DNA of 64,000 bases from Neoroseomonas marina (lineage in GTDB: Bacteria > Pseudomonadota > Alphaproteobacteria > Acetobacterales > Acetobacteraceae), in contig NZ_JABBKX010000001.1 in the NCBI RefSeq assembly GCF_012927745.1, positions 868,001 through 932,000 on the forward strand, in the 5' to 3' direction. Of the stretch, positions 1 to 64,000 are shown piece by piece (positions within the stretch are counted from its first letter, which is position 1; each line of letters opens with the position of its first letter). Position numbers and translations under genes: made by a program. The notes under the pieces were generated by a model. The model saw only the letters and a list, made by a program, of their open reading frames with translations. It was not told the origin of the DNA and made no database searches.

Positions 1-135
1 GAGGGCCTGCCGCCGGCGGCCGGCCAGCGCTACCGCCTGCCGGCCGGGGCCTTCTACGACATCCGGGACGGCCGGATCGCGCGGGTGACCATGCACTACA
101 ACCTGCAGGACTGGATCCGGCAGGTGGGCGGCTGA
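1..135 (+). CDS. C-terminal fragment of an NTF2/SnoaL-like protein (5' end outside window)
   Basis: An open frame runs from the first base to a TGA at 133-135 and gives 44 residues. The tail reads as the last strands of a SnoaL/ketosteroid-isomerase-like NTF2 fold: an AFYDIRDGRIARVTMHYN-type strand-turn-strand followed by a short helix ending DWIRQVGG. Such proteins are small alpha+beta cone enzymes or binding domains of varied function, so no substrate can be given. The gene converges on the carbonic anhydrase, whose stop codon starts at the next base. The family call rests on a short segment only. Confidence 0.55.
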   Translation, partial: EGLPPAAGQRYRLPAGAFYDIRDGRIARVTMHYNLQDWIRQVGG

Positions 136-858
136 TCAGCCGCCGTTGCAGCAGGGCGCCGCGCCGAAGGCCGAGATGGCGTGGCGGCGCAGCGCGCTGA
201 CCGGCTCCGGCCTGTGGTGCACGCAGGTGTCGATGGCGGGCAGCGAGTCGCGCTCGGCGATCGAGGAGACATGCGGCCCGAGGTCGCGCAGCAGCCCGTC
301 ATGCATGCCGTAGATCCAGCCATGCAGGTGCAGTTCCGCGCCGCGCGCCCAGGCATTCTCGACGATCGGCGTCGCGGCCACGCGGCGGACCTGCATCTCG
401 ATGTTGACCTCGCAGAGCCGTTCGAAGCGCCGCCGGTCGTCGTGCATGGCATCGAATACCGCGCGATGCTTGCGGAAGAACATCGAGAGCGGCTGCAGCC
501 AGTGGTCCACCAGCGCCCCGCGGCGGTCCACCATCGCCCGCTGCACCCCGCCGCAGCCGTAATGCCCGGCCACGATCACATGCCGCACGCCGAGCGTGTC
601 GATCGCGTATTCGAGCACCGAGAGGATGTTGAGGTCGCTGGTGTGCACGACATTGGCGATGTTGCGGTGGACGAAGACCTCCCCCGGATCGAGGCCCAGC
701 ACGTCGTTCGCCGTCACCCGGCTGTCCGAGCAGCCGATCCAGAGATAGGTCGGCGTCTGCTGTTCCGACTGGCGGCGGAAGAAGGTCGGGTCCTCCCGCG
801 TCTTGCGCTCCGCCCATTCCAGGTTCCGGTCGAAGAGGTGATCGAGCGTCTCGGTCAT
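136..858 (-). CDS. can: Beta-class carbonic anhydrase
   Basis: This 240-residue protein interconverts CO2 and bicarbonate in the cytoplasm. The zinc-site motifs of beta-class enzymes are present: CSDSR with Cys43, Asp45 and Arg47, and GHYGCGGV with His99 and Cys102. The length is normal for a bacterial beta-CA of the CynT/Can type. A short Cys-containing tail (APCCNGG) at the C-terminus is not part of the catalytic fold. The gene is monocistronic: it converges on the fragment at 1-135 and diverges from the Bug receptor at 999 across 140 bases that would hold both promoters. The family is certain; the symbol can is by analogy. Confidence 0.95.
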   Translation of the reverse strand: MTETLDHLFDRNLEWAERKTREDPTFFRRQSEQQTPTYLWIGCSDSRVTANDVLGLDPGEVFVHRNIANVVHTSDLNILSVLEYAIDTLGVRHVIVAGHYGCGGVQRAMVDRRGALVDHWLQPLSMFFRKHRAVFDAMHDDRRRFERLCEVNIEMQVRRVAATPIVENAWARGAELHLHGWIYGMHDGLLRDLGPHVSSIAERDSLPAIDTCVHHRPEPVSALRRHAISAFGAAPCCNGG

Positions 859-998
859 GGCGTTCCCGGATCCTCCGCCCCCTTGTGCCTCGGGTGCGGA
901 AGCGGACCTTGGCGCAGGGCCGGCCCGGGCTTCAAGCGGCGGCTTGACGGCCGCTGAGGCGCCCCGCAGAGGAGGCGCGATACGCCCGGAGGCCCGCC

Positions 999-1964
999 AT
1001 GCCGATCACCCGTCGCGCCGCGCTTGCGGCAGCCGTGCTGCCGATCGCGGCCCCTGCCCTCGCCCAGCCCTGGCCCGGCCGGCCGATCCGGGTCCTGGTG
1101 CCCTTCGCGCCCGGCGGCGCGGCCGATTCCGCCGCCCGCACCGTGCTTCCGCGGATGGGCGAGCGGCTGTCCACCACCTTCGTGGTCGAGAACCGCACCG
1201 GCGCGGGCGGATCGATCGGCGGCGGCGAGGTCGCGCGGTCGGCGCCGGACGGGTTCACGCTGCTCTGGGATGCGTCCTCCCATATCGTGAATCATGCCCT
1301 GCTGCGCGGCCTGACCTTCGACTACGCGACGGCCTTCCTGCCGATCAGCCAAGTCTGCACCTTCCCGCAGGTGGTCGCGGTGAAGGCCGATTTCCCGGCA
1401 CGCGACCTCGCGGCCTTCATCGCGCTCGCCAAGGCGCGGCCGAACACCATCAACATGGGCACCCAGGGCAATGCGACGGCGGGGCATCTCGGCCTCGCCC
1501 GCTTCGCCCGCGAAGCCGGGATCGAGGTGCAGCACGTGCCCTATCGCGGCGGCGCCGACGCGGCGCGCGACCTGGCCGCCGGCACGCTGGACGGGGTGTT
1601 CATCACCGCGCTCTCGGCGCGGCCAGTGGTCGAGAGCGGGCGGGCGCGCTTCCTCGCCGTTGCCTCGGCGCAGCGGCTGGCGAACCTGCCCGATGTGCCG
1701 ACGCTGTCCGAATCCGGCCTGCCGGGTTTCGACGTGAGCGAGTGGGTCGGCCTGTTCGCCCCCGCCGGCACGAGCCCCGAGATCGCCGCGCGGCTGCAGC
1801 AGGCGCTGGCCGCCAGCCTGGCGGAGGAGGAGGTGCGGGCCCGGCTCGACCGGCTCGGTGCCATCCCCGTGGGCAGCACACCGGCGGACTTCGCGCGCTA
1901 CGTCACGGAGGGCCGGGCCGCCATGACGACGCTGGTGCGTGAGGCGAACATCCGGATCGAGTAG
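999..1964 (+). CDS. Bug-family (TctC-like) periplasmic solute receptor, orphan
   Basis: This 321-residue protein belongs to the tripartite tricarboxylate transporter receptor family (Bug/TctC), which binds carboxylates such as citrate or aromatic acids in the periplasm. The N-terminus is an export signal with a twin arginine (TRRAA, residues 4-8), a hydrophobic stretch and a likely cleavage after LA at residue 22. The mature start PWPGRPIRVLVPFAPGG is the hallmark beta-strand and ligand loop of the family. GGAGG sits a few bases before the ATG and supports this start. No TctA or TctB transporter gene is in the window, so the receptor is an orphan, as is common in Acetobacteraceae and Burkholderiales. 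The ligand cannot be predicted. Confidence 0.93.
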   Translation: MPITRRAALAAAVLPIAAPALAQPWPGRPIRVLVPFAPGGAADSAARTVLPRMGERLSTTFVVENRTGAGGSIGGGEVARSAPDGFTLLWDASSHIVNHALLRGLTFDYATAFLPISQVCTFPQVVAVKADFPARDLAAFIALAKARPNTINMGTQGNATAGHLGLARFAREAGIEVQHVPYRGGADAARDLAAGTLDGVFITALSARPVVESGRARFLAVASAQRLANLPDVPTLSESGLPGFDVSEWVGLFAPAGTSPEIAARLQQALAASLAEEEVRARLDRLGAIPVGSTPADFARYVTEGRAAMTTLVREANIRIE

Positions 1965-1970
1965 CCGCGC

Positions 1971-2591
1971 ATGCGACTTGCGCTGCTCGCCGTCGCCGTC
2001 CTGGGGCTGTTCTGGCTCGTGCCGGACGGGGCGTTGTATGGCGGCGCGCTGGCGGCACAGGAGGCGCAGCGGATGCCGGCGGTGCTCGGCGGCATCGCGC
2101 TCGCCCTGCTGCTGGGCGGGCCAGGGGATCTCCCGCGCCTGGCGGGATGGGCGTGCGCCGGGGCGGCAGCGGCGGTGCTGCTTCGGGCAGGACTGGGTGT
2201 GCCGGGCGACAATGGCTGGATCCCGGGCGAAGCCATGTCGCGGCCCGAGCGACTGCTCGAGGTGGCCTGGTGGCTCGTCGTCGCCGGACTGGCGTGGCGG
2301 GGCTTGCCGCGGCGCAGGGCCGGCCCCGTCCTGGCCGCCGCCGTCGCGACCACCCGGATCGGCGCCTACGCCCAAGCCTTCGTGCCGCTCGCCTGGGAAG
2401 ACACGGTCGACGCAGCGCTGGTGCTCGGGACCGGGGTGCTAGCGGGGTTCGTGGCGGGACTGGTGATGGTGATGCTGGCCGGATGGGTGCTGTCGATCGT
2501 CTGCCGCATGCCCGAACGATGGATCGCGCCACGGCGCGTCCTCGCACTGGTGTCGACGGCGGCGGCGATCGGTCACATGGTGAAGGGGTGA
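1971..2591 (+). CDS. Unknown polytopic membrane protein
   Basis: This 206-residue protein starts six bases after the Bug receptor stop and is probably co-transcribed with it. It is strongly hydrophobic, with about six likely membrane segments (roughly residues 1-18, 38-50, 57-72, 96-110, 120-145 and 150-178). The pattern and length do not match the four-helix TctB subunit of tripartite tricarboxylate transporters, and no recognisable motif was found. The Ivy-like gene begins three bases past its stop, so the three genes form a tight group. No function can be assigned. Confidence 0.6.
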   Translation: MRLALLAVAVLGLFWLVPDGALYGGALAAQEAQRMPAVLGGIALALLLGGPGDLPRLAGWACAGAAAAVLLRAGLGVPGDNGWIPGEAMSRPERLLEVAWWLVVAGLAWRGLPRRRAGPVLAAAVATTRIGAYAQAFVPLAWEDTVDAALVLGTGVLAGFVAGLVMVMLAGWVLSIVCRMPERWIAPRRVLALVSTAAAIGHMVKG

Positions 2592-2593
2592 GA

Positions 2594-3166
2594 ATGCCGT
2601 TGTCGACGATGCGAGGGAGGAGAACCTCCTCGGCCGCTCCGCTCTTTCTGGCATGGGCGGCTCGCCTTCGGCGATCCGCGGATGGACCCGGCAGTGGGGG
2701 CGGCTTCGGGCGGCGTTCGGTCCCGCCGATCCTGTTGGCGCTGATGATCGCCATGCCTGTCGCCGCGCAGGATTCGATCACGGCCGTGATCGGGCAGCCG
2801 GTGCTGGCCCTCGCGCAGCGTCCCGAACTGACGACCGGCCTGCGCTTCAACAGCGGCGGACATCGCCGTTCGCTGGCCGCCAGGCTCCGCGATCCGGGCC
2901 CGCCAGTGGCGCTCGCCGGCGACCGGTATGTCTACGGCTTCGGCTGCAGGCCGGAAGGCTGCCGCGACGGGGGTGCCTTCCTCGCCTTCGACGTCCATGA
3001 CGAGCGGATCTTCATGCTGCTCACGGAGAACGGCAGCGTGCGCCTGTCGGTCCCGCCCGACCCGCGCGCCTGGCCCGAGGCGCTGCGCGAGGGCCTGCGC
3101 GAATTCATCCCGGCGCTGGCGGAGGCGATGGGGCCGCGGCCCTCGGCACCGGAGGGCAGGCGGTAG
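2594..3166 (+). CDS. Secreted protein resembling the Ivy (lysozyme inhibitor) family
   Basis: This is a 190-residue protein if the ATG preceded by AAGGGG (spacing 5) is used. A hydrophobic signal-like stretch lies late, at residues 44-58 (ending VAAQD), so the true start may be further downstream or the N-terminus may be long. The mature part carries C-R-P-E-G-C (Cys118, Cys123) followed by a GGAFLAFD strand. This resembles the CKPHDC loop and following strand of Ivy, the periplasmic inhibitor of C-type lysozyme. The C-terminal WPEALREGLREFIP helix also fits Ivy. Seen: signal and motif. Inferred: the Ivy-like fold. It is too divergent to claim activity. Confidence 0.55.
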   Translation: MPLSTMRGRRTSSAAPLFLAWAARLRRSADGPGSGGGFGRRSVPPILLALMIAMPVAAQDSITAVIGQPVLALAQRPELTTGLRFNSGGHRRSLAARLRDPGPPVALAGDRYVYGFGCRPEGCRDGGAFLAFDVHDERIFMLLTENGSVRLSVPPDPRAWPEALREGLREFIPALAEAMGPRPSAPEGRR

Positions 3167-3205
3167 CCGCGGGGCAAGCCGGCCCGCCGGTGCAGGAGCA
3201 GCCAA

Positions 3206-3352
3206 ATGGCGGACAGCACAGGTCGCGACACGACCCTCATCGAGGTGCGAGCGTCGGCCTGGACGGGCGCTATGCCGGATACGCTGGCACCCACCTTGGC
3301 CGGGACGACCTGCCCGCCGCGGGGGAGCCCGGGCACCGCGACCACCGGCTGA
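3206..3352 (+). CDS. Doubtful 48-residue ORF coupled to the next ORF
   Basis: The ATG is preceded by AGGAG at a spacing of 7 and opens a 48-codon frame that ends in TGATG, so its stop overlaps the start of the following ORF. The peptide is hydrophilic, Thr/Pro-rich and has no recognisable domain. Either it is a small coupled gene, or it and the next ORF are one gene broken by a frameshift near 3330-3350: the second frame would follow it with a membrane helix. Evidence is weak. Confidence 0.25.
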   Translation: MADSTGRDTTLIEVRASAWTGAMPDTLAPTLAGTTCPPRGSPGTATTG

Positions 3353-3786
3353 TGGCTCTCCTCCTCTGCGGACTCCTCATCCTGCTCTGGGTCGCGTGGT
3401 GGTTTGTATTGACCATCAACGCCCCGGAGGCACCGTCCTCGCAGACGGGGCAGATCACAGCGCTACGCATCCGCCAGTCGGGGTCGGCGATCTTCGTCCG
3501 GCCGATCGAGGCGCTGATCAGCACTCTGCTCGCCGTTTCGGCCTTCGTCGGCCCGGCAGCCTACCTGATCGTGTATCCATTCGCCGGCGCCGGGCCCGCA
3601 AACCACGAACATGAAAAGGGCGGATGGTTGCCCATCCGCCCCTTCGAACTCCGTGCCGATCCCGAGGATCAGGACTCGGCGGTCTCTTCCGTCGCGGCTT
3701 CCGGCTTCGGACCGCTGTCCTGGCCCTTCGCGGCCACATTGCGGTCCACCAGCTCGATCACCGCCATCGTCGCGGCGTCGCCGTAG
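3352..3786 (+). CDS. Possible two-helix membrane protein, tail overlapping rplQ
   Basis: The frame opens at an ATG that overlaps the previous stop (TGATG). It encodes a strong N-terminal membrane helix (residues 2-25, [18 protein letters not shown]) and a second one around residues 57-80. The frame continues through the rplQ terminator (3614-3641) and about 118 bases into rplQ on the other strand. The last 45 residues are therefore probably not constrained, and the functional end may have been lost or shifted. The hydrophobic helices suggest a real or recently real gene of unknown role. Confidence 0.3.
3614..3641 (-). terminator. Rho-independent terminator of the rpsM-rpsK-rpoA-rplQ operon
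   Basis: A perfect 10-bp stem (GGGCGGATGG and its complement) with a four-base loop lies 28 bases past the rplQ stop. In the minus direction it is followed by a run of U (AAAA at 3614-3617 on the plus strand). It ends the long ribosomal block and falls inside the convergent plus-strand ORF at 3352. Confidence 0.85.
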
Positions 3787-4094
3787 CGCACGCCGGCCTT
3801 GAGGACGCGGCAATAGCCGCCCTGACGGGTCTTGTAGCGGTCGGCGATCTCGGTGAAGAGCTTCGCCACGATCTTCTCGTCGCGGATCTGCGCGAGCGCC
3901 TGGCGGCGCGCATGCAGGCCACCGCGCTTGCCGAGGGTGATGATGCGCTCGACGTACGGGCGCAGCTCCTTGGCCTTCGGCAGGGTGGTCGTGATCTGCT
4001 CGTGCTTCAGCAGCGAGGTCGCCATGTTGCGGAACATGGCAACGCGATGGGCGGAGGTGACGCTGAGCTTACGCCCGGCAATTCCGTGACGCAT
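3669..4094 (-). CDS. rplQ: Large-subunit ribosomal protein bL17
   Basis: This is the 141-residue protein of the 50S subunit near the exit tunnel. The N-terminus [17 protein letters not shown] and the segment [22 protein letters not shown] are diagnostic of bL17. It is about 14 residues longer than the E. coli protein because of an Ala/Glu-rich acidic tail after the core, a common alphaproteobacterial trait. It is the last gene of the alpha operon, 27 bases after rpoA, and is followed by the terminator at 3614-3641. Confidence 0.98.
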
Positions 4095-4121
4095 GGTTCT
4101 GTATCCTTACCGGGTGAGCCC

Positions 4122-5135
4122 TCAGAAGGGCTCCTCCACCTTCTTCGCGAGTTCCTCGATGTTCTCGGGCGGCCAACCGGTGACGGTCATGCCGAGGCCG
4201 AGGCCCATCGAGGCGAGCACTTCCTTGATCTCGTTCAGCGACTTGCGCCCGAAATTCGGGGTGCGGAGCATTTCCTGCTCGGTCTTCTGAACCAGGTCGC
4301 CGATGTAGACGATGTTGTCGTTCTTCAGGCAGTTCGCCGAGCGGACCGAGAGCTCGAGCTCGTCGACCTTGCGCAGCAGGTTGCGGTTGAACGGCAGGTC
4401 GTCGCGGATCTCTTCCTCGACGCGCGCGCGCGGCTCGTCGAAGTTGATCAGGATCTGCAGCTGTTCCTGCAGGATGCGGGCGGCGACGCCGACGGCATCC
4501 TCGGGGGCCAGCGTGCCGTCCGTCTCGACCGTCAGGATCAGCTTGTCGTAGTCGGTCTTCTGGCCGACGCGGGTCGGTTCCACGCGATACGCCACGCGGC
4601 GCACCGGGGAATAGATCGCGTCCACCGGGATCAGGCCGATCGGCGCGTCCTCCGGGCGGTTCTCCGCGGCCGGGACGTAGCCCTTGCCGACGTCGACCGT
4701 CAGTTCCATCGCGAGCTTCGCGCCGTCGTCGAGGGTGCAGAGCACCAGCTCGGGGTTCGCGATCTCGATGTCGCCGGTGGTCTGGATCTGCCCGGCGGTC
4801 ACCTCGCCCGGGCCGGTCGCGGTGAGCTGCAGGCGCTTCGCACCTTCGCCCTGCATCCGGATGGCAAGCTGCTTCACGTTCAGGACGATGTCCGTCACGT
4901 CCTCGCGCACGCCCTGGATGGAGCTGAACTCATGCAGCACGCCGTCGATGCGGATGGCGGTCACGGCCGCGCCCTGCAGCGACGACAGCAGCACGCGCCG
5001 CAGCGCGTTGCCGAGCGTCATGCCGAAGCCGCGCTCCAGCGGCTCCAGCACCACGGTCGCCGTGCGCAGCGGGTCCGCGCCCATCTCGACGGACTTCTGC
5101 GTCTCGATCAGCGAACGCCAATTCCTCTCGAGCAC
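4122..5135 (-). CDS. rpoA: RNA polymerase alpha subunit
   Basis: This 337-residue protein dimerises to nucleate RNA polymerase assembly and contacts UP elements and activators through its C-terminal domain. The N-terminal assembly domain is seen in [22 protein letters not shown] (in two parts around residues 32-53). The C-terminal domain is seen in [16 protein letters not shown] and the helix-hairpin-helix [19 protein letters not shown] near residue 300. Length and start are as expected for alphaproteobacteria. It lies between rpsK and rplQ in the alpha operon; rpsD is not here, as is usual in this class. Confidence 0.98.
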
Positions 5136-5184
5136 TCTTCAATCTCCTGTCGGCGGCCGTGCGGGGGTCAGCGGCGCGTCTGGT

Positions 5185-5592
5185 TCAGACGCGGCGGCGC
5201 TTGCGCGGGCGGCAGCCGTTGTGCGGGATGGGCGTCACGTCCTTGATGGCGGTCACGTAGAAGCCGACCGACTGAAGGGCGCGCAGCGCCGACTCGCGGC
5301 CCGAACCGGGGCCGCTCACCATGATCTCAAGCGTCTCCATGCCGTGCTCGCGCGCCTTGCGGCCGGCATCCTCCGCCGCGACCTGCGCCGCGTACGGGGT
5401 GGACTTGCGGCTGCCCTTGAAGCCCTGGGAGCCGGAGGACGACCAGGCGATGGCATTGCCCTGGGCGTCCGTGATGGTCACGATCGTGTTGTTGAACGAC
5501 GCCAGCACGTGGGCGACGCCCGACGTGATGTTCTTCCGTTCCTTGCGCTTGACGGGGCCACGGGCGGCGCCGCCGCGGGGTTCGCGGGCCAT
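5185..5592 (-). CDS. rpsK: Small-subunit ribosomal protein uS11
   Basis: This 135-residue 30S platform protein shows [36 protein letters not shown] and the basic tail [12 protein letters not shown] that are typical of uS11. The N-terminus has a short Gly/Arg-rich lead ([15 protein letters not shown]). Its ATG lies two bases from the rpsM stop, so the two genes are probably translationally coupled within the alpha operon. Confidence 0.98.
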
Positions 5593-5593
5593 C

Positions 5594-5971
5594 TTACTTC
5601 GTCACCTTCTTCTTGCCGGCGATCGGCACGGCCTTGCCCTTGCGGGTGCGGGCATTGGTGTGGGTGCGCTGGCCGCGGACCGGCAGGCCCTTGCGGTGAC
5701 GCAGGCCGCGGTAGCAGCCCAGGTCCATCAGGCGCTTGATGTTCATCGCCTGCTCGCGACGCAGGTCACCCTCGACGCGATAATCGCGGTCGATCAGCTC
5801 ACGGATCTTGAGGACCTCGTCATCGGTCAGCTGGTTCACCCGACGATCGTCGGGGATGCCGAGCTTGCCGCAGATGTCCTTCGCGTTCTGCGGCCCGATG
5901 CCGAAGATGTAGCGAAGCGAGATGAGCACCCGCTTGTTGGTCGGGATGTTCACGCCGGCGATGCGCGCCAC
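5594..5971 (-). CDS. rpsM: Small-subunit ribosomal protein uS13 (GTG start)
   Basis: This 125-residue 30S head protein contacts the 50S subunit and the P-site t[17 protein letters not shown] at the N-terminus and [20 protein letters not shown] near the C-terminus identify uS13. The start is a GTG at 5969-5971 with AGGAGAGG just upstream; longer upstream frame is non-coding leader. It is the first gene of the alpha operon and has its own promoter at 6093-6121. The map and rpmJ genes seen before rpsM in some phyla are absent. Confidence 0.97.
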
Positions 5972-6092
5972 AGTGCCTCTCCTGGGGCTCAGCCCCGATA
6001 ATTGCCGTGCGGGGCATCGACCCCTTCGGCGCAGTGAACAAATCCATGCAACGATGAACGGCGGCCGGGCATGCCCGGTCGCGGGAGCGGGC

Positions 6093-6121
6093 GATCTAGC
6101 CCCCGCCCCCCATAGAGTCAA
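6093..6121 (-). promoter_or_regulatory. Sigma70-type promoter of rpsM-rpsK-rpoA-rplQ
   Basis: On the minus strand a TTGACT box (6116-6121) is followed by exactly 17 bases and a TAGATC box (6093-6098). The predicted start near 6086 gives a leader of about 115 bases before rpsM. The -35 box overlaps the adk stop codon, so the alpha operon can be transcribed apart from the spc operon. Confidence 0.75.
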
Positions 6122-6771
6122 CCCTTCCCGGAGAGGATTGCGCCAATCTGGCGCCCCACCTCGTCCATGGCCGCCATGCCGTCCACGCCGCTCAGCTTTC
6201 CCTGGGCCGCGTAGTAGGGCAGGAGCGGCGCCGTCTGCCGGTGGTAGGCCTCGAGCCTGGCCTTGACCGTCTCGGCGTTGTCGTCCGCCCGGCGGGTGAA
6301 CTCGGTGCCGCCGCAATTGTCGCACACGCCGGGCTTCGTCGTCGGCTTGAAGGTGTCGTGGTAGCCGGCCCCGCATTTGGCGCAGGTGAAGCGCCCCGCG
6401 ATGCGCTCCACCAGGGCGCCGTCGTCGACCTTCAGCTCGATCACGTGGTCGAGCTTCAGGCCCTTCTCCGTCAGCATCCGGTCCAGCGCCTCGGCTTGCG
6501 GCACGGTGCGGGGGAAGCCGTCCAGGATGAAGCCCTTGGCGCAATCCGGGCGGGAGACCCGGGCGGCGAGCATCGCGGTGATCACCTCGTCGGGGACCAG
6601 TTCGCCCCGCTCCATGATCGCCTTGGCCTTGAGACCGATCTCGCTGCCCGACTTCACCTCGGCCCGGAGCATGTCGCCGGTCGAGATCTGGGCGATCCCG
6701 AACTGGTCTTCCAGCCGTTTGGCCTGCGTCCCCTTACCGGCCCCGGGCGGGCCCAGCAGAATCAGGTTCAT
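6118..6771 (-). CDS. adk: Adenylate kinase with zinc-binding LID
   Basis: This 217-residue enzyme converts ATP and AMP to two ADP in the cytoplasm. It has the P-loop GPPGAGKG at residues 7-14, the AMP-binding DGFPRT motif at 84-89 and a long LID with four cysteines (Cys130, Cys133, Cys150, Cys153) that should bind a structural zinc, as in Gram-positive and some proteobacterial enzymes. The ATG at 6769-6771 before NLILLGPPG is chosen because the P-loop must lie near the N-terminus. It follows secY by 25 bases at the end of the spc operon, a conserved position. Confidence 0.97.
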
Positions 6772-6796
6772 CCGTGTCCTTCCCCCATCGCCGGCA

Positions 6797-8155
6797 TCAG
6801 CGCGGGCGCGGCATGCCGCGCCCACCCAGTCTGGCCTTCTTGATCAGGCCTTCATACTGGTGGGCGAAGAGATGCGACTGCACCTGCGCCACCGTGTCCA
6901 TGGTGACCGAGACGATGATCAGAAGGGAAGTGCCGCCGAAGTAGAAGGGCACGCCGTACTGGCTGATCAGGATCTCCGGGATGATGCAGACGATGCAGAG
7001 GTAGATGGCGCCGACCACGGTCAACCGCGTCAGCACCCGATCGAGGTAGTCCGCCGTCTGCTGGCCGGGGCGGATGCCCGGCACGAAACCGCCGTACTTC
7101 TTCAGGTTGTCCGCCGTCTCGGTCGGATTGAACACGACCGCGGTGTAGAAGAAGGCGAAGAAGATGATCAGCGCCATGTAGAGCGCCATGTAGAGCGGCC
7201 GGCCATGCGCCACCATCGCGGTGATGGTCTGCAGCCAGCCTTCCTGGGTCGGGTCGGTCGAGAACCCCGCCACCGTCGCCGGCAGCAGCAGCAACGAGGA
7301 GGCGAAGATCGGCGGAATGACGCCCGAGGTGTTCAGCTTGAGCGGCAGATGCGTCGATTCGCCGCTGAACATGCGGTTGCCGACCTGGCGCTTCGGATAC
7401 TGCACCGGGATCCGGCGCTGGGCACGCTCCACGAACACCACGAAGGCGATCACGGCCAGCGCGATGATCAGGAAGGCGATGATGAAGATGGTCGACAGCG
7501 CCCCCGTCCGACCCAGCTCCAGGGTCGTGATCAGGGCGTGCGGCAGGTTCGCGACGATGCCCGCGAAGATGATGAGGCTGATGCCGTTGCCGACCCCGCG
7601 CGCGGTGATCTGCTCGCCCAGCCACATCAGGAACATGGTCCCGCCGACCAGCGTGATCACGCAGGAGAAGCGGAAGAACCAGCCCGGGTCGTAGACCGCC
7701 GCGCCGAACTGCCCGCGCATCGATTCGAGCCCGATCGCGATCCCCCACGCCTGGAAGATGGCGATGATGACGGTGAGGTAGCGGGTGTACTGGTTGAGCT
7801 TCTTGCGCCCCGCCTCGCCTTCCTTCTTCAGCGCTTCCCAGGCAGGAATCGCCGCCGTCATCAGCTGCACGATGATCGAGGCGCTGATGTAGGGCATGAT
7901 GTTCAGGGCAAAGACCGTCATGCGCCCGAGCGCGCCGCCCGTGAACATGTCGAACATGCCGAGGATCCCGCCGCCATGCTGGGCCAGGATCTCGCCCATC
8001 ACCGCGGCATCGACGCCGGGGACGGGCACATAGGTGCCGATGCGGTAGACGATGAGCGCGCCCAGGGTGAACCAGATGCGCTTCTTGAGCTCGGTCGCCT
8101 TCGCCAGAACCCCGAAGTTGAGGTTCGACATCGCCTGCTCGGCAGCGGACGCCAT
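6797..8155 (-). CDS. secY: Preprotein translocase channel subunit SecY
   Basis: This 452-residue inner-membrane protein forms the Sec channel with SecE and SecG. Ten membrane segments fit the sequence. Family marks include the plug region after [13 protein letters not shown], the TM2 motif [28 protein letters not shown] and the cytoplasmic loop [22 protein letters not shown] lies just upstream of the ATG. It sits between rplO and adk as in most bacterial spc operons, with a long hairpin in the 96-base gap before it. Confidence 0.98.
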
Positions 8156-8172
8156 GCGTTATCTCCTCAGCA

Positions 8173-8204
8173 CTGCGGCGCACAGGTGCCCCTGCGCGCC
8201 GCAG
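8173..8204 (-). other. Long RNA hairpin between rplO and secY
   Basis: A 9-bp perfect stem (CTGCGGCGC with its complement) continues, after one A/C mismatch, into a 4-bp CAGG/CCTG stem closed by a TGCC loop. There is no U-run after it in the minus direction, so it is not a classic terminator. It could set secY expression below that of the ribosomal genes, or protect or process the mRNA. Confidence 0.6.
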
Positions 8205-8251
8205 CGTAGACCGGACCCTGACCTAAGCCTCTGCCCGGCCAGGGGCAAGGG

Positions 8252-8740
8252 TCACTCGGACGCGGCTTCCGCCGGCGCCGCGGTGACGGTCACGCTGCCA
8301 CCGGCAGCCTGCACCGCCGCGATCGCGGCCGCCGAGGCGCCGGAGACGGTGATGTTCACCGCGCGCTTGATCTCGCCCTTGGCGAGCAGGCGCACGCCGG
8401 CGAACTTCGCCGAGGAACGGACCACGCCGGCCGCCTTCAGCGCCGTCTCGTCGATCGCCTGGTCAGCCGGCAGGCGGCCCGACTCGATCGCCGCATCCAG
8501 CGCGCCCAGGTTCAGGACCGCGTAGTCCTTCCGGAACACGTTCACGAAGCCGCGCTTCGGCATGCGACGATAGATCGGGAGCTGACCGCCCTCGAACCCG
8601 TTGATCGACACGCCGGTGCGGGCCTTCTGACCCTTCACGCCGCGGCCGCCGGTCTTGCCCTTGCCGGAGCCGATGCCACGGCCGATGCGCTTGAACTTCG
8701 GGCGGGCGCCCTCGTTGTCGCGCAGTTCATTGAGCTTCAT
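8252..8740 (-). CDS. rplO: Large-subunit ribosomal protein uL15
   Basis: This 162-residue 50S assembly protein opens [18 protein letters not shown] and has the Gly-rich [19 protein letters not shown] loop at about residues 21-40 that is diagnostic of uL15. Its C-terminus is Ala-rich. The start overlaps the end of the spc-operon gene rpmD by a very short gap of four bases. Confidence 0.98.
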
Positions 8741-8744
8741 CGGT

Positions 8745-8933
8745 TCAGCCCTCCACCTTCACCAGGTGGGCCACCTTGCGGATCATCCCGCGCACGGCCG
8801 GAGTGTCCTCCAGCTCGCGCGTGCGATGGCGCTTGTTCAGGCCGAGACCGATGAGGGTCTCCTTCTGGCCCGGCTTGCGGCCGATCGGGGACCCGAGCTG
8901 GGTCACCTTCACGGTCTTCTTCTGCTCAGACAC
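8745..8933 (-). CDS. rpmD: Large-subunit ribosomal protein uL30 (GTG start)
   Basis: This 62-residue 50S protein has [36 protein letters not shown] and the C-terminal [14 protein letters not shown] expected of bacterial uL30. The GTG at 8931-8933 is chosen because GGAGG lies before it and because this gives the family's usual length. The gene overlaps the end of rpsE by 8 bases, which suggests coupled translation. Confidence 0.95.
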
Positions 8934-9558
8934 TGGTGGCCTCCGTCGCCTCGGCGGCGTCCTTCTTCTGGCCCAGGATGTCGGCGACCTTCTTGCCGCG
9001 GCGGGAAGCGACGGCACGCGGGGACGTGCAGCGCTGCAGCGCGGCGAAGGTGGCCTTCACCATATTGTGCGGGTTCGCCGAGCCCGTGCACTTGGCGACG
9101 ACGTCGCCCATGCCGAGCGTCTCGAACACCGCGCGCATCGGGCCGCCGGCGATGATGCCGGTACCCGCCGGGGCGGCGCGCAGGATGACGCGGCCGGCGC
9201 CGAACTCGCCGATCACGTCGTGGTGCAGGGTCCGGCCCTCGCGCATCGGCACGCGGATCATCGTGCGCTTCGCACGCTCCGTCGCCTTGCGGATCGCCTC
9301 CGGCACCTCGCGGGCCTTGCCCGCACCCCAGCCAACGCGGCCCTTCTCGTCGCCCACGACCACCAGGGCCGCGAAGGAGAAGCGCCGGCCACCCTTCACC
9401 ACCTTGGCGACGCGGTTGATGGTGACGAGCTTGTCCTTCAGCTCGTCGCCTTCCTGGCGCTCCTGGCGGTTGTCGCGGTCACCGTCGCGGCGGCGGCCAC
9501 GGCGCTCACGCCCGCCTTCGCCGCCACCCTCGCCGCCGGTCCTCGGTTCACGTGCCAT
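8926..9558 (-). CDS. rpsE: Small-subunit ribosomal protein uS5 with RG-rich N-terminal extension
   Basis: This 210-residue 30S fidelity protein has its double-stranded RNA-binding domain at [18 protein letters not shown] and its second domain at [15 protein letters not shown] and [16 protein letters not shown]. The first 40 residues are an Arg/Gly/Glu-rich disordered extension ([19 protein letters not shown]) not found in the E. coli protein but common in Rhodospirillales. The loop residues tied to spectinomycin binding ([10 protein letters not shown]) look wild type. Confidence 0.97.
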
Positions 9559-9570
9559 GCTTCATCACCC

Positions 9571-9933
9571 TCAGAACGACAGCCCGCCCTCGCGGGCGCC
9601 GTCCGCGAGCGCCTTCACGCGCCCATGGTAGAGATAGGGGCCCCGGTCGAAGACGACTTCCGTCACCCCCGCCGCGAGAGCCCGCTCGGCCACCAGCTTG
9701 CCGACCGCGGTCGCCGCGTCCTTGTCGGCGCCGGTCTTCAGCCCTTCGCGCATCGTCTTCTCGAGCGAGGAGGCGGCCGCCACGGTGCGGCCCGCCTTGT
9801 CGTCGATGACCTGCGCGTAGATGTGCTTGCCCGAACGGAAGACCGAGAGGCGCGCGCGCCCACCGGACTTCTGCTTGAGCTGGAAGCGGAGGCGGCGGCG
9901 GCGCCGCGCCTCGAGATCGAGCTTGCTGGCCAT
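9571..9933 (-). CDS. rplR: Large-subunit ribosomal protein uL18
   Basis: This 120-residue protein binds 5S rRNA in the central protuberance. [28 protein letters not shown] and the ending [17 protein letters not shown] are the uL18 signature. Its start codon overlaps the last base of the rplF stop, so translation is probably coupled. Confidence 0.98.
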
Positions 9934-10466
9934 TACTTCTTCTTACCCTCCTTCCGGAGGATGGTCTCGTTGTCGTACTTGACGCCCTTGCCCTTGTAGG
10001 GCTCGGGACCACGGTACGCGCGGATCTCGGCCGCCACCTGCCCCACCTGGCGCTTGTCCGTGCCTTCCACCTTGATGGCGGTCGGCTTCTCGCAGGTGAT
10101 CTTGATCCCCTTCGGGATCGCGTAGCGGATCTCGTGGCTGTAGCCGAGGTTCAGCACCAGATCGGACCCCTGCACCGCGGCGCGGTAGCCGGTGCCGTTG
10201 ATCTCCATGGACTTCGAGAAGCCCGTGGAAACGCCCGTCACCATGGAGTTGATCAGGCTGCGCGTCGTGCCCCACATGGTCCGCGCGCGGCGGTCCGTGC
10301 GGCGCGGCGACACCGCGACCTCGTTGGCCTTGATCTCGACGTCCACGTCGTCCGTGAGGTCGAGCTTGAGTTCGCCGAGCTTGCCCTTGGCAGTCAGCGT
10401 GCGGCCGGCCAGCGCGAGCGAGACGCCCGACGGCACCGGCACGGGATACTTCCCAACGCGAGACAT
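9933..10466 (-). CDS. rplF: Large-subunit ribosomal protein uL6
   Basis: This 177-residue 50S protein near the sarcin-ricin loop has two related domains. [15 protein letters not shown] starts the first. [21 protein letters not shown] and the C-terminal [16 protein letters not shown] motif mark the second. The ATG at 10464-10466 is used because the residues further upstream are not part of the family and overlap rpsH. Confidence 0.97.
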
Positions 10467-10482
10467 CTTCCTTCGCCTCCCG

Positions 10483-10881
10483 TCAGAACACGCGGCAGAG
10501 GACTTCGCCGCCGACATTGGCGGCGCGGGCCTCGTTCTCGCTCATCACGCCGCGGGGCGTGGACAGGATCGAGGTGCCGAGGCCGTTGTAGAACTTCGGC
10601 AGCTCCGCGATCTTCGAATAGACGCGCCGGCCCGGCTTGGAGACGCGGGTGATCTCCTTGATGGCGGGCTCGCCCTCGGAATACTTCAGCTCGATATCGA
10701 TGAAGCGGATGCCGGGGCGCACTTCCTCGGTGCGCCAGGCGCGGATGTAGCCCTCGCGCTTCAGCACCTCGAGCACGTTCTCGCGCAGCTTCGACGCCGG
10801 CGCCTTGCAGCGCGACTGCCGAGCGGCCTGCGCGTTGCGGATGCGCGTGAGCATATCGCCCAGCGGATCGGACATGGACAT
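10483..10881 (-). CDS. rpsH: Small-subunit ribosomal protein uS8
   Basis: This 132-residue 30S protein binds helix 21 of 16S rRNA and, in E. coli, represses its own spc operon. [15 protein letters not shown] at the N-terminus and [19 protein letters not shown] near the C-terminus are diagnostic. The start at 10881 gives MSMSDPLGD; an ATG two codons later is an equal alternative. It overlaps nothing and lies 13 bases after rpsN. Confidence 0.97.
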
Positions 10882-10894
10882 GGCCGGTCCTTCC

Positions 10895-11200
10895 TTACCA
10901 GCTCGCCTTGACCACACCGGGGATCTGGCCCTTGGAGGCCAGTTCCCGCAGCTGGTTGCGGCAGAGCTTGAACTTGCGATAGTTGCCGCGCGGGCGGCCG
11001 GTCACTTCACAGCGCAGACGGACGCGGTTCTTCGCGCCGTTGCGGGGGAACTGTGCGAGCTTCAGCGTCGCCTCGAAGCGCTCCTCCACCGGCAGATCGC
11101 GATCCATGATCACGGCCTTCAGGGCGGCGCGCTTCGGCGCGTGAAGCTTCGAGAGCTTCTCGCGGCGCTTGTTCTTCTCGACAGACGAGGTCTTGGCCAT
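10895..11200 (-). CDS. rpsN: Small-subunit ribosomal protein uS14, zinc-free form
   Basis: This 101-residue 30S head protein is of the long, C-minus type: it lacks the CXXC-X(n)-CXXC zinc ribbon of the short paralogue. [26 protein letters not shown] and [11 protein letters not shown] identify it. The position between rplE and rpsH is the standard one, and no zinc-regulated paralogue is seen in the window. Confidence 0.98.
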
Positions 11201-11252
11201 ACCGTCTAGGTCCTCCGGAACCTGCCGGGCTGCACCCGGCGGTTTTCCAAAA

Positions 11253-11813
11253 TCAGTTCTGGAAGGGAAGCTCGAACGCCTTCAGCAGCGCCTTCGCTTC
11301 CTTGTCGGTCTTCGCCGTGGTGACGAAGACGATGTCCATGCCGCGGATCGCGTCCACCTTGTCGTAGTTGATCTCGGGGAACACGATCTGCTCCTTCAGG
11401 CCAAGGGAGAAGTTCCCCCGCCCGTCGAAGCCCTTGTTGCCGGGCAGGCCGCGGAAGTCGCGAACGCGCGGCAGCGCGATGGTCACGAGCCGGTCGAGGA
11501 ACTCGTACATCCGCTGCTTGCGAAGCGTCACCTTCGTGCCGATCGCCATGCCCTCGCGGATCTTGAAGCCCGCGATGGCCTTCTTCGCCTTCGTCTTCAC
11601 CGGCTTCTGGCCCGCGATCATCGTCAGCTCGGCGACAGCGGCGTCGAGCTTCTTCTGGTCGCCGGAGGCTTCGCCGACGCCCATGTTGATGACGATCTTG
11701 TCGAGCTTCGGCACTTCCATCGGGTTCTTGTACCCGAACTCCTCGACGAGGCGCTTGCGCACGACCTCGTCGTAGTGCTTGCGCAGCCGCGGCTGCTCCA
11801 TCGCTTCGCTCAT
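11253..11813 (-). CDS. rplE: Large-subunit ribosomal protein uL5
   Basis: This 186-residue 5S rRNA-binding protein shows [20 protein letters not shown], the [23 protein letters not shown] region and the C-terminal [20 protein letters not shown]. All are diagnostic of uL5. Its start overlaps the rplX stop by four bases (ATGA type), so the two are translationally coupled. Confidence 0.98.
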
Positions 11814-12130
11814 GCGTCGAGCACCTCGCCGGAGGCCTTCGCCACCCGGACCTTCTTGCCGTCCTCGAGCACCTTGAAGCCGACCCGGGTCGGCTTGCCC
11901 GACTTCGGATCCAGCAGCGCCAGGTTGGAGAGGTGGATACCCGCCTCCTTCTCCTGGATGCCGCCGGGACGGCCCATGCCCTGCGGCTTCTCGTGCTTCT
12001 TCACCAGGTTCACGCCCTGCACGAGGGCGCGGCCCTCGGTCGGCATGACCTTGATCACCTCGCCCTGGCGGCCCTTGTCCTTGCCGGCCAGGACCTGGAC
12101 GCGGTCGCCCTTACGGATCTTCGCGGCCAT
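11810..12130 (-). CDS. rplX: Large-subunit ribosomal protein uL24
   Basis: This 106-residue assembly-initiator protein has the KOW motif [20 protein letters not shown] at residues 4-23, followed by [11 protein letters not shown] and the C-terminal [16 protein letters not shown]. The ATG at 12128-12130 places the KOW motif next to the N-terminus, as the family requires. It lies two bases after rplN. Confidence 0.97.
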
Positions 12131-12132
12131 GG

Positions 12133-12501
12133 TTACAGCACCTCCGGAGCCAGGGAGATGATCTTCATGAACTTCTTCGCGCGCAGTTCGCGCACGACCG
12201 GTCCGAAGATACGGGTGCCGATCGGCTCGTTCTGCTTGTTGATCAGCACGGCCGCATTGCGGTCGAAGCGGATCACCGTGCCGTCCTGGCGGCGCACCGG
12301 GTAGGCGGTGCGCACGATCACCGCGCGCTCCACCGTCCCCTTCTTCACCTTGCCGCGCGGAATCGCTTCCTTGACGGAGACGACGATGATGTCGCCCACG
12401 CCAGCGGTCTTCCGCTTGGAGCCGCCGAGCACCTTGATGCACTGCACGCGGCGCGCACCCGAGTTGTCGGCGACTTCGAGGTTGGATTCGACCTGGATCA
12501 T
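12133..12501 (-). CDS. rplN: Large-subunit ribosomal protein uL14
   Basis: This 122-residue protein is the partner site for RsfS and the bridge to 30[20 protein letters not shown] and the signature [15 protein letters not shown], together with [11 protein letters not shown], identify uL14. The length matches the family exactly. In many bacteria this is the first gene of the spc operon; here it follows rpsQ by three bases, so there is no room for a separate promoter. Confidence 0.98.
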
Positions 12502-12504
12502 GGA

Positions 12505-12783
12505 TCAGGCCTCCGCGGTCGCGAGGAAGGCGGGCTTCTCGACGGCCGCGCCGTTGCGCTCGATCACCACCCAGGACTTGGACTTGGAGATCGGGCGGCA
12601 CTCCTCGATCGCCACGACGTCGCCTTCCTTGCACAGGTTGGCGTCGTCATGCGCGGCGTACTTCTTCGAGCGCCGGATGAACTTCTTGTAGAGCGGATGC
12701 ATCACGCGACGCTCGACCAGGACCGTGATGGTCTTGTCCGTCTTGTCGCTGGTGACCCGCCCGGTGAGGACGCGCTTCGGCAT
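12505..12783 (-). CDS. rpsQ: Small-subunit ribosomal protein uS17
   Basis: This 92-residue 30S protein has the OB-fold hallmark [19 protein letters not shown], followed by [18 protein letters not shown] and the [18 protein letters not shown] motif. It is the last gene of the classical S10 operon, 16 bases after rpmC. Confidence 0.98.
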
Positions 12784-12799
12784 CGCCGTCGGTCTCCTC

Positions 12800-13015
12800 T
12801 CAGGCCTTGGTGGCGGCGGTGCGCGTCCGCTCGCCGATGATGGTCTTCACCCGCGCGATGTCGCGACGGACCTGCTTGATGCGCGAAAGCGCCTCAAGCT
12901 GGCCGGTCGCGCGCTGGAAACGCAGGTTGAACTGCTCCTTGCGCAGGTCGAGCAGCATGGTGGTGAGCTCGTCCGCGGACTTCGCGCGGACATCGCCGAT
13001 CTTGGTCGCAGCCAT
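12800..13015 (-). CDS. rpmC: Large-subunit ribosomal protein uL29
   Basis: This 71-residue protein lies at the tunnel exit, where it helps dock SRP and trigger factor. It is a two-helix protein with [20 protein letters not shown] and the diagnostic [14 protein letters not shown]. The ATG at 13013-13015 ([10 protein letters not shown]) gives the family length. It lies one base from the rplP stop. Confidence 0.97.
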
Positions 13016-13016
13016 A

Positions 13017-13436
13017 TCAGGCCTCCGCACCCAGGCGGGTGACGAACTTGGTCTTGATCGGCAGCTTCGCCGCGCCGAGGGTCAGCGCCTCGCGCGCCGT
13101 CTCCGCGGAGACGCCGTCGATCTCGAACATGACGCGGCCCGGCTTCACGCGCGCCACCCAGTATTCGGGCGCGCCCTTGCCGGAACCCATGCGGACTTCC
13201 GCCGGCTTGGTCGAAACCGGCACATCCGGGAAGATGCGGATCCACACGCGGCCCTGACGCTTCATCGCGCGGGTGATCGCACGACGGGCGGCCTCGATCT
13301 GGCGCGCGGTCACACGCTCCGGCTCGAGGGCCTTCAGGCCGAACCCGCCGAAGGACAGCGCGAAGCCGCCCTTCGCCAGGCCGTGGATGCGGCCCTTGTG
13401 GGCCTTACGGAACTTGGTGCGCTTAGGCTGCAGCAT
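13017..13436 (-). CDS. rplP: Large-subunit ribosomal protein uL16
   Basis: This 139-residue protein near the A site opens [16 protein letters not shown] and has [21 protein letters not shown] in two blocks, plus [16 protein letters not shown]. These are diagnostic of uL16. The length is normal. It is tightly packed between rpsC and rpmC. Confidence 0.98.
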
Positions 13437-13448
13437 TGTCCTTCACCT

Positions 13449-14126
13449 TCAGCGCTGCGGCGCCTGTTCCGCGGCGCGCTTGTCCTGCGCCATCGGATCA
13501 TGGGCCATGATCTCGCCCTTGAAGATCCACACCTTCACACCGCAGGTGCCGTAGGTGGTCTTCGCGGTCGCCGTGCCGAAATCGATGTCCGCGCGGAGCG
13601 TATGCAGAGGCACGCGGCCCTCGCGGTACCACTCCATGCGCGCGATCTCCGCCCCGCCCAGACGGCCGGAGCAGTTGATGCGGATGCCGCCGGCGCCGAG
13701 GCGCATCGCGGACTGCACCGCGCGCTTCATCGCACGGCGGAAGGCCACGCGGCGCTCGAGCTGCTGGGCGATGTTCTCGGCCACCAGCGTCGCGTCGATC
13801 TCGGGCTTGCGGATCTCGACGATGTTCAGCGCGACTTCGGCGCCGGCCATCTTCTGGAGGTCCTTGCGCAGCACCTCGATGTCCGCGCCCTTCTTGCCGA
13901 TCACGACGCCCGGGCGGGCGGCGTGGATCGTCACGCGGGGCTTCTTCGCCGGACGCTCGATCACGATGCGGGACACGCCCGCACCCTTGAGGCGCTTCGC
14001 CAGCGTCTCGCGCAGCTTGAAGTCCTCGTGCAGCAGCTTGGCGTAATCCGCGCCCGCGAACCAGCGGCTGTCCCAGGTGCGGTTGATGCCGAGCCGCAGC
14101 CCGATCGGATTGACTTTCTGGCCCAT
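13449..14126 (-). CDS. rpsC: Small-subunit ribosomal protein uS3
   Basis: This 225-residue protein helps form the mRNA entry channel and its helicase activity. [20 protein letters not shown] is the N-terminus, a KH domain is seen at [18 protein letters not shown] (GXXG loop IGKKGA), and the C-terminal domain has [18 protein letters not shown] and the [15 protein letters not shown] end. The ATG at 14124-14126 is the family start; upstream in-frame sequence belongs to rplV. Confidence 0.97.
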
Positions 14127-14127
14127 G

Positions 14128-14529
14128 TTACGCGGCCTCCTGCTCGGCCGGGGCGGCCAGCTGCTGCTCCGCCACCACGATCTTGAGGTGGCTGAACCAC
14201 TTCTCGACGCTCGACGCACGGCCGCGGCCACGCGCGTGGAAGCGCTTCATCACCTGCGCGCGGCCGACCTCGGCCTTCGAGACGACCAGGCGGTCGACGT
14301 CGAGGCTGTGGTTGTTCTCGGCGTTCGCGATCGCGGATTCGAGCGTCTTCTTCACCGTCACCGCGATGCGGCGCTTGGAGAAGGTGAGCTGCGCGACGGC
14401 GTCCTGCGCCTTCTTGCCGCGGATCATGCCGGCAACAAGGTTCAGCTTCCGTGGGGAGACGCGGATGTTCCACGTCACCGCCTGCGCCTCGGTCTCCGCC
14501 AGGGTGCGGGGATGCTTCGGCTTGCTCAT
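14128..14529 (-). CDS. rplV: Large-subunit ribosomal protein uL22
   Basis: This 133-residue protein lines the exit tunnel with a long beta-hairpin. [38 protein letters not shown] and [19 protein letters not shown] identify it. The macrolide-related loop shows no obvious deletion, though it differs in sequence from E. coli. It starts four bases before rpsS ends. Confidence 0.97.
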
Positions 14530-14533
14530 CGGA

Positions 14534-14812
14534 TCAGCCCCGCTTCGCCTTCTTGTCGGCCGCGTGGCCGGTGAAGGTGCGCGTCGGCGAGAACTCGCCG
14601 AACTTGTGGCCCACCATGTTCTCCGTCACCTGCACCGGCAGGAACTTCTTGCCGTTGTAGACGCCGAAGGTCAGGCCGACGAACTGCGGCAGGATCGTGC
14701 TGCGACGCGACCAGATCTTGATGATCTCGTTGCGCGTGGACGCACGGGCCGCATCGGCCTTGTTCAGCAGGTAGCCGTCGACGAACGGCCCCTTCCAGAC
14801 GCTGCGCGCCAT
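14534..14812 (-). CDS. rpsS: Small-subunit ribosomal protein uS19
   Basis: This 92-residue 30S head protein shows [37 protein letters not shown] (split) and the end [19 protein letters not shown]. All are diagnostic of uS19. The length is exactly that of the family, and the gene sits between rplB and rplV. Confidence 0.98.
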
Positions 14813-14817
14813 CTGCG

Positions 14818-15654
14818 TCAGCCCTTCGTCGCGTTGCGGCGGCGGACGATGAGCCCGTCGGTCCGCTTGTTGTTACGGGTCTTCGCACCCTTCGTGGGCT
14901 TGCCCCACGGGGTGACCGGATGCCGGCCACCCGAGGTACGGCCTTCACCACCGCCATGCGGGTGGTCAACCGGGTTCATCACGACGCCGCGGTTATGCGG
15001 CTTCTTGCCCAGCCAGCGATTGCGCCCGGCCTTGCCGAGCTGCTGGTTCGAGTTGTCCGGGTTGGACACCGCGCCGATCGACGCCATGCACTCCGAACGG
15101 ATGATGCGCAGCTCACCGGACTGCAGCTTCACCTGCGCGTAGCCCTGGTCCTTGCCGACCAGCTGCGCGAAGGTGCCGGCCGAACGCGCGATCTTGCCAC
15201 CGGCACCGGGCTTCAGCTCGATGTTGTGGATGATCGTGCCGACCGGGATCGCGGCCATCGGCATCGCGTTGCCCGGCTTGATGTCGGCCTTCTCGCCGGC
15301 GACGACCGTGTCGCCCGCCTTCAGGCGCTGCGGCGCCAGGATGTAGGACAGCTCCCCATCCTGGTACTTCACCAGCGCGATGAAGGCCGTGCGGTTCGGG
15401 TCATACTCCAGGCGCTCGACGACGCCCGGCATGCCGAACTTCGCGCGGCGCTTGAAGTCCACCAGGCGGTAGGCGCGCTTGTGTCCGCCGCCACGGAAGC
15501 GGACGGTGATGCGGCCATGCTGGTTACGCCCGCCCGAGGAATGCTTGCCCTCGGTCAGGCCCTTGACCGGCGCACCCTTCCACAGCTCGGACCGATCGAT
15601 GAGGATCGTGCCGCGCAGCGAAGGCGTGACCGGGTTGAAATTCTTCAGAGCCAT
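14818..15654 (-). CDS. rplB: Large-subunit ribosomal protein uL2
   Basis: This 278-residue protein is needed for subunit joining and the peptidyl-transferase centre. [17 protein letters not shown] starts it, [20 protein letters not shown] marks the RNA-binding domain, and [19 protein letters not shown] near residue 225 holds the conserved histidine linked to peptidyl transfer. Length and order (rplW before, rpsS after) are standard. Confidence 0.98.
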
Positions 15655-15657
15655 GGC

Positions 15658-15987
15658 TTACGCGAGCCCCGTCGTGAGGTCGATGCTCTGGCCTTCGGCC
15701 AGGCGCACCATCGCCTTCTTCCAGTCGGACCGCTGACCGGGACGGCCGCGGAACCGCTTCGTCTTGCCCTTCACCACGATCGTGTTGACCGCGAGGACCT
15801 TCACGCCGAACAGGCCTTCGACCGCCGCCTTGATCTGCGGCTTGGTCGCGTCGGGGGCGACCTTGAAGGTCACCTGGCCGCGCTCGTTGTTCAGCGTCGC
15901 CTTCTCGGTCACGAGCGGGGAGAGGATGGTCTGATACATCCGCTCCCGGCCGATCACCGGACGCTTCTGCTTCGGGGCGTCGCTCAT
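15658..15987 (-). CDS. rplW: Large-subunit ribosomal protein uL23
   Basis: This 109-residue protein at the tunnel exit docks trigger factor and [21 protein letters not shown] and [21 protein letters not shown] are diagnostic, followed by the flexible [19 protein letters not shown] loop. An N-terminal extension of about 18 residues precedes the core. Its start overlaps the rplD stop by four bases. Confidence 0.98.
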
Positions 15988-16604
15988 GCCAGCCGCTCCT
16001 TCAGCGCCTCGACGCCGGCGCGCGTCACCGCGAGCACGTCGTGCTTGAGGATGTCATAGACATTCGCGCCGACCGTCGGCAGCACCTGAACCTTCGGCAG
16101 GTTGCGCACGACGCGGGCGAAGTTCTCGTCCGCCGCGGCATCCACCACCAGCGCGCTGGTCCAGCCGAGCGCCTTCAGCTGCTTCGCCACGACGCCGGTC
16201 TTGGCGTCGGCCGGCAGCGCCGCGGTCTCGAGCACCACGAGCTTGCCCTCGGCGGCCTTCTGGCTGAGCGCCGAGATCAGGCCGAGGCGACGGACCTTCT
16301 TGTTCAGGCTGTAGCCGTGGTCGCGCACGACCGGGCCATGCACCACGCCGCCCTTGCGGAACTGCGGGGAGCGCAGCGAACCCTGACGGGCGTTGCCGGT
16401 GCCCTTCTGGCGATAGGGCTTCTTCGTGGTCCCGGAGACCTCGCCCATGCCCTTCGCCTTGTGGGTGCCCGCACGGCGATTGGCGAGCTGCCAGTGCACC
16501 ACGCGCGCCATGATGTCGGCGCGCGGAGCGGCGCCGAACACCTCTTCCGGCAGGTCGATCTGACCGGCGGCGGCGTTGTCGAGGGTGATGACGTTGACCT
16601 GCAT
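15984..16604 (-). CDS. rplD: Large-subunit ribosomal protein uL4
   Basis: This 206-residue protein lines the exit tunnel and in E. coli also represses the S10 operon. The tunnel loop is seen in [22 protein letters not shown] (in two blocks), with [22 protein letters not shown] after it. A C-terminal [20 protein letters not shown] completes the fold. There is no visible S10 leader upstream, because rplC is only 11 bases away. Confidence 0.97.
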
Positions 16605-16615
16605 TGTCTCGGTCC

Positions 16616-17302
16616 TCAGGCCACGGCCGCCGGGAAGGGCGCATCGGCGTGACGCGCGCGCTTCACAGCGTCGCGGATCAGCACGTAGCCGCCCTTTGCA
16701 CCGGGGACGGCGCCCTTGATCAGCACCAGGCCCTTCTCCGCGTCCACGCCGGCCACTTCCAGGTTCTGGGTGGTCACGCGCTCGACGCCGAGATGGCCGG
16801 CCATCTTCTTGTTCTTGAAGGTCTTGCCCGGATCCTGGCGGTTACCCGTCGAACCCAGCGAACGGTGGCTGATCGACACGCCGTGCGAGGCCTCGAGGCC
16901 CGCGAAGTTCCAGCGCTTCATGCCGCCCGCGAAGCCCTTGCCGACCGTGACGCCCGTCACGTCGACCTTCTGGCCCGCCACGAAATGGGCGGCGGACAGC
17001 TTCGCGCCCGGCTCGAGCGCCGCATCGGAACCGACGCGGAACTCGACGACCTTCTTCGGCGCCTCGACGCCGGACTTCGCGAAGTGACCCTTGTTCGCCT
17101 TGGAGACGTTCTTGGGCTTCGCGTCGCCGATGCCGAGCTGCACGGCCTCGTAGCCGTCCTTGTCGGTGGTGCGCTTCGCCACCACGCGGACATTGTCCAC
17201 ATGGAGCAGCGTCACGGGAACGGTCGAACCGTCCTCGTTGAACAGCCGGGACATCCCCAGCTTTTTCGCGATCAGGCCCGTGCGGCCCGTCTTCGCGGCC
17301 AT
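16616..17302 (-). CDS. rplC: Large-subunit ribosomal protein uL3
   Basis: This 228-residue early-assembly protein has [18 protein letters not shown] at the N-terminus, [19 protein letters not shown] and [20 protein letters not shown] with the glutamine that PrmB-type enzymes methylate in relatives. [15 protein letters not shown] closes the core. It lies between rpsJ and rplD. Confidence 0.97.
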
Positions 17303-17330
17303 GGCTCTATTTCCCTCTGGCCTTGAGATC

Positions 17331-17639
<309 letters not shown>

Positions 17640-17663
17640 GATGAGGACCCGCGTTCCTGCCGA

Positions 17664-18851
<1,188 letters not shown>

Positions 18852-18878
18852 CGTCGTCGTTCCCGATCGGGGGTTTCG

Positions 18879-19355
18879 TTACCAGCGGTAGTGGCTGAAA
18901 GCCTTGTTGGCTTCGGCCATCCGGTGCGTGTCTTCGCGCTTCTTGACGGCCGAGCCGCGGTTGTTCGCCGCGTCCATCAGCTCGCCGGAGAGGCGCTCTT
19001 CCATCGTGTTCTCGCCGCGCTTGCGCGCGGATTCGATCAGCCAGCGGATCGCCAGCGCCTGACGCCGCTCCGGGCGGACTTCCACCGGCACCTGGTAGGT
19101 CGCGCCGCCGACGCGGCGGCTGCGGACCTCGACGGCCGGCTTCACGTTGTCCATCGCCTCGTGGAACAGGCGCAGCGGGTCGCTGTTCGCACCGCCGCGC
19201 TTCTTCAGCGTGTCCATGGCGGCGTAGACGATCCGCTCGGCGGTGCTCTTCTTACCGTCGTACATGAGCACGTTCATGAAACGGCTCAGCACGACGTCGC
19301 CGAACTTCGGATCGGGCAGGACCTCGCGCTTCTCGGCGCGGTGACGACGGGACAT
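18879..19355 (-). CDS. rpsG: Small-subunit ribosomal protein uS7
   Basis: This 158-residue 30S head-assembly protein has [20 protein letters not shown], the motif [19 protein letters not shown] and the helix [18 protein letters not shown]. In E. coli it represses the str operon. It lies 11 bases after rpsL. Length is normal for alphaproteobacteria. Confidence 0.98.
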
Positions 19356-19366
19356 CTCTCAGATCC

Positions 19367-19738
19367 TCACTTCGGACGCTTCGCGCCGTAAAGCGAACGG
19401 CGCTGGCGGCGCTTGGCGATGCCCTGGGTGTCGAGCACGCCGCGCAGGATGTGGTAGCGGACGCCCGGAAGGTCCTTCACGCGGCCACCGCGGATCAGGA
19501 CGACCGAGTGCTCCTGCAGGTTGTGGCCTTCACCGGGGATGTAGCTGACGACTTCGAAGCCGTTCGTCAGACGCACCTTGGCGACCTTACGAAGGGCCGA
19601 GTTCGGCTTCTTCGGCGTGGTCGTGTAGACGCGCGTGCAGACGCCCCGCTTCTGCGGGCTGCCCTTCAGTGCCGGAACCTTGTTCCGGGCCGGCTTCGTC
19701 TCACGCCCCTTGGCGATGAGCTGGTTGATCGTCGGCAT
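19367..19738 (-). CDS. rpsL: Small-subunit ribosomal protein uS12
   Basis: This 123-residue decoding-centre protein has [13 protein letters not shown] and [13 protein letters not shown], so the lysines that mutate in streptomycin resistance (Lys43 and Lys88 counting Met) are wild type. It opens [20 protein letters not shown] lies before the ATG at 19736-19738. It is the first gene of the str-S10-spc block and has a strong promoter about 200 bases upstream. Confidence 0.98.
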
Positions 19739-20064
19739 GACGCCCCTTCGTAACCATACCAATCCCCACCGCCGGCCTTGCCAAAGAACATGGCCCGGGT
19801 CGCGCGCATCAGCGCGCCCTCCGGGCGTCCGTCCCGCTGCCGGCCTCAGCCCCTGAGTCAGGGGCGGCGCCGGCGGCGCAGCGTTGTGGACCAAAACCTG
19901 ACAGGGCGCCCGTTGCCGGGGCCCTGCCGAGGGGCGGCTTCTACGCCCCGCCCCCGGGCGAGTCAAGCGCATCAAGGCCCGATTCACGCGCTGGTCGCAC
20001 AGGGTCCGCGGACGCTCTCAGTCCCCGCCTCCAAGAGCCTGATCGCACGGCCTATTGCGCCGCA
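19739..20064. other. Leader and promoter region of the str-S10-spc block
   Basis: This 326-base gap lies between rpsL and the small secreted protein gene, both on the minus strand. It holds the promoter at 19938-19966 and then about 190 bases of transcribed leader before rpsL. The leader is very GC-rich with several short inverted repeats (for example CCCTGAGTCAGGGG around 19850) but no recognised leader-RNA family and no coding frame with support. Confidence 0.5.
19938..19966 (-). promoter_or_regulatory. Sigma70-type promoter of the rpsL operon
   Basis: On the minus strand TTGACT (19961-19966) is followed by 17 bases and TAGAAG (19938-19943). The predicted start is near 19931. Box sequences and spacing match the promoter before rpsM almost exactly, which supports both. 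Confidence 0.75.
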
Positions 20065-20367
20065 TCACGGTCGGCAGATGAAGGGCAGGAAGGTCCCGGA
20101 GATCCGGGCGTTCACCGCCGCGACCGTCATCAGATCCGCCATGGCGATCTCGCCCGCGCTGCGGGGGCAGGCGCCCCGGTCCCGGCAGCCGCTCGCCAAG
20201 AACGCCTGATGGGCAGCCAGGAACCCAGGGGAAAGGCCTGCGGTTCCCCGCTGCCGCACCGCCTCGGCCCAGGCCTGGCCGTAGAGCTCGCACTTCTCCT
20301 CCGTCCAGCTGCGCGCCGCGGCGGGCTGGGCCGCGAACAGCAGGAGCAACGCCACGAGTCGCGCCAT
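20065..20367 (-). CDS. Small secreted protein with four cysteines, unknown function
   Basis: This 100-residue protein has a clear Sec signal peptide (MARLVALLLLFAAQPAAA, cut near residue 18) and a short mature domain of about 80 residues with four cysteines (Cys26, Cys61, Cys67, Cys98), enough for two disulphides in the periplasm. No known domain was recognised. GGGGTGA lies before the ATG. It starts just past the rpoC terminator and before the str promoter, so it may be expressed by read-through or from its own weak promoter. Confidence 0.75.
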   Translation of the reverse strand: MARLVALLLLFAAQPAAARSWTEEKCELYGQAWAEAVRQRGTAGLSPGFLAAHQAFLASGCRDRGACPRSAGEIAMADLMTVAAVNARISGTFLPFICRP

Positions 20368-20385
20368 CGGTCACCCCATCAAAGG

Positions 20386-20416
20386 AAAAGGCCGGCACCC
20401 TCGTCGGATGCCGGCC
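20386..20416 (-). terminator. Rho-independent terminator after rpoC
   Basis: An 8-bp stem (GGCCGGCA with its complement) lies 28 bases past the rpoC stop. In the minus direction it is followed by UUUU, then CCUUU. It ends the rplK-to-rpoC transcription unit. Confidence 0.8.
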
Positions 20417-20444
20417 CTTCCACGATCGCATCGCTGCGCGGCGG

Positions 20445-24617
<4,173 letters not shown>

Positions 24618-24638
24618 GCGGTCCTCGTGAATGAGGCC

Positions 24639-24663
24639 GCCGCCGTGGCATCACCACGGCGGC
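24639..24663 (-). other. Perfect 10-bp hairpin between rpoB and rpoC
   Basis: GCCGCCGTGG and its exact complement flank a five-base loop (CATCA) in the 79-base gap. There is no U-run in the minus direction. It is most likely an RNA-processing or pausing element that tunes the rpoB:rpoC ratio, rather than a terminator, since rpoC needs read-through. Confidence 0.65.
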
Positions 24664-24696
24664 TGAGCGTTTCGAAAGGGGTGGAGCGCCGGCGCA

Positions 24697-28881
<4,185 letters not shown>

Positions 28882-28975
28882 GCCTGTCCTGCTTCCCTAT
28901 CTGCCCCGGCCCGAACACCCCGGCCGGCGGGGAACTCTCGCATCGCCATCCCTGGCAACGCAGGAACGGGCGGCA

Positions 28976-28995
28976 TTGCCGGACCCTTCCGGCAA
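28976..28995 (-). other. Perfect 8-bp hairpin in the rplL-rpoB gap
   Basis: TTGCCGGA and its complement flank a CCCT loop. A weaker GC-rich inverted repeat lies nearer rplL (about 29030-29060). In E. coli this gap holds an attenuator and an RNase III site; a similar role here is inference. No U-run is present. Confidence 0.5.
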
Positions 28996-29064
28996 CCCCA
29001 CCCGCACCCTCTCAACACTGTTCCCCCATCCCCGCCCGTCGCCGGACGGGGACGGAGGGCGAGA

Positions 29065-29448
<384 letters not shown>

Positions 29449-29533
29449 GTTTGAATGCTCCTCGATCTAATGGCTTGACTTCGGTTCTGCAACTCCCCGG
29501 CAACCCATGCCAGGGAATGATTCCACTCGGCCC

Positions 29534-30058
29534 TCAGGCCGCCTGGGCCTCGTCCTTCTTGGCGTAAGCCGAAAGGACCCGCGCCACCTGCCCACCAGGG
29601 GCCTGGAGGATGCCCGCGATCCGCGTCGCCGGGGTCTGGATGAGACCCAGCAGCTGCGCGCGCAGCGTCTCCAGGGACGGCAGCTCGGCCAGAGCCTTCA
29701 CGCCATCGGCGTTCAGCGTCTGGGTTCCGAGCGCACCGCCCAGGACAACGAACTTGTCGTTCGTCTTGGCGAACTCGACCGCGGTCTTCGCCACCGCCAC
29801 CGGATCCGTCGACCACGCGAGCGCGGTCGGGCCCTTCAGCAGCGGCTTGACGCCGTCGAAACGGGTGCCTTCGAGGGCGAGGGTGGCCAGGCGGTTCTTC
29901 GCGACCTTGTACGTCGCACCCGCCGCGCGCATCCGCCGGCGCAGCTCACTGACGTCCGCGACCGTAAGACCCTTGTTCTGGGCCACGAGCACGAACGACG
30001 TGTCTGCGAAGACGGCCGCGAGGGAGGCGACGAACTCACGCTTCTCCGTACGGTCCAC
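29534..30058 (-). CDS. rplJ: Ribosomal stalk base protein uL10 (GTG start)
   Basis: This 174-residue protein anchors bL12 dimers to 23S rRNA and autoregulates its operon in E. coli. [36 protein letters not shown], the [12 protein letters not shown] motif and a C-terminal bL12-binding helix ([12 protein letters not shown]) identify it. The GTG at 30056-30058 is chosen because GGAG lies before it and the family length fits. Upstream lie 288 bases of leader. Confidence 0.95.
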
Positions 30059-30346
30059 TCCACGTCTCCGTCGGTGGCCGGCGCCTTGTGGAAGGGCTCC
30101 GGCCGGTTCACTCGGGGGCGCGGGACCTGCCCCACACCCCGGTTCGCCTGTCAGGCCGGAACACCAAGCCAAGCCATACCCGTGCCAGCGGCACGGGATA
30201 CGTCATCGCTTCGGCACCCCGTCTCTCCCCTGCGGGCCCGAGGGCCCTTCACCACCCCGAGGGGTGACAGGAGGTCTCCGACAGGTTTCGGGAACGGCCA
30301 AGGCCGCCCCCTGCCCGCCCGGCCCCGAGGGACCGGGCGTATCTCG
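30059..30346 (-). promoter_or_regulatory. Putative rplJ leader RNA (L10-leader position)
   Basis: The 288 bases between rplA and rplJ carry no gene. They hold several hairpins, including a GGCACGGG-type stem around 30182-30198 and GGAG/CTCC pairs around 30268-30290. This is where many bacteria have an L10-bL12-binding leader that represses translation of rplJ-rplL. The role is inferred from position; no consensus kink-turn was confirmed by eye. Confidence 0.4.
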
Positions 30347-31048
30347 TCAGGCGCCGGCCGCGAGGCTGGCGACGTCCACCCGCACGCCCGGGCCCATCGT
30401 CGAGGACACGGCGACCTTCTTCACGTAGGTCCCCTTGGCGCCGGTCGGCTTGGCGCGCTGGATCGCGTCCACGAAGGCGCGCGCATTGGCCAGGAGCTGG
30501 TCCTCGCCGAACGACGCCTTGCCGATGCCGGCATGGATGATGCCCGCCTTCTCGGCGCGGAACTCGACCTGGCCGGCCTTGGCGGCCGTCACGGCGCCCT
30601 TCACGTCCATGGTCACGGTGCCGAGCTTCGGGTTCGGCATCAGGCCGCGCGGGCCCAGCACCTTACCGAGGCGACCGACCAGGGCCATCATGTCCGGGGT
30701 CGCGATGCAGCGATCGAACTCGATCTTGCCTTCCTGCACCAGCGCCGCGAGGTCGTCCGCGCCCACCACGTCGGCACCGGCGGCCTTGGCTTCCTCGGCC
30801 TTCGGGCCGCGGGCGAAGACGCCCACGCGGACCGTCTTGCCGGTGCCGTGCGGCAGGCCGACCACGCCGCGGACCATCTGGTCGGCGTGACGCGGGTCGA
30901 TGCCGAGGTTCATCGAGATCTCGATCGTCTCGTCGAACTTCGCCTTGGCGTTGGTCTTGGCGAGCTTCACCGCCTCTTCCAGCGCATAGGCCTTCTCGCG
31001 GTCGAAACCGGCGTAGACGGCCTTCAGACGCTTGCCCTGCTTCGCCAT
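30347..31048 (-). CDS. rplA: Ribosomal protein uL1
   Basis: This 233-residue protein of the mobile L1 stalk also represses rplK-rplA translation in E. coli. [20 protein letters not shown] (first blocks), [29 protein letters not shown] and the C-terminal [18 protein letters not shown] are diagnostic. It lies four bases after rplK. Confidence 0.98.
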
Positions 31049-31052
31049 GGGA

Positions 31053-31487
31053 TCAGCCCTCCACCACGGTGAGGCCCATGGAGCGCGCGGACCCCGCGAG
31101 CATCCGCACGGCCGCGTCGACGTCGTTCGCGTTCATGTGCACCATCTTGGTCTTCGCGATCTCGACCAGCTGGGCCTTCGTCACGCGACCGACCGGACCC
31201 GACTTGCCCGGCGCGGTGGAGCCCTTCTCGAGCTTCGCGGCCTTGAGCAGGAAGTAGGTGTTCGGCGGCGTCTTCGTCACGAAGGAGAAGGTGCGGTCGG
31301 TGTACGCGGTGATGACGACCGGCGTCGGGGTGCCGGGCTCCATCTGTTGCGTCGCCGCGTTGAATTCCTTCACGAACTGCATGATGTTCAGGCCGCGCTG
31401 ACCGAGCGCGGGCCCGACGGGCGGCGACGGGTTCGCCTTGCCGGCCGGGATCTGCAGCTTGATGTAGCCTGCGATCTTCTTCGCCAC
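31053..31487 (-). CDS. rplK: Ribosomal protein uL11
   Basis: This 144-residue protein binds the GTPase-associated centre with uL10 and is needed for RelA activation. [38 protein letters not shown] and the C-terminal [18 protein letters not shown] are diagnostic. It is the first gene of its unit here, with a promoter at 31607-31635, because nusG is not directly upstream. Confidence 0.98.
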
Positions 31488-31531
31488 TGTGGCAGTCCTC
31501 TGCTGTTACTCCAGAGGCCCGCGGTCCGTGC

Positions 31532-31590
31532 GAGCCCTGAGGCTCTCCCGCGTTCCCTGAAACGCCGAAGGCCGGGGAAATCCCCCGGCC
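31532..31590 (-). other. Two hairpins in the rplK leader
   Basis: In the minus-strand transcript an 8-bp GGCCGGGG stem with a five-base loop (31570-31590) lies close to the predicted start, followed by a 5-bp GAGCC stem with a CTGA loop (31532-31545). The uL1 protein represses the rplK leader in E. coli, so these may hold its site; this is position-based inference. Confidence 0.45.
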
Positions 31591-31606
31591 GGTCGGCGAG
31601 GCCGGG

Positions 31607-31635
31607 CATCTAGCCCGCCCCGGCGGATGAGTCCA
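31607..31635 (-). promoter_or_regulatory. Sigma70-type promoter of rplK-rplA
   Basis: On the minus strand TGGACT (31630-31635), 17 bases, then TAGATG (31607-31612). It shares the box type and spacer length of the rpsL and rpsM promoters. It gives a leader of about 110 bases before rplK. Confidence 0.65.
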
Positions 31636-31706
31636 GTGCCTTTAGCAGATGCTAACCGCCGCCGCTGCGGCAACGTATATGGGGCGGAACAGGAGATCCC
31701 GCCCGC

Positions 31707-32540
31707 ATGCCCTGGCGCGACCGCACCGGCGCCTTCTCGCCCTTCAAGGCCGTCGTCTTCGCCGCTCTCTTCCTCCCCGCGCTGCTGCTGGCCGAGGCGG
31801 CCTGGACCGCCACCCTCGGCCCCAAGCCCTGGCAGGCGGCGACGCATGACAGCGGCACCTGGGCGATAAGACTGCTGCTGCTCTCGCTCGCCATCACGCC
31901 GGCGCGGCAGATCCTGCGCCAGGCCCGCATCGCCGAGCTGCGGCGCATGATCGGCGTGGCCTGCTTCGCCTATGTCATGCTGCATCTGGTCATCTACGCC
32001 GGCGACCTCGCCTTCGACTGGCTGAAGGTCGCGAGTGAGATCCTCCGCCGCATCTACCTCACGATCGGCTTCGTGGCGCTGCTCGGCCTCGCGGCGCTGG
32101 CCGCGACCTCGACCGACGGGGCAGTGCAACGGCTGGGCGGGCCGGGCTGGCGGCGGCTGCATCGCCTCGCCTACCCGATCGCGGCGCTCGCGCTGGTCCA
32201 TTTCACCCTGCAATCCAAGGCCGACGTCACCGAGCCGATGCTCATGGCCGGGCTCTTCGCCTGGTTGATGGGCTACCGGCTGGTCGCGCCACAGGGCGGG
32301 GCGCCGTCGCTGCCGGTCCTGCTGGCGCTGGCCGTGGCGGCCGCCGCGGCGACGGCCGGGATCGAGTTCGCCTGGTATGCGCTGGCGACAGGGATCAACC
32401 CCTGGCGCGTACTCGAGGCCAATCTGGACGTGACCTTCGGCCTGCGGCCGGCGCTGTGGGTCGGCATCGCCGGCCTGGGCGCCGCTGCGTTGCGGGCCCT
32501 GCCGCGCCGGCGCACCGCCCGGCGGCCGGCCGAAGCCTGA
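31707..32540 (+). CDS. msrQ: MsrQ-like heme membrane protein (ferric-reductase-like domain)
   Basis: This 277-residue inner-membrane cytochrome passes quinone electrons to the periplasmic methionine-sulfoxide reductase MsrP. It has about six membrane helices. Three histidines at positions 93 (LHLVIYAGD), 152 (RLHRLAYP) and 165 (ALVHFTLQ) match in spacing the heme ligands of the family. The msrP gene, normally next door, is not in the window. The gene lies divergent from rplK, in the gap where nusG would usually precede rplK. Family is confident; the symbol is by homology. Confidence 0.88.
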   Translation: MPWRDRTGAFSPFKAVVFAALFLPALLLAEAAWTATLGPKPWQAATHDSGTWAIRLLLLSLAITPARQILRQARIAELRRMIGVACFAYVMLHLVIYAGDLAFDWLKVASEILRRIYLTIGFVALLGLAALAATSTDGAVQRLGGPGWRRLHRLAYPIAALALVHFTLQSKADVTEPMLMAGLFAWLMGYRLVAPQGGAPSLPVLLALAVAAAAATAGIEFAWYALATGINPWRVLEANLDVTFGLRPALWVGIAGLGAAALRALPRRRTARRPAEA

Positions 32541-32628
32541 CCGGGGCGCAGCCCCCCTCCGCATCAATTGCATGGCGCGGGCGGCTCGCCTGCGCGCAGG
32601 ATCGGATCGTTTCGAAGGAGATCCGCAC

Positions 32629-32844
32629 TTGTCCGAGACGTTGCGCCCGCTGATCCTCGACCTCGTGGCCTTCGTCGCGGAGCGGCCGCGGCCCTATGCC
32701 GAGGTGCTCGACGCCTGGCGAACCTCCTGCCCGCGCCTGACGGTGTGGGAGGATGCGGTAGAGGGCGGGCTGGTCGCCTGCCGGGAGGGCATGGTCGAGG
32801 CGACCGTGCGGGGCCACGAAGCCCTGGCCTTCCGGCCGCGCTGA
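32629..32844 (+). CDS. Short conserved-looking hypothetical protein (TTG start)
   Basis: This 71-residue acidic protein contains EVLDAWRTSCPRLTVWEDA, which looks like a compact helical domain, but no family was recognised. The start is inferred as a TTG at 32629 because AAGGAG lies 8 bases before it and the sequence upstream in the frame looks non-coding. It is 88 bases after msrQ on the same strand. Confidence 0.6.
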   Translation: MSETLRPLILDLVAFVAERPRPYAEVLDAWRTSCPRLTVWEDAVEGGLVACREGMVEATVRGHEALAFRPR

Positions 32845-32920
32845 ACGCTCTTCGATGGGCTGGATCGATCCGCATCGGACTGGTTAGGCTCGCGCGACAG
32901 CATAGCCAGGGCCGGAAACA

Positions 32921-33304
32921 TTGAGCGGCGAGGATGATTCGCGGCGACGCCGCTTCGAGGGCCTGCATCGCGGCCGCCGCGGGCGGTTCGAACTGCACTG
33001 GTTCCGCGCCGACCCTGGTGCGCCGCGGGCTTCAGCCCGCTGGATTCGGTTCACGTTCCAACTGCTGCTGGCAACGATCGCCATCGCGGTCGGCGTGTTG
33101 ACGCTGTTCCCTTTCGTCTGGGAACGTCAGTCCAGCCCCTGCGCGGCGGTCGAGGCGTTGGTCTGGCGGCGCACCTTCGGGGCCGTTCAGGTGCAGAACG
33201 GCGCGCGCCCTGGCTTCATTCCCGGCATCAGGATGCAGGTTGCCCCGGGCGGGACGCTCCCGGAGCCCATCCGATGCTACATCGCCTACTGGCGGCGCAT
33301 CTGA
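32921..33304 (+). CDS. Hypothetical single-helix membrane protein (TTG start)
   Basis: This 127-residue frame begins with a TTG and no strong ribosome-binding site. It has a very basic N-terminus (SRRRRF, HRGRRGRF), one membrane helix at about residues 42-65 and a C-terminal periplasmic part with two cysteines. No known domain was seen. Its reality rests on the helix, amino-acid composition and lack of any competing gene. Confidence 0.45.
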   Translation: MSGEDDSRRRRFEGLHRGRRGRFELHWFRADPGAPRASARWIRFTFQLLLATIAIAVGVLTLFPFVWERQSSPCAAVEALVWRRTFGAVQVQNGARPGFIPGIRMQVAPGGTLPEPIRCYIAYWRRI

Positions 33305-33376
33305 TTCGGCATCCGGCGGGGTCCGGGGTGGCCCGGCAACCCCGGCGGGGATTCGCGGGCAGCTCGCCCGAGGCCC

Positions 33377-33913
33377 TTACAGCTTCTCGACCTGCCCGTA
33401 TTCCAGGTCGACCGGCGTCGAGCGCCCGAAGATCGAGACCGACACCTTCACGCGGCCCTTCTCCTCGTCGACTTCCTCCACCACGCCGTTGAAGGACGTG
33501 AAGGGACCGTCGGCGACGCGGACCTGCTCGCCCACCTCGAAGACCACGGCGGGCTTGCGGGGCTTCTCGACGCCTTCCTGCACCTGCTTCAGCAGGCGTT
33601 CGGCCTCGCTCGCCGGGACCGGCTGCGGCTTGTTGCGCGCGCCGAGGAAGCCCGTGACCTTCGGCGTGTCCTTCACCAGGTGCCACGCGTCGTCGGTCAT
33701 CTCCATCTTCACCAGCACGTAGCCGGGGAAGAACTTGCGGTCGGTGTCGACCTTCTGGCCGCGGCGGACCTCGGTGATCTGCTCGGTCGGGACCAGCACC
33801 TCGTCGAACTTGTCCGCGAGGCCCTTCTGCGCGGCCTGCTGCTTGATCTGCTCGGCGATCTTCTTCTCGAAGCCCGAGTAAACATGGACCACGTACCACT
33901 TCTTGTCGGCCAC
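33377..33913 (-). CDS. nusG: Transcription elongation/antitermination factor NusG (GTG start)
   Basis: This 178-residue protein binds RNA polymerase, Rho and uS10. The N-terminal NGN domain is seen in KKWYVVHVYSGFEKKIAEQI and RKFFPGYVLVKMEMTDDAW. The C-terminal KOW domain is seen in GEQVRVADGPFTSFNGVVEE. The GTG at 33911-33913 is chosen because GAAGGGGA lies before it and the family starts near KKWYVVH. It follows secE, but rplK is not next; three plus-strand genes intervene. Confidence 0.97.
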   Translation of the reverse strand: MADKKWYVVHVYSGFEKKIAEQIKQQAAQKGLADKFDEVLVPTEQITEVRRGQKVDTDRKFFPGYVLVKMEMTDDAWHLVKDTPKVTGFLGARNKPQPVPASEAERLLKQVQEGVEKPRKPAVVFEVGEQVRVADGPFTSFNGVVEEVDEEKGRVKVSVSIFGRSTPVDLEYGQVEKL

Positions 33914-33926
33914 GGCGGCGTCCCCT

Positions 33927-34127
33927 TCAGCCGATCTTGAACACAAGGCGCATGACCAGCTGGATCAGCTGGTCCGTCACCAGGAAGAACACCGCGGCCA
34001 GCGCCGACAGCGCCAGCACCAGACCGGTGGTGACGAGCGTCTCCTTGCGCGAGGGCCAGGTCACCCGGGCCACTTCCTGGCGGACTTCCCGGACGAACTG
34101 CGCCGGATCGAGCTTGGCCAAGACCAT
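33927..34127 (-). CDS. secE: Preprotein translocase subunit SecE
   Basis: This 66-residue single-helix membrane protein stabilises SecY. FVREVRQEVARVTWPSRKET is the amphipathic helix diagnostic of short SecE proteins, followed by one membrane segment (VLALSALAAVFFLVTDQLIQL). The ATG at 34125-34127 gives the usual length of single-helix SecE. It lies between tRNA-Trp and nusG as in many bacteria. Confidence 0.96.
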   Translation of the reverse strand: MVLAKLDPAQFVREVRQEVARVTWPSRKETLVTTGLVLALSALAAVFFLVTDQLIQLVMRLVFKIG

Positions 34128-34202
34128 TACCTCTGGAACGAGTGCGGGCGGCGTCCCGTCAGGGTCGCCACCCACGCTGAGAATTGCCGCGACGGGCAGG
34201 AA

Positions 34203-34279
34203 TGGCAGGGGCGGAGGGTCTCGAACCCCCAACCTCCGGTTTTGGAGACCGGCGCTCTAGCCAATTGAGCTACGCCCCT
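34203..34279 (-). tRNA. tRNA-Trp (CCA anticodon)
   Basis: Minus-strand cloverleaf of 77 bases including an encoded 3' CCA. The acceptor stem is AGGGGCG, the anticodon loop reads CTCCAAA with CCA, and the T loop is GGTTCGAGACC. It lies between tuf and secE, a conserved placement. Confidence 0.97.
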
Positions 34280-34348
34280 ATCCGGTCCCGGCGCGGGGCG
34301 GCAACACTACCGCCGCGCGCCGAGGACTCAAGGCCCTGACGGCCCTTT

Positions 34349-35536
<1,188 letters not shown>

Positions 35537-35594
35537 GGCCCTGTCCTGCGTCCTCGTTCCGATCCGTCAATGCCAACCGACACCCGCGCTTCGC

Positions 35595-35668
35595 TGGAGC
35601 GGGTGACGGGAATCGAACCCGCACAACCAGCTTGGAAGGCTGGGGCTCTACCATTGAGCTACACCCGC
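35595..35668 (-). tRNA. tRNA-Gly (TCC anticodon)
   Basis: Minus-strand cloverleaf of 74 bases with encoded CCA. The acceptor stem is GCGGGTG, the anticodon loop CTTCCAA has TCC, and the T arm is GGTTCGATTCC. It sits upstream of tuf copy 2. Confidence 0.97.
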
Positions 35669-35747
35669 GCCGGAAGGCGCCGCGAACCCACCAAGTTCCG
35701 GCCGCCCGGACCGGGAAAGTCACCCCGTTCGACACGGGCGGGCGATA

Positions 35748-35830
35748 TGGAGGGGGTTGGATTCGAACCAACGTAGGCGCAAGCCAACGGATTTACAGTC
35801 CGTCCCCTTTAGCCACTCGGGCACCCCTCC
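35748..35830 (-). tRNA. tRNA-Tyr (GTA anticodon)
   Basis: Minus-strand class II tRNA of 83 bases with acceptor stem GGAGGGG, anticodon loop CTGTAAA (GTA) and a long variable arm. The 3' CCA is not encoded: after the discriminator the DNA reads TAT, so CCA-adding enzyme is needed. It is the first element of the tRNA-Tyr, tRNA-Gly, tuf, tRNA-Trp, secE, nusG unit. Confidence 0.97.
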
Positions 35831-35869
35831 GCAGCCGCTCACCCGACCGAGGCCGGCGGGAGCGCGCGG

Positions 35870-35898
35870 GGTAAAGCCCATGGCGCCCGGCCTGTCAA
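35870..35898 (-). promoter_or_regulatory. Sigma70-type promoter of the tRNA-Tyr/tuf unit
   Basis: On the minus strand TTGACA (35893-35898) is followed by 17 bases and TTTACC (35870-35875). The start near 35863 is about 33 bases before the mature tRNA-Tyr end. Confidence 0.65.
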
Positions 35899-35949
35899 CG
35901 GAGAGCGCGCGGTTGGCGCTGATCGGACGTCCAGGGCAGGATGGTCGTC

Positions 35950-36825
35950 ATGCGACGTCCCCCGAAGCGGCCCGAAGGCCGCCCCCCCACGCGCGGCCCT
36001 GCCGGTCCGCCCGGCCGCGGCCGCTTGCCGCGCCCCGACGCGGAGCCCGCCCGCCGTCCCGAGCCCGTCGAGGCCGCGCCCGAACCGCCCCGCCCGGGCG
36101 CCGGCGCGGGGTCCGGCGCCTATTGGATCTACGGTCAACATGCCGTGCTCGGTGCGCTGTCGAATCCGCGCCGCAAGCCGCGCCGCCTGCTGACCACCGC
36201 CGAGGCCGAGGCCGCGCTGCGCGAACGCTTCGCCGGCCCCTGGCGCGTGACGCCCGAACGTTCGGACAGATCCCGCTTCGGAACCTTCCTGCCCGAGGAC
36301 GCGATCCACCAGGGCATCGCCCTGCTGGCCGAACCGCTCGAGGCCGTGGCCCTCGAGGACGCGATCGAGGCCGGCGAAGGGCCGGTGCTGCTGCTCGACC
36401 AGGTGACGGACCCGCGCAATGTCGGCGCGGTGCTGCGATCCGCCGCGGCCTTCGGCGCCGCCTGCGTCGTGCTCCAGGACCGCCACGCGCCGCCCGAGAC
36501 CGGGGCGCTCGCCCGCGCGGCCTCCGGCACGCTCGACGTGGTGCCGGTGGTCCGCGAGGTGAACCTCTCCCGCGCCATCGCCACGCTGCAGAATGCGGGC
36601 TTCTGGGTGATGGGCCTGGCCGGCGATGCGAAGCGGACCCTGGCCGAGGCCGCGCCGCGCGACCGCCGCGTCGCGTTGGTCCTGGGCGCCGAGGACACCG
36701 GCCTGCGCCGGCTGCAGCGCGAGACCTGCGACGAGCTGGTGCGGCTGCCCATGGCCGAAGGCGTCGAAAGCCTCAACGTCGCGGCCGCCGCGGCCGTCGC
36801 GCTCTACGAGATCGTGCGCCGCTAG
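35950..36825 (+). CDS. rlmB: 23S rRNA (Gm2251)-type SPOUT 2'-O-methyltransferase
   Basis: This protein of about 291 residues belongs to the TrmH/SpoU family that methylates the ribose of 23S rRNA. Its SPOUT knot motifs are LDQVTDPRNVGAVLRSA, LVLGAEDTGLRR and LPMAEGVESLNVAAAAAVAL. A substrate-binding L30e-like domain starts at YWIYGQHAVLGAL. The first 55 residues are a Pro/Arg-rich disordered extension. The ATG at 35950 has CAGGA at a good distance; an ATG at 35941 is the alternative. RlmB is favoured over TrmH or other SpoU members by the domain order. Confidence 0.9.
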   Translation: MRRPPKRPEGRPPTRGPAGPPGRGRLPRPDAEPARRPEPVEAAPEPPRPGAGAGSGAYWIYGQHAVLGALSNPRRKPRRLLTTAEAEAALRERFAGPWRVTPERSDRSRFGTFLPEDAIHQGIALLAEPLEAVALEDAIEAGEGPVLLLDQVTDPRNVGAVLRSAAAFGAACVVLQDRHAPPETGALARAASGTLDVVPVVREVNLSRAIATLQNAGFWVMGLAGDAKRTLAEAAPRDRRVALVLGAEDTGLRRLQRETCDELVRLPMAEGVESLNVAAAAAVALYEIVRR

Positions 36826-36873
36826 GCCTCGAGAGCCCCCACCAAAGGCCGAAATGCCCTTGGAAACCGGGTT

Positions 36874-36930
36874 CCGAGGGCCTTTCGGCCCTCGGCGGGG
36901 TGAGCCCGAGAGGGGCGGCGCCCCTCTCGG
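36874..36930. repeat. Two tandem perfect GC-rich hairpins between convergent genes
   Basis: The first (36874-36895) is a 9-bp stem (CCGAGGGCC) with a TTTC loop. The second (36906-36930) is an 11-bp stem (CCGAGAGGGGC) with a 3-base loop. They lie between the rlmB stop and the convergent small membrane gene and may act as a two-way transcription stop or be REP-like elements. Neither has a long T-run. Confidence 0.6.
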
Positions 36931-36936
36931 TGACCG

Positions 36937-37233
36937 TCATGCCCCGCCCGGCCACAACACCCTGAAGCAGAACGCCGCGACCGCCGCCGCGACGATCGCG
37001 CCGACCGGTCCCGCCCTCTCCCCCCACCGGCGCGGGAAGAAGACCGACGCCGCGTAGATCGCCGCGAGAGCCCCGGCAAGCAGCACGATCCCGTCGATGA
37101 CCAGCGTGCCGAGGAAGGCGAAGAGCCCCGTCCGTTCCTCGAGGGCATCCACGTCGCCGGTGAGGGGGTTCACCACGGCCGCGCCCGCCACCAGCGCCGC
37201 CACCAGCAGCATCACCCTGTAGCGGATGTACAT
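36937..37233 (-). CDS. Small hypothetical membrane protein
   Basis: This 98-residue protein has three likely membrane segments (residues 6-21, 38-62 and 76-92). The last ends with FRVLWPGGA. GGGAGG lies before the ATG at 37231-37233, which fixes the start better than the upstream ATGs in the same frame. No family was recognised. It converges with rlmB and diverges from the hydratase-like gene. Confidence 0.65.
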   Translation of the reverse strand: MYIRYRVMLLVAALVAGAAVVNPLTGDVDALEERTGLFAFLGTLVIDGIVLLAGALAAIYAASVFFPRRWGERAGPVGAIVAAAVAAFCFRVLWPGGA

Positions 37234-37297
37234 CGCCGCCTCCCTTGCCCCGCGCCCGGCCCGCGGCGACCATGTCCGCACGCAGGGAGGACACACC

Positions 37298-38071
37298 ATG
37301 GCATCCGACGCCGCCGAAGCCATCATCGAGGCCCGCCGCAGCAAGCGCATCCTCGCCCCGCTCGGCGCCATCGCGCCGAAGACGCCGGAAGCGGGCTACG
37401 CCGTGCAGAAGGAGGTCGCGCTGCGCCTGGGCGGCCTGCCGCCGGCCGGCTTCAAGATCGGCGCCACCACGAAGCAGATGCAGGCGATCCTCGGCCTGTC
37501 CGGCCCCGCCGGCGGCTTTACGCCCAAGGCCGGGCTGCGCCCGACGCCGGCCACCGTCCGCTACGCCGATTTCCTCAACCCCGGCGTCGAATGCGAGGTC
37601 GCCCTGCGCCTCGCCCGCGACATCCCGCCGGGGCCCTGCACCCGCGACCAGGCGGGCGACGCCGTGGGCGAGGTCTTTCCCGCCATCGAGATCGTCGAGA
37701 AGCGCTACGACGACCTCGCGGTGCTGACCACGCCCACGCTGATCGCCGACCAGGTCTTCCATGCCGGCGGGGTGCTCGGGACCCCGGTCGCGGGATGGCG
37801 GGCACTGGGCCTGGATCTCGCGGCCACGCGCGGGCGGATGACGGTGAACGGGACGGTGCGCGGGGAAGGCGTCGGCGCCGACCTGCTCGGCCATCCCTTC
37901 GAGGCGCTGGCCTGGCTCGCCTCCTCGGCCTGCGCGACGGCATTCGGCGGGCTGCGGGCGGGGCAGGTGGTGTTCCTGGGGTCCGTGACGCCGCCGATCT
38001 GGCTCGACGGGCCGTCCACGGTGGTGGTCGAGTTCGACACGCTCGGACGGGTCGAGCTGACGCTGACCTGA
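37298..38071 (+). CDS. 2-keto-4-pentenoate hydratase / fumarylacetoacetate-hydrolase-like enzyme
   Basis: This 257-residue protein has the MhpD-like fold used in aromatic meta-cleavage and related carboxylate pathways. Marks are GFKIGATTKQMQ, a metal-binding E-C-E pair in GVECEVALRLARDI, FPAIEIVEKRYDD and the C-terminal GSVTPPIWLDGP loop. GGGAGG precedes the ATG at 37298. No partner hydrolase or aldolase is nearby, so the substrate is unknown; 2-oxo-pent-4-enoate-like acids are the family norm. Confidence 0.85.
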   Translation: MASDAAEAIIEARRSKRILAPLGAIAPKTPEAGYAVQKEVALRLGGLPPAGFKIGATTKQMQAILGLSGPAGGFTPKAGLRPTPATVRYADFLNPGVECEVALRLARDIPPGPCTRDQAGDAVGEVFPAIEIVEKRYDDLAVLTTPTLIADQVFHAGGVLGTPVAGWRALGLDLAATRGRMTVNGTVRGEGVGADLLGHPFEALAWLASSACATAFGGLRAGQVVFLGSVTPPIWLDGPSTVVVEFDTLGRVELTLT

Positions 38072-38079
38072 GAAAGGAC

Positions 38080-38101
38080 GCGGGGGAGCGAACTCCCCCG
38101 C
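38080..38101. repeat. Perfect hairpin with a CGAA loop
   Basis: GCGGGGGAG and its complement flank a CGAA tetraloop nine bases after the hydratase-like gene stop. A C-rich stretch follows. It may end transcription in part, or be a member of a dispersed intergenic repeat; no second copy of the same stem was seen in the window. Confidence 0.5.
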
Positions 38102-38158
38102 ACCCCCACCTTCATTGGCTGCGCCCCCCGGGCCGATGGCCGGGGACGGGAGACAGGC

Positions 38159-39016
38159 ATGGACGGCATCCACATCACGGGCGGGGGCTGGGAGGCGACG
38201 GTCCAGCCGGCCGACGGGGCGGGACTGACGCGGCTGCGCTTCGCCGGCCAGGACATCCTCGTCCCGGCGCCGGGGGGAACGCGCCTCGGCGGGCCTTTCG
38301 GCGCCTTCTGGATGATCCCCTGGGCGAACCGGCTCGATGGCGGGCGACTCGGGCCGCACCGGCTGCCGATCAACCGGCCGCAGGACGGAACGGCCATCCA
38401 CGGCCTGTCCCGCGACCGCGCCTGGACCGTCGCGCAGGCCGCGCCGGATCGCGTGTCTCTGACCCAATCGGTCGAGGGTTCGCCCTACCGCTACGCCGCC
38501 CACCTCGCGATGACGGCAGCGGAGGACGGCTTCACCCTGGACCTTGCCGTGACCAATACGGGACAGGATCCCATGCCCTTCGGCGCCGGCTGGCACCCCT
38601 GGTTCGTCCGGCCGCCGGGCACGCGCCTCGCCTTCCGTGCCACCCATCGATGCACCCATGACGCCCGCTGCCTGCCGGTCTCGGCGGCGCCCACCGCCGG
38701 CCTCGACGGCGGGGAGGACGCCTTCCTCGGGCTCGACACCCATTTCGCCGGCTGGGACGGCGCCGCGCGCATCGCCTGGCCAGGCCTGGACCTGACCATC
38801 GCGGCGACGGGCGCGCTGGCCACCAACCTCCAGGTCTACGCTCCGCCCCCGCAGCCGGTGCTCTGCGTCGAGCCGTCCTCCCACCTCCCGGACGCGCCGA
38901 ACCGGCCGGATCTCGCGCCCCTCGGCCCGATGCGCGTCCTTGCCCCGGGCGATGTCTTGACCGGCGTCATCCGCCTGACCGCGGAGTGTTCACACCCGCC
39001 CGGCGGCGCGGCATAG
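38159..39016 (+). CDS. Aldose 1-epimerase family protein
   Basis: This 285-residue protein is a galactose-mutarotase-like beta-sandwich enzyme. Key residues appear as IHGLSRDRAW (His80, equivalent to the first catalytic histidine), GWHPWF (second histidine near 142) and the CVEPSSHLPDAPN loop with the conserved acid near residue 241. The substrate sugar cannot be told. It overlaps no gene but lies one base before the flavoprotein at 39018, so the two are probably co-transcribed. Confidence 0.88.
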   Translation: MDGIHITGGGWEATVQPADGAGLTRLRFAGQDILVPAPGGTRLGGPFGAFWMIPWANRLDGGRLGPHRLPINRPQDGTAIHGLSRDRAWTVAQAAPDRVSLTQSVEGSPYRYAAHLAMTAAEDGFTLDLAVTNTGQDPMPFGAGWHPWFVRPPGTRLAFRATHRCTHDARCLPVSAAPTAGLDGGEDAFLGLDTHFAGWDGAARIAWPGLDLTIAATGALATNLQVYAPPPQPVLCVEPSSHLPDAPNRPDLAPLGPMRVLAPGDVLTGVIRLTAECSHPPGGAA

Positions 39017-39017
39017 G

Positions 39018-40190
39018 ATGGCCGCGATGGCATCCCCTCCCACCGCACTCGTCCTCGGCGCCGGCATCATGGGGCTCTCGGCCGCATGGGGCCTGGCCCG
39101 CCGGGGCTTCTCCGTCAGCATCGTCGAGCAGGACGAGATCCCGAACCCGCGCGGAGCCTCCGTCGACCACCACCGGCTGATCCGCCACGCCTACGGCGCC
39201 CAGGCCGGCTACATGCGCATGGTCGATCCCGCCTATGCCGCCTGGGACATGGTCTGGCGCGACATCGGGGAGGCGCTGCACATCCAGACCGGCGTGCTCG
39301 CCGTCTCCGGCAGCACCAGGGGCTGGCTCGGCGAGAGCCGCGCGACGCTCGCCGCCGACGGCCTCGCCTTCGACGACCTGACGGCAGCCGAGGTCGCCGC
39401 CCGCTTCCCGATCTTCACTGAGGCCGGCATCGGCGCCGCGTTCCACATGAAACCCGGCGGCGTGCTGCTCGCCGGGCGGATCGTCGAGGGCCTGGCGCGG
39501 CACCTCGCCGCCCGCGGCGTGACGATCGAGCGCGCCCGCGCCGCCGCCGTCGATCCCGACCGTGCCACGCTGCGCCTCGCCGACGGCACGGAGCGCAGCG
39601 CGGACCTGCTGGTGGTCGCCGCCGGGCCCTGGGCGCCGCGCCTAATCCCCGCCGCGCTGGGCCCGCGCGTCGTCGCCTCCCGCCAGATCCTCGTGCTGCT
39701 CGAACCGCCGCCGCAGCACCGGGACGGCTGGTCGAAGGCCCCGATGCTGCTCGACCTCGCCGAGGACGGCGGATTCTACGCCGTGCCGCCGGTCGCGGGC
39801 ACGCCGCTCAAGATCGGTGACCACCGCTTCTCCCGCGTGGGCGATGCCGAGGCCGACCCGCGCGACGCGACGCCGGCCGAGGCGGAGGAGATCCTCGCCT
39901 TCGCTCGCCCCCGCCTGCGCGACATGGCGGGCTACCGCATCCTCGGCGCGCGGGCCTGCTACTACGACGTCGAGGACGCGGAGCGCTTCGTCCTCGAGCC
40001 CGCCACACCGCGCTGCCTGGTGATGTCCGGCTTCTCCGGCCATGGCTTCAAGTTCGGCCCGCTGCTCGGCCTGGCGCTCGCCGCCGCGGCGGCCGACCCG
40101 GCGCTGCTGCCGGCCCTCGTCCCCTGGGCGGCCGGCGAGGCACCGCCCGCCCCCGGCCTCCTCTCCGCGCTCGAAGGCATTCCCGCATGA
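39018..40190 (+). CDS. Sarcosine-oxidase/MTOX-like FAD-dependent amine oxidase
   Basis: This 390-residue protein of the DAO family has the FAD motif GAGIMG at residues 14-19 and, around Cys314, a CYYDVEDAERF segment that matches the site of covalent flavin attachment in monomeric sarcosine oxidase and N-methyltryptophan oxidase. The ending GHGFKFGPLLG is also typical. It would oxidise an N-methyl or secondary amine with release of hydrogen peroxide. It overlaps the acyl-CoA dehydrogenase by four bases. Substrate unknown. Confidence 0.85.
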   Translation: MAAMASPPTALVLGAGIMGLSAAWGLARRGFSVSIVEQDEIPNPRGASVDHHRLIRHAYGAQAGYMRMVDPAYAAWDMVWRDIGEALHIQTGVLAVSGSTRGWLGESRATLAADGLAFDDLTAAEVAARFPIFTEAGIGAAFHMKPGGVLLAGRIVEGLARHLAARGVTIERARAAAVDPDRATLRLADGTERSADLLVVAAGPWAPRLIPAALGPRVVASRQILVLLEPPPQHRDGWSKAPMLLDLAEDGGFYAVPPVAGTPLKIGDHRFSRVGDAEADPRDATPAEAEEILAFARPRLRDMAGYRILGARACYYDVEDAERFVLEPATPRCLVMSGFSGHGFKFGPLLGLALAAAAADPALLPALVPWAAGEAPPAPGLLSALEGIPA

Positions 40191-41800
40191 CCACGACCGC
40201 CGCCACCGACCTGATCTTCGGCCTGACCCGCGTGGTCGGCCTGCCCGCCGTGAGCGAGAAGGCCGGCGCGCCGCTCTCGGCCGAGGACATCGCCCAGATC
40301 GTCACCGAGGCCGACCGCTTCTGCACCGAGGTGCTGCAGCCCAACGCGCTCGCCGCCGACCGTGCCGGCGCGGTCTATGCCAATGGCGTCGTCACCACCC
40401 CGCCCACCTATCCCGCCGCCTATGCGAAGTGGGTCGAGGGCGGATGGCAGTCGCTCTCCGCGCCCGCGGAATACGGCGGCCAGGGCCTGCCGCACTCGCT
40501 CTGGACCGCGATGACCGAGCTCGGCATGGCGGCCGACACGTCGTTCATGCTCGGTCCGATGCTGACGGCCGGCGCCATCGACTGCCTGATGCACTATGCG
40601 ACACCCGACCAGGCGGCGCGCTGGCTGCCCAGGATGGTCAGCGGCGAATGGACCGGCGCGATGTGCCTCACCGAACCCAATGCCGGCAGCGACCTCGGCG
40701 TGCTGCGCACCCGCGCCGAGCCCCTGCCCAACGGCAAGTACGCCCTGCATGGCCAGAAGATCTTCATCACCTGGGGCGAGCACGACTGCACCGACAACAT
40801 CGTCTACCTGGTGCTCGCCCGCCTGCCCGACGCGCCACCGGGCTCGCGCGGCATCAGCCTCTTCGTCGCGACCAAGGTGAAGGAGGATGGCAGCCGCAAC
40901 GACCTCCGCTGCGGCGGGATCGAGCACAAGCTCGGCATCCATGGTTCGCCCACCTGCGTGATGCTGTTCGAGGGCGCCGAGGCCGAGATGGTCGGCGAAC
41001 CCAATCGCGGCCTGAACGCGATGTTCGCGATGATGAACAACGCCCGTCTCGGCGTCGGCACCGAGGGCGTCGCGCATGGCGCGGCGGCGCTGCGCCTCGC
41101 CGAGGCCTATGCCGCGCAGCGCGTGCAGAGCGGCCGGGTCATCGCCGAGCACCCCGATGTCGCACGCATGCTGATGGAGATGCGCGCCGTCACCCTCGCC
41201 TCCCGGCTGCTCGCGCTGGAAACCGCGATCTGCGTCGATCGCCACGCGGCCGGCGATACGGGCGCGCAGGCGCGGCAGGCGCTGCTCACGCCCATCCTCA
41301 AGGCCTGGTGCACCGATCGCGGCGTGGAGACGGCCTCGACCGGCGTGCAGGTGCATGGCGGCATGGGCTTCATCGAGGAGACCGGCGCCGCGCGCATCCT
41401 GCGCGACGCCCGCATCGCCCCGATCTACGAAGGCACCAACGGCATCCAGGCGATCGACCTGCTGGTGCGCAAGGTCGCCAAGGACGGCGGCGCGGAGATG
41501 CGCGCGCTGATCGAGGAGGTGAAGCGCACCCCCGACGCCCGGCTGCGCGCCGCCGCCGACACGCTGGCCGCCGCCACCGCGACCGTCATCGCCGCCCAGG
41601 CGCGCGATGCCGATGCGGGCCAGTCCGTCGCCGTCGCCTATCTCGAGGCCGCAGGCTGGGTGCTGGGCGGCTGGATGCTGGCCCGTGCGGCTGCCGAGGA
41701 CCCGGCCGCCTATGGCCCGCCGGCCGATTTCTACTTGCGCCGCCTGCTGCCGCGCGCCGCGGGGCGCGTCGCCGAGATCGAGGGCGCGCTCGCCGCATAA
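40187..41800 (+). CDS. Acyl-CoA dehydrogenase, long form
   Basis: This 537-residue flavoenzyme has CLTEPNAGSDLG and FITWGEHD motifs for FAD binding, VHGGMGFIEETGAARI, and the catalytic-base region RIAPIYEGTNGIQAIDL. A C-terminal helical extension of about 100 residues past this region marks the long AcdB/FadE-like subgroup used for acyl-CoAs with 3-thio or branched groups. It overlaps the upstream oxidase (ATGA) and ends 69 bases before the carotenoid operon. A role in carotenoid making is not supported by sequence. Confidence 0.9.
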   Translation: MTTTAATDLIFGLTRVVGLPAVSEKAGAPLSAEDIAQIVTEADRFCTEVLQPNALAADRAGAVYANGVVTTPPTYPAAYAKWVEGGWQSLSAPAEYGGQGLPHSLWTAMTELGMAADTSFMLGPMLTAGAIDCLMHYATPDQAARWLPRMVSGEWTGAMCLTEPNAGSDLGVLRTRAEPLPNGKYALHGQKIFITWGEHDCTDNIVYLVLARLPDAPPGSRGISLFVATKVKEDGSRNDLRCGGIEHKLGIHGSPTCVMLFEGAEAEMVGEPNRGLNAMFAMMNNARLGVGTEGVAHGAAALRLAEAYAAQRVQSGRVIAEHPDVARMLMEMRAVTLASRLLALETAICVDRHAAGDTGAQARQALLTPILKAWCTDRGVETASTGVQVHGGMGFIEETGAARILRDARIAPIYEGTNGIQAIDLLVRKVAKDGGAEMRALIEEVKRTPDARLRAAADTLAAATATVIAAQARDADAGQSVAVAYLEAAGWVLGGWMLARAAAEDPAAYGPPADFYLRRLLPRAAGRVAEIEGALAA

Positions 41801-41840
41801 GGAGGTGACCTTGCAGGCGCGCAATCCGGGGCAATCTGCG

Positions 41841-41858
41841 GTATCCAGGATCGGATAC
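41841..41858. promoter_or_regulatory. Inverted repeat upstream of the carotenoid operon
   Basis: GTATCC and GGATAC lie six bases apart as a perfect 6-6-6 inverted repeat, 12 bases before the first desaturase ATG at 41870. It could be an operator for the operon. The whole gap is only 69 bases, and no clear -35/-10 pair was found. Confidence 0.4.
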
Positions 41859-41869
41859 GAACAAGCCGG

Positions 41870-43444
41870 ATGAACGCTCCCCTGCCTGCCATCGCCCGCA
41901 CCCGCCCGCGCGTCGCCATCGTCGGCGCCGGACCCGGCGGCCTCGCCGCCGCCATGCTCCTCGCCGCTGCCGGCGCGCGAGTCACGGTTTTCGAGCGCGA
42001 CGATGTGGTCGGCGGGCGCACGCGCACGGTCACCGCGCCGGGCGGCTACCGTTTCGACATCGGCCCGACCTTCTTCCTCTACCCGCGCATCCTGCGCGAG
42101 ATCTTCGCCAGCTGCGGCGCGGACCTCGACGCGGAGGTCGAGCTGATGCGCCTCGACCCGCAATACCGGCTGGTCTTCGAGGGCGCATCGCCGGTCAGCG
42201 TCGACGCGAGCCCCGACCTCGCGCGCATGGAAGCCGAGATCGCGAAGCTCAGCCCCGCCGATGCGCGCGGCCTGCGGAGCTTCATGGAGGACAACCGCAC
42301 CAAGCTCGAGGCCTTCCGCCCGGTGCTGGAACGCCCCTTCGGCGGCCTGTCGGACTATCTGGCGCCCGAGGTGGTGAACGGGCTGCGCTACCTGCGCCCC
42401 TGGGCGTCGCTCGATCAGGACCTGCGGCGGCACTTCGCCGATCCGCGTACGCGCCTCGCCTTCGGCTTCCAGTCGAAATACCTCGGGATGAGCCCCTTCC
42501 GCTGCCCGAGCATGTTCACGATCCTGTCCTTCCTCGAATACGAGCATGGGGTGTTCCATCCGCGCGGAGGCTGCGGTGCCGTGTCCGAAGCGATGGCGCG
42601 CGTCGCCGGGCGTCTCGGCGTCGAGTTCCGCTTCGGCGCCAAGGTCGATCGCCTCGCCTTCGAAGGCCGGCGCGCCGCGGGCGTCGAGGTCGGCGGTACG
42701 CGCCACGCCGCCGACGCCGTGGTGGTGAACGCCGACTTCGCCCACGCCATCCCCGGCCTGATGCCGGAGGAGCTCCGGCCGCAATGGCCCGACGCGAAGA
42801 TCGCGAAGGCGCGCTACTCCTGCTCGACCTTCATGCTCTACCTCGGCATCGAGGGGCGGCTGCCGAACCTTGCGCACCACACCGTGCTGCTGGCCGAGGA
42901 TTACGAGCGCAATTTGCGCCAGATCGAGAGCGGCGAGATCCCGGACAATCCCTCCGTCTACGTCCAGGCGGCAGCAGGCACCGACCCCTCCCTCGCGCCG
43001 GAGGGGCATTCGACGCTGTATGTCCTCGTGCCCGTGCCCAACCTGCGCGAGGGCGGGGACTGGGCGGCGGAGGCGCAGCGCTACCGTCGCGTGGCGCTCG
43101 ACCGGCTGAAGGCCCTCGGCCTCGGCGACATCGAGCCGCGCATCCGCTACGAGCGGATGCTGACGCCGCAGGACTGGCGGAACGAATACGCGGTCGGCTA
43201 TGGGGCGACCTTCAACCTGGCGCATGACGTGCGCCAGATGCTGCATTTCCGCCCGCGCAACCGCTTCGGCAAGGCGCAGGGCGTCTATCTGGTCGGCGGC
43301 GGCACCCATCCGGGCAGCGGCCTGCCGGTCATCTACGAAGGCGCGCGCATCAGCACGCGGCTGCTGATGGCCGATCTGGGCCTGCAGCAGGGCGTGACGG
43401 CGGGCGGCGGGCATGGCGCGGCGCACTCCGCGCTGGGCGGCTGA
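41870..43444 (+). CDS. CrtN/CrtP-type carotenoid desaturase or oxidase (first copy)
   Basis: This 524-residue flavoprotein is of the CrtI/CrtN phytoene-desaturase family. The FAD motif GAGPGG is at residues 19-24, the DIGPTFFLYP region follows, and the C-terminus has the diagnostic GVYLVGGGTHPGSGLPV box. As first gene of a cluster with HpnC-HpnD and HpnE, it should act on a C30 chain (squalene or dehydrosqualene), adding double bonds or oxidising a terminal methyl. Which of the two copies is the desaturase cannot be told from motifs alone. It is followed 17 bases later by its paralogue. Confidence 0.9.
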   Translation: MNAPLPAIARTRPRVAIVGAGPGGLAAAMLLAAAGARVTVFERDDVVGGRTRTVTAPGGYRFDIGPTFFLYPRILREIFASCGADLDAEVELMRLDPQYRLVFEGASPVSVDASPDLARMEAEIAKLSPADARGLRSFMEDNRTKLEAFRPVLERPFGGLSDYLAPEVVNGLRYLRPWASLDQDLRRHFADPRTRLAFGFQSKYLGMSPFRCPSMFTILSFLEYEHGVFHPRGGCGAVSEAMARVAGRLGVEFRFGAKVDRLAFEGRRAAGVEVGGTRHAADAVVVNADFAHAIPGLMPEELRPQWPDAKIAKARYSCSTFMLYLGIEGRLPNLAHHTVLLAEDYERNLRQIESGEIPDNPSVYVQAAAGTDPSLAPEGHSTLYVLVPVPNLREGGDWAAEAQRYRRVALDRLKALGLGDIEPRIRYERMLTPQDWRNEYAVGYGATFNLAHDVRQMLHFRPRNRFGKAQGVYLVGGGTHPGSGLPVIYEGARISTRLLMADLGLQQGVTAGGGHGAAHSALGG

Positions 43445-43461
43445 ACGGTCAGGAGGCGCAG

Positions 43462-45042
43462 ATGAGCGCGAAGGTCGTCGTCATCGGCAGCGGTCTGGGC
43501 GGACTTGCCGCCGCCGCCGTCGCGCAGGCGCGCGGGCACCAGGTCACGCTGCTCGAGCGCAACCCCTGGCTGGGCGGCAAGGCCGCGGTGCTCCACCTCG
43601 ACAATCCGACGGGCCCGGGGCGGTTCCGCTTCGATATGGGCCCGACCATCCTGACCGTGCCGCGCGTGCTCCGCCGCATCTACGCCGAGGCGAACCGCGT
43701 GCAGCAAGACGAGCTGCCGCTGATCCGCCTCGACCCGCAGTGGCGCTGCTTCTTCGACGACAACACGCGCATCGACCTGATGGCCGATGTGGACACCATG
43801 GCGAAGTCCATGGACGCCTTCGCGCCGGGCAAGGGAAACGGGCCGGGCTACCGCAAGTTCCAGGAAGTCTCACGCCATCTGCACGAGATCAGCGAGAAGT
43901 TCTTCTTCTGGAAGCCGGTGGAGGGCATCGGCGACACGCTGAACTTCGCCAGCAACTTCAAGCCGGAGGTCCTGCGCGATGTCCTCGCGCTGCGCATGGG
44001 CAAGACCGTCGCGAAGGTGATCCGCGGCCACGTGCCGGACGAACGCCTGGCGCAGATGCTCGACCACTTCACCCAGTATGTCGGCTCGAACCCCTACCTC
44101 GCCCCTGCGGTGCTCTGCGGGATCGGCGACATGCAGGCGAGCGAGGGCGTCTGGTATCCCGTCGGCGGCACCCGCGCCGTGGCGGAAGGACTGGCGAAGC
44201 TCGCCCGCGACCTCGGCGCCGACCTGCGCACCGATGCCGAGGTGACGGATATCGAGATCGTCAACGGCGCCGTGCGCAGCGTGACCGCGAACGGGGAACG
44301 CATCCCCTGCGACGCGCTGATCTCCAACATGGACGCGATCCGCACCTATACGGAGCTCGTGAAGGGACCGCCGGCCAAGACCATGCAGAAGCGCGGCTAC
44401 CAGCCGGCCTGCTCGGGGGTGGTGCTCTATCTCGGCCTGAAGAAGAAGTACGACCACCTCGCGCATCACTGCTTCGTCTTCTCCCGCGATGCGGAGGAGG
44501 AGTTCGACAGCATCTACCGCAAGGGCGAGCCCGCGCCGGATCCGACCGCCTATCTCTGCGCGCCCTCCGTGTCGGACGACACGGTCGCACCCGAGGGCGG
44601 CGAGGCGCTCTACATCCTGGTCCACACCCCGCACCTGCGCCACGGCCATGACTGGTCGAAGATGTTCGCGCCCTACCGGCAGCAGATCCTCGATAAGCTG
44701 AAGCGCACCGCTGGGATGGAGGACATCGAGGAGCGCATCGTCGTCGAACGTGCGCTGACGCCGGTCGACATCCACGAGCGCTACAAGGTGCTGGACGGGG
44801 CGATCTACGGCCTCGCCTCGCACGGCGCCTTCCTCGGCGCCTTCAAGCCGTCGAACCGGTCGAAGGCGATCAAGGGGCTCTACCTCGCGGGCGGCGCGGC
44901 GCATCCGGGGCCGGGCATGCCGATGGTGATGATGTCGGGCTGGATCGCGGCCGATGCGCTCGACCGCGACCTTGGCGGGCGCGGCATGTCGGCGGCGGCG
45001 GAGCGCGCCGGGCTGCGGGACGCGCTGCTCGCAGCGGAATGA
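43462..45042 (+). CDS. CrtN/CrtP-type carotenoid desaturase or oxidase (second copy)
   Basis: This 526-residue paralogue of the previous gene has the FAD motif GSGLGG at residues 9-14, FDMGPTILTVPRVL and the C-terminal GLYLAGGAAHPGPGMPM box. AGGAGG lies before its ATG. Two such enzymes together are the normal set for C30 acids: one desaturates to diapolycopene-like products, the other (CrtP/CrtNb type) oxidises the end methyl to an aldehyde. It overlaps the acyltransferase gene by four bases. Confidence 0.9.
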   Translation: MSAKVVVIGSGLGGLAAAAVAQARGHQVTLLERNPWLGGKAAVLHLDNPTGPGRFRFDMGPTILTVPRVLRRIYAEANRVQQDELPLIRLDPQWRCFFDDNTRIDLMADVDTMAKSMDAFAPGKGNGPGYRKFQEVSRHLHEISEKFFFWKPVEGIGDTLNFASNFKPEVLRDVLALRMGKTVAKVIRGHVPDERLAQMLDHFTQYVGSNPYLAPAVLCGIGDMQASEGVWYPVGGTRAVAEGLAKLARDLGADLRTDAEVTDIEIVNGAVRSVTANGERIPCDALISNMDAIRTYTELVKGPPAKTMQKRGYQPACSGVVLYLGLKKKYDHLAHHCFVFSRDAEEEFDSIYRKGEPAPDPTAYLCAPSVSDDTVAPEGGEALYILVHTPHLRHGHDWSKMFAPYRQQILDKLKRTAGMEDIEERIVVERALTPVDIHERYKVLDGAIYGLASHGAFLGAFKPSNRSKAIKGLYLAGGAAHPGPGMPMVMMSGWIAADALDRDLGGRGMSAAAERAGLRDALLAAE

Positions 45043-45854
45043 CCGGCGCGGACCGACCACAGCCCGATCCGGTGCCGCTCCGTTCGGAGCGGTACATCGC
45101 CTTCTTCGACCTCGCCTTCACGCGATTCTTCCGCCGCCACATGCGCGCGGCGCGCGTCGCGCGCTGGGGCCTGCCGCAGATCCCCGCCGGCGCCCCGGCG
45201 GTGATCTTCGTGAACCACCCCTCCTGGTGGGATGGCGTGGCGGTGATGCTGCTCGGGCGGCGACTGTTGCGTGAACGGCGCGTATTCACCCCCATGGCCG
45301 CCTGGGCGCTGGAGAAGTACGGCTTCATGCGCCGGATCGGCGTCTTCGGGGTCGAGACCGGCACCACGCGCGGCACCGTCGCCTTCCTGCGCACGGCGGA
45401 GCGCGTGCTGCAGGACCCGCGCCATGCGCTGTGGGTCCATGCGCCGGGGCGGTTCTGCGATCCGCGCGAACGGCCCATTCCGATCGCGCCGGGACTGACG
45501 CGGCTGCCGGAACTGGCCCCGGCGGCCTGGTTCGTCCCCCTCGCGCTCGACTACCCCTTCTGGTCGGAACGCAAGGCGGAGATGCTCGTCGCCTTCGGCC
45601 CGCCGATGCCGGCGTCGGGCTTGCTGGCGATGGACCGCGAGGCGCGCGCGGCGCGCCTTGCCGACGCGCTGGAGGCGGTCGCCGACCGGCTGACGGAGGA
45701 CGCGATCGCCCGCGATCCGGACCGCTTCGAGACCCTGGTGCAGGGCAAGGAAGGCATGGGCGGTATCTACCAGGGGTGGCGGCGGCTCGGCGCGCTGCTG
45801 CGCGGGCAACGCTTCGACCCGCGCCACGACCACCAGCCGGATCGCCCCGCATGA
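45039..45854 (+). CDS. PlsC-type acyltransferase, likely carotenoid-glycoside acyltransferase
   Basis: This 271-residue protein is in the lysophosphatidate-acyltransferase superfamily. The catalytic HX4D motif is NHPSWWD (His60, Asp65), and a substrate-binding VFGVETGTTRGT-like block follows. It lacks an obvious membrane anchor. Its place between a desaturase and a glycosyltransferase mirrors the acyltransferase step (CrtO in staphyloxanthin synthesis), so acylation of a sugar on the carotenoid is the likely role; a phospholipid role is the alternative. It overlaps both neighbours by four bases. Confidence 0.82.
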   Translation: MTGADRPQPDPVPLRSERYIAFFDLAFTRFFRRHMRAARVARWGLPQIPAGAPAVIFVNHPSWWDGVAVMLLGRRLLRERRVFTPMAAWALEKYGFMRRIGVFGVETGTTRGTVAFLRTAERVLQDPRHALWVHAPGRFCDPRERPIPIAPGLTRLPELAPAAWFVPLALDYPFWSERKAEMLVAFGPPMPASGLLAMDREARAARLADALEAVADRLTEDAIARDPDRFETLVQGKEGMGGIYQGWRRLGALLRGQRFDPRHDHQPDRPA

Positions 45855-46954
45855 CCTGGGATCCGACGACCATCGCCCTGGCGCTTGCCGCCCTTCCGGC
45901 GCTGAACGGGCTCGTGAACCTGTTTCTGTTGCGCGCGCCGGACGGCCCGGCGCCGGCGGGCACGCTCGTCTCCATCCTGATCCCGGCGCGCGACGAGGCC
46001 GCGAATATCGGCGCCTGCCTCGAGGCCGCCCTCGCCCAGCAGGGTGTCGACATCGAGGTCGTCGTCATGGACGACGGTTCGACCGATGGCACGCCCGATA
46101 TCGTCGGTGCCATCGCCGCGCGCGACCCGCGGGTGCGCCTGATCGCGGCGCCGCCGCTGCCCGAGGGTTGGTCCGGGAAGATGCACGCCTGCGCGCAGCT
46201 CGGCGCGGCGGCGTGCGGGACGCACCTGCTCTTCATCGATGCCGATGTGCGCCTCGCCCCCGGCGCGGCGGCGGGGCTCGCGGGCCATGCGGTCGGCCAC
46301 GGCCTCGGCCTGGTCAGCGCCGTGCCGCGCCAGCGCATCGAGACGATCGGCGAGGGCCTCACCGTCCCCATCATCAACCTGCTGCTGCTCGGCTATCTGC
46401 CGGGCGGCGGGCGCGCCTTCACGCGCCTGCCCGGCTTCGCCGCCGGCTGCGGGCAGATGATGATGGTCGCGCGCGACGCCTATGCCGCGACGGGCGGGCA
46501 TGGCGCCGTGCGCACCACGCTGCATGACGGGCTGAAGCTCACGCGCCTGCTGCGCACGCGCGGCTGGCGCACCGAGATGGTCGCCGGCGCCGACCTCGCC
46601 GCCTGCCGGATGTATCGCGGCTTCGGGGAATCCTGGCGCGGCTTCCTCAAGAACGCGCGCGAAGGCATGGCGACGCCGCTCGGCCTGCCGGTATGGACGG
46701 TGGTGCTGGCGGGCGCGCATCTCTGGCCCTTCGCGCTGCTGCCGGCGGGCGCGGCCTGGCTGGCGCTCGCCCTGGTCTTCGCGCTGCGCGCGGCGGTGAC
46801 GCTGCGCAGCGGGGAACCCGCCTGGACCATCGTCCTGCATCCCGCCGCCGTGGTGGTGGCGCTCGCGATCCAGTGGACCGCGCTGGCGCGCGTGCTGACG
46901 GGGCGCAAGGAAGGCTGGAAGGGGCGCAGCTACGCGGCGCCGGAACCTTCGTGA
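45851..46954 (+). CDS. GT2-family glycosyltransferase, likely CrtQ-type
   Basis: This 367-residue protein has an N-terminal helix, a GT-A domain with DDGSTDGT (Asp74, Asp75) and the metal-binding D-A-D at 130-132, and three or four membrane helices at the C-terminus. This layout is that of CrtQ-type 4,4'-diaponeurosporenoate glycosyltransferases and of hopanoid/HpnB-like enzymes. The start at 45851 overlaps the previous stop (ATGA). In this operon it most likely glycosylates a carotenoic acid. HpnB-like activity on hopanoids is the alternative, given the Hpn genes next door. Confidence 0.82.
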   Translation: MTWDPTTIALALAALPALNGLVNLFLLRAPDGPAPAGTLVSILIPARDEAANIGACLEAALAQQGVDIEVVVMDDGSTDGTPDIVGAIAARDPRVRLIAAPPLPEGWSGKMHACAQLGAAACGTHLLFIDADVRLAPGAAAGLAGHAVGHGLGLVSAVPRQRIETIGEGLTVPIINLLLLGYLPGGGRAFTRLPGFAAGCGQMMMVARDAYAATGGHGAVRTTLHDGLKLTRLLRTRGWRTEMVAGADLAACRMYRGFGESWRGFLKNAREGMATPLGLPVWTVVLAGAHLWPFALLPAGAAWLALALVFALRAAVTLRSGEPAWTIVLHPAAVVVALAIQWTALARVLTGRKEGWKGRSYAAPEPS

Positions 46955-48588
46955 CCGTCGCCGCCGGGCCGCCCAGCCGCGACGCGGGCAGCGAGAACTT
47001 TCCCGTCGCCTCGCTGCTGCTGGCCCGCGCGCTGCGCCCGAAGGTGCTCGGCTTCTACCGCTTCGTGCGCACCGCCGACGACATCGCCGACAGCGCCGCG
47101 CTTTCGCCGGAAGAGAAGCTGGCACGCCTCGACGCGCTGGAACGCGCCATCGACGATGCCGCCACCGACGAGCCCGCCGCGCGGCCGCTGCACGACAGCG
47201 GCGCGGGCACGACGGAGGCGCGGCGGATGCTCGCCGCCTTCCGCCAGGATGCGACGCAGCTTCGCTATGCCGATTGGGCAGCGCTCGAAGCCTATTGCGC
47301 GTCCTCGGCCGTGCCGGTGGGTCGGATGCTGCTGCGCCTGCATGGCGAGGAGGATCCGCAGGCGATCGCGGCCTCCGATGCGCTCTGCACCGCCCTGCAG
47401 ATCCTGAACCACCTGCAGGACCTGGTGCCGGACCGCGACGGAATCGGCCGCATCTACCTGCCCGAATCCTGGATGGCGCTGGCCGGGGGCGAGGCCGCCT
47501 TCTTCGATCCCGCCAATGCCGTGCCGCGCCGCGCGGTGCTGGACGCCGCGCTCGACCGCATCGAGGAACGGCTGGAGGCCGCGGCCGCGCTGCCGCGCCG
47601 GATCGCGTCGCGGCGGCTCGCGATGGAGGCGACGGTGACGCTCGCCCTCGCGCGGCGGCTGCTGGCGCGGCTGCGCGCGGGCGATCCCGTCACGGGCCGC
47701 GTCGCGCTGACGAAGGCCGACTTCGCACGCGCCTTCGCCGCGGCCCCCTTCCGCGGCCCCTCCGACGCGGCGCTGGTGCGGGCGCGGGTGAACGCGGCGG
47801 GATCCTCCTTCTCGCGCGGCATGTCGGCACTGCGCGGGGAACGCCGCCGCGCCCTCTGGGCCGTCTATGCCTTCTGCCGCGCGGTCGACGACATCGCCGA
47901 TGGCGCGCTGCCGGAAGCGGAGAAGCACCGCTTCCTCGCCGAATGGCGCGCCAGGCTCGACCGCCCAGACTGCGCCCTGTCGCGCGAACTCGCGCACGCG
48001 CGCGCCGGCTTCGCCCTGCCCATCGAAGAATGCGCGGCGATGATCGCGGGCATGGAAACCGACGCCGCGCCATCCGTGCGCATCGCCGATCGCGCCGCGC
48101 TCGATCTCTATTGCCGCCGCGTCGCGGGCAGCGTCGGGGCCATGTCCGTGCGCATCTTCGGCGCGCCGGAAGCCGCAGCGTTCGGCCTCGCCCTCGGCCG
48201 CACGCTGCAACTGGTGAACATCCTGCGCGACATGGACGAGGACGCGACGCGCGACCGCGTCTACCTGCCGCTCGACCTGCTTGCCGCCCATGGCGTCGAG
48301 GACGGGCCGGCGGCACGGATGCTCGCCGCGCCCGGCACAGCGGAGGCCGCACGCACGCTCGCCGCCGAGGCCGAGGCCGGCTTCGCCCGCGCCGAGCGCG
48401 AGCTTCGCGACTTCGACGCCGCCGCACTGCTGCCGGCGCGGATCATGATGTGGGGCTACCGGCGCCTGCTCGACCGGCTGCTGACGCGGGGCTTCGGCCC
48501 GCCGCGCACGCGCCCGCGCCTGACGGCGTCCGAGAAGGCGCGCATGGCCGCCTTCGCCCTGCGGCTCGCCCCCGTCGGGGCGCGATGA
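46951..48588 (+). CDS. HpnC-HpnD fusion: two-domain squalene-synthesis enzyme
   Basis: This 545-residue protein is two trans-isoprenyl-diphosphate synthases in one chain. Residues 1-265 are HpnC-like, with TADDIADS (Asp43 to Asp47) and ILNHLQDLVPDRD (Asp157, Asp161). Residues 270-545 are HpnD-like, with FCRAVDDIADG (Asp313 to Asp317) and NILRDMDED (Asp427, Asp431). All four aspartate motifs are intact. HpnD makes presqualene diphosphate from two farnesyl diphosphates and HpnC turns it into hydroxysqualene; HpnE, the next gene, reduces that to squalene. They are usually separate genes. A GTG at 46951 overlaps the previous stop (GTGA). Confidence 0.9.
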   Translation: MTVAAGPPSRDAGSENFPVASLLLARALRPKVLGFYRFVRTADDIADSAALSPEEKLARLDALERAIDDAATDEPAARPLHDSGAGTTEARRMLAAFRQDATQLRYADWAALEAYCASSAVPVGRMLLRLHGEEDPQAIAASDALCTALQILNHLQDLVPDRDGIGRIYLPESWMALAGGEAAFFDPANAVPRRAVLDAALDRIEERLEAAAALPRRIASRRLAMEATVTLALARRLLARLRAGDPVTGRVALTKADFARAFAAAPFRGPSDAALVRARVNAAGSSFSRGMSALRGERRRALWAVYAFCRAVDDIADGALPEAEKHRFLAEWRARLDRPDCALSRELAHARAGFALPIEECAAMIAGMETDAAPSVRIADRAALDLYCRRVAGSVGAMSVRIFGAPEAAAFGLALGRTLQLVNILRDMDEDATRDRVYLPLDLLAAHGVEDGPAARMLAAPGTAEAARTLAAEAEAGFARAERELRDFDAAALLPARIMMWGYRRLLDRLLTRGFGPPRTRPRLTASEKARMAAFALRLAPVGAR

Positions 48589-49820
48589 GCCGCGCCGTCC
48601 ACGTCGTCGGCGCCGGCGTCGCCGGGCTGGTGGCGGCACTTGCCCTCGCACGTGCCGGCCGGGCGGTGACGCTGCACGAAGCCGCGCCCGTCGCCGGCGG
48701 CCGTTGCCGCGCCCTGCCGGACGGCACCGACAACGGCACCCATGCGCTGATGGGCGCGAACCGCGCCGCGCTGCGCTTCCTCGCCGACATCGGCGCGGCG
48801 GAGGGCTGGATCGAACCCGAACCGGCGGGACTGCCGGTCCTCGACCTCGCGGACGGCGCGGCGCGGCGGATCGCGGCGTCGCCGCTGGCCTGGCGCGATC
48901 CCGCGCTGCGCCCGCCGGGACTGACGGCCGCCGGGTTTCTCGCGTTGCTCGGCATGGCGCTGCCCTTCACGGACAAGCCGGTCGCGGAGGTGCTCGCGAA
49001 GCATCCCGCCCTGCTGCGCGGCTTCGTGGAACCGCTGACCGTCGCGGCGCTGAACACGCCGGTCGCCGAGGCCTCCTCCGCCCGCCTGGGCCAGGTGCTG
49101 CGCCGCCTCGGCGGCGCGGGTGCGGCACGGCTGCTGGTGGCGCGGGAGGGACTCGGCCCGAACCTGGTCACGCCCGCGCTTGCCGCGCTGCAGGCCGCCG
49201 GGGTCGCGATCCGCTTCGGCAGCCGGCTGCGCGCCATGACCCAGGCCGATGGCCGCATCGCCGCGCTGCATCTCGGCGAGGACTCCCTCGCCGTCACGGA
49301 AGGCGACGCGGTCCTCCTCGCACTGCCGCCCTGGGAGGCGGCGCGGCTCATCACCGGCCTGAAGGTGCCGGAGCGCCACGCGCCGATCCTCAACCTGCAT
49401 TTCGCGATCGACGGCGTCGGCCCGGTGCGTTTCCTCGGCCTCGTCGGAGGGCTCGCGCAATGGGTGCTGGTGCGGCCCTCGGGCGTCTCGGTCACCGTCA
49501 GCGCCGCGGATGACGAGAGCGAGGAACCGGTGGACACCCTGGCCCCGCGCGCCTGGGCCGAGATCCGCCGCGCCGCCGCCGCCTTCGCCCTGCCTGGTGC
49601 TTGGCCCGAGGCGCCGCCGCCCTGCCACGCGGTCAAGGAACGCCGCGCCACGCCGCGCCATGCAGTCGGCTTCCCGCCACTGGCGCCCCGCCGGCCGATG
49701 CGCAACCTGGCGCTGGCCGGCGACTGGACCTGGCCCGGCCTGCCCGCGACCATCGAAGCCGCCGCCCTGTCCGGCGAGGCCGCCACCAAGGTGCTGCTGC
49801 GCCTGGGGCCCACCGCATGA
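48585..49820 (+). CDS. hpnE: HpnE: hydroxysqualene dehydroxylase
   Basis: This 411-residue amine-oxidase-fold flavoprotein reduces hydroxysqualene to squalene. It has the FAD motif GAGVAG at residues 9-14, GGRCRALPDGTDNGTHALMG, the region NTPVAEASSARLGQVLRR and the C-terminal AGDWTWPGLPATIEAA box that marks HpnE. Its ATG overlaps the fusion gene's stop. The squalene-hopene cyclase gene is not in this window, which fits use of squalene for C30 carotenoids here. Confidence 0.92.
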   Translation: MSRAVHVVGAGVAGLVAALALARAGRAVTLHEAAPVAGGRCRALPDGTDNGTHALMGANRAALRFLADIGAAEGWIEPEPAGLPVLDLADGAARRIAASPLAWRDPALRPPGLTAAGFLALLGMALPFTDKPVAEVLAKHPALLRGFVEPLTVAALNTPVAEASSARLGQVLRRLGGAGAARLLVAREGLGPNLVTPALAALQAAGVAIRFGSRLRAMTQADGRIAALHLGEDSLAVTEGDAVLLALPPWEAARLITGLKVPERHAPILNLHFAIDGVGPVRFLGLVGGLAQWVLVRPSGVSVTVSAADDESEEPVDTLAPRAWAEIRRAAAAFALPGAWPEAPPPCHAVKERRATPRHAVGFPPLAPRRPMRNLALAGDWTWPGLPATIEAAALSGEAATKVLLRLGPTA

Positions 49821-51157
49821 CGCCCGCCGAGGCCCTCGCTGCCCTGCGCGCCGCCGAGGCCCGCGACGGCGCGCCGGACGCCGCGCGCCGGCGCGACCTG
49901 CTCGCGCGCCTCGCCGCCGAGGTGAAGCGGCGTGGGGAGGAGATCGCCGCCGCGGCCGATGCCGATTTCGGCGGCCGCGACCGGATCGAGACGCTGCTCG
50001 CCGACGTGCTGCTGGTCGCCGACATGGCGCTGTATGCGCGGCGGCGGCTGCGGCGCTGGATGCGGCCGCGGCGTGTCGGCGTGCCCTTCCCCTTCCTGCC
50101 TGCCCGCGCCTGGGTCGAGCCGATGCCCAAGGGCATCGTCGGCGTCATGGCGCCGTGGAACTACCCGGTGCAGCTCGCCCTGGCCCCCGTGGTCGACGCC
50201 ATCGCGGCCGGAAACCGCGTGGCGGTGAAGCCGTCGGAGCACACGCCCCGCTGCGCCGCCCTGATCGGGGAGGTGCTGGAGGCCGCCCTGGGTCCGGACA
50301 TGGCCCGCTGCGTTACCGGGGATGCCGCGGTCGCCGCCGATTTCGCCGCCCAGCCCTGGGACCACCTGGTCTTCACCGGCGGCACCGCGACCGGCCGGCG
50401 GGTCGCGCAGGCGGCGGCGGCGAACCTGGTGCCGGTCACGCTGGAGCTGGGTGGGAAGTGCCCCGCCGTCGTGCTGCCGGGGGCCGACCTCGTCGTCGCG
50501 GCGCGCGACCTGCTCGCGGGCAAGGCGCTGAATGCCGGGCAGACCTGCGTGGCACCCGACACCGTCCTGCTCGTCGGCCATGCGCCCGAGGCCTTCGCGG
50601 CCGCCTGCCGTGCGGCCGGCATCGCCGTCCCGGCCACTGCCGTGCTGAACGCGACCCAGGCGACGCGGCTCGAACGCCTCGCAGGGGATGCGACGCTGAC
50701 GGCCCTCGGCCCGCCCGGCGAGGGCCTACGCCGCCCCCTGACGCTGGCGGAAGCGGCGGACGATGCCCCGTTGCTGCAGGACGAAGTCTTCGGCCCCGTC
50801 CTGCCCGTGCGGCCCTGTGCCGGGCTAGCCGACGCGATCGCCTGGATCGCGGCGCGTCCGGCGCCGCTCGTCATCTACATCTTCGGGGCGACGCCCGAGG
50901 AAGAAGGCGCCATCGCCGCCGGGACCCGCTCGGGCGCGCTGGTCAGCGAACGCTGCGTCGAGCATGTCGGATTCCCCGCCCTGCCCTTCGGCGGCATCGG
51001 CGCCTCCGGCCAGGGTCGGCTGCATGGGGAAGAAGGCTTCCGGAGCCTGTCCAACCTCCGCACCCGCGTCCGGCATCGGCGCTTCTCCCTGGCGCGACTG
51101 TTCGACCCGCCCCGCCGGCGTGCCGCTGAACTCGTGGCGAGGCTGTTATTGCGTTAA
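49817..51157 (+). CDS. Aldehyde dehydrogenase, likely diapocarotenal dehydrogenase
   Basis: This 446-residue enzyme has the NAD-linked aldehyde-dehydrogenase core: PWNYP with Asn115, KPSEHT with Lys138, catalytic Glu210 in LELGGK and Cys244 in GQTCVAPD. The form is short, like coniferyl-aldehyde and C30 carotenal dehydrogenases (AldH of staphyloxanthin synthesis, Ald of Methylomonas). It closes the operon, overlapping hpnE by four bases, so oxidation of a carotenal to a carotenoic acid is the likely job. Confidence 0.87.
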   Translation: MTPAEALAALRAAEARDGAPDAARRRDLLARLAAEVKRRGEEIAAAADADFGGRDRIETLLADVLLVADMALYARRRLRRWMRPRRVGVPFPFLPARAWVEPMPKGIVGVMAPWNYPVQLALAPVVDAIAAGNRVAVKPSEHTPRCAALIGEVLEAALGPDMARCVTGDAAVAADFAAQPWDHLVFTGGTATGRRVAQAAAANLVPVTLELGGKCPAVVLPGADLVVAARDLLAGKALNAGQTCVAPDTVLLVGHAPEAFAAACRAAGIAVPATAVLNATQATRLERLAGDATLTALGPPGEGLRRPLTLAEAADDAPLLQDEVFGPVLPVRPCAGLADAIAWIAARPAPLVIYIFGATPEEEGAIAAGTRSGALVSERCVEHVGFPALPFGGIGASGQGRLHGEEGFRSLSNLRTRVRHRRFSLARLFDPPRRRAAELVARLLLR

Positions 51158-51180
51158 GACTCGTTCCCTAAATTCCCCAC

Positions 51181-51741
51181 ATGGTTGCGGCCTTGTCGAT
51201 TTTGCCCGCTGTCGAGACTCCACGCCTGCGCCTCCGATGTCCGGAACCCCGCGACGCCGAAGCGCTGGCGACGTTGATGAACGAGACGATCAGCCGGCGG
51301 CTTGCCTCCTGGCCGGTGCCCTATACGCCTCTCATGGCGCTCGACCGCATCGCCGGCATCCGCATGGCCGCCGAGGCGGGCCGGTCCCTGCCCCTGGTGA
51401 TGGAACGGCGGGAGGACGGCGCGGTCACAGGCTGGATCAGCATCTCCTGCGCGCCGGGAAATCCCCGTACGGCGCTGATCACCTACTGGCTCGGCGAGCC
51501 CTTCCATGGCCAGGGATTGATGCGGGAGGCGGCGCCGGCCGCCCTCGCCGAGGCCTTTCGTGTCCTGGACATCGACCGTGTGCGCGCCGCGGTGCAGGTG
51601 GACAACGGCGCCTCCCTCGCCGTGGTGGAGTTGCTCGGGATGAGGCCGATGGGGACCGGCCGCATCTGGTGTCCGTCGCGCGGACAGGAGGAATCCTGCC
51701 TCTGGTTCGAGGTCGCTCGGCCGGACGCCGCGGGCCGCTAA
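51181..51741 (+). CDS. GNAT-family N-acetyltransferase (RimJ/RimL-like)
   Basis: This 186-residue protein starts with the RimJ/RimL hallmark LPAVETPRLRLR and has the acetyl-CoA loop HGQGLMREAAPAAL at about residues 108-121, followed by DNGASLAVVELLGMRP. It acetylates an unknown amine. It lies 23 bases after the aldehyde dehydrogenase and could be read through from that operon. It overlaps the convergent PaaK-like gene by four bases. Confidence 0.88.
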   Translation: MVAALSILPAVETPRLRLRCPEPRDAEALATLMNETISRRLASWPVPYTPLMALDRIAGIRMAAEAGRSLPLVMERREDGAVTGWISISCAPGNPRTALITYWLGEPFHGQGLMREAAPAALAEAFRVLDIDRVRAAVQVDNGASLAVVELLGMRPMGTGRIWCPSRGQEESCLWFEVARPDAAGR

Positions 51742-53141
51742 GGCACCTCGCAGACGAAATCCTCGAACTTGCCGGCGACGCTGCGCGGGACCTCCGACAG
51801 CACCTCGACCGTCACGGCGAAGTCCGCGCCGAACTTCCCACGCGCCCAGGCGATCGCAGCCGCCTGCTCAGCCGTCGACGGCGTCCGTTCGACCGCGAGG
51901 ACCAGGCGCAGCCGGTCGAGCGCCTCCTGCACGACCTGATACTGGCGCAGCCCCGGCACCGCCGCGACGAGCGCGCCGAGGTCCGACGACGACAGCAGCG
52001 GCCAGCGCCGCTCCCCGCCCGGCAGGCGCAGCATGTTCTGCCGGCGCCCGATCACGCGGTTCAGAACGGGTAGGCCCCGCCCGCAGGGGCAGGGTGCGCC
52101 GACCTCGGCCGCATCGCCGATGTCGTAGCGGATCAGCGGCATGGCGAGGTTGTGCAGCGGCGTGACCACCACGCGGCCGACCTCGCCCGGCCTGCAGGGG
52201 CGTCCGGCCTCGTCCAGCACCTCGACGCGCACGCCCTCCGACTGCACGTGCAGGTGCGGATGGTCGGGGCATTGCAGAGCGAGGTAGCCGGCCTCGCGCG
52301 TGCTGTAGACCTCGGCGACCGGCGCCCCCAAGGCGGCCTCGATCGTGGCGCGCGTCTCGGGACGCAGCGTCTCGGCAATGGCGATCACCTGGCGCAGCCG
52401 GGTCGGCCGACGTCCGGTGCGGCGCGATTCCTCGGCGAGGCGCGCGAGGATCGAGGGATGCGACAGCAGGTAGTCGGGATCGCGCCGCAGCAGCCAGCCG
52501 AGTTGCTCTGCCGGCGGTGTCATGACGTTCAGGCCGACGAGAGGGCCGGTCGCGATCAGGCCGCCGCCCGCGCCACCCCAGCCAGGCGCCGTCATGCCCT
52601 CCGGCCAAGGTGCGGCCCCTGGCGTGCTGTCGCGGATTACGGCGAGCGTCCCGGCGAAGTCCCGCCGATGCCACAGATGGTCGCGCAGGGTGAAGGCGCT
52701 CCAGATCAGTTCCCAGAGCTGGCTGCGTATGGCGCGCACCGGGCGGCCCGTGGAACCCGAGGTGAAGATCTCCCGGTACTCGCCATGCCCGGGCGGCAAT
52801 GATTCGGCGAGCAACGCCTCCTCGGCGTCGGCGGCCTGGATCTCGCCGCGGGTCAGAATGGGCAGCGCCTGCCAGGCGGCCTCGAAGGCCGCGCCGTCGT
52901 CGGGATCGGGCATGGCGACAGGCAGCCGCGCGGCGTGGAAGGGCACCGTGCGCCGCGCATGGTCCAGCAGCGCCGCGAGCTGCCGCCGCTGCGACGCCTC
53001 GATCCGCGCCGCCGGCCACCATTGGCTGCGTTCGAACTGGAACAACAAGGCGAGCAGCGCCGAGCCCGCCGGATCCGGCAGCGCCGGCCAGGCGACCCCG
53101 GGAACGGCTGAAACCAAGTCGAGCGGCGGAACGTTGTGCAA
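51738..53141 (-). CDS. PaaK-like adenylate-forming enzyme
   Basis: This 467-residue protein is of the phenylacetate-CoA-ligase-like/CapK family. It has the P-loop-like TSGSTG motif at residues 127-132, YSTREAGYLALQCPDHPHLH (YxxxE box), RYDIGD and CPCGRGLPVLNRVIGR with the basic end of the AMP-binding core. It may activate an aryl or acyl acid; the family also includes coenzyme-F390-type and polysaccharide-linked members, so the substrate is open. No thiolase or oxygenase is nearby. Confidence 0.85.
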   Translation of the reverse strand: MHNVPPLDLVSAVPGVAWPALPDPAGSALLALLFQFERSQWWPAARIEASQRRQLAALLDHARRTVPFHAARLPVAMPDPDDGAAFEAAWQALPILTRGEIQAADAEEALLAESLPPGHGEYREIFTSGSTGRPVRAIRSQLWELIWSAFTLRDHLWHRRDFAGTLAVIRDSTPGAAPWPEGMTAPGWGGAGGGLIATGPLVGLNVMTPPAEQLGWLLRRDPDYLLSHPSILARLAEESRRTGRRPTRLRQVIAIAETLRPETRATIEAALGAPVAEVYSTREAGYLALQCPDHPHLHVQSEGVRVEVLDEAGRPCRPGEVGRVVVTPLHNLAMPLIRYDIGDAAEVGAPCPCGRGLPVLNRVIGRRQNMLRLPGGERRWPLLSSSDLGALVAAVPGLRQYQVVQEALDRLRLVLAVERTPSTAEQAAAIAWARGKFGADFAVTVEVLSEVPRSVAGKFEDFVCEVP

Positions 53142-53259
53142 TCCGGACCTCCGTGGACAGCCATGGCGGCTGCCTCAATTCCTGCCATGACATGGCCACA
53201 ACCGGCCGCGAGAGTATGAACAGATGTTCATGTCCTGCCTGAAGCAAAGGAGTGACGCC

Positions 53260-53679
53260 ATGCGACAGGGTGCGATCAGCGCGGTGCTGCTCGGCGTCGC
53301 GCATGTGACCTTCGCGGCCGGCCCGGCCGCTGCCGCGCCCGCCGCCGCGACCGCGGCGGTGCCGGCGGCGATTGCCGATGGCGGGACGGGCGTGACGCTC
53401 GCGCGCGCCGGTGCCAGCAGTTTCCTCGCCGCGCCGCAGACCGAGGCGGCCGACATCGTGCCGGTCGGCGAAGGCGGGCGGGGCCGTGGACGCCGCGGCT
53501 ACTACGCCTATCCGGGCTGGGGTCCGCCGCCGGGCTACTACTACGCGCCCCCGCCGCGGCCGCGGTACTACCGGCCGCCGCCGGTCTATTACGCGCCGCC
53601 GCCGCCCGTGTACTACGCGCCTCCGCCCCCGGCCTATTACGCGCCGGCGCCGGGCGTCAGCCTGAACTTCCGGTTCTAG
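53260..53679 (+). CDS. Secreted Tyr/Pro-rich low-complexity protein
   Basis: This 139-residue protein has a signal peptide (MRQGAISAVLLGVAHVTFAA) followed by an Ala-rich stretch, a Gly/Arg turn (GRGRGRRG at 73-80) and a tail of about 50 residues built of YYAPPPP-like units, ending VSLNFRF. AAAGGAG before the ATG supports this start. The function is unknown; such proteins occur as cell-surface or stress proteins in many Acetobacteraceae and rhizobia. The C-terminal aromatic residue may matter for outer-membrane location. Confidence 0.75.
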   Translation: MRQGAISAVLLGVAHVTFAAGPAAAAPAAATAAVPAAIADGGTGVTLARAGASSFLAAPQTEAADIVPVGEGGRGRGRRGYYAYPGWGPPPGYYYAPPPRPRYYRPPPVYYAPPPPVYYAPPPPAYYAPAPGVSLNFRF

Positions 53680-53699
53680 GGACAGGGCGCGGGCGCGAT

Positions 53700-53785
53700 T
53701 GGTGCCCGCCGCCGGACTCGAACCGGCACATCCTTGCGGATTGCGGATTTTAAGTCCGCTGCGTCTACCATTCCGCCAGGCGGGC
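53700..53785 (-). tRNA. tRNA-Leu (TAA anticodon)
   Basis: Minus-strand class II tRNA of 86 bases with encoded CCA. The acceptor stem is GCCCGCC, the anticodon loop CTTAAAA has TAA, and a long variable arm follows. It lies alone between the Tyr/Pro-rich protein gene and lpxK. Confidence 0.97.
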
Positions 53786-53846
53786 GTGCCGAATCGCGAG
53801 CGTGCAGGTTAAGGCCGGCCCGGCCTCATGCAATCGGGCCGCGCCG

Positions 53847-54836
53847 TCACGCCGGCATCGGCACCCGGGCCGCGAGCGGGTCGATCAGCGCCTCGATCGC
53901 CACCGGCTCGTCCCATTCCAGCCGCACCGTCACGACCGTCACCCGGTTGCGATAGGCGGGCGGCAGACGCACCCAATCCTTCTTCGTCGTCACCGGCGTG
54001 GCGCGCAGAGTCTCGGCTTCGGCGAACAGGTCGCGCAGGTCGCCCTCGTCATAGGGGTAGTGGTCGGCATAGGCCTGCCGCCCCGCGATGAAGGCGCCGG
54101 CCTCCTGCAGCGTGGCGAAGAATTTCCGCGGATTGGCGATGCCGCAGAAGGCGAAGACCGGCTGGCCGGACAGGAGCTCCGTCTCCGGCCCGGGTACGAG
54201 CCGTGCGCGCAGGACAGGCAGCGCCTCGGGCAGCTGCGCCAGCGCCCCGGTTTCGTCCTCCCCGATCAGCACGGCCGCGCGGCTGCGCGCGGCCGCGGCG
54301 GCGACCGGTTCGCGCAGCGGCCCGGCCGGGATGACCCGGCCATTGCCGAAGCCGTAGGACCCGTCGATCACCAGCAGCGACAAATCCTTCTCGAGCGTCG
54401 GATTCTGCAGCCCGTCATCCATGACGATGGCTTGCGCCCCGCCCGCGATCGCCGCCTGCGCGCCGGCGGCGCGGTCGGCCGCGACCCAGGTCGGGCGCTC
54501 GGCGGCCAGCAGCAATGCCTCGTCGCCCACCGCAGTGCTGTCATGCTGCGCCGGGTCCACGCGCGCAGGCCCCTTGATCCGGCCGCCATAGCCGCGCAGC
54601 AGGAAATGCGCGTTGATGCCGCGATTGCCGAGCCGCCGCCCGATATCGAGCGCGACGGTCGTCTTGCCGGCCCCGCCGGCCGTGGCATTGCCGCAGCACA
54701 GCACCGGCACCGGCGCCGTCCATCCATGGCGCGCCATACGCCGCGCCGTGGTCGCGGCATACAGGGCGGAGACGGGCGAGAGCAGGAAAGGCACGAGCCC
54801 CCCGCCACCGCCGCTCCAGAACTCAGGAGCGCGCAT
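53847..54836 (-). CDS. lpxK: Tetraacyldisaccharide 4'-kinase
   Basis: This 329-residue inner-membrane enzyme adds the 4'-phosphate to lipid A precursor. It opens MRAPEFWSGG, has one membrane-associated helix and a Walker A loop GNATAGGAGKT at residues 49-59, followed by DDGLQNP. Start MRAPEFW is chosen because its N-terminus is the family's. It lies 64 bases after waaA on the same strand, a common LPS arrangement. Confidence 0.93.
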   Translation of the reverse strand: MRAPEFWSGGGGGLVPFLLSPVSALYAATTARRMARHGWTAPVPVLCCGNATAGGAGKTTVALDIGRRLGNRGINAHFLLRGYGGRIKGPARVDPAQHDSTAVGDEALLLAAERPTWVAADRAAGAQAAIAGGAQAIVMDDGLQNPTLEKDLSLLVIDGSYGFGNGRVIPAGPLREPVAAAAARSRAAVLIGEDETGALAQLPEALPVLRARLVPGPETELLSGQPVFAFCGIANPRKFFATLQEAGAFIAGRQAYADHYPYDEGDLRDLFAEAETLRATPVTTKKDWVRLPPAYRNRVTVVTVRLEWDEPVAIEALIDPLAARVPMPA

Positions 54837-54900
54837 CAGTTCGTGTCGTCCACCTTCACAATAGCCCCCGCGGCCCGGAGGCTTCCGGAACCGCCCGCGA

Positions 54901-56238
54901 TCAGCCGCCCGACGCGGCTGCCGCCTTCCCATCCGCAGACAGCAGCGGCAGCAGCGCCGCCGCGACCCGCCCGGGCAATCCGGCCTCCTCGGCCGCGATC
55001 CCGGCGGCGGCCTCGGCCTGAGCCCGCCCCCGGTCCGACTCCGTTAGCATGGCGGAAACCGCCTCGGCCAGCGCGGCGGCCGGATCCGTTCCGATATCGA
55101 TCCTTGTAACCCCACCCACGGCATCGAGTCGCGCCAGGATCTCGGCGAAGTTCCAGGTGTGCGGGCCGGTCAGGACGGGGCAGTGCAGACGCGCGGGCTC
55201 CAGCGGGTTCTGCCCGCCATGCGGCACCAGGGACCCGCCGACGAAGGCCAGCCGCGCCAGGCGATAGAAAAGACCGAGCTCGCCAAGCGTGTCCGCGATA
55301 TAGAGCTCGGCCGTAGGTGATGGATCCTCGCCCGCCGCGCGGCGCGCGACGATGAGGCCGGTGCCGAGGGCGGCAACCTCCGTCCCCCGCTCGGGGTGGC
55401 GCGGCACGATCACCGTCAACAGCCCCGGATGCGCGGCGGCGATGCGGCGATGGGCGGCGATGACGATCGCCTCCTCCCCGGGATGCGTGCTGGCGGCCAG
55501 GAAGACCGGGCGATCGCCGATCATGGCCGCGAGGCGCCGGCGCTCGGCCTCCTCCACCGGCAGCGGGGCGGCGGCGTATTTCAGGTTGCCCCAGCAGGCC
55601 GCGCCGGCGGCGCCGAGGGCGCGGAAGCGCGCCGCATCGGCTTCGGTCTGGCCGAGCACGAGGCGGAATGTCGACAGCAGGCTGCGCGCAAGGCCCGGCA
55701 CGCGCGCCCACCAGCGCGCCGAGCGCTCGGACATCCGTCCGTTGATCAGCGCGAGTGGAATGTCGCGCGCCGCGACCGCGGCGATCATGTTCGGCCAGAT
55801 CTCGGATTCGACCAGCACGGCGGCATCGGGCCGCCAGCCATCAAGGAATCGCGCCACCCAGCGCGGCACGTCGAGCGGCACGAAGCGGTGCAGCACGCGC
55901 GGTGCCAGCGCGGCCGGAAGGCGCCGCGCGAGCAGCGTCGCCGAGGTGACCGTTCCCGTCGTCAGCAGGATGGTCAATGCCGGATCGGCGGTGGCCAGCG
56001 CCTCGATCAGCGGCAGGACGGACAGGGTCTCGCCGACGCTTGCCGCATGCAGCCACAGCAATCGCCCGGCGGGTCGGTCGGCGTTCAGGCCGTAGCGCTC
56101 GGGCAGGCGGTCCGCGATCTCCTTGCCGCGCGCGACGCGGCGGCGAAGGTGCAAGGGCAGCGCCGGCGCGATCGCCGTCGTACCCCAGTGCCAGACGCAG
56201 CCCCCGATCGTCACCGGCGCCTCATGCAGCGAGCGCAT
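54901..56238 (-). CDS. waaA: 3-deoxy-D-manno-octulosonic-acid transferase
   Basis: This 445-residue membrane-anchored GT30 enzyme adds Kdo to lipid A precursor. Marks are LHAASVGETLS with the catalytic Glu70, VESEIWPNMI, GQTEADAARF and PHGGQNPLEPA. The C-terminus ends in an Ala-rich helix. It overlaps the DUF374 gene by 17 bases and precedes lpxK, so the three form a lipid A/Kdo operon. Confidence 0.93.
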   Translation of the reverse strand: MRSLHEAPVTIGGCVWHWGTTAIAPALPLHLRRRVARGKEIADRLPERYGLNADRPAGRLLWLHAASVGETLSVLPLIEALATADPALTILLTTGTVTSATLLARRLPAALAPRVLHRFVPLDVPRWVARFLDGWRPDAAVLVESEIWPNMIAAVAARDIPLALINGRMSERSARWWARVPGLARSLLSTFRLVLGQTEADAARFRALGAAGAACWGNLKYAAAPLPVEEAERRRLAAMIGDRPVFLAASTHPGEEAIVIAAHRRIAAAHPGLLTVIVPRHPERGTEVAALGTGLIVARRAAGEDPSPTAELYIADTLGELGLFYRLARLAFVGGSLVPHGGQNPLEPARLHCPVLTGPHTWNFAEILARLDAVGGVTRIDIGTDPAAALAEAVSAMLTESDRGRAQAEAAAGIAAEEAGLPGRVAAALLPLLSADGKAAAASGG

Positions 56239-56896
56239 CCGCCTGGTCGCAGGCGGCCGTCAGCGCGGCGGCGATGGCCGGCAGCGCGGCGTCCGCCCCG
56301 TCCCGCGGCACGGCGATGGGCGGCCCCATGACCGCGACGCCGCGCGCGAAGGGCAGCGGGAAACGCATCCGGTCCCAGGACCGCGCCAGCCGCATGCGCG
56401 TCGACGCCACGGCGCAGGGCAGCACCGGCACGCCGGTCAGGGCGGCGAGCTGTGCGACCCCCGGCGCTGCGATCCGCGCCGGCCCGCGCGGCCCGTCCGG
56501 CGTGATGACCGCGACCCCGCCATGGGACAGGATCCGCGCCAGGCCGCGCAGTCCCGCCGCACCGCCCTTCGAGGAGGAGGCGTGCACGACGTCGATCCCG
56601 AAGGGCCGCACCGCGGCCGCGATCAGCCGTCCGTCCCGGTGGCGCGAGATCAGCACCTGGGCCCGGCGCCCGCCGGACTGGGGCACCCGCTTGGCAAGCA
56701 GGCGCCAGCCGAGCGCCGCGAGCGGCAGCCGTTCGTGCCAGAAAGCGAGGATCATCGGCTGGTCGGCGAAGGGGCGGGCATGGTCCTCCCCCACCAGGGT
56801 CCAGCGCGTCGTCCCCCAGACCACCCGCAGGTAGACCGCGACCAGCCACGCCAGCAGCCCCTGCACCGCGGGGTGGCGGATCAGTCGTTTCGCCAT
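56222..56896 (-). CDS. DUF374 lysophospholipid-acyltransferase-like protein
   Basis: This 224-residue protein has the DUF374 marks FWHERL, SRHRDGRLI, HASSSKGGAAGLRGL and ITPDGPRGPAR, as found in the LpxL-related acyltransferase-like family next to waaA in many alphaproteobacteria. A late acyl transfer to lipid A has been suggested for the family but is not shown here. The start at 56894-56896 (MAKRLIRHPA) is favoured because the family begins there; the ribosome-binding site is weak. Confidence 0.85.
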   Translation of the reverse strand: MAKRLIRHPAVQGLLAWLVAVYLRVVWGTTRWTLVGEDHARPFADQPMILAFWHERLPLAALGWRLLAKRVPQSGGRRAQVLISRHRDGRLIAAAVRPFGIDVVHASSSKGGAAGLRGLARILSHGGVAVITPDGPRGPARIAAPGVAQLAALTGVPVLPCAVASTRMRLARSWDRMRFPLPFARGVAVMGPPIAVPRDGADAALPAIAAALTAACDQADALAA

Positions 56897-57069
56897 GGGA
56901 GGGTGCGAAGGGCGGGGGTCACGAGCCGGCCCTAGCACGCCCGGGCGCGGCGGCGAAGGCGGCCCCCCGCGCGAAGGGCCGGCGATTTGCAACGCGACGG
57001 CAATGGTGGCGGGCGCGCAGGGCGCGTAGTCTGGCGCCGACATCATCCTGTGTTCGAGGGGCAGGCGGC

Positions 57070-58257
57070 ATGGTCGAGGCGCGTGAGGGGCAGGTTTCGT
57101 GGCGTGCCGGGACCTTGGCGACGGTGGGGCTGGCGGCCGTGCTGACGCTCGCCGGCTGCAAGGACGCCGCGCCGCCGGCGCGCCAGGCCGGCCCGCCGCC
57201 GGCGGTCGGCGTCCAGCGCGTCGCGATGCAGTCCATCACGCCGGCGGCGGAGTTCATCGGCCGCGTCGAGGCCATCGACAAGGTCGACGTCCGCGCCCGC
57301 GTCACCGGCTTCCTCTACGCGCGGCACTTCAATGAAGGCGACGCGGTGAAGGCCAACGACCTGCTCTTCACCATCGAGCAGGCGCCCTTCGCCGCCGAGG
57401 TCGCACTGCGCCAGGCGCAGGTCGACCGTGGCGTCGCGGACCTCAACTACGCCACCGCCCAGGTGGCGCGCGGGCGGGAACTGGTGCGCACCAACGCCAT
57501 CCCGCAATCGACGCTGGATGAACGCATCGCCGCCGAAGCCCAGGCCAAGGCGGAGATCGAGGCCGCGCGCGCGCAGCTCGAACAGGCGCGCATCCAGTAC
57601 GGCTACACCGAGATCCGCGCCGCCTTCGACGGGCGCGCAGGTCGCTCCCCGCTCAGCCCGGGCAACGTGGTGGGGCCCGATTCGGGCGTGCTCGTCACCA
57701 TCGTCCGCGAGGACCCGATCCGCGTGAACTTCCCCGTCACCCAGCGCGAATTGCTCCGGGTGCGGCGGGCGAGCGGCACCAACGGCGCTCCGGACGGCGT
57801 GCAGGTGCGCGTGCGCCTGCCCGACGGCACGCTGATGGATACGACCGGGCGGATCGATTTCGTCGACGTCACCGCCAACCGCTCGACGGACTCGGTGCTG
57901 GTGCAGGCCGTCGTGCCGAATGCCCAGCGGCTGCTCACCGACGGCCAGGCCGTCGCGGTGGTGGTGGAGGCTCCCGAGCGGCGCCATGCGATCGTCATTC
58001 CCCAGTCCGCGCTGCAGATCGATCAGCAGGGGGCTTTCGTCCTCGTGGTCGGGGCGGACAACAAGGTCGAGGTCAAGCGCATCCGCACCAACGCCGGCCC
58101 GGCGGGCCAGGTCGTCGTGACCGAAGGGCTCGAGGTCGGCCAGCTCATCATCACCGAGGGCTCGCAGGGCGCCCGGCCCGGCCAGCCGGTCACGCCACGC
58201 CCGCAGGATGCCCCGCCCCTCGGCGCCGATCCCGCCACCCCGGCTCGCGGCGGCTGA
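57070..58257 (+). CDS. RND efflux periplasmic adaptor (AcrA/MexE type), lipoprotein
   Basis: This 395-residue membrane-fusion protein joins an RND pump to an outer-membrane channel. A lipobox LAGC puts the lipid on Cys30. [20 protein letters not shown], a coiled-coil hairpin of about residues 110-175 and the beta-barrel motif [17 protein letters not shown] are typical. It starts the pump operon; the pump gene begins four bases after its stop. Confidence 0.93.
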
Positions 58258-58261
58258 GTCC

Positions 58262-61200
58262 ATGATCAGCAAGGTCTTCGTCGATCGGCCGCGCCTGGCG
58301 GTCGTCATCGCCATCGTCATGACGATCGCCGGCATCGTCGCGCTGAAGCAGATCCCGGTCGCGCAGTTCCCGGACATCGTGCCGCCGCAGGTCTCGGTCA
58401 CGGCCTTCTTCCCCGGTGCCTCCGCCGAGGTGGTGGAGGCGACGGTCGCCCAGCCGATCGAGAGCCAGGTCAACGGCGTGGACAACATGATCTACATGCG
58501 GTCCACCAGCGGCAATGACGGGTCCTACAACCTCACCGTCTCCTTCCGCGTCGGCACCGATCCGGACCAGAACACCACCAACGTGAACAACCGCGTGCAG
58601 CTCGCGCTGGCGCAGCTGCCCGAGGAAGTGCAGCGCCAGGGCCTGACGGTGCGCAAGAAGTCCTCGGCGCTGCTGCAGGTCATCACGTTGCGTTCGGTCA
58701 GCGGGGAGCAAGACCCGCTCTTCCTGTCGAACTACGCGACCATCAACATCATGGACGTGCTGAAGCGCGTCCCCGGCGTCGGCGACGCGTCGATGTTCGG
58801 TGCGCGCGACTACGCCATGCGCATCTGGTTCGAAACGGACCGGCTGACGGCGCTCAATCTGACGCCGAACGACATCGTCTCGGCCATCCGCGCGCAGAAT
58901 CAGGTCGCGCCGCTGGGGCGGATCGGGGCGCAGCCCTCGTCCAACGACACCTCCTACCAGCTCAATATCCGCACCACCGGCCGGCTCGAGGACGTGGAGC
59001 AGTTCGGCGCCATCCTGGTGCGCGCGAACCCCGACGGATCCGTCCTGCGCGTGCGTGACGTCGCCAGGATCGAGCTCGGCGCCTGGAACCAGGACCAGGC
59101 GATGACGCTGAACGGGCAGGACGCGATCGGCATCCAGATCTACCTGGCCCCCGGCGCCAATGCGGTCGGCACGGCGGAAGCGGTGGCCCAGACCATGCGC
59201 GGCCTCGCCGCCCGCTTCCCGCAGGGCGTCGAATACGCGGTCACCTACGACACCACGGGCTTCGTGAAGCTGACGATCGAGGTCGTCATCCACACCCTGA
59301 TCGAGGCCTTCGTCCTCGTCGTGCTGGTGGTCTTCATCTTCCTCGGTTCCGTCCGCGCGACGCTCATCCCGCTCATCGCCGTGCCGGTCAGCCTGATCGC
59401 GACCTTCGTGGTCATGAACGCGATGGGCTATTCGGCCAACACCGTCTCGCTGCTGGCCATGGTGCTCGCCATCGGCATCGTGGTGGACGACGCCATCGTG
59501 GTGGTCGAGGCGGTCGAGGCGAAGATGGAGGAGAACCATTCGCTGTCCGTCGCCGATGCGACGAAGGCGGCGATGGAGACCATCACCGCGCCGATCATCG
59601 CCATTACCCTGGTGCTGCTGTCGGTCTTCGTGCCGCTCGCCTTCATCCCGGGCATCTCGGGTGAGCTGTTCCGCCAGTTCGCGGTCGTCGTCTCGGTCGG
59701 GATGTTCTTCTCGGCGATCAACGCGCTGACGCTCTCGCCGGCGCTCTGCGCCGTCCTGCTCTCGGCGCATCACGGCCCGAAGAAGGGGATCATGGGGCGC
59801 ATCTCGCGCGGGATCGACCGGGTGCGGGACGGCTACGCCGGGCTGGTCACCCGGCTCGTGCGCATCGCCGCCATCTCGCTCGTGCTGCTGGCGGCCTTCG
59901 GCGCCGGCATCGTCGGCGTCGGAGCCCGCACGCCGACCGGCTTCCTGCCGCAGGAGGACCAGGGCGCCTTCTTCGCGGAGGTGGCCCTGCCCGACGGCGC
60001 CTCGCTGAACCGCACGCGGGTCATCGCCGGCCAGGTCGAGGCGGCGATCCGCGACCTGCCGGGCGTGCAGGACGTCATGACGATCAGCGGCTACTCGATG
60101 CTGAACGGCCTCGCGCAGTCGAACTCCGCCATCATCATCGTCACGCTCAAGCCCTTCTCGGAGCGGACGGCGCCGGGCACGGACGTGAATGCGCTCATCC
60201 GCGCGACGCTCGCGCGCACGGCTGCCGTGCCGGCCCGCGTCATTCCCTTCAACCTGCCGCCCATCGTGGGCCTCGGCACCGCCGGCGGCTTCGAGTTCCA
60301 GCTGCAGAACCTCGAAGGCCGTCCCGTGGGCGAGATGGCAGCGGTCATGCGCGCCCTGGTGCTGGCCGCGAACCAGGATCCGAATCTCACCCGCGTGTTC
60401 TCGACCTTCGCGGCCTCGACGCCCTCGGTCTTCCTCGACATCGACCGTGACCGCGCGCAGGTGCTCGGGGTGTCGCTGAACGACATCTTCTCCGCCCTGT
60501 CCTCGGCGATGGGCGGGGCCTATGTGAACGACTTCAACCTGTTCGGCCGCACCTGGAAGGTCAGTCTGCAGGCCGAGCAGGCCGATCGCGCGGGCATCCC
60601 GGACATCTACCGCGTCCATGTTCGCAACCGGGACGGGGAGATGATCCCGCTCCGCGCGCTGGCCGATGCGCGCATCGAGTTCGGCCCGCAATCCATCATC
60701 CGCTACAACAACGTCCGCAGCCTGACGATCAACGGGGAGCCGGCCGCCGGGCGGTCCTCCGGCGATGGCCTCGCGGCCATGGAACGCGTGGCGGCCGCGA
60801 CGCTGCCGGCGGGCTATTCCTATGAATGGACGGGCACGGCCTTCCAGGAAAAGGCGGCGGCCGGGCAGACGGGGACGATCCTCGCCCTCGCCGTCCTGTT
60901 CGCCTTCCTCTTCCTGGTGGGCCTCTACGAATCCTGGACCATCCCGGTGCCGGTGCTGCTGTCGGTCTCGGTGGGCGTGCTGGGGGCGATGATCTCGATC
61001 GGACCAGCAGGCCTGGCGCTGGACCTCTATGCCCAGGTCGGCATCGTGGTGCTGATCGCGCTCGCGGCGAAGAACGGCATCCTCATCATCGAGTTCGCGA
61101 AGGAACAGCGCGAGCACGCGGGGAAGTCGATCCAGGAGGCAGCAACCCTGGGCGCGAAGCTGCGCTTCCGCGCGGTGATGATGACCTCCTTCGCCTTCAT

Positions 61201-61435
61201 CCTCGGCCTCTACCCCCTGGTGGTGGCCGAAGGCGCGTCGGAGATCAGCCGCCGTGCCGTCGGCACGCCGGTCTTCTGGGGCATGCTGGCGGCCTCCTCG
61301 GTCGGCATCTTCATGATCCCGATGCTCTACGTCGTGTTTCAGACCGTTCGCGAAAAGCTGAAGTCCCGGCTGCTGGGCTGGAAGCCGCCGGAGCCTGCGG
61401 CGGCGCCCGACGACGGCGCTGCGCCGCACGCTTGA
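58262..61435 (+). CDS. RND multidrug efflux pump, HAE1 family
   Basis: This 1057-residue inner-membrane pump has twelve membrane helices in two six-helix repeats. [20 protein letters not shown] is the HAE1 start. The proton-relay aspartates are in TM4 ([15 protein letters not shown]). [13 protein letters not shown] turn starts the second half. Length fits AcrB/MexF-like pumps. No outer-membrane (TolC/OprM) gene follows, so the pump must share a channel from elsewhere. Substrates unknown. Confidence 0.95.
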
Positions 61436-61513
61436 CCCGGCGCGCCCGCCGCACGATCTCTGTTACAACCGCGGCGGCCTTCCGCCCCCGCCCCACATGG
61501 AGACATCCCCCCG

Positions 61514-61846
61514 ATGGGTGACCTCACCAAGCCCGTCTCGGACGACACCTTCAAGCAGGACGTGCTGGAGGCGCCGGGCCCGGTGCTCGTGGATTTCTGG
61601 GCCGAATGGTGCGGCCCGTGCCGCATGGTCGCGCCGATCCTGGACGAGCTTGCCGCCGAATATGCCGGCAAGCTGACCGTTGCGAAGGTGAACATCGACG
61701 ACAATCCGATGACGCCGACCGAGTATGCCGTGCGCGGCATCCCGACCATGATCCTGTTCAAGGACGGCAAGCCGCTCGACACCAAGGTCGGCGCCATGCC
61801 GAAGGGCCAGCTCAAGGCCTGGATCTCGGGCGCCATCGGCGAGTGA
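61514..61846 (+). CDS. trxA: Thioredoxin
   Basis: This 110-residue protein has the thioredoxin fold and the WCGPC active site (Cys33, Cys36) followed by KVNIDDNP and [13 protein letters not shown] with the cis-proline. It reduces disulphides in the cytoplasm with thioredoxin reductase. No signal peptide is present. It sits 79 bases after the RND pump gene with its own likely promoter. Confidence 0.97.
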
Positions 61847-61979
61847 TCCCGCCCCGGGGCGCCCCGCGCGCCCCGGCTTCGCCCGCCCGGCCCCGCCGCG
61901 GTGCAGGAGGCCGCGCCTGCCCACCGAGTCGCCGCTTGTCCGACGCAGCCTGTTCCTCGGCCTTGCGCTCGCCATCACG

Positions 61980-63578
61980 GTGGGGCTGGTGGCGCTTGCC
62001 GTCGCCGTGCTGGCACCGGGCGGCTGGACGGCGTGGGAAATCCTGATCCTCCTCTGCTACCTCGGCACCGTCCCCTGGAGCGCGCTGTCCGCGGCGAATG
62101 CCCTGGTGGGGCTGGTCATCCTGCTGGCCGCCAAGGACCCGCCGGCAGCCGTCCTGCCGGCGCTCCGCGCGGCCCGTCCCGACCCACCCAGCGGGCGCAC
62201 CGCCATCGCCATCTGCATCCGCAATGAGGACATGGGCGCCGTGCTGCCGCCGCTCGGCCGGCTGATGGATGGGCTGCCGCCGGACCTTTTCGCGCTCTGG
62301 GTGCTGTCGGATACGCCCGGCGGCCCCAGCGCCGAAGCCGAGGAAGCCGCGGTCCGGACCTTCGCCGCCGACCGCCCCAACGTCCATTACCGCCGCCGAT
62401 CCGTGAACGAGGGCTTCAAGGCCGGCAACGTGATGGATTTCCTCGATCATCACGCGGCGGGCCTCGACTACTTCCTCTGCCTCGACGCCGATTCGGAGAT
62501 GACGCCGGCCGCCGTGCTGCGCCTCGTCGCCTGCATGGAGGCCGATGATCGGCTCGCCATCGTCCAGCAGCTGATCCATGGCCTGCCGGCCACCGCGGCC
62601 TTCCCGCGCCTGTTCCAGTTCGGCATGCGCCAGGGCATGCGGTCCTGGGCGACCGGCCAGGCCTGGTGGCAGGGCGACGAGGGCCCCTATTGGGGCCACA
62701 ACGCGCTGATCCGCATCGCGCCGTTCCGCGAGCTCTGCCGGCTGGAACCCCTGCCCGACGGGTCGCGCATCCTCTCCCACGACCAGGTCGAGGCGACGCG
62801 CCTGCACGCCGCCGGCTGGAAGGTGCGGGTGCTGCCCGACGACACCGGCAGCGCCGAGGGCAACCCGCCGACCTTCGGCGATTTCGTCATCCGCGACCTG
62901 CGCTGGGCGGGGGGGAACATGCAGTACCTCGCGCTGCTGCGCCTGCCGGGCATGACGCCGATGGCGCGCTGGCAGCTGATGCAGGCCATCCTCCTCTTCC
63001 TCGGCGCGCCGCTCTGGTGCGCGATCCTCGTGCTGGCCGCCGGCAACGCCCTGACGGGCGGCGGGGCGACGACCCCGACCGGTGCGCTGGTCGCGCTGCT
63101 GGCGGCGACCTGGGCCTGCCACTATGCCCCGAAGCTGGCGGGCTATGCCGAGGTGCTGCTGAAGCCGGCGCTGGCCGACCGCTATGGCGGGCGCACCGCC
63201 TTCGCCCGCGGCGCGGCGGCCGAGATCGCCTTCACCACCCTGATGGAACCGGCGCGGCTGATGGCGCAGACGCTGTTCCTGATCGCCCTGCCCTTCGGGC
63301 TCAAGGTCGGCTGGACGGCGCAGAACCGGGCCGATCGCGGCGTTTCCTGGGTCGATGCGGCGCGGCAATTCTGGCCGCCGACGCTGGCGGGACTGGTACT
63401 GACCTGGCTCTTCGCCATGGCCTCGCCGCTGGCCCTGCTGCTGGCCCTGCCGGTGCTGGCCTCGCTGCTGCTCACCATCCCCTTCGCGGTGGTCACCGCC
63501 GATCCCGGTGTCTCCGCCCGGCTGCGCCACGCCGGGATCTGCGCGTTGCCCGAGGAGATCGGCGGAGCAATGCGCTAG
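61980..63578 (+). CDS. OpgH/MdoH-type glucans glucosyltransferase, short form
   Basis: This membrane GT2 enzyme polymerises the beta-glucan backbone of osmoregulated periplasmic glucans. Marks are the GT-A blocks CIRNEDM, CLDADSEM, WWQGDEGPYWGHNALIR and LSHDQVEATRLHAAGWKV, then four or five C-terminal helices. It is 532 residues from the GTG at 61980, well short of E. coli OpgH (about 850), lacking its long N-terminus. The GTG has no ribosome-binding site. A CTG at 61917 does (AGGAGG, 6 bases before) and would add 21 residues. No opgG is nearby. Confidence 0.85.
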   Translation: MGLVALAVAVLAPGGWTAWEILILLCYLGTVPWSALSAANALVGLVILLAAKDPPAAVLPALRAARPDPPSGRTAIAICIRNEDMGAVLPPLGRLMDGLPPDLFALWVLSDTPGGPSAEAEEAAVRTFAADRPNVHYRRRSVNEGFKAGNVMDFLDHHAAGLDYFLCLDADSEMTPAAVLRLVACMEADDRLAIVQQLIHGLPATAAFPRLFQFGMRQGMRSWATGQAWWQGDEGPYWGHNALIRIAPFRELCRLEPLPDGSRILSHDQVEATRLHAAGWKVRVLPDDTGSAEGNPPTFGDFVIRDLRWAGGNMQYLALLRLPGMTPMARWQLMQAILLFLGAPLWCAILVLAAGNALTGGGATTPTGALVALLAATWACHYAPKLAGYAEVLLKPALADRYGGRTAFARGAAAEIAFTTLMEPARLMAQTLFLIALPFGLKVGWTAQNRADRGVSWVDAARQFWPPTLAGLVLTWLFAMASPLALLLALPVLASLLLTIPFAVVTADPGVSARLRHAGICALPEEIGGAMR

Positions 63579-63587
63579 AATGCCGCG

Positions 63588-64000
63588 ATGCGCTCGCTGA
63601 AAGCCCTGCTGCGCCCCCCGCTCCTGCTCCTCGCCTTCCTCTGGGTGGTGCTGGAGGAGACCCTGTGGTCCTGGTCCAAGGCCATCGGCGGGCTGATCGC
63701 GCGCATCCCGCTCTTCGCGGTTCTCGAGCGCCTGATCCTGCGACTCGACGCGCGGATGGTGCTGCTGATCTTCGCCATCCCGATCGCGCTGCTGTTCCCC
63801 GTGAAGATCGCCGCGCTTTGGCTCATCACCAACGGCCAGCCACTGGGCGGGCTCGCGGTGCTTTTGGCGGCCAAGACGATCGGCACGGCCTTCTCGGCGC
63901 GCCTCTACGTGGTCGCGGAGCCGAAGCTGATGACGATCCCGATCTTCGCGAAGGTGCGGAACTGGGTGGTCGCGCTGCTCGCCCGGGCACACGCGTTCCT
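63588..64000 (+). CDS. Membrane protein, cut by the window end
   Basis: The frame starts at an ATG 9 bases after the glucosyltransferase stop and runs open to the end (137 residues seen). It has likely membrane helices at residues 8-25, 60-75 and 82-105, with a basic loop LERLILRLDAR between. No family was recognised, though such proteins are common in this class. Its 3' end and total length are unknown. Confidence 0.7.
   Translation, partial: MRSLKALLRPPLLLLAFLWVVLEETLWSWSKAIGGLIARIPLFAVLERLILRLDARMVLLIFAIPIALLFPVKIAALWLITNGQPLGGLAVLLAAKTIGTAFSARLYVVAEPKLMTIPIFAKVRNWVVALLARAHAF

Follow-up and report, generated by a model that had tools for sequence, protein, structure and literature searches.

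Gene content of the locus

The window is the whole stretch of DNA that was analysed, 64,000 nucleotides from Neoroseomonas marina, and all coordinates are positions in it on the forward strand. A seven-gene C30-carotenoid cluster was found (crtN, crtP, acyltransferase, glycosyltransferase, hpnCD, hpnE and aldH), comprising the following genes.

41870..43444 (+), CrtN-like desaturase, crtI family (NCBIfam crtI_fam, 514 bits; 61% identity to Azospirillum brasilense Sp7 crtN, AMK58_RS25220)
43462..45042 (+), CrtP-like oxidase, crtI family (NCBIfam crtI_fam, 391 bits; 63% identity to Sp7 crtP, AMK58_RS25215)
45039..45854 (+), CrtO-like acyltransferase, with an ATGA overlap with its 5' gene (46% identity to the Sp7 acyltransferase, AMK58_RS25210)
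45851..46954 (+), CrtQ-like glycosyltransferase of family 2, GT2 (PF00535; 50% identity to the Sp7 glycosyltransferase, AMK58_RS25205)
46951..48588 (+), fused HpnC–HpnD protein, 545 residues, GTG start, one stop, at the end (translation, HpnC and HpnD profiles, PF00494)
48585..49820 (+), HpnE-like hydroxysqualene dehydroxylase (TIGR03467, 254.5 bits, below the cut-off of 283.05; 42% identity to a hopanoid-cluster HpnE)
49817..51157 (+), aldH-like aldehyde dehydrogenase (PF00171; 35% identity to Sp7 aldH, AMK58_RS25225)

The crtNPOQ-type set is complete at the locus (61, 63, 46 and 50% identity to the Sp7 genes). No Pfam family scored above its cut-off in the acyltransferase (PF01553, 20.8 against 23), and the glycosyltransferase shares 32% identity over 221 residues with a hopanoid-cluster HpnB. 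Elsewhere in the host a phytoene-synthase-like gene was found, a 249-residue piece scoring 337 bits to NF045921 (cut-off 500); colour therefore need not derive from the hpnCD cluster alone.

The fused HpnC–HpnD chain

The features of the fused protein were located from profile limits, translation, alignment and structure prediction.

46981..47745 (+), HpnC-type half, residues 11–265 (best stretch of TIGR03464)
47077..47091 (+), first Asp motif of the HpnC half, DDIAD, residues 43–47 (translation and alignment)
47419..47433 (+), second Asp motif of the HpnC half, DLVPD, residues 157–161, after NHLQ (translation and alignment)
47746..47787 (+), stretch of 14 residues (266–279) separating the profile matches, predicted helical at 10 positions (profile limits and structure prediction)
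47788..48552 (+), HpnD-type half, residues 280–534 (best stretch of TIGR03465)
47887..47901 (+), first Asp motif of the HpnD half, DDIAD, residues 313–317 (translation and alignment)
48229..48243 (+), second Asp motif of the HpnD half, DMDED, residues 427–431, after NILR (translation and alignment)

The gene overlaps its 5' neighbour by GTGA (46951–46954) and its 3' neighbour by ATGA (48585–48588), in keeping with the coupling on both sides given in a preliminary description of this DNA. That account had also claimed one 545-residue chain with HpnC first and HpnD second, matching the gene order of hpnCDE clusters, with both Asp motifs kept in both domains and no stop or linker anomaly; all of this was borne out. 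The single frame ends in its only stop, and the inter-domain residues, mostly helical by prediction, are in this model no floppy linker. The predicted structure of the whole chain was a confident two-domain model (pTM 0.90).

The whole chain scored 340.9 bits with the NCBIfam HpnC profile and 319.5 bits with the HpnD profile, both above the curated cut-offs only because each profile scores the other half too. Taken alone, the HpnC half (residues 1–268) scored 233.7 bits with TIGR03464 (cut-off 250.45) against 99.6 bits with the HpnD profile, and the HpnD half (residues 269–545) 232.5 bits with TIGR03465 (cut-off 278.6) against 118.8 bits with the HpnC profile, each favouring its own by far. 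Since both halves and HpnE lie below the NCBIfam curated cut-offs, they were taken as divergent members. The SQS_PSY fold (PF00494) was matched in two stretches with 343.4 bits for the whole chain, and domain by domain with 166.8 and 188.9 bits (gathering cut-off 26). With the CrtB profiles NF045921, NF042419 and NF045686 a half reached 93.8 bits at best, against a cut-off of 550.

Conservation was read from 136 fused rows, which represent 105 different sequences and include the window, all with the domain order C–D and none with D–C. The Asp residues of D43–D47, D157–D161, D313–D317 and D427–D431 are intact in the window and invariant in every fused row having the column, one row being gapped at the first motif and two at the last. 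The HpnC-half sites (D43, D44, D47, N153, H154, Q156, D157 and D161) match all 42 rows of separate HpnC; at Q156 the fused rows have Q in 134 cases and R in two. The HpnD-half sites (D313, D314, D317, N423, R426, D427 and D431) match all 37 rows of separate HpnD, except D314 (34 of 37).

Distribution and neighbourhood

Searching Acetobacteraceae for the architecture, as the preliminary description had proposed, returned a full-length fusion in 89 of the 397 family genomes, the window's own included, from 19 genera; the statement that HpnC and HpnD are nearly always separate was thus too strong. Within the Roseomonas group the fusion occurs widely. The nearest relative, Neoroseomonas oryzicola, has a fused frame with 96% identity, and the family-wide search gave no match in two of the 13 genomes of the window's genus. 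Both halves lie in one open frame in all 80 named relatives, two of them truncated at the edge of a contig, and the stop or frameshift near residues 260–280 that had been put forward as a possible refutation was seen in none of these other strains. A stop falls inside the matched stretch in six of the 89 family rows; in the two of these that are readable (L018 and L030), and in L083, it falls in the last five residues, behind both domains.

The neighbourhood was surveyed at 80 loci, nine of which were too short upstream and five too short downstream. Of the 71 named loci that reach 5.5 kb or more upstream, 64 have crtN, crtP, acyltransferase and GT2 genes all there, and in the other seven the fusion stands without the four carotenoid genes nearby. 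HpnE lies downstream at all 75 loci that extend at least 500 bases past the fusion. The preliminary description was right in part: its chain, motifs, order and coupling stand, and it was silent on the carotenoid setting, the failure to find a cyclase in the genus, the wide spread and the fusions published in 2017.

Comparison with known systems

HpnCD fusions are a known kind of protein, described in print from 2017 on: an excerpt of PMC5462960 places them in Acidobacteria subdivision 2 and also in Actinopolyspora, Blastococcus and Rhodospirillum centenum. As described in that excerpt, the Acidobacteria protein is likewise one chain with HpnC first but belongs to a hopanoid cluster, whereas that of the window is encoded among C30-carotenoid genes, in a genus whose genomes yielded no cyclase; this comparison is by description, not by sequence. 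A. brasilense Sp7, with hpnCDE and crtNPOQ (PMC13274349, in excerpt), shares the enzyme set, the crtP–acyltransferase–glycosyltransferase cassette and squalene as carotenoid precursor with the window, and Methylobacterium extorquens AM1 (PMC10448405) shares the squalene route to C30 carotenoids, the enzyme set and the same cassette. In both, hpnC and hpnD are separate and away from the crt genes, unlike the fused gene within the crt cluster.

On Roseomonas marmotae plasmid p1318-3 (L149) and in other Acetobacteraceae with hpnA-B-C-D-E-shc, hpnC, hpnD and hpnE follow a GT2 gene in order, as in the window, but hpnC and hpnD are separate genes on another tree branch, and squalene–hopene cyclase follows. 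The separate R. marmotae genes pass the NCBIfam cut-offs; the two halves of the fused protein, taken alone, do not. Fused HpnCD was also found on a Microvirga ossetica plasmid record (L147), where crtN, crtP, acyltransferase, GT2, HpnCD and HpnE have the same order and tree branch as in the window. That cluster differs in belonging to another bacterial order, in its plasmid record, in a methyltransferase between the crt genes, in ispH after HpnE and in an aldehyde dehydrogenase on the opposite strand.

Tree tests

Tree rows were picked by hand (24 fused Roseomonas-group loci and the window, the remainder being near copies), and four of 81 HpnC rows with no HpnD in view were dropped. For both constraint tests, run with quick trees, the groups were named after the first tree had been seen and five long-branch rows (three fused, two separate) were left out. 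Uniting all 39 fused rows cost 309.6 log-likelihood units (p-AU 9.9e-50), and a single origin of the sampled fusions was rejected. An origin of the fusion by joining, in place, the hopanoid hpnC and hpnD of the family was also rejected: forcing 25 Roseomonas-type fusions into one group with 17 family rows from hopanoid clusters, the R. marmotae row of the same family staying outside it, cost 170.5 units (p-AU 4.8e-124). Changes between the fused and separate states numbered eight on the first tree with the long-branch rows in (at least seven forced) and six without them (at least six forced). On these sequence trees the fusion forms a line of its own, distinct from the hopanoid hpnC and hpnD of the family.

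Hopanoid genes

No squalene–hopene cyclase was found with PF13243 in 35 genomes of Neoroseomonas, nor with TIGR01507 in the window's own genome, and HpnH was above its cut-off in none of the 35; a like cyclase search was positive in 336 of the 397 family genomes. A hopanoid role in this genome was rejected on these results, barring a cyclase that both models miss. Neoroseomonas is also among the genera without shc in the list excerpted from PMC12583986.

A cyclase is present in 60 of the 89 fused family genomes, and in all 60 the fusion is the only HpnC found. The hopanoid cluster lacks hpnC in 18 of 18 regions read from such relatives; four genomes have hpnA-hpnB-hpnD-hpnE-shc with only hpnC missing. 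Ten of the 60 gave a second, weaker HpnC-like match. All ten were scanned and fitted phytoene synthase NF045921 best (363–410 bits, below the cut-off of 500, versus 141–155 bits for HpnC), and are therefore not HpnC. The HpnD search gave a second, weaker match (177–199 bits) in 16 genomes, the NF045921 scan covering the ten shared with the HpnC search.

In Muricoccus (Roseomonas) pecuniae DSM 25622 a cyclase is present and the fusion is the only HpnC or HpnD found; its third SQS_PSY gene was set aside (38 bits to HpnD and, by eye, a first site without the Asp motif). Table 3 of PMC12583986, as excerpted, gives 0.1 mg/g bacteriohopanepolyols for this strain, a low level of one compound, with C30 hopanoids not detected. 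Since hopanoids are thus published for a strain with the fusion as its sole HpnC/HpnD, the fusion is probably functional.

Proposed function

The protein is very probably a two-domain squalene-precursor enzyme serving C30-carotenoid synthesis. The chemistry of HpnD, HpnC and HpnE is established, reportedly by Pan et al. in 2015. The steps, the end product and any channelling are as we infer them. The HpnD half would convert two farnesyl diphosphates to presqualene diphosphate, the HpnC half would turn this into hydroxysqualene, and the coupled HpnE would reduce hydroxysqualene to squalene. CrtN and CrtP would then desaturate and oxidize squalene, the aldehyde dehydrogenase would form the acid, and the glycosyltransferase and acyltransferase would complete a glycosyl-acyl C30 carotenoid. 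Fusion would keep the halves close together at a 1:1 ratio and may permit hand-over of presqualene diphosphate, which the predicted model makes plausible within one chain. The literature searched held no enzyme assay of this fusion or of a close one. Squalene is made by three enzymes (PMC12583986, in excerpt), and in the excerpted account of A. brasilense Sp7 (PMC13274349) deletion of crtNPOQ abolished the carotenoid with accumulation of squalene, while deletion of hpnCDE left neither.

A CrtM- or CrtB-like synthase of dehydrosqualene or phytoene, with one half as a structural or regulatory partner, is an unlikely identity for the protein. The second half does match CrtM structures as well (8is6), CrtM-type chains hold the top Foldseek rank, and the halves score below the HpnC and HpnD cut-offs; against this, the CrtB models score far lower still, the motifs are intact in both halves, the HpnE downstream at all loci with room for it would be superfluous for a CrtM route, and the 60 cyclase-bearing fused genomes show no other HpnC. 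It is less likely again that the fusion chiefly supplies hopanoid synthesis in the manner of ordinary hpnCDE clusters. The GT2-hpnC-hpnD-hpnE order resembles hpnB-C-D-E and most fused genomes of the family have a cyclase, but the adjoining genes are carotenoid genes and no cyclase was found in 35 genomes of the window's own genus, in agreement with the excerpt of PMC12583986.

An assembly or sequencing artefact in which a stop codon was lost is the least credible reading. In Azospirillum, hpnC and hpnD share a reading frame with a single stop codon between them, so one change could yield a fused frame; the relatives with the same fused, full-length frame nevertheless rule it out here. Fusion only for co-expression and equal amounts, with no hand-over of an intermediate, is fairly probable and compatible with the carotenoid function proposed above. 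Separate hpnC and hpnD are already coupled by a four-base overlap in R. marmotae, which puts fusion one step from coupling, and the tree holds several switches between the fused and separate states; the predicted model, however, sets the halves confidently against each other, beyond what a tether would need.

Evolution and meaning

In this lineage the joined enzyme seems to have taken the place of the separate genes by which hopanoid production was formerly supplied. The balance tips slightly towards a takeover in which the fused HpnC–HpnD of a carotenoid cluster, possibly spread sideways between families and carried by a Microvirga plasmid as well, assumed squalene supply in the Roseomonas group; hopanoids in many genera would then depend on the carotenoid cluster, and Neoroseomonas-like genera would later have lost them. 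Deletion would have removed the hopanoid hpnC already present, in most cases together with hpnD and hpnE, and the four genomes lacking only hpnC may be half-way states. Channelling of presqualene diphosphate by the two-domain chain is a bolder, possible addition. Neither a separate lineage of the fusion nor the fusion as the only HpnC in cyclase-bearing relatives was found in the literature searched.

Hopanoids, which serve as biomarkers, and C30 carotenoids diverge at squalene, and the fusion is a compact test object for hand-over of presqualene diphosphate between active sites. In acidophilic Acetobacteraceae the hopanoid genes are not clustered and one or more are typically missing, according to an excerpt of PMC8776678. 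If a pigment-cluster fusion is the sole squalene source, surveys seeking hpnC and hpnD beside shc will score them as missing, and the loss of hopanoids in a lineage would gain a simple genetic history.

Fused chain

Translation of the window at 46951-48588 (+ strand) gave a fused HpnC–HpnD protein of 545 residues in one open chain, with two profile matches.

residues 11-265, + strand, HpnC-type half
residues 280-534, + strand, HpnD-type half

The single chain with HpnC first, as proposed in the preliminary description, was borne out. When the halves were scored separately, each clearly favoured its own profile (TIGR03464 for HpnC, TIGR03465 for HpnD). The HpnC half scored 233.7 bits (curated cut-off 250.45), the HpnD half 232.5 bits (278.6) and the adjoining HpnE 254.5 bits (283.05); since all three fall below their cut-offs, they are, judged from sequence, divergent family members. 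HpnC, HpnD and HpnE of the hopanoid cluster of Roseomonas marmotae scored 275.1, 317.9 and 395.0 bits, each above its own cut-off. That cluster (hpnA to hpnH) lies near two IS701 transposase genes on plasmid p1318-3, a 430 kb record given as linear.

The catalytic aspartates, described earlier as kept, were identical in both motifs of both halves across the 136 rows of fused proteins, which represent 105 distinct sequences, in every row that has the column. They were likewise identical in separate HpnC (42 rows) and separate HpnD (37 rows), except for D314 (D in 34 of 37). AlphaFold2 (46 fused sequences) predicted a mostly helical protein with a mean pLDDT of 93.4 and a pTM of 0.90; the 14-residue stretch separating the profile matches was helical at 10 positions. 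Foldseek matched the predicted fusion to single-domain CrtM, HpnC and squalene synthase chains. Channelling of the intermediate inside the fusion is at this stage conceivable.

Gene cluster

The cluster order is crtN-crtP-acyltransferase-GT2-hpnCD-hpnE-aldH. hpnCD overlaps each neighbour by four bases, in agreement with the earlier claim of coupled flanking genes; four-base overlaps also occur at crtP/acyltransferase, acyltransferase/GT2 and hpnE/aldH, and 17 free bases separate crtN from crtP. The window genes were named CrtN, CrtP, CrtO and CrtQ from likeness to Azospirillum brasilense Sp7 (crtN 61%, crtP 63%, acyltransferase 46% and glycosyltransferase 50% identity). In Sp7, deletion of crtNPOQ is reported to abolish the carotenoid and to make squalene pile up, and deletion of hpnCDE to leave neither (PMC13274349). 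A glycosylated, acylated C30 carotenoid of Methylobacterium extorquens AM1 reportedly receives its finishing steps from a glycosyltransferase and an acyltransferase whose genes adjoin crtP (PMC10448405).

The glycosyltransferase preceding hpnCD (45851-46954) is a distant HpnB relative (32% over 221 residues), and the HpnB gene stands before hpnC in hopanoid clusters; the two gene pairs, glycosyltransferase or hpnB plus hpnC, perhaps share an origin. Also in the window, 53224-53679 encodes a small protein with a repetitive, Pro/Tyr-rich C-terminal half and an N-terminus that is signal-like by eye.

Elsewhere, a predicted conjugative plasmid of Gluconobacter thailandicus (L243) carries crtN-crtP-acyltransferase-GT2-DUF2141-aldH. 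The 15 kb shown contain no annotated hpnCDE, and this C30-carotenoid cassette on a mobile element may rely on host squalene. The DUF2141 gene recurs in or near the C30-carotenoid clusters of loci L147, L171, L241, L243, L114 and L178.

Distribution

Full-length matches in a single chain, at no less than 63% identity, were found in 89 of 397 Acetobacteraceae genomes (own included), spanning 19 genera. Beyond the 89 lie partial matches (G115, G305 and G120) and two genomes fused at 46 and 39% identity (G001 and G116). No match to the fusion query was found in 17 of the 397, two of them in Neoroseomonas. A stop lay within the matched stretch in six of the 89, at the very end in the two of these six inspected. 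From 92 relatives found, 80 named loci were kept, and no stop or frameshift at the join, the sign of an artefact, was seen: both halves stood in a single open frame in 80/80, two of them ended by the contig end.

A class survey of 385 genomes gave, among the matches listed, fusions in at least 14 genomes of six other family codes, or at least 15 genomes and seven codes with G596 (cut by a contig end). Of the 14 without G596, three, from family f33, were distant (39–40% identity). Architecture was inspected in 14 of the 15, G653 being a match row only.

All four crt-side genes stood upstream in 64 of the 71 loci with at least 5.5 kb upstream, and none in the other seven (L040, L041, L069, L090, L107, L108 and L115). 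HpnE followed in all 75 loci with room, and aldH was present in 51 of 62 with at least 3.5 kb. In L086 (Siccirubricoccus) the fusion is open, and the homologues of crtN, crtP and hpnE are each split over two or three matches, probably through frameshifts.

The HpnCD fusion as a kind has already been published (PMC5462960). Among the papers listed, no title, abstract start or passage covered describes this fusion from a carotenoid cluster or from Roseomonas; its presence in that cluster and group appears to be new.

Phylogeny

A tree of 77 loci was built from the HpnC plus HpnD columns, with SH-aLRT as the only support measure. The carotenoid-type fusions came out together in a 31-row group with support 99 that contained no separate genes: 25 rows of the Roseomonas group (window included), Salinarimonas, a Microvirga plasmid and four rows of family f15, two of these four having a crtP-like neighbour next to the fusion. 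Acetobacteraceae HpnC/HpnD from hopanoid clusters were placed elsewhere, and grouping of the Roseomonas-type fusions with 17 of them was rejected by a constrained-tree test. The tree and the Microvirga plasmid suggest sideways transfer of the carotenoid-type fusion, possibly also in the Roseomonas group itself.

Other fusions stand among separate genes, including G001 and G116 (hopanoid clusters with cyclase). The fused/separate state changed eight times, at least seven forced by well-supported branches; without five long rows, six changes remained, all six forced. These changes may be gains or losses. In two Azospirillum loci (L148 and L242) and in L129, L130 and L131, hpnC and hpnD already lie in one reading frame interrupted by a single stop codon; the fusion step is short, one change away.

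Host genome and hopanoid supply

The nearest named record was Neoroseomonas oryzicola (96%), in a search that may omit the window's own record. Besides the fusion, the genome has two SQS_PSY genes, one phytoene-synthase-like (a 249-residue piece, 337 bits to NF045921, cut-off 500) and one weakly HpnD-like (85 bits). Squalene-hopene cyclase was found in none of 35 Neoroseomonas genomes (PF13243 search) and in 336 of the 397 family genomes (TIGR01507 search). HpnH at or over its cut-off was absent from the same 35, sub-cut-off matches occurring in 35/35 and in 14/14 controls. A table footnote in PMC12583986 already records Neoroseomonas without shc, whereas an older statement places hopanoid genes in all Acetobacteraceae type strains (PMC8776678).

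Cyclase was present in 60 of the 89 fusion-bearing family genomes and absent from 29. Sixteen separate-gene loci of the family were fetched, three without cyclase in view; in the other 13, hpnC-hpnD-hpnE directly preceded the cyclase (13/13), the presence of hpnC, by which they were picked, being by choice and the order not. Cyclase regions were read in 18 of the 60 genomes, part also being searched with hopanoid-type HpnC, HpnD and HpnE: 14 held hpnA-hpnB-shc without any of hpnC, hpnD or hpnE, and four (G162, G202, G205 and G330) hpnA-hpnB-hpnD-hpnE-shc without hpnC. Hopanoid-cluster stretches that keep hpnD and hpnE, with hpnC lacking between hpnB and hpnD, are as follows.

L194, 7576-9638
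L198, 3846-5875
L206, 6990-9022
L251, 7534-9563

HpnD of these four genomes is 72–77% identical to that of R. marmotae and scores 315–331 bits, over the HpnD cut-off; in G202, G205 and G330 it was intact on reading through. One genome, G346 (L207), has a cyclase cluster and neither fusion nor separate hpnC/hpnD found, which may reflect an assembly gap or an unseen route.

At E 1e-40, 50 of the 60 genomes had the fusion as their sole HpnC match; in the other ten the second match was best explained as phytoene synthase. The fusion was also the sole HpnD above 200 bits in 56 of the 60. In these lineages it may have taken the place of separate hopanoid-type hpnC genes. Muricoccus pecuniae DSM 25622 has a cyclase, hpnA-hpnB-shc-hpnG without hpnC-D-E, and three SQS_PSY hits (two the fusion, one a weak relative). 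For this strain, matched to the assayed one by DSM number, Table 3 of PMC12583986 gives a low bacteriohopanepolyol content of 0.1 mg/g as one compound, with simple C30 hopanoids not detected; this fits an HpnC step supplied by the fusion. Because the fusion is the only HpnC found in the 60 cyclase-bearing genomes, the HpnC step of any hopanoid synthesis in these strains should come from it.
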